From NCBI GenBank assembly GCA_023380995.1, contig JAMCTD010000082.1, forward strand, positions 1 through 9,483: 9,483 nucleotides of DNA, given 5' to 3'. Under the pieces are notes generated by a model. That model was given only the letters and a program-made list of their open reading frames with translations, was not told the origin of the DNA and did no database searches. Of the stretch, positions 1 to 9,483 are shown piece after piece (positions within the stretch are counted from its first letter, which is position 1; the number at the start of each line of letters is the position of its first letter). This DNA comes from Patescibacteria group bacterium (lineage in GTDB: Bacteria; Patescibacteria; Microgenomatia; Daviesbacterales; UBA10151). The position numbers and the translations under genes were made by a program.

Positions 1-608
1 TGATGGTGGAATTTGCCCACCCAAATACCTTTCACATTATCTATCTCTTCTTTAAATGGAGAAATATGCAAAAGGGCATAAATAGCTTTAGCAATATGCA
101 TACCCACATCCCCCTCATAATTGGCTCTGATAACCTGATAGCCTACTGCCTCTAGCATCCTTACCACTGATTCACCGGTTGAAATATTACGCAAATGCCC
201 AATATGAAAAGCCTTATGAGTATTTGGATGGGCAAATTCCACCATCACTTTTTTCTCTTTATTCTTGTCATTAATAACCAACTTTGCTTGTTCTTTATCG
301 CTGGAAATTTTGAACAATTTTTTTAGCAAAACTTCATCACTAATAAAAAAATTAATAAACCCTCCGCCTGCTATTTCTGCCTTTTCCAAATAATCCAATT
401 TACCAATCTTTTGTAAAATTTCATTAGCAATTTCTGTTGGAGATTGCTTACTATCTGCTGATTTTAGTTTAGCAAGCTGCAATGCTATATTCGTAGTATA
501 GTCTCCAAAAGCAGAATTTTTAGGAATAGATAAAACTATATCATTAACCGGATAACCTAAGTCTTTAACTGCTTCTTGAAGATCTTCTAAAATCCGTTGC
601 TTTAACAT
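1..608 (-). CDS. argS: Arginyl-tRNA synthetase, N-terminal third (cut by window edge)
   Basis: Class I aminoacyl-tRNA synthetase that charges tRNA-Arg with arginine in the cytoplasm. I translated this frame by hand: 202 codons are visible from an ATG at 608 and no stop is reached. Residues 1-90 look like the ArgS N-terminal domain that recognises the tRNA D-loop (FGDYTTNIAL near 34-43, GGGFINFF near 81-88). The catalytic domain follows with EFAHPNTHKAFHIGHLRN at 124-141, which holds a canonical HIGH motif (135-138), then ANYEGDVGMHIAK at 162-174. The full protein is usually about 550-600 residues, so two thirds is missing. No Shine-Dalgarno is seen, but a TATGAT hexamer lies 6 bases before the ATG. 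The last seven codons (WVGKFHH) are suspect, because bases 1-28 are an inverted copy of 220-247. The identification is secure; the extreme left end is not. Confidence 0.93.
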   Translation of the reverse strand, partial: MLKQRILEDLQEAVKDLGYPVNDIVLSIPKNSAFGDYTTNIALQLAKLKSADSKQSPTEIANEILQKIGKLDYLEKAEIAGGGFINFFISDEVLLKKLFKISSDKEQAKLVINDKNKEKKVMVEFAHPNTHKAFHIGHLRNISTGESVVRMLEAVGYQVIRANYEGDVGMHIAKAIYALLHISPFKEEIDNVKGIWVGKFHH

Positions 609-614
609 ATGTTT

Positions 615-620
615 ATCATA
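615..620 (-). promoter_or_regulatory. Possible -10 box of argS
   Basis: On the minus strand this reads TATGAT (5 of 6 to TATAAT) and ends 6 bases before the argS ATG, so transcription would start at or next to the start codon. No convincing -35 is seen: the spacer lies in an A/T palindrome. In such AT-rich DNA a hexamer like this can occur by chance. Confidence 0.35.
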
Positions 621-624
621 ACAT

Positions 625-649
625 AATTTTAAATTTGAAATTTAAAATT
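625..649. repeat. Perfect A/T palindrome upstream of argS
   Basis: Two 12-base arms (625-636 and 638-649) are exact reverse complements around a single central G at 637. It lies 16 bases upstream of the argS start, within the 109-base gap after comEC. Apart from the centre it is pure A/T, and the rest of the gap (650-717) has similar AAATTT/TTTAATCA words, including an 8-base inverted repeat at 684-691/700-707. It could be an operator or cruciform, or low-complexity drift. It lacks the GC stem and T-run of an intrinsic terminator. Confidence 0.5.
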
Positions 650-717
650 TTAAATGAGTTTTTAATGATTTAATGATTTAAAATTTAATCATTTAGATTT
701 GATTAAAAATTTAGATT

Positions 718-1698
718 TTAAAATTTTTCTTGAGTCTTAGATATTCCTAGCAATACTCCAAATAGTACTAGATAATATCCCACCCAAACCACCCAGACTT
801 GCTCCCCCACATACTCCCAGGCAAAAGGCAAAGAGGCAGACAATTCCACTACATAAATAAAATAGGTTAGCAATATATTAACCATCAAACTTAAGGCTGA
901 CCCTAAAATAAGGGCTAAACTGCCCAAAATCATAATAAATGGCACGGTCCAACCCACTAGTAAATTTGTCAATACTCCGATTAAGGATAATTGATGAAAG
1001 TTTTGAATGATAATTGGCATTACCATAATTTGAGCTCCGGTAGTTACAGCCAAATCCTGTTTTATAAATCCAGGCAGAAAACTTAGGGCTCTTTCAAGCG
1101 CCGGAGCCACCGCAATCACTCCCAATGTGGCCAAAAAAGATAATTGAAAGGATAACTCAGTAATCCATTTGGGATTTACTAAAAGCATTATTCCTCCGGT
1201 AACTATCAAAATCCATATTCCGCTCCTTTGCCTGCCAAAAGCTTCAGCACCAAAAACCAGCATCGCCATAACAGCAGCCCGCAAAACTGGAATTTGGGCT
1301 CCGGTAAGCATTGTATAAAACAATATAGCTGCAAAACTTAGCAAAATTGCTGTTTTTCTTCTCAGAAAACCTGACAATCTTAAAACTAAAGCTGCAAGCA
1401 AAGTTAGGTTTTGACCTGAAACAACCACAATATGCAGGGTTGAAGAATCCCTTAAAGCTAGCTTAAACTCACCTGGCAAATCCTTTTTATTTCCCAGCAG
1501 GATTCCAGACAAAAGCTCAGCTTGAGGGGAAGGCAAAACCTCACTGATTCTGTGATCCAAACTTGCACGGATTTTGGGGAAAAGGTCCAAATTTACCTCC
1601 CAACCTCCCTGCTGATACCTAACAAAAAAGATAAGGAGATATAAAATCACTGCTAGAACAAGTGGTAAGTAATTCCAACTAAGCAGTTTATTTATCAT
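718..1698 (-). CDS. comEC: ComEC/Rec2-type DNA uptake channel, minimal form
   Basis: Inner-membrane channel that brings single-stranded DNA into the cytoplasm during natural transformation. The 326-residue product is hydrophobic through most of its length, with about eight to nine likely membrane helices. It carries the Competence-domain signatures: LLSGILLG at 62-69, HIVVVSGQN at 89-97, PVLRAAVM at 137-144 and LSFQLSFLATLG at 182-193. Full-length ComEC is usually 700 or more residues, with an N-terminal OB-like domain and a C-terminal metallo-beta-lactamase domain. Both are absent: the protein starts at the first helix and stops shortly after the last one. The ORF is intact, so this looks like a reduced form rather than a fresh truncation. 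The gene lies downstream of comEA on the same strand but is separated from it by a 208-base gap holding a palindromic repeat. The ATG at 1698 has only a weak AAAGAG upstream. Confidence 0.9.
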   Translation of the reverse strand: MINKLLSWNYLPLVLAVILYLLIFFVRYQQGGWEVNLDLFPKIRASLDHRISEVLPSPQAELLSGILLGNKKDLPGEFKLALRDSSTLHIVVVSGQNLTLLAALVLRLSGFLRRKTAILLSFAAILFYTMLTGAQIPVLRAAVMAMLVFGAEAFGRQRSGIWILIVTGGIMLLVNPKWITELSFQLSFLATLGVIAVAPALERALSFLPGFIKQDLAVTTGAQIMVMPIIIQNFHQLSLIGVLTNLLVGWTVPFIMILGSLALILGSALSLMVNILLTYFIYVVELSASLPFAWEYVGEQVWVVWVGYYLVLFGVLLGISKTQEKF

Positions 1699-1712
1699 AG
1701 TAATTGCTCTTT

Positions 1713-1863
1713 AGGTGGCGAAGTTGCAAGCCAGCCAAAGCAATCTGAATATTTTATGTGCAGATATTTACCATAAAATATTCACATAGCGAGGCTAGAG
1801 AAACCGCTCAATGTTGCAGAAGTTACTAGCCGAGCGGTGCTTTGCGGCTGCGACGAGCCACTT
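1713..1863. repeat. Palindromic dispersed repeat element, copy A
   Basis: This element fills most of the comEA-comEC gap. The left arm (1713-1742) pairs with the right arm (1838-1863): aggtggc/gccactt outermost, then ttgc/gcga (one G-U), agcc/ggct, and aaagca/tgcttt innermost. The interior holds a separate perfect hairpin (1746-1784). A second element with the same layout and similar arm words lies at 8820-8960. Between the copies the paired positions change together (agcc/ggct here, agca/tgct there), which suggests selection on, or inheritance of, a folded structure. It has no coding potential that I can support. It could be a REP- or MITE-like element or a structured leader for comEC; its mobility is inferred only. 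Confidence 0.6.
1746..1784. repeat. Perfect 13-bp inverted repeat inside copy A
   Basis: The arm at 1746-1758 (tgaatattttatg) is the exact reverse complement of 1772-1784, with a 13-base loop. No T-run follows on either strand, so it is not a standard intrinsic terminator. It would form a stable hairpin in a comEA-comEC transcript. Just to its right, two further short stems interleave in pseudoknot order: 1793-1798 with 1826-1831, and 1803-1809 with 1832-1838. Confidence 0.7.
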
Positions 1864-1906
1864 TTGGCCAGATAAGCCACTCTAAAACCATGCAAAGCCT
1901 CACTTT

Positions 1907-2497
1907 TCAATATACCACTATCTGATCCTTAATTTTCTCAAATACAGCCTTGCTGACTGCTTTTTTATTTAACAAATCCTCTGCTGTTTGATATGGCCTG
2001 CCGGCAATAATTTTGGAAGCAGCAACTGGCCCAATACCTGGAAGATTTTCCAAATCAGCTTGTGAAGCCATATTAATATTTACTTTAGACTTAACATTTA
2101 CTCCAGCCACTACCCCACTTTGGCCTGTAGCTCCATTTTCTCCCTTAGCAGGAACATAAACTTTACTCCCATCTGATACCTTTTGTGCCATATTTAAATA
2201 CTTTGATATATATTCCTCATTAGCCTCTTGATTAAACCCTCCAGCTGCTGCAATTGCTTCTTCAATCCTTGATCCATCTTTAAGCTGATAAACACCAGGC
2301 TTAACAACTGCCCCGGACACATCCACAGAAACCACTTTTTGATTCTCAACCAGACTCTCTTTTGGAAATTCCTTGGGCTTGGATTTGTGTAAACCTGAAG
2401 TAAGTATTCCACCCACAATTAAAACTATACCTACTAGAGATAATCCTAAGGGGATTTTAAAGCGGTCAATCTTTTCTCTCCAACCTGCTTCCTCCAT
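1907..2497 (-). CDS. comEA: ComEA-like DNA receptor: membrane anchor, SLBB and helix-hairpin-helix
   Basis: Membrane-anchored double-stranded-DNA receptor of the competence machinery, which holds DNA outside the membrane and hands it to ComEC. The 196-residue product has one N-terminal membrane helix at about 15-34 (IPLGLSLVGIVLIVGGIL). An SLBB/soluble-ligand-binding-like domain follows at about 56-116 (VSVDVSGAVVKPGVYQL), then a Gly-rich linker, then a helix-hairpin-helix domain at about 137-196 with VNINMASQADLENLPGIGP, the typical ComEA signature. Length and domain order match full-length ComEA. The ATG directly follows the upstream gene's TAA with no gap. A GGAG Shine-Dalgarno sits 6 bases before it, inside the upstream gene's last codons, so translation is probably coupled. 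It ends in TGA. comEC follows after a 208-base gap. Confidence 0.93.
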   Translation of the reverse strand: MEEAGWREKIDRFKIPLGLSLVGIVLIVGGILTSGLHKSKPKEFPKESLVENQKVVSVDVSGAVVKPGVYQLKDGSRIEEAIAAAGGFNQEANEEYISKYLNMAQKVSDGSKVYVPAKGENGATGQSGVVAGVNVKSKVNINMASQADLENLPGIGPVAASKIIAGRPYQTAEDLLNKKAVSKAVFEKIKDQIVVY

Positions 2498-2956
2498 TTA
2501 ATTCTCCAGTCTTAATTTTTCCCTGTACTCTTTAACCCACAATTTATAAGCTTTATGCAAATATTCCATACCCCGTTCTGCCATTTCCCTTTTTACTACT
2601 CCACCTGCATGAGGGTATTTATGTAACCTGGGTTGGGTGGATGAAAAACCATGGGCATAATGAACCAATTCGTGGCCAATGGTATGGTCCACCACCTCCT
2701 GAGGGATACTCAAATCTTTAAACATAGAGGTAATAGTAATAGAACTCGACTTGGTCCGCCTGTCTAATTTAATCGAACCTAACCTGTATTTGGCAAACCT
2801 GCCGAATCTAATAAAAACTTTGTTTGCCTGAGGTATATCGGCAAAATACTTTGACCAGATAAAATCCAGCCTGGACAAAAGCCATCTGTTGTCGCGGGGG
2901 AAACTTGTCTTGGGCATAACAAAAATCATTCTATGTGTTTTGAGCTCAAATGTCAA
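2498..2956 (-). CDS. SprT/zincin-like putative metallopeptidase (HExxH)
   Basis: A 152-residue soluble protein with a zinc-metallopeptidase motif, HELVH at 95-99, in the context VVDHTIGHELVHYAHGF. This is followed by HKYPHAGG near 112-119 and a basic C-terminal helix. The layout resembles small SprT-like or related minigluzincin proteins: a short beta region (SSITITSMFKDLSIPQEVV) leading into the HExxH helix. The His residues at 112 and 116 could supply a third ligand, but I cannot assign it. There is no signal peptide or membrane helix, so it is probably cytoplasmic. The substrate is unknown. The start is uncertain: TTG at 2956 gives the full length, while ATGs at 2929 and 2917 are alternatives, none with a good Shine-Dalgarno. 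It begins 2 bases after the fibre gene's stop and abuts comEA, so the three are probably co-transcribed. Confidence 0.7.
   Translation of the reverse strand: MTFELKTHRMIFVMPKTSFPRDNRWLLSRLDFIWSKYFADIPQANKVFIRFGRFAKYRLGSIKLDRRTKSSSITITSMFKDLSIPQEVVDHTIGHELVHYAHGFSSTQPRLHKYPHAGGVVKREMAERGMEYLHKAYKLWVKEYREKLRLEN
2504..2507 (-). promoter_or_regulatory. Shine-Dalgarno of comEA
   Basis: GGAG on the minus strand, 6 bases before the comEA ATG. It is embedded in the last codons of the upstream peptidase gene (CTG GAG AAT TAA). It fixes the comEA start and supports translational coupling. Genes at the head of transcripts in this window lack such a site. Confidence 0.75.
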
Positions 2957-2958
2957 AA

Positions 2959-5760
2959 CTAATCCGGACTTTCATTAATTAGAAACCAATCAAAGGTAAT
3001 ATCTTCTGTAGCAGGCTGGGCAACAGACACAGTAAACTTTTTCCCTGCAGCCTTATTTGTCACAGCCAGCACCAAATTAGTTTCAGAATTAGGCGTAATC
3101 AAAATCCTGGCATTATCCTCAACTTGGGCATTTTCTATATCCACTGATTTTGTGCCTGCTGTAATTTTGCCGCTGCCGGAAATTCTGTTTGCCACTACCT
3201 TAAACGCAGCTACGGTTACTGTTTGCGCCCTCAAATTACCGGCTTTATCAATCGCGACTAATCCGTTAAAGAAATTCACTTGATAAGCCAGCGGGGAATT
3301 TTGAATATAGAGTATCCCGCAGTCTTTATTAACTTCCGAACATACCGGAGAACCAATCACATTCACGCTATTCCCATTTAAAGAAAGCGTCCCGTCAACA
3401 GTCAAATCCCCTGCCACAGTAGTAGCAGCCAACATAGCTTTTCCAAACACGCGCAGTTCTCCTGAGATTTTACTATCTTGGGCTGTAAATAATTTATCCG
3501 ACGATAAAGTACCAGTTACCTTAACTTCTGAAAAACTGGCTGATGAAGTAGCCAGCAGAACATCAGGCGGAGTTAATTTCAGAATATCAATAGGTTCGGC
3601 TGACCTGCTGGCTTCCTGATCCGCTGATCTACTTGCTTGCTTGCTTGCTGACTCATCCAATAAATATTGACTAAGTGAGGCCGGAGCCACAGTTACCCCA
3701 ATTCCCACATTTCCTGATACAGTGTTGCCGGTTGCGGGAGCTGAAAGCCTGGCGATTTCTGCATATTGCTCCTTGACCCTGGATTCCAGACTCTTAACCC
3801 TATCTTCAAGCGACGCTATTGTACCGGCAAGGTCTACAAAATTACTGGTATTAGAGGCAAGACTAGGCCCAACAGAGGCATAATCCGGGTCAGTATTTAA
3901 AGCCAATTGCCCTGAGGCATCCATGTTAAGTGTAGTCGAAGCAACAGCAACAGACGGGTCTAAAACAATTGCGCTGGTTTTAATCTTGGGAACTATCAAA
4001 TTGCCCTGGTCATCCATGGTCAAGGCTGCCAGAAAATTCTTTGGGTCAGCATACGAAACATTGATAAAAACCAAAATCGTGCCGAATTTAACCTTCATAT
4101 CTACCAGATGAGTATCTTTAGAAACAACCGGTTCTCCGGTGAAAAAATCAAGCTGTTCAAGCGCTTGCCCGATAACCGACCCCACTCTTGTGGCCTTCAT
4201 TGCCACTCCGGGAATGGAGGAAGAAGTCAAATAATCGCCAATTTCGACCGGGCCATTTTCGTCTGAAACTTTAACTGGCACTCTACCGGCTAGGGCAACC
4301 GGGATTTTATTGCCAGTCAAATTACTGCCTCCCCCTAAAATAGTCTGCCCTCCTACCAAAAGTCCGGGAGATGCTGAGCGGACTCCGATCATGCCTTGTT
4401 GATAAGCAATACCAGACCTGGTCACTATATTTGCCTGCTTATTCAGCGCGACTATTTCACCAACACCAACACTGCCGTCAGATTGATAAACTTCAGCAAC
4501 ATCCGAACAGTCAGTGGTTGGGCCACTGTTCCAAGATGTATCACCACAACCAAACCTGGCACCGCCTGCAACATCAAGACGGAAAGATGGCACAGAAATA
4601 CCAATCCCCACATTTCCCTGAACCAAAAGCCCGTTAGTAGGAGCTGTATGCACTCCGGCATAGCCAGCACCGATAGTTTGAGCCCCAGCCACTTCCAGTT
4701 TATTAACAGGAGAAGTAATCCCTATCCCAATATTCCCGCCCGAAGTCATCACCACCGGATTAGATGAAGAATTATTTAACTGGAATAATTGTGACGGAGA
4801 AGCCGTACCAATCCCGATGCCGCCCTGAAAAGCCTGCAGCGCCGGCCAGTTATTGGTATGATCCAAGTTTAAAGAAACATCCGCTGTTTTATTATCAAGC
4901 GTTAGAGTCAGTGTTCCGTCAGAGTTAGAAAGAATTGAAATATAGGATGAGGCATTAGTCAAACAAGAAGCGCACCCAACTTGACCGCTTAAAGGGTCTA
5001 AAGTCAAAGGGGTTGTTGCAGACGCAAAAACTATCCTATCCCGGGGATTAGCAGAACTGGTAACCGGATTGCTAGGTGCCATAGTTGGGCTCGGAACAAG
5101 TTGAGTCTGAATACCTAGCACTCCCCGCTGCAAAGCTTCTATTGATTTCACAGTTTCAGCTGCTATCTTTGAAGTTTCATCTATTTTACTTTGCAACGGG
5201 TCTATGTAGGATGCAAAAAACCATCCTGCAGCCAAGATGAATATTATCAATGCCACAGAGAAAGAAATTTTTAACCAGGGAAAAGTAAACTGGGGAACTT
5301 CATGGCTAGACTTAGGAATTTCAACTAAGACTTGGGTTGCTTCTTTGATCTCTTTTTCAGGAACAACTGTTTCAACACCCAATTCTTTCTGTAAACGGAC
5401 AATCTCATCCCTGGTAAATCTCCTTGCTCCGCCTTTGCTGCGCTGGCTTTCTATTAATCCTCTGTTGTCCCAATTTCTTAAAGTGTCCGGAGAAACTTGC
5501 AGGGCTTTAGCTGCCAGAGATACGCTAACCAAACCTTTTTTAGTGCTGGCAAAGGGGCGGATTTCTTTTTTCAGGCTTAATAGCTCAGCTGCGCTGTACC
5601 TCCTGGCGCCCCCAGGTGTCCTTGCCGGCAATAACTTTCCTGCCCTTTCCCAATTTCTTAGAGTATCCGGAGAGATCTGTAAAAATTTAGCAGCTTTTGA
5701 AATAGAAACGAAACTCTTAGCCAAAATGGTTTTATGAATTCCTGGTGATATTTTAGCCAT
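2959..5760 (-). CDS. Double MerR-type HTH, membrane helix and giant fibre ectodomain fusion protein
   Basis: A 933-residue protein with an unusual architecture. Residues 17-65 and 77-127 are two tandem MerR/HTH_17-type DNA-binding domains; both contain SPDTLRNW and GGARR(Y/F). A single membrane helix at about 162-185 (WLKISFSVALIIFILAAGWF) should leave the basic N-terminus inside and the rest outside. A short coiled coil (189-221) and a Pro/Ser linker follow. The ectodomain has fibre repeats of the G(N/G)(I/V)GIG...SP...L.V type at 313-328, 342-357 and 382-397, and another at 683-696. A globular region at about 415-570 (DVAEVYQSDG, VALAGRVPVKV, IGDYLTSS) resembles domains of phage-tail-like and surface fibre proteins. 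A second coiled coil lies at 644-672, then a Ser/Ala-rich hinge (703-722) and a beta-rich C-terminal domain ending ITFDWFLIN. I see no S74 autoprotease motif. It leads the peptidase-comEA group. Its function is unknown: a surface-sensing regulator or a DNA-tethered fibre are both possible. The frame is continuous, so the fusion is real in this sequence. Confidence 0.88.
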   Translation of the reverse strand: MAKISPGIHKTILAKSFVSISKAAKFLQISPDTLRNWERAGKLLPARTPGGARRYSAAELLSLKKEIRPFASTKKGLVSVSLAAKALQVSPDTLRNWDNRGLIESQRSKGGARRFTRDEIVRLQKELGVETVVPEKEIKEATQVLVEIPKSSHEVPQFTFPWLKISFSVALIIFILAAGWFFASYIDPLQSKIDETSKIAAETVKSIEALQRGVLGIQTQLVPSPTMAPSNPVTSSANPRDRIVFASATTPLTLDPLSGQVGCASCLTNASSYISILSNSDGTLTLTLDNKTADVSLNLDHTNNWPALQAFQGGIGIGTASPSQLFQLNNSSSNPVVMTSGGNIGIGITSPVNKLEVAGAQTIGAGYAGVHTAPTNGLLVQGNVGIGISVPSFRLDVAGGARFGCGDTSWNSGPTTDCSDVAEVYQSDGSVGVGEIVALNKQANIVTRSGIAYQQGMIGVRSASPGLLVGGQTILGGGSNLTGNKIPVALAGRVPVKVSDENGPVEIGDYLTSSSIPGVAMKATRVGSVIGQALEQLDFFTGEPVVSKDTHLVDMKVKFGTILVFINVSYADPKNFLAALTMDDQGNLIVPKIKTSAIVLDPSVAVASTTLNMDASGQLALNTDPDYASVGPSLASNTSNFVDLAGTIASLEDRVKSLESRVKEQYAEIARLSAPATGNTVSGNVGIGVTVAPASLSQYLLDESASKQASRSADQEASRSAEPIDILKLTPPDVLLATSSASFSEVKVTGTLSSDKLFTAQDSKISGELRVFGKAMLAATTVAGDLTVDGTLSLNGNSVNVIGSPVCSEVNKDCGILYIQNSPLAYQVNFFNGLVAIDKAGNLRAQTVTVAAFKVVANRISGSGKITAGTKSVDIENAQVEDNARILITPNSETNLVLAVTNKAAGKKFTVSVAQPATEDITFDWFLINESPD
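3632..3649. repeat. CTTG tetranucleotide run in the fibre gene
   Basis: Four and a half exact copies of CTTG on the plus strand, encoding the ESASKQAS part of the hinge at about residues 703-710. The neighbouring bases (3601-3630) encode the near-duplicated ASRSAD/ASRSAE peptide. Gain or loss of one unit would shift the frame and remove the C-terminal 230 or so residues, as in phase-variable surface genes. The copy number is low, so this is a possibility only. Confidence 0.6.
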
Positions 5761-6303
5761 AAATCTTATGAAAAAGTTAGGAAAAAATTAGTACTATAAT
5801 CACTAAAACACACCTTAAATTTCTTGTCAATATATCATCTTAAATAAAAGTTGGTTTGCAAAATTATTACTTTCGTTTTGCCCAAAGTTATGAAAAATCT
5901 TTAGAAATAAATCCTAAAATAAGCAGCAGCAGATAAAAATAGACTTGGTCAAATCCACAAGTCAAAACTTTTGATTAATTTTACCCACAACAAGACTTAA
6001 CATAGAAACCGCAAGGCTTAAAATCAAGCCGGATTAAAAGATAAGCAGTTCTTTTGATAAAAACTAACTTTTCCGTCAAAATAATTAAACACAAAGTAAA
6101 ATAGACTGTAAATACCAGAGCTAAACAAAAGAAGAATATCTTGATATAGCAATCTAAAATGCTTCAAAAAAAAATTAGCAGTTAACTCTTATAATTGCCA
6201 AACTAATATTTGGCGAAACTTTTGAGGCTAAACAAAAAATGACAGCTGCAAAACCAATCAATTAGACATTAACACCCTAATGATAAAACTGCCAGGCTGG
6301 GGG
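5761..6303. other. AT-rich 543-base gap between leuS and the fibre gene
   Basis: No gene is supported here: both strands have frequent stops. The left end holds the promoter of the fibre gene. Elsewhere I see only short inverted repeats: gacttg/caagtc at 5942-5963, ggctt/aagcc at 6015-6030 and gccaaa/tttggc at 6197-6214. None is followed by a proper T-run, so no terminator for leuS can be called with confidence. An A9 run at 6169-6177 gives a T-run on the minus strand but has no GC stem next to it. Confidence 0.6.
5802..5830 (-). promoter_or_regulatory. Promoter of the fibre-peptidase-comEA group
   Basis: On the minus strand there is a perfect -35 TTGACA (5830-5825), a 17-base spacer and a -10-like TTTAGT (5807-5802, 4 of 6). 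Transcription would start near 5795, giving a leader of about 35 bases before the ATG at 5760. A TATAGT lies 9 bases further downstream and is an alternative -10. The spacing is the usual 17, not the 19-20 typical of promoters activated by MerR proteins. I see no clear Shine-Dalgarno. Confidence 0.55.
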
Positions 6304-8769
6304 TTAAACTACGATGTTTATTACCTTGCCCTGAACATACACAATTTTTTTCACAGGCTTTTCTGCCAAAAATTTCTGGATTTTTTTGCTTTCCAGAGCC
6401 ATTTTTTCTACTACCTCTTTATTACCTACCATATCTTTTTGTATCATCAAAACATCCCGTACTTTACCATTGATTTGAGCAGCAACTACAAACTCTGTTT
6501 CCTGCAAATACTGGTTATCAAACTTTGGCCAAGACTGCTGATGAATGGAGGAGTTATCAGCTTTCAGACTTGTTTTGTCTGACGACTGAGGGCTGATAGC
6601 TGACGACATTAACATCTGCCACAATTCCTCTGTAATGTGCGGAGCAAATGGAGCCAGGATAATTAGGAACTTCTTCTTTTGCTCTAAAGTCAAAAGCTTG
6701 TGATAACTTAAGTTAATAAACTCCATCATTGAAGCTATCGGGGTGTTAAATTTCATGCTTTCAATATCACGGCCAACCTTTGCACTGAGTTTATTAAGGG
6801 CAACCTCTATTTTATTATCAACAAGCGCGGTATTCTCCTTATTCATAACCTCCCAAACCCGGGTTAGGAATTTATAAACACCATTTATACTGGCCGGATC
6901 CCAAGAGATCGTATTTTCAAATGGCCCCATAAATCCTTCGTAAAGACGCAAGGCGTCTGCTCCGTATTCATCAATTATTTGATTTGGGGTTACCACATTA
7001 CCCAATGATTTGCTCATTTTACGACCGTCAGAAGCTAAAACTAAACCAACACCGGAAAGTTTCCAAAAAGGCTCAGATGTGGATACAGCGCCTATTTCAT
7101 ATAGAACTTTATGCCAGAAACGCGAGTAAAGGAGGTGAAGCACTGCATGCTCTGCTCCGCCAATATACCAATCAACCGGCATCCAATACTTTTCTTTTTC
7201 TTTATCGACTAACGCCTTATCATTTTTAGGATCAATAAAGCGCAGGTAATACCAACAAGAACCTGCCCACTGAGGCATGGTATTAGTTTCCCTCTTGGCC
7301 GGGCCACCGCATTTTGGACAAGTTGTGTTAACCCAATCCAAAATTGCAGCCAGAGGCGACTCTCCGGTTCCGGTAGGCTCATATTTTTCAACATCAGGCA
7401 ATTTTAAAGGTAACTGATCTTCCGGTATGGCAACTACGCCACACTTCCTGCAATGCACTAGTGGAATAGGCTCTCCCCAATACCTTTGCCTGGAAAAAAT
7501 CCAGTCACGAAGATGATACACAGTAACCCTTTTTCCCCATCCCTTTTCTTCTAAATAATCCATTATTTTGGTTGCTGCTTTGTGAATATCCATCCCATCC
7601 AGAAACTGCGAATTAACCATAACCCCTTCTTCCTCTTGCACTTGCTGGGCTCTGGCAATAACAGATGTATCGTTGTCTCTACCAGTAACTACCCTGATAA
7701 TCGGCAGGTTAAACTCTTTAGCAAATTCAAAGTCGCGGATATCGTGACCAGGTACGCCTACCACTGCTCCTGTCCCCACATTACCTAATACAAAATCGCT
7801 CACCCAGATAGGAAGCTCTTTGCCATTTAAGTTGTTAAGTGCGTAACTCCCGGTAAAAACTCCTGTTTTAGCTCTTCCCTGGGCAATTCTTTCTTCTTCA
7901 GAACGGTTAGTGGTTTTAGCAATATAGTCCTTAACCTCATCTGAATGCTCTTTTTGGGTGATTTTGGTTATAAGAGGATGCTCGGGGCCAATTACTATGA
8001 AAGTTGCCCCAAAATTGGTATCAGGCCTGGTTGTAAAACAAACCACCTCTTCCTTGCTATCTTTTACTTTATAGGTGATATTTATCCCCTCTTTTCTGCC
8101 AATCCAATTAATCTGCATATCCTTAATTGATCTGGGCCAATCTAAATGCTGCACCCCTTCCAGCAACTGATCTGCGTACTCAGTAATCTTTAAAATCCAC
8201 TGCCTTACTAATTTCTTCTCAGTTTGGGTCCCGCAACGGTCGCATTTACCATTAACAACTTCCTCGTTAGCCAAGCCTGTTTTATCTTTGGGACACCAAT
8301 TTATGGCCGCTTCGTCTTCATAAGCCAGGTCTTTTTCAAAAAGCTTCAAAAAAATCCATTGAGTCCATTTATAATAGTTTGGATCGGTTGTATTAATCTC
8401 CCTGTCCCAATCGTAGGAAAAACCTGTAATTTTCATTTGCTGACGGATGGTGTTGATATTGTTTGCTGTAGTAATAGCAGGGTGTACACTAGTTTTGATG
8501 GCATAGTTTTCGGCAGGCAAACCAAAAGCATCCCAACCCATTGGATGCAAAACATTAAATCCCTTCATCCGGAAGTAACGGGCTAAAATATCAGAGGAGG
8601 TATATATTTTAAAATGACCTACATGCAAGCCATCACCTGAAGGATACGGAAACATGTCCAGAATATATTTTTTAGACTTAGGTGAACTATCAGGAGTCTT
8701 ATAAATTCCACTCTCCTCCCATTTTTTCTGCCACTTAGGCTCAATTGCGCTTGGAATGTATTTCTTCAT
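6304..8769 (-). CDS. leuS: Leucyl-tRNA synthetase
   Basis: Class I synthetase that charges tRNA-Leu with leucine in the cytoplasm and edits mischarged tRNA. The 821-residue length is normal for bacterial LeuS. Seen in order: the catalytic start with PYPSGDGLHVGH (42-52, the HIGH-type motif is HVGH); a zinc-type knuckle with CPKD...CDRCG (159-179); the CP1 editing domain with TTRPDT (246-251) and VGVPGHDIRDFEF (338-348); a second Cys cluster CRKCG...CPKCGG (440-489); DWYIGGAEHAVLHLLYSRF; KMSKS (584-588); and the anticodon-binding and C-terminal domains. The editing Asp of HDxRD is kept, but the usual AVPAHD is GVPGHD. Residues 722-740 are a Ser-rich insertion encoded by heptanucleotide repeats. 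The ATG at 8769 has no Shine-Dalgarno; a good promoter lies so close that the mRNA may be nearly leaderless. It is the first gene of the minus-strand block and is probably transcribed separately from the fibre group. Confidence 0.98.
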   Translation of the reverse strand: MKKYIPSAIEPKWQKKWEESGIYKTPDSSPKSKKYILDMFPYPSGDGLHVGHFKIYTSSDILARYFRMKGFNVLHPMGWDAFGLPAENYAIKTSVHPAITTANNINTIRQQMKITGFSYDWDREINTTDPNYYKWTQWIFLKLFEKDLAYEDEAAINWCPKDKTGLANEEVVNGKCDRCGTQTEKKLVRQWILKITEYADQLLEGVQHLDWPRSIKDMQINWIGRKEGINITYKVKDSKEEVVCFTTRPDTNFGATFIVIGPEHPLITKITQKEHSDEVKDYIAKTTNRSEEERIAQGRAKTGVFTGSYALNNLNGKELPIWVSDFVLGNVGTGAVVGVPGHDIRDFEFAKEFNLPIIRVVTGRDNDTSVIARAQQVQEEEGVMVNSQFLDGMDIHKAATKIMDYLEEKGWGKRVTVYHLRDWIFSRQRYWGEPIPLVHCRKCGVVAIPEDQLPLKLPDVEKYEPTGTGESPLAAILDWVNTTCPKCGGPAKRETNTMPQWAGSCWYYLRFIDPKNDKALVDKEKEKYWMPVDWYIGGAEHAVLHLLYSRFWHKVLYEIGAVSTSEPFWKLSGVGLVLASDGRKMSKSLGNVVTPNQIIDEYGADALRLYEGFMGPFENTISWDPASINGVYKFLTRVWEVMNKENTALVDNKIEVALNKLSAKVGRDIESMKFNTPIASMMEFINLSYHKLLTLEQKKKFLIILAPFAPHITEELWQMLMSSAISPQSSDKTSLKADNSSIHQQSWPKFDNQYLQETEFVVAAQINGKVRDVLMIQKDMVGNKEVVEKMALESKKIQKFLAEKPVKKIVYVQGKVINIVV
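6553..6607. repeat. Heptanucleotide repeats and hairpin inside leuS
   Basis: On the plus strand, four period-7 units run from 6579 to 6606: ctgacga, ctgaggg, ctgatag, ctgacga. Just to the left, 6553-6567 carries similar units in inverse orientation and is a 12-of-15 reverse complement of 6586-6600, so the whole can fold back. It encodes the LeuS insertion SAISPQSSDKTSLKADN. Similar heptads (ctgataa, ctgaatt) lie at 8789-8802. Confidence 0.7.
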
Positions 8770-8778
8770 AGTATTTGG

Positions 8779-8807
8779 ATTGTATCATCTGATAACTGAA
8801 TTGTCAT
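8779..8807 (-). promoter_or_regulatory. leuS promoter
   Basis: On the minus strand there is a -35 ATGACA (8807-8802, 5 of 6), a 17-base spacer and a -10 TACAAT (8784-8779, 5 of 6). The -10 ends 9 bases before the ATG, so the predicted start of transcription is within a few bases of the start codon and leaves no room for a Shine-Dalgarno. Copy B begins just upstream. Confidence 0.65.
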
Positions 8808-8819
8808 TTCAACCCACGA

Positions 8820-8960
8820 GCGAAGCCACAAGCAATCAAAGCAATTGATGCAGTTGAGCTTTCTTAGACTAAATGAATTAAATATCCGGCTTGGTGCTCA
8901 ACAAATCCATAGCAAGCAGGTTTATACAGTGCGAGCAGTGCTTTGTGCTGTGGCAAGCGC
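8820..8960. repeat. Palindromic dispersed repeat element, copy B
   Basis: Related to the element at 1713-1863. The left arm has gcg (8820-8822), gcca (8825-8828), agca (8831-8834) and aaagca (8838-8843). These pair in order with cgc (8958-8960), tggc (8951-8954), tgct (8946-8949) and tgcttt (8939-8944). Shared unpaired or edge words with copy A include gcgaag, aaagcaat and gagc.gtgctttg. The interior is unrelated to copy A except that it also contains an internal hairpin, gttgagc/gctcaac at 8853-8859/8896-8902. A tandem cgcgtat doublet (8958-8971) overlaps the right edge. It lies directly upstream of the leuS promoter. Confidence 0.6.
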
Positions 8961-9118
8961 GTATCGCGTATACCAAAAATCATTTTTCATATATTCTTTT
9001 CACAAGCTAAATGGAATTTATCTCTATTTCAAATGATATAGTTTATAGCTATTCTGATCTATCCCATATCCTAAACCCTATCCTTTATACCCTAATTTAT
9101 GGCTATGCGGTAATTATC

Positions 9119-9148
9119 TTGATATATTTTGATATAAAATATTATATT
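9119..9148 (+). promoter_or_regulatory. Possible promoter of the short RNA upstream of the terminator
   Basis: TTGATA at 9119-9124 (-35, 5 of 6), an 18-base spacer and TATATT at 9143-9148 (-10, 5 of 6). Transcription would start near 9155 and run into the terminator at 9185-9222. The surroundings are very AT-rich, so chance matches are likely. Confidence 0.4.
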
Positions 9149-9154
9149 GCCAAT

Positions 9155-9224
9155 ATATCATTTTTATGATAGAGTAACTTTAGCAAAAAGAGAGGCGGAA
9201 ACAGACGGCTGCCTCTTTTTTTGT
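9155..9224 (+). ncRNA. Candidate short two-hairpin RNA or attenuated leader
   Basis: About 70 bases between a plausible promoter and a strong terminator, with no open frame of note (the only ATG is followed by a stop two codons later). It has a small hairpin tatcat-tttt-atgata (9156-9171), a short linker, and the 14-pair terminator hairpin. No annotated gene precedes this terminator on the plus strand, so something short should end here. It resembles no RNA family I know. It could be a small RNA, or an attenuator if the downstream gene is also read from this promoter. Confidence 0.35.
9185..9222 (+). terminator. Strong intrinsic terminator, probably bidirectional
   Basis: Arms 9185-9198 and 9209-9222 pair over 14 positions: an A/T section, a GC core agaggc/gcctct and two G-U pairs, with loop aaacagacgg. 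A run of seven T follows the core on the plus strand. The A-run on the left gives a T-run on the minus strand too. It insulates leuS from the plus-strand gene that starts at 9287. Confidence 0.85.
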
Positions 9225-9251
9225 GCCTTCTCTACTAAACTCCCTCTTGTT

Positions 9252-9280
9252 TTGACCTTTACAAAAGTATGTTGTATTGT
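9252..9280 (+). promoter_or_regulatory. Promoter of the secreted-protein gene
   Basis: TTGACC at 9252-9257 (5 of 6 to the -35 consensus), a 17-base spacer and TATTGT at 9275-9280 (4 of 6). The ATG begins 7 bases after the -10, exactly where transcription should start, so the mRNA would be leaderless. No Shine-Dalgarno is seen. Confidence 0.6.
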
Positions 9281-9286
9281 GTAATT

Positions 9287-9483
9287 ATGGTTAGATCTTT
9301 CCTAATCCGAACAATACTATATTTAACCCTATTTACCCTTTACGCTGTACCCTTTACGCTGTACCCTTCCTTTACACACGCTCAAAGTGAGGGAATTGAA
9401 GTTACCTCTGTTTATGAAGTAACAGACACAGATGCTGTCCAGGGAGACATATTAAAAGTGACTGACAAAGGTCTTGTCCTTTG
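9287..9483 (+). CDS. Secreted protein of unknown function, N-terminus only (cut by window edge)
   Basis: I translated this by hand: 65 codons from ATG at 9287, open to the window end. Residues 1-31 form a signal peptide: a basic start (MVRSFLIR), a hydrophobic core (TILYLTLFTLYAVPFTLY) and a likely cut after THA before QSEG. The mature part begins EGIEVTSVYEVTDTDAVQGDILKVTDKGLVL. Its GDI(L)..TDKG pattern recalls the DVAEVY...VGVGEIVALN stretch of the fibre protein at 2959-5760, so it may belong to the same broad class of surface proteins; this is an inference from a short segment. The signal peptide is built partly on a 14-base tandem repeat. No other identity can be given. Confidence 0.75.
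   Translation, partial: MVRSFLIRTILYLTLFTLYAVPFTLYPSFTHAQSEGIEVTSVYEVTDTDAVQGDILKVTDKGLVL
9334..9368 (+). repeat. 14-base tandem repeat in the signal-peptide coding region
   Basis: Unit taccctttacgctg is present twice exactly (9334-9347, 9348-9361), with a partial third copy to 9368. Because 14 is not a multiple of 3, the two copies are read in different frames (FTLYAV, then PFTLYPS), and both give hydrophobic peptide. Gain or loss of one unit would shift the frame. Confidence 0.85.

Follow-up and report, generated by a model that had tools for sequence, protein, structure and literature searches.

What is a protein for that carries a pair of regulator-type DNA-binding heads at one end, a phage-like fibre at the other and a membrane helix in between? 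The gene that raises this question lies on a contig of 9,483 nucleotides (the window, by which we mean the whole stretch analysed), and it encodes two MerR/BldC-type domains followed by a single hydrophobic helix and, last, a phage-like fibre, all in one frame (Table 1). The original prediction had described this arrangement, which the open reading frame, Pfam and hydropathy confirmed. The fibre of about 700 residues that it named is indeed present, but it proved to be a composite of stalk, gp12-like domain, coiled coil and tailspike-like tip.

Table 1. Positions of the gene, its domains, its upstream elements and its neighbours in the window.
Feature	Position	Strand	Details
MerR-headed transmembrane fibre gene	2959..5760	(-)	ATG start, 933 aa, no internal stop
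Head 1, MerR/BldC type	5563..5709	(-)	residues 18-66; Pfam; BldC 6amk match
Head 2, MerR/BldC type	5377..5529	(-)	residues 78-128
Single predicted membrane helix	5212..5268	(-)	best 19-residue window 165-183
Stalk with GNVGIG-type motifs	4516..4830	(-)	residues 311-415; sequence; low model confidence
Middle domain, phi29 gp12 C-terminal-domain fold	4048..4509	(-)	residues about 417-571
Ser419-Asp420, possible self-cleavage site	4501..4506	(-)	equivalent of gp12 691/692
Predicted coiled coil	3742..3831	(-)	residues 644-673; one long helix in model
C-terminal tip, phage tailspike C-terminal fold	2971..3195	(-)	residues about 855-930
Operator-like direct repeats, class A	5759..5791	(-)	three 11-bp units
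Class A unit	5791-5781	(-)	CTAATTTTTTC
Class A unit	5780-5770	(-)	CTAACTTTTTC
Class A unit	5769-5759	(-)	ATAAGATTTAT
TTGACA, predicted -35	5825..5830	(-)	17 bp ahead of predicted -10
TTTAGT, weak predicted -10	5807-5802	(-)	
LeuRS, 5' neighbour	6304..8769	(-)	same place in L001 (by eye)
SprT-like (weak, Pfam E 0.039), ComEA-like and ComEC-like genes, 3' neighbours	718..2956	(-)	

Architecture and recurrence of the headed fibre

Pfam assigned PF00376 (E 5.7e-23), PF13411 (3.1e-18) and PF12728 (6.1e-16) to the window protein, each over two stretches and all above the curated cut-off, and MerR-type matches were found in 21 of 21 homologues (E≤0.1). Neither a Trans_reg_C (OmpR-type) domain nor a RodZ-type HTH_25 domain was found in the window protein by Pfam at E≤0.1. 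Instead of the dimerisation coiled coil and soluble effector of the classical MerR layout, a hydrophobic helix and fibre domains stand behind the heads. In a profile search the closest solved sequence to the heads was BldC (6amk, E 4.8e-7), a Streptomyces MerR-like regulator of 68 residues with no further domains and with 9-bp repeats (PMC5859096). Across the 21 homologues the heads have the highest mean pairwise identity of the protein (79% and 73%), compared with 28% for the juxtamembrane part, 32% for the membrane part and 24-66% for the remaining regions. BldC contacts DNA through Thr27, Arg30, Trp31, Arg47 and Arg48 (PMC5859096); the equivalents of Thr27, Trp31, Arg47 and Arg48 are kept in the window heads and invariant in all ungapped rows of the 21 homologues, while that of Arg30 is Asn in 19 of 19 rows for one head and 18 of 21 for the other. 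Ala replaces His46 in 21 of 21 and 20 of 21 rows for the two heads, and Asp replaces Lys26.

Residues 165-183 (Kyte-Doolittle 2.38) form the sole segment of the window protein reaching 1.8, and they sit inside a continuous helix predicted by the structure model at residues 162-217. With a DNA-binding domain and a predicted membrane helix in one chain, the protein has, by its sequence, the layout of a transmembrane one-component regulator. Counts of Lys and Arg around the helix are tied in the window protein under the positive-inside rule (two on each side, net 0 versus -2); among 39 genes they favour an inside N terminus in 23, the reverse in 10 and neither in 6, and among 20 direct homologues the corresponding counts are 5, 10 and 5. 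The stretch joining head 2 to the helix (28% identity; pLDDT below 50 at residues 133-160) is poorly conserved and probably flexible.

Further along the chain, GNVGIG-type motifs occur at about residues 311-415 and again near residue 680, and residues 309-361 match the Bdellovibrio fibre Bd2133 weakly (E 7e-4). The middle domain has, in the structure model, the fold of the phi29 gp12 C-terminal domain. PF11962 (Peptidase_G2) gave no match in the window protein at E≤0.1; this family is precomputed for the distant hits P0071, P0080 and P0090. The first aligned pair between the two domains is 420:692, and the gp12* tassel of phi29 ends at residue 691, the end of mature gp12 (PMC6542822). Asp420 and Glu423 are kept in 117 of 117 ungapped rows in an alignment of 125 rows, and by analogy with gp12 it is possible that this domain cleaves itself at Ser419-Asp420; among the best 8 of 124 papers on the cleavage chemistry of gp12, none has a title that points to the catalytic residues, and we do not propose Asp420 and Glu423 as catalytic. 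No S74 domain (PF13884) was matched in the window protein at E≤0.1. The structure model used here is a single chain built from 44 rows (mean pLDDT 62.5) in which the stalk is still unmodelled; an earlier one from 21 rows was poor (mean pLDDT 46).

Could an assembly or annotation error have fused a regulator gene to a fibre gene? Among the best 120 of 553 proteins, twenty (P0002-P0021) align over 95-100% of the query and have their heads and fibre in a single frame; neither the split halves nor the misassembled junction that would have spoken against the fusion was seen. The predicted proteins P0003 and P0008 begin inside head 1. A full-length relative occupies a related place in two genomes, and a hydrophobic segment follows the head in 42 of 42 headed protein records, the window's own included, at a hydropathy threshold of 1.6. 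We reject misassembly, to which we give a negligible chance, on the strength of the homologue coverage and the helix in all 42 headed proteins.

The protein belongs to a class. In 45 genomes from the order of Ca. Daviesbacteria, MerR-headed frames that reach 600 aa number at least 37 (the longest 4511 aa) and occur in at least 25 genomes; the longest such frame in 41 genomes of two other phyla has 523 aa. A genome scan with P0001 alone as query gave no matches, and the head of one giant fibre used as query found only itself. The set of 42 headed genes excludes L084 (a 798-aa frame of G001) and most frames below 400 aa, and several of its frames are truncated where a contig or a retrieved stretch stops; L155 (2260 aa) was left out of the Lys/Arg, conservation and repeat analyses because its head precedes the first start codon. 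L001 and L002 are the same proteins as P0020 and P0021. By eye, the order of SprT-like, ComEA-like and ComEC-like genes is repeated in L001. We considered a phage origin of the gene and rejected it, as two viral contigs gave weak matches in the head region only and the setting, in both the window and L001, is among LeuRS, ComEC-like and, by eye, ArgRS genes.

Direct repeats upstream of headed genes

One of two types of direct repeat, allowing up to three mismatches, lies upstream of 23 of the 42 headed genes, that of the window included, and the other 19 have neither. Independently of repeat type, an upstream tandem repeat reached p≤0.05 in 17 of 42 headed genes versus 7 of 77 other ORFs from the same loci (Mann-Whitney 3.5e-6), leaving 25 headed genes without a significant repeat by this simple test. 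For the window gene, the original prediction had placed binding to its own promoter region within 5795-6303, which narrowly misses the repeats at about 5791-5758.

The window repeats belong to class A, which consists of 11-bp CATAACTTTTT-like units mostly at the start codon or within 15 bp of it; here they follow the predicted -10 and precede the start codon. TTGACA is present in the other six class A genes too, and in L126 (three mismatches, one head) the match lies 5' of this element and away from the start codon. With up to one mismatch the class A pattern gave nine matches at seven places, four of them two-head genes, and with up to two mismatches 39 matches versus 20 for the reversed pattern. 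The extra sites are near chance, and we rejected the pattern as the mark of a regulon; of the three single-mismatch places away from headed genes, the one in L203 falls inside a frame, and 3' of those in L195 and L211 no frame of at least 80 aa begins on the same strand. The L195 match adjoins, by eye, an apparent T-box leader. Among the loci collected at that stage, the 29-base repeat stretch of the window (up to seven mismatches) was found only upstream of L001, L002, L131 and L127 and of the shorter copies of these loci. An RNA element in the leader was considered, but Rfam gave no match at gathering scores anywhere in the window or in L001.

Evidence for class A is weaker than for class B, which consists of 10-bp CAAATCTATG repeats placed where the spacer between -35 and -10 should be. 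In the 45 genomes the class B pattern gave 23 matches versus one for the reversed pattern, and 22 of these 23 have a MerR head no more than 400 bp away (by distinct places, 19 of 20), measured against 71 head frames from which most frames under about 100 aa were excluded; the single match away from a headed gene is in L221. The pattern was drawn from the promoters first inspected, with three of the 19 places (G009, G021 and G040) outside that set, and the test therefore lies in its absence elsewhere. A scan of 286 genomes matched eight, of which two were members of the order already counted; the other six, outside the order, have three mismatches each and were taken as chance, given five matches for the reversed pattern. 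Repeat class also goes with head type, the recognition helix of the first head reading R-N-W in 7 of 7 class A genes and R-R-W in 16 of 16 class B genes, and G002 and G007 each hold one gene of either class. Shared descent may be what joins the two.

A fibre that may regulate its own gene

The heads, the single hydrophobic helix, the recurring fusion and the upstream repeats are all plain from sequence. Since repeats stand in front of many headed genes, we consider it probable that the protein is a surface fibre, predicted to span the membrane with its N terminus inside and its C terminus outside, that binds the direct repeats of its own promoter and regulates its own gene. The ToxR/CadC-like design put forward in the original prediction is strengthened by the high conservation of the heads, by the DNA-contact positions that are kept and by the operator-like repeats upstream of 23 of 42 headed genes. 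Each head would occupy an 11-bp repeat, which spans roughly a helical turn. Two heads, both from one chain or from a trimer, would thereby come to lie next to each other on the same face of the DNA, in the manner of BldC on its 9-bp repeats. With the repeats placed downstream of the predicted -10 and ahead of the start codon, repression is the predicted outcome: fibres already in the membrane would limit the making of more until the fibre folded, met another cell or cut itself at Ser419-Asp420, any of which might rearrange the heads and free the gene. Surface contact may conceivably alter DNA binding inside. Against the model stand the Asn in place of the base-contacting Arg30 of BldC and a spacing of 11 or 10 bp, not 9. 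More tentatively, and with some doubt, the fibre and its gene may form a one-gene loop from surface to genome, in which the state of the fibre (assembled, cut or cell-bound) would set its own transcription and matched head-operator pairs would allow several fibres in one cell to be controlled by loops of their own. This closed-loop reading refers to the giant phage-like fibres of Daviesbacteria and relatives.

The repeats might instead be bound by another protein, for example a separate small BldC-like one, with the heads used, like the helix-turn-helix of RodZ, for sorting or for contact with other proteins. The Asn in place of Arg30 favours this, as does a BldC-like gene of 70-78 aa about 4-22 kb from a headed gene in L249, L251 and L252 (of these small proteins, the Pfam scan covers the L252 copy only). 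However, their recognition helix (S[PA]LTIKRW) is unlike those of both head classes, one small protein does not explain two repeat types that match the type of the downstream head, as in G002 and G007, and none of the 21 homologues departs from the wing arginines of the heads; we find this explanation unlikely. The original prediction had named tethering to the nucleoid as an alternative. It also seems quite unlikely that the heads are a DNA anchor and not a switch, keeping the nucleoid or the fibre gene itself close to the membrane. Such an anchor would allow a fibre of very great size to be synthesised and inserted at its coding site (transertion), or would tie the fibre down mechanically, much as the chromosome is fastened to the pole by the MerR-like RacA. 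The repeats occupy parts of the promoter, from the predicted -10 down to the start codon or at the expected -35/-10 spacer, where regulation would be expected, and a general nucleoid anchor needs many sites; class B repeats, with 0-2 matches per genome and almost only at fibre genes, are a poor fit with it.

Proteolysis following an outside event could also free the head from the membrane as a soluble regulator. The poorly conserved and probably flexible segment between head 2 and the helix favours this, as would self-cleavage of the gp12-like domain, but the site of the latter is on the predicted outer side, so that the cut would free the fibre and not the head, and we hold this route to be highly improbable.

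Relation to known systems

ToxR and CadC resemble the window protein in having, within a single chain, a DNA-binding domain at the N terminus, then one membrane helix and then a further domain at the C terminus. Their DNA-binding domain is of OmpR type and their outside domains are small sensors, whereas the window protein has MerR-type heads and, on the predicted outer side, a phage-like fibre of about 700 residues that in relatives grows to thousands; the gene of the fibre itself is the predicted target. Related transmembrane regulators whose DNA-binding domains are of other types have long been known; what appears to be new is a MerR-headed version of the ToxR/CadC-like design. RacA, unlike the window protein, is not known to have a membrane helix or a fibre. 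The likeness to BldC (PDB 6amk, 6ama) extends from the MerR-type winged helix and the four contact residues to direct repeats spaced about one helical turn, and the differences are two heads per chain, Asn for Arg30, 11-bp repeats, the membrane helix and the fibre. In phi29 gp12 (preneck appendage) the domain shared with the window protein is C-terminal and shed, while here it lies mid-chain with more than 360 residues behind it. The GNVGIG-type repeats recall the mosaic adhesive trimer (MAT) fibre Bd2133, one of a group displayed on the surface of Bdellovibrio, a bacterium that attacks others, and divided into two subfamilies of which one is marked by the S74 domain (PMC10769870). No S74 domain was matched in the window protein, and the MAT fibres are not known to carry a DNA-binding head. 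Of the trimeric beta-prism with capping loops seen in these fibres, the window protein gives a hint in its weak Bd2133 match, with a stalk of low model confidence. Searches of the literature, of limited depth, found no description of BldC-like DNA reading, ToxR-like topology and a phage-fibre ectodomain combined, in agreement with the earlier statement that no protein of this kind had been characterised.

Many CPR bacteria, mostly uncultured, probably live on other cells (PMC8080830). If the model is true, a fibre that brings along a DNA-binding head and has an operator to match would join three known parts into a device for sensing a partner cell that is open to direct test and depends on no further gene. 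Natural variants exist by the dozen and allow head, operator and ectodomain to be compared. The class has already left its mark on annotation: because headed fibres exist, the database name 'MerR family DNA-binding transcriptional regulator' stands on proteins of 899 aa and 3392 aa in the same genome.

The head-fibre fusion and its recurrence

The original prediction of two MerR-type heads, one membrane helix and a fibre in a single uninterrupted frame is borne out by the open reading frame, Pfam, hydrophobicity and sequence matches. The frame begins with ATG and encodes 933 aa without an internal stop; two MerR-type domains score well over the Pfam cut-off, and residues 165-183 form the sole segment at or above 1.8 on the Kyte-Doolittle scale. 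The closest solved relative of the heads is BldC (E 7e-5 to 1e-4 by sequence alone, improving to 4.8e-7 with a profile of 21 homologues), and that of residues 309-361 is the Bdellovibrio fibre Bd2133 (E 7e-4, sequence alone). PMC10769870 and PMC6542822 deal with the MAT fibres of Bdellovibrio and with phi29 gp12, respectively.

The fusion is real and recurrent. A search of 5.8 billion proteins returned 553 matches to the window protein, and the best 120 of these include 20 homologues (P0002-P0021) in which a single frame holds both heads and fibre and 95-100% of the query is covered, although in P0003 and P0008 the predicted protein start falls within head 1. The two of the 20 that are named are Candidatus Daviesbacteria, and full-length relatives stand at loci L001 and L002 in two Daviesbacteria genomes. 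With the head region as sole query, restricted to proteins of 0.55-1.75 times the length, 35 proteins were found at E≤1e-5, query included. A hydrophobic segment lies behind the head in 42/42 headed proteins from the homology searches, window included (threshold 1.6).

Within the order of Candidatus Daviesbacteria, 44 of 45 genomes have a MerR_1 match, and at least 37 MerR-headed frames reach 600 aa or more, in at least 25 of the 45; at least 16 reach 2000 aa or more, the longest among the matches listed being 4511 aa. A whole-phylum sample of 69 genomes (E≤1e-5) yielded frames of ≥600 aa in three genomes: G001 and two in which they measure 2524 and 8840 aa. Two other phyla served as controls: in that of the Aminicenantes record L011, 25 genomes with 104 MerR_1 matches reach 523 aa at most, and in that of the Bifidobacterium record L004, 16 genomes with 107 matches reach 477 aa. 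Since frames are short in both control phyla, long MerR-headed frames are peculiar to this lineage among the groups tested. Forty stretches chosen for frames of ≥400 aa were fetched from order genomes and, with L001, L002 and the window but without L155, gave 42 headed genes with one or two heads each. In 39 of these a hydrophobic segment follows within 200 residues of the last head, and 38 of the 39 have exactly one such segment at threshold 1.8 within the sequence part fetched; the other three (422-560 aa) have none within 200 residues of the last head. Two further frames (L184, L188) depart in form: one of 539 aa has three heads, and the 8840-aa open frame has a MerR match and no hydrophobic helix in its first 576 residues.

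No description of MerR-headed membrane fibres was found among the literature matches listed. Transmembrane regulators span over a hundred types of DNA-binding domain, and the supplementary table of that survey may include a MerR type (PMC10269533); a CPR predator has giant membrane proteins, in an account whose main text mentions neither MerR nor DNA-binding (PMC8080830).

To judge from their conservation, the heads are under selection: mean pairwise identity across the 21 homologues is 79% in head 1 and 73% in head 2, with 52% in the linker, 28% in the pre-helix segment, 32% in the helix, 40-47% in the stalk, 58% in the middle domain and 66% in the tip. The residues with which BldC holds DNA are established (PMC5859096). 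The equivalents of Thr27, Trp31, Arg47 and Arg48 are invariant in both heads (ungapped rows), and that of Lys33 is Lys/Arg in all head 1 rows and 17/21 head 2 rows; in contrast, Asn replaces the base-reading Arg30 in most cases, Ala replaces His46 and Asp replaces Lys26. Because the contacts are partly kept and partly replaced, the heads appear to be functional in DNA binding but to differ in what they read. The topology of the headed fibres is less certain. Counts of K/R point to N-in for 23 of the 39 genes, with 6 ties and 10 opposed; the window protein is a tie, with two such residues on each side (net charge 0 and -2), and in P0002-P0021 the N side is higher in 5/20, tied in 5/20 and lower in 10/20.

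Upstream repeats and their pairing with head types

Many headed genes carry tandem repeats upstream, with a significant score (p≤0.05, 60 shuffles) in 17/42 as against 7/77 of the remaining ORFs at these loci (p 3.5e-6 for the scores by Mann-Whitney). Class A repeats (≤3 mismatches to CHTAASTTTTTCHTAASTTTT) precede seven of the 42: the window, L001, L002, L126, L127, L131 and L160. Their layout is TTGACA followed by 11-bp repeats resembling CATAACTTTTT. At L131 (three near-perfect copies, the final one ending at ATG), at L001 and L002 and in the window these reach the start codon, and at L127 and L160 they stop about 11-14 bp short of it; L126, the only one of the seven with a single head, has its match 5' of TTGACA. 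A 29-base stretch of the window repeat region is identical in L001. Compared with class B, the class A pattern has a higher AT content and is weaker, giving 39 matches at ≤2 mismatches against 20 for the reversed pattern, and at ≤1 mismatch nine matches at seven places, four of them two-head genes.

Class B sites (≤3 mismatches to CAAATCTATGYAAATCTATGTA) are nearly exclusive to headed genes. They precede 16/42, 15 of these one-headed, as two 10-bp copies directly behind TTGA, the expected -35/-10 spacer position. The 45 order genomes hold 23 matches against one for the reversed pattern, and 22 of the 23 (19 of 20 distinct places) have a MerR head within 400 bp, although, since the pattern was derived from promoters already seen, this tests only whether it is missing from the rest of about 45 Mb of sequence. 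Of the 19 places, three (in genomes G009, G021 and G040) were new to the derivation set; the exception, L221, precedes a frame that has no head but, by eye, a hydrophobic segment. In 286 phylum genomes the pattern occurred at chance level except in the order members G042 and G045.

The first-head recognition helix is R-N-W in 7/7 class A and R-R-W in 16/16 class B genes, with 13 and 29, respectively, among all 42 (Fisher p 6e-5 for A and 5e-4 for B, rows not independent); genomes G002 and G007 have one gene of each class. As shared descent accounts for part of this agreement, it supports, rather than proves, a matching of heads and operators. In class B genes the reading part is constant and the outside part variable: heads average 69% identity against 24% for the segment up to the helix, and ectodomains match in 92/120 pairs, the match exceeding half the length of the shorter ectodomain in just 39. 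The 19/42 genes of neither class may have their own operators, or none.

In class B genes (L238, L239, L236 and L225 among others) the region reaching about 40 bases from the ATG in each direction also contains an inverted repeat, often GCAGACGG 5' of the start codon and CCGTCTG 3' of it, whose fold spans the ATG. Folding z is below -2 around the ATG in 11/19 genes, and in L225, L235 and L236 the repeat is altered in sequence with pairing kept. A second, RNA-level control of class B genes is possible; the window gene has no such fold over its ATG (z 0.67).

Proposed control of the fibre genes

We propose that membrane-held heads would bind the repeats in their own gene's promoter. Since the window repeats are located downstream of the predicted -10 and ahead of the start codon, heads on them would be expected to repress transcription of the window gene. 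Classical MerR regulators sit in the -35/-10 spacer; class B repeats occupy that position, and either sign would consequently be possible. Candidate modulators of head binding are fibre assembly, cleavage at the possible self-cleavage site 419/420 and contact with another cell.

Gene neighbourhood and associated proteins

The window and L001 share the order LeuRS, fibre gene, SprT-like, ComEA-like, ComEC-like, ArgRS. The window neighbours were assigned by Pfam (SprT weakly, E 0.039), whereas ArgRS and the genes at L001 were recognised by eye. At L002, also by eye, the fibre gene adjoins LeuRS on the opposite strand, and the SprT-, ComEA- and ComEC-like genes lie past LeuRS. The window gap between LeuRS and the fibre gene is AT-rich; that of L001 is of comparable length and, by eye, similar only near the start codon.

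Positions of features in the window and related loci
Feature	Locus	Position	Strand
MerR-headed fibre gene	window	5760-2959	(-)
Class A repeats CTAATTTTTTC CTAACTTTTTC ATAAGATTTAT	window	5791-5759	(-)
Gap, LeuRS to fibre gene (543 bp)	window	5761-6303	
Start of secreted-looking protein	window	9269-9483	(+)
Full relative of secreted-looking protein	L001	1727-2542	(-)
Full relative of secreted-looking protein	L252	15519-16337	(+)
Full relative of secreted-looking protein	L253	3261-4190	(+)
Full relative of secreted-looking protein	L251	3408-4220	(+)
Separate BldC-like gene (70-78 aa)	L249	3028-3237	
Separate BldC-like gene (70-78 aa)	L251	1126-1356	
Separate BldC-like gene (70-78 aa)	L252	603-836	
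MerR match in 8840-aa frame	L188	G090:C7:612402-612533	
Three-headed 539-aa frame	L184	G067:C2:142402-142956	

At L251, L252 and L253 (G002, G042 and G007), class B fibre genes lie just past ATP synthase-like genes, which themselves follow LeuRS or sit near it (by eye); the window's genome may therefore carry a class B gene past position 9483. The secreted-looking protein runs off the window end, and its relatives precede genes resembling ATP synthase b, delta, alpha and gamma (by eye). The L001 copy contains the fibre's middle domain (E 2.7e-18) and, by eye, terminates in a hairpin whose c-subunit-like stretch, AKGIEAIGRNPLA, apparently lacks the usual acidic residue. One possibility is an ATP synthase c-like protein carrying an outside domain; a Pfam c-subunit match is absent from four copies of the family.

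In the N-terminal part of two other proteins, P0026 and P0027, an intein-like C-terminal splice motif (by eye; HNFLANNIVAHNT is one example) precedes a fibre sharing the window protein's middle domain; Pfam PF14890 is precomputed for both. The separate BldC-like gene adjoins genes resembling ribosomal L10/L12 (by eye), and its product has a recognition helix of its own, SPLTIKRW or SALTIKRW.
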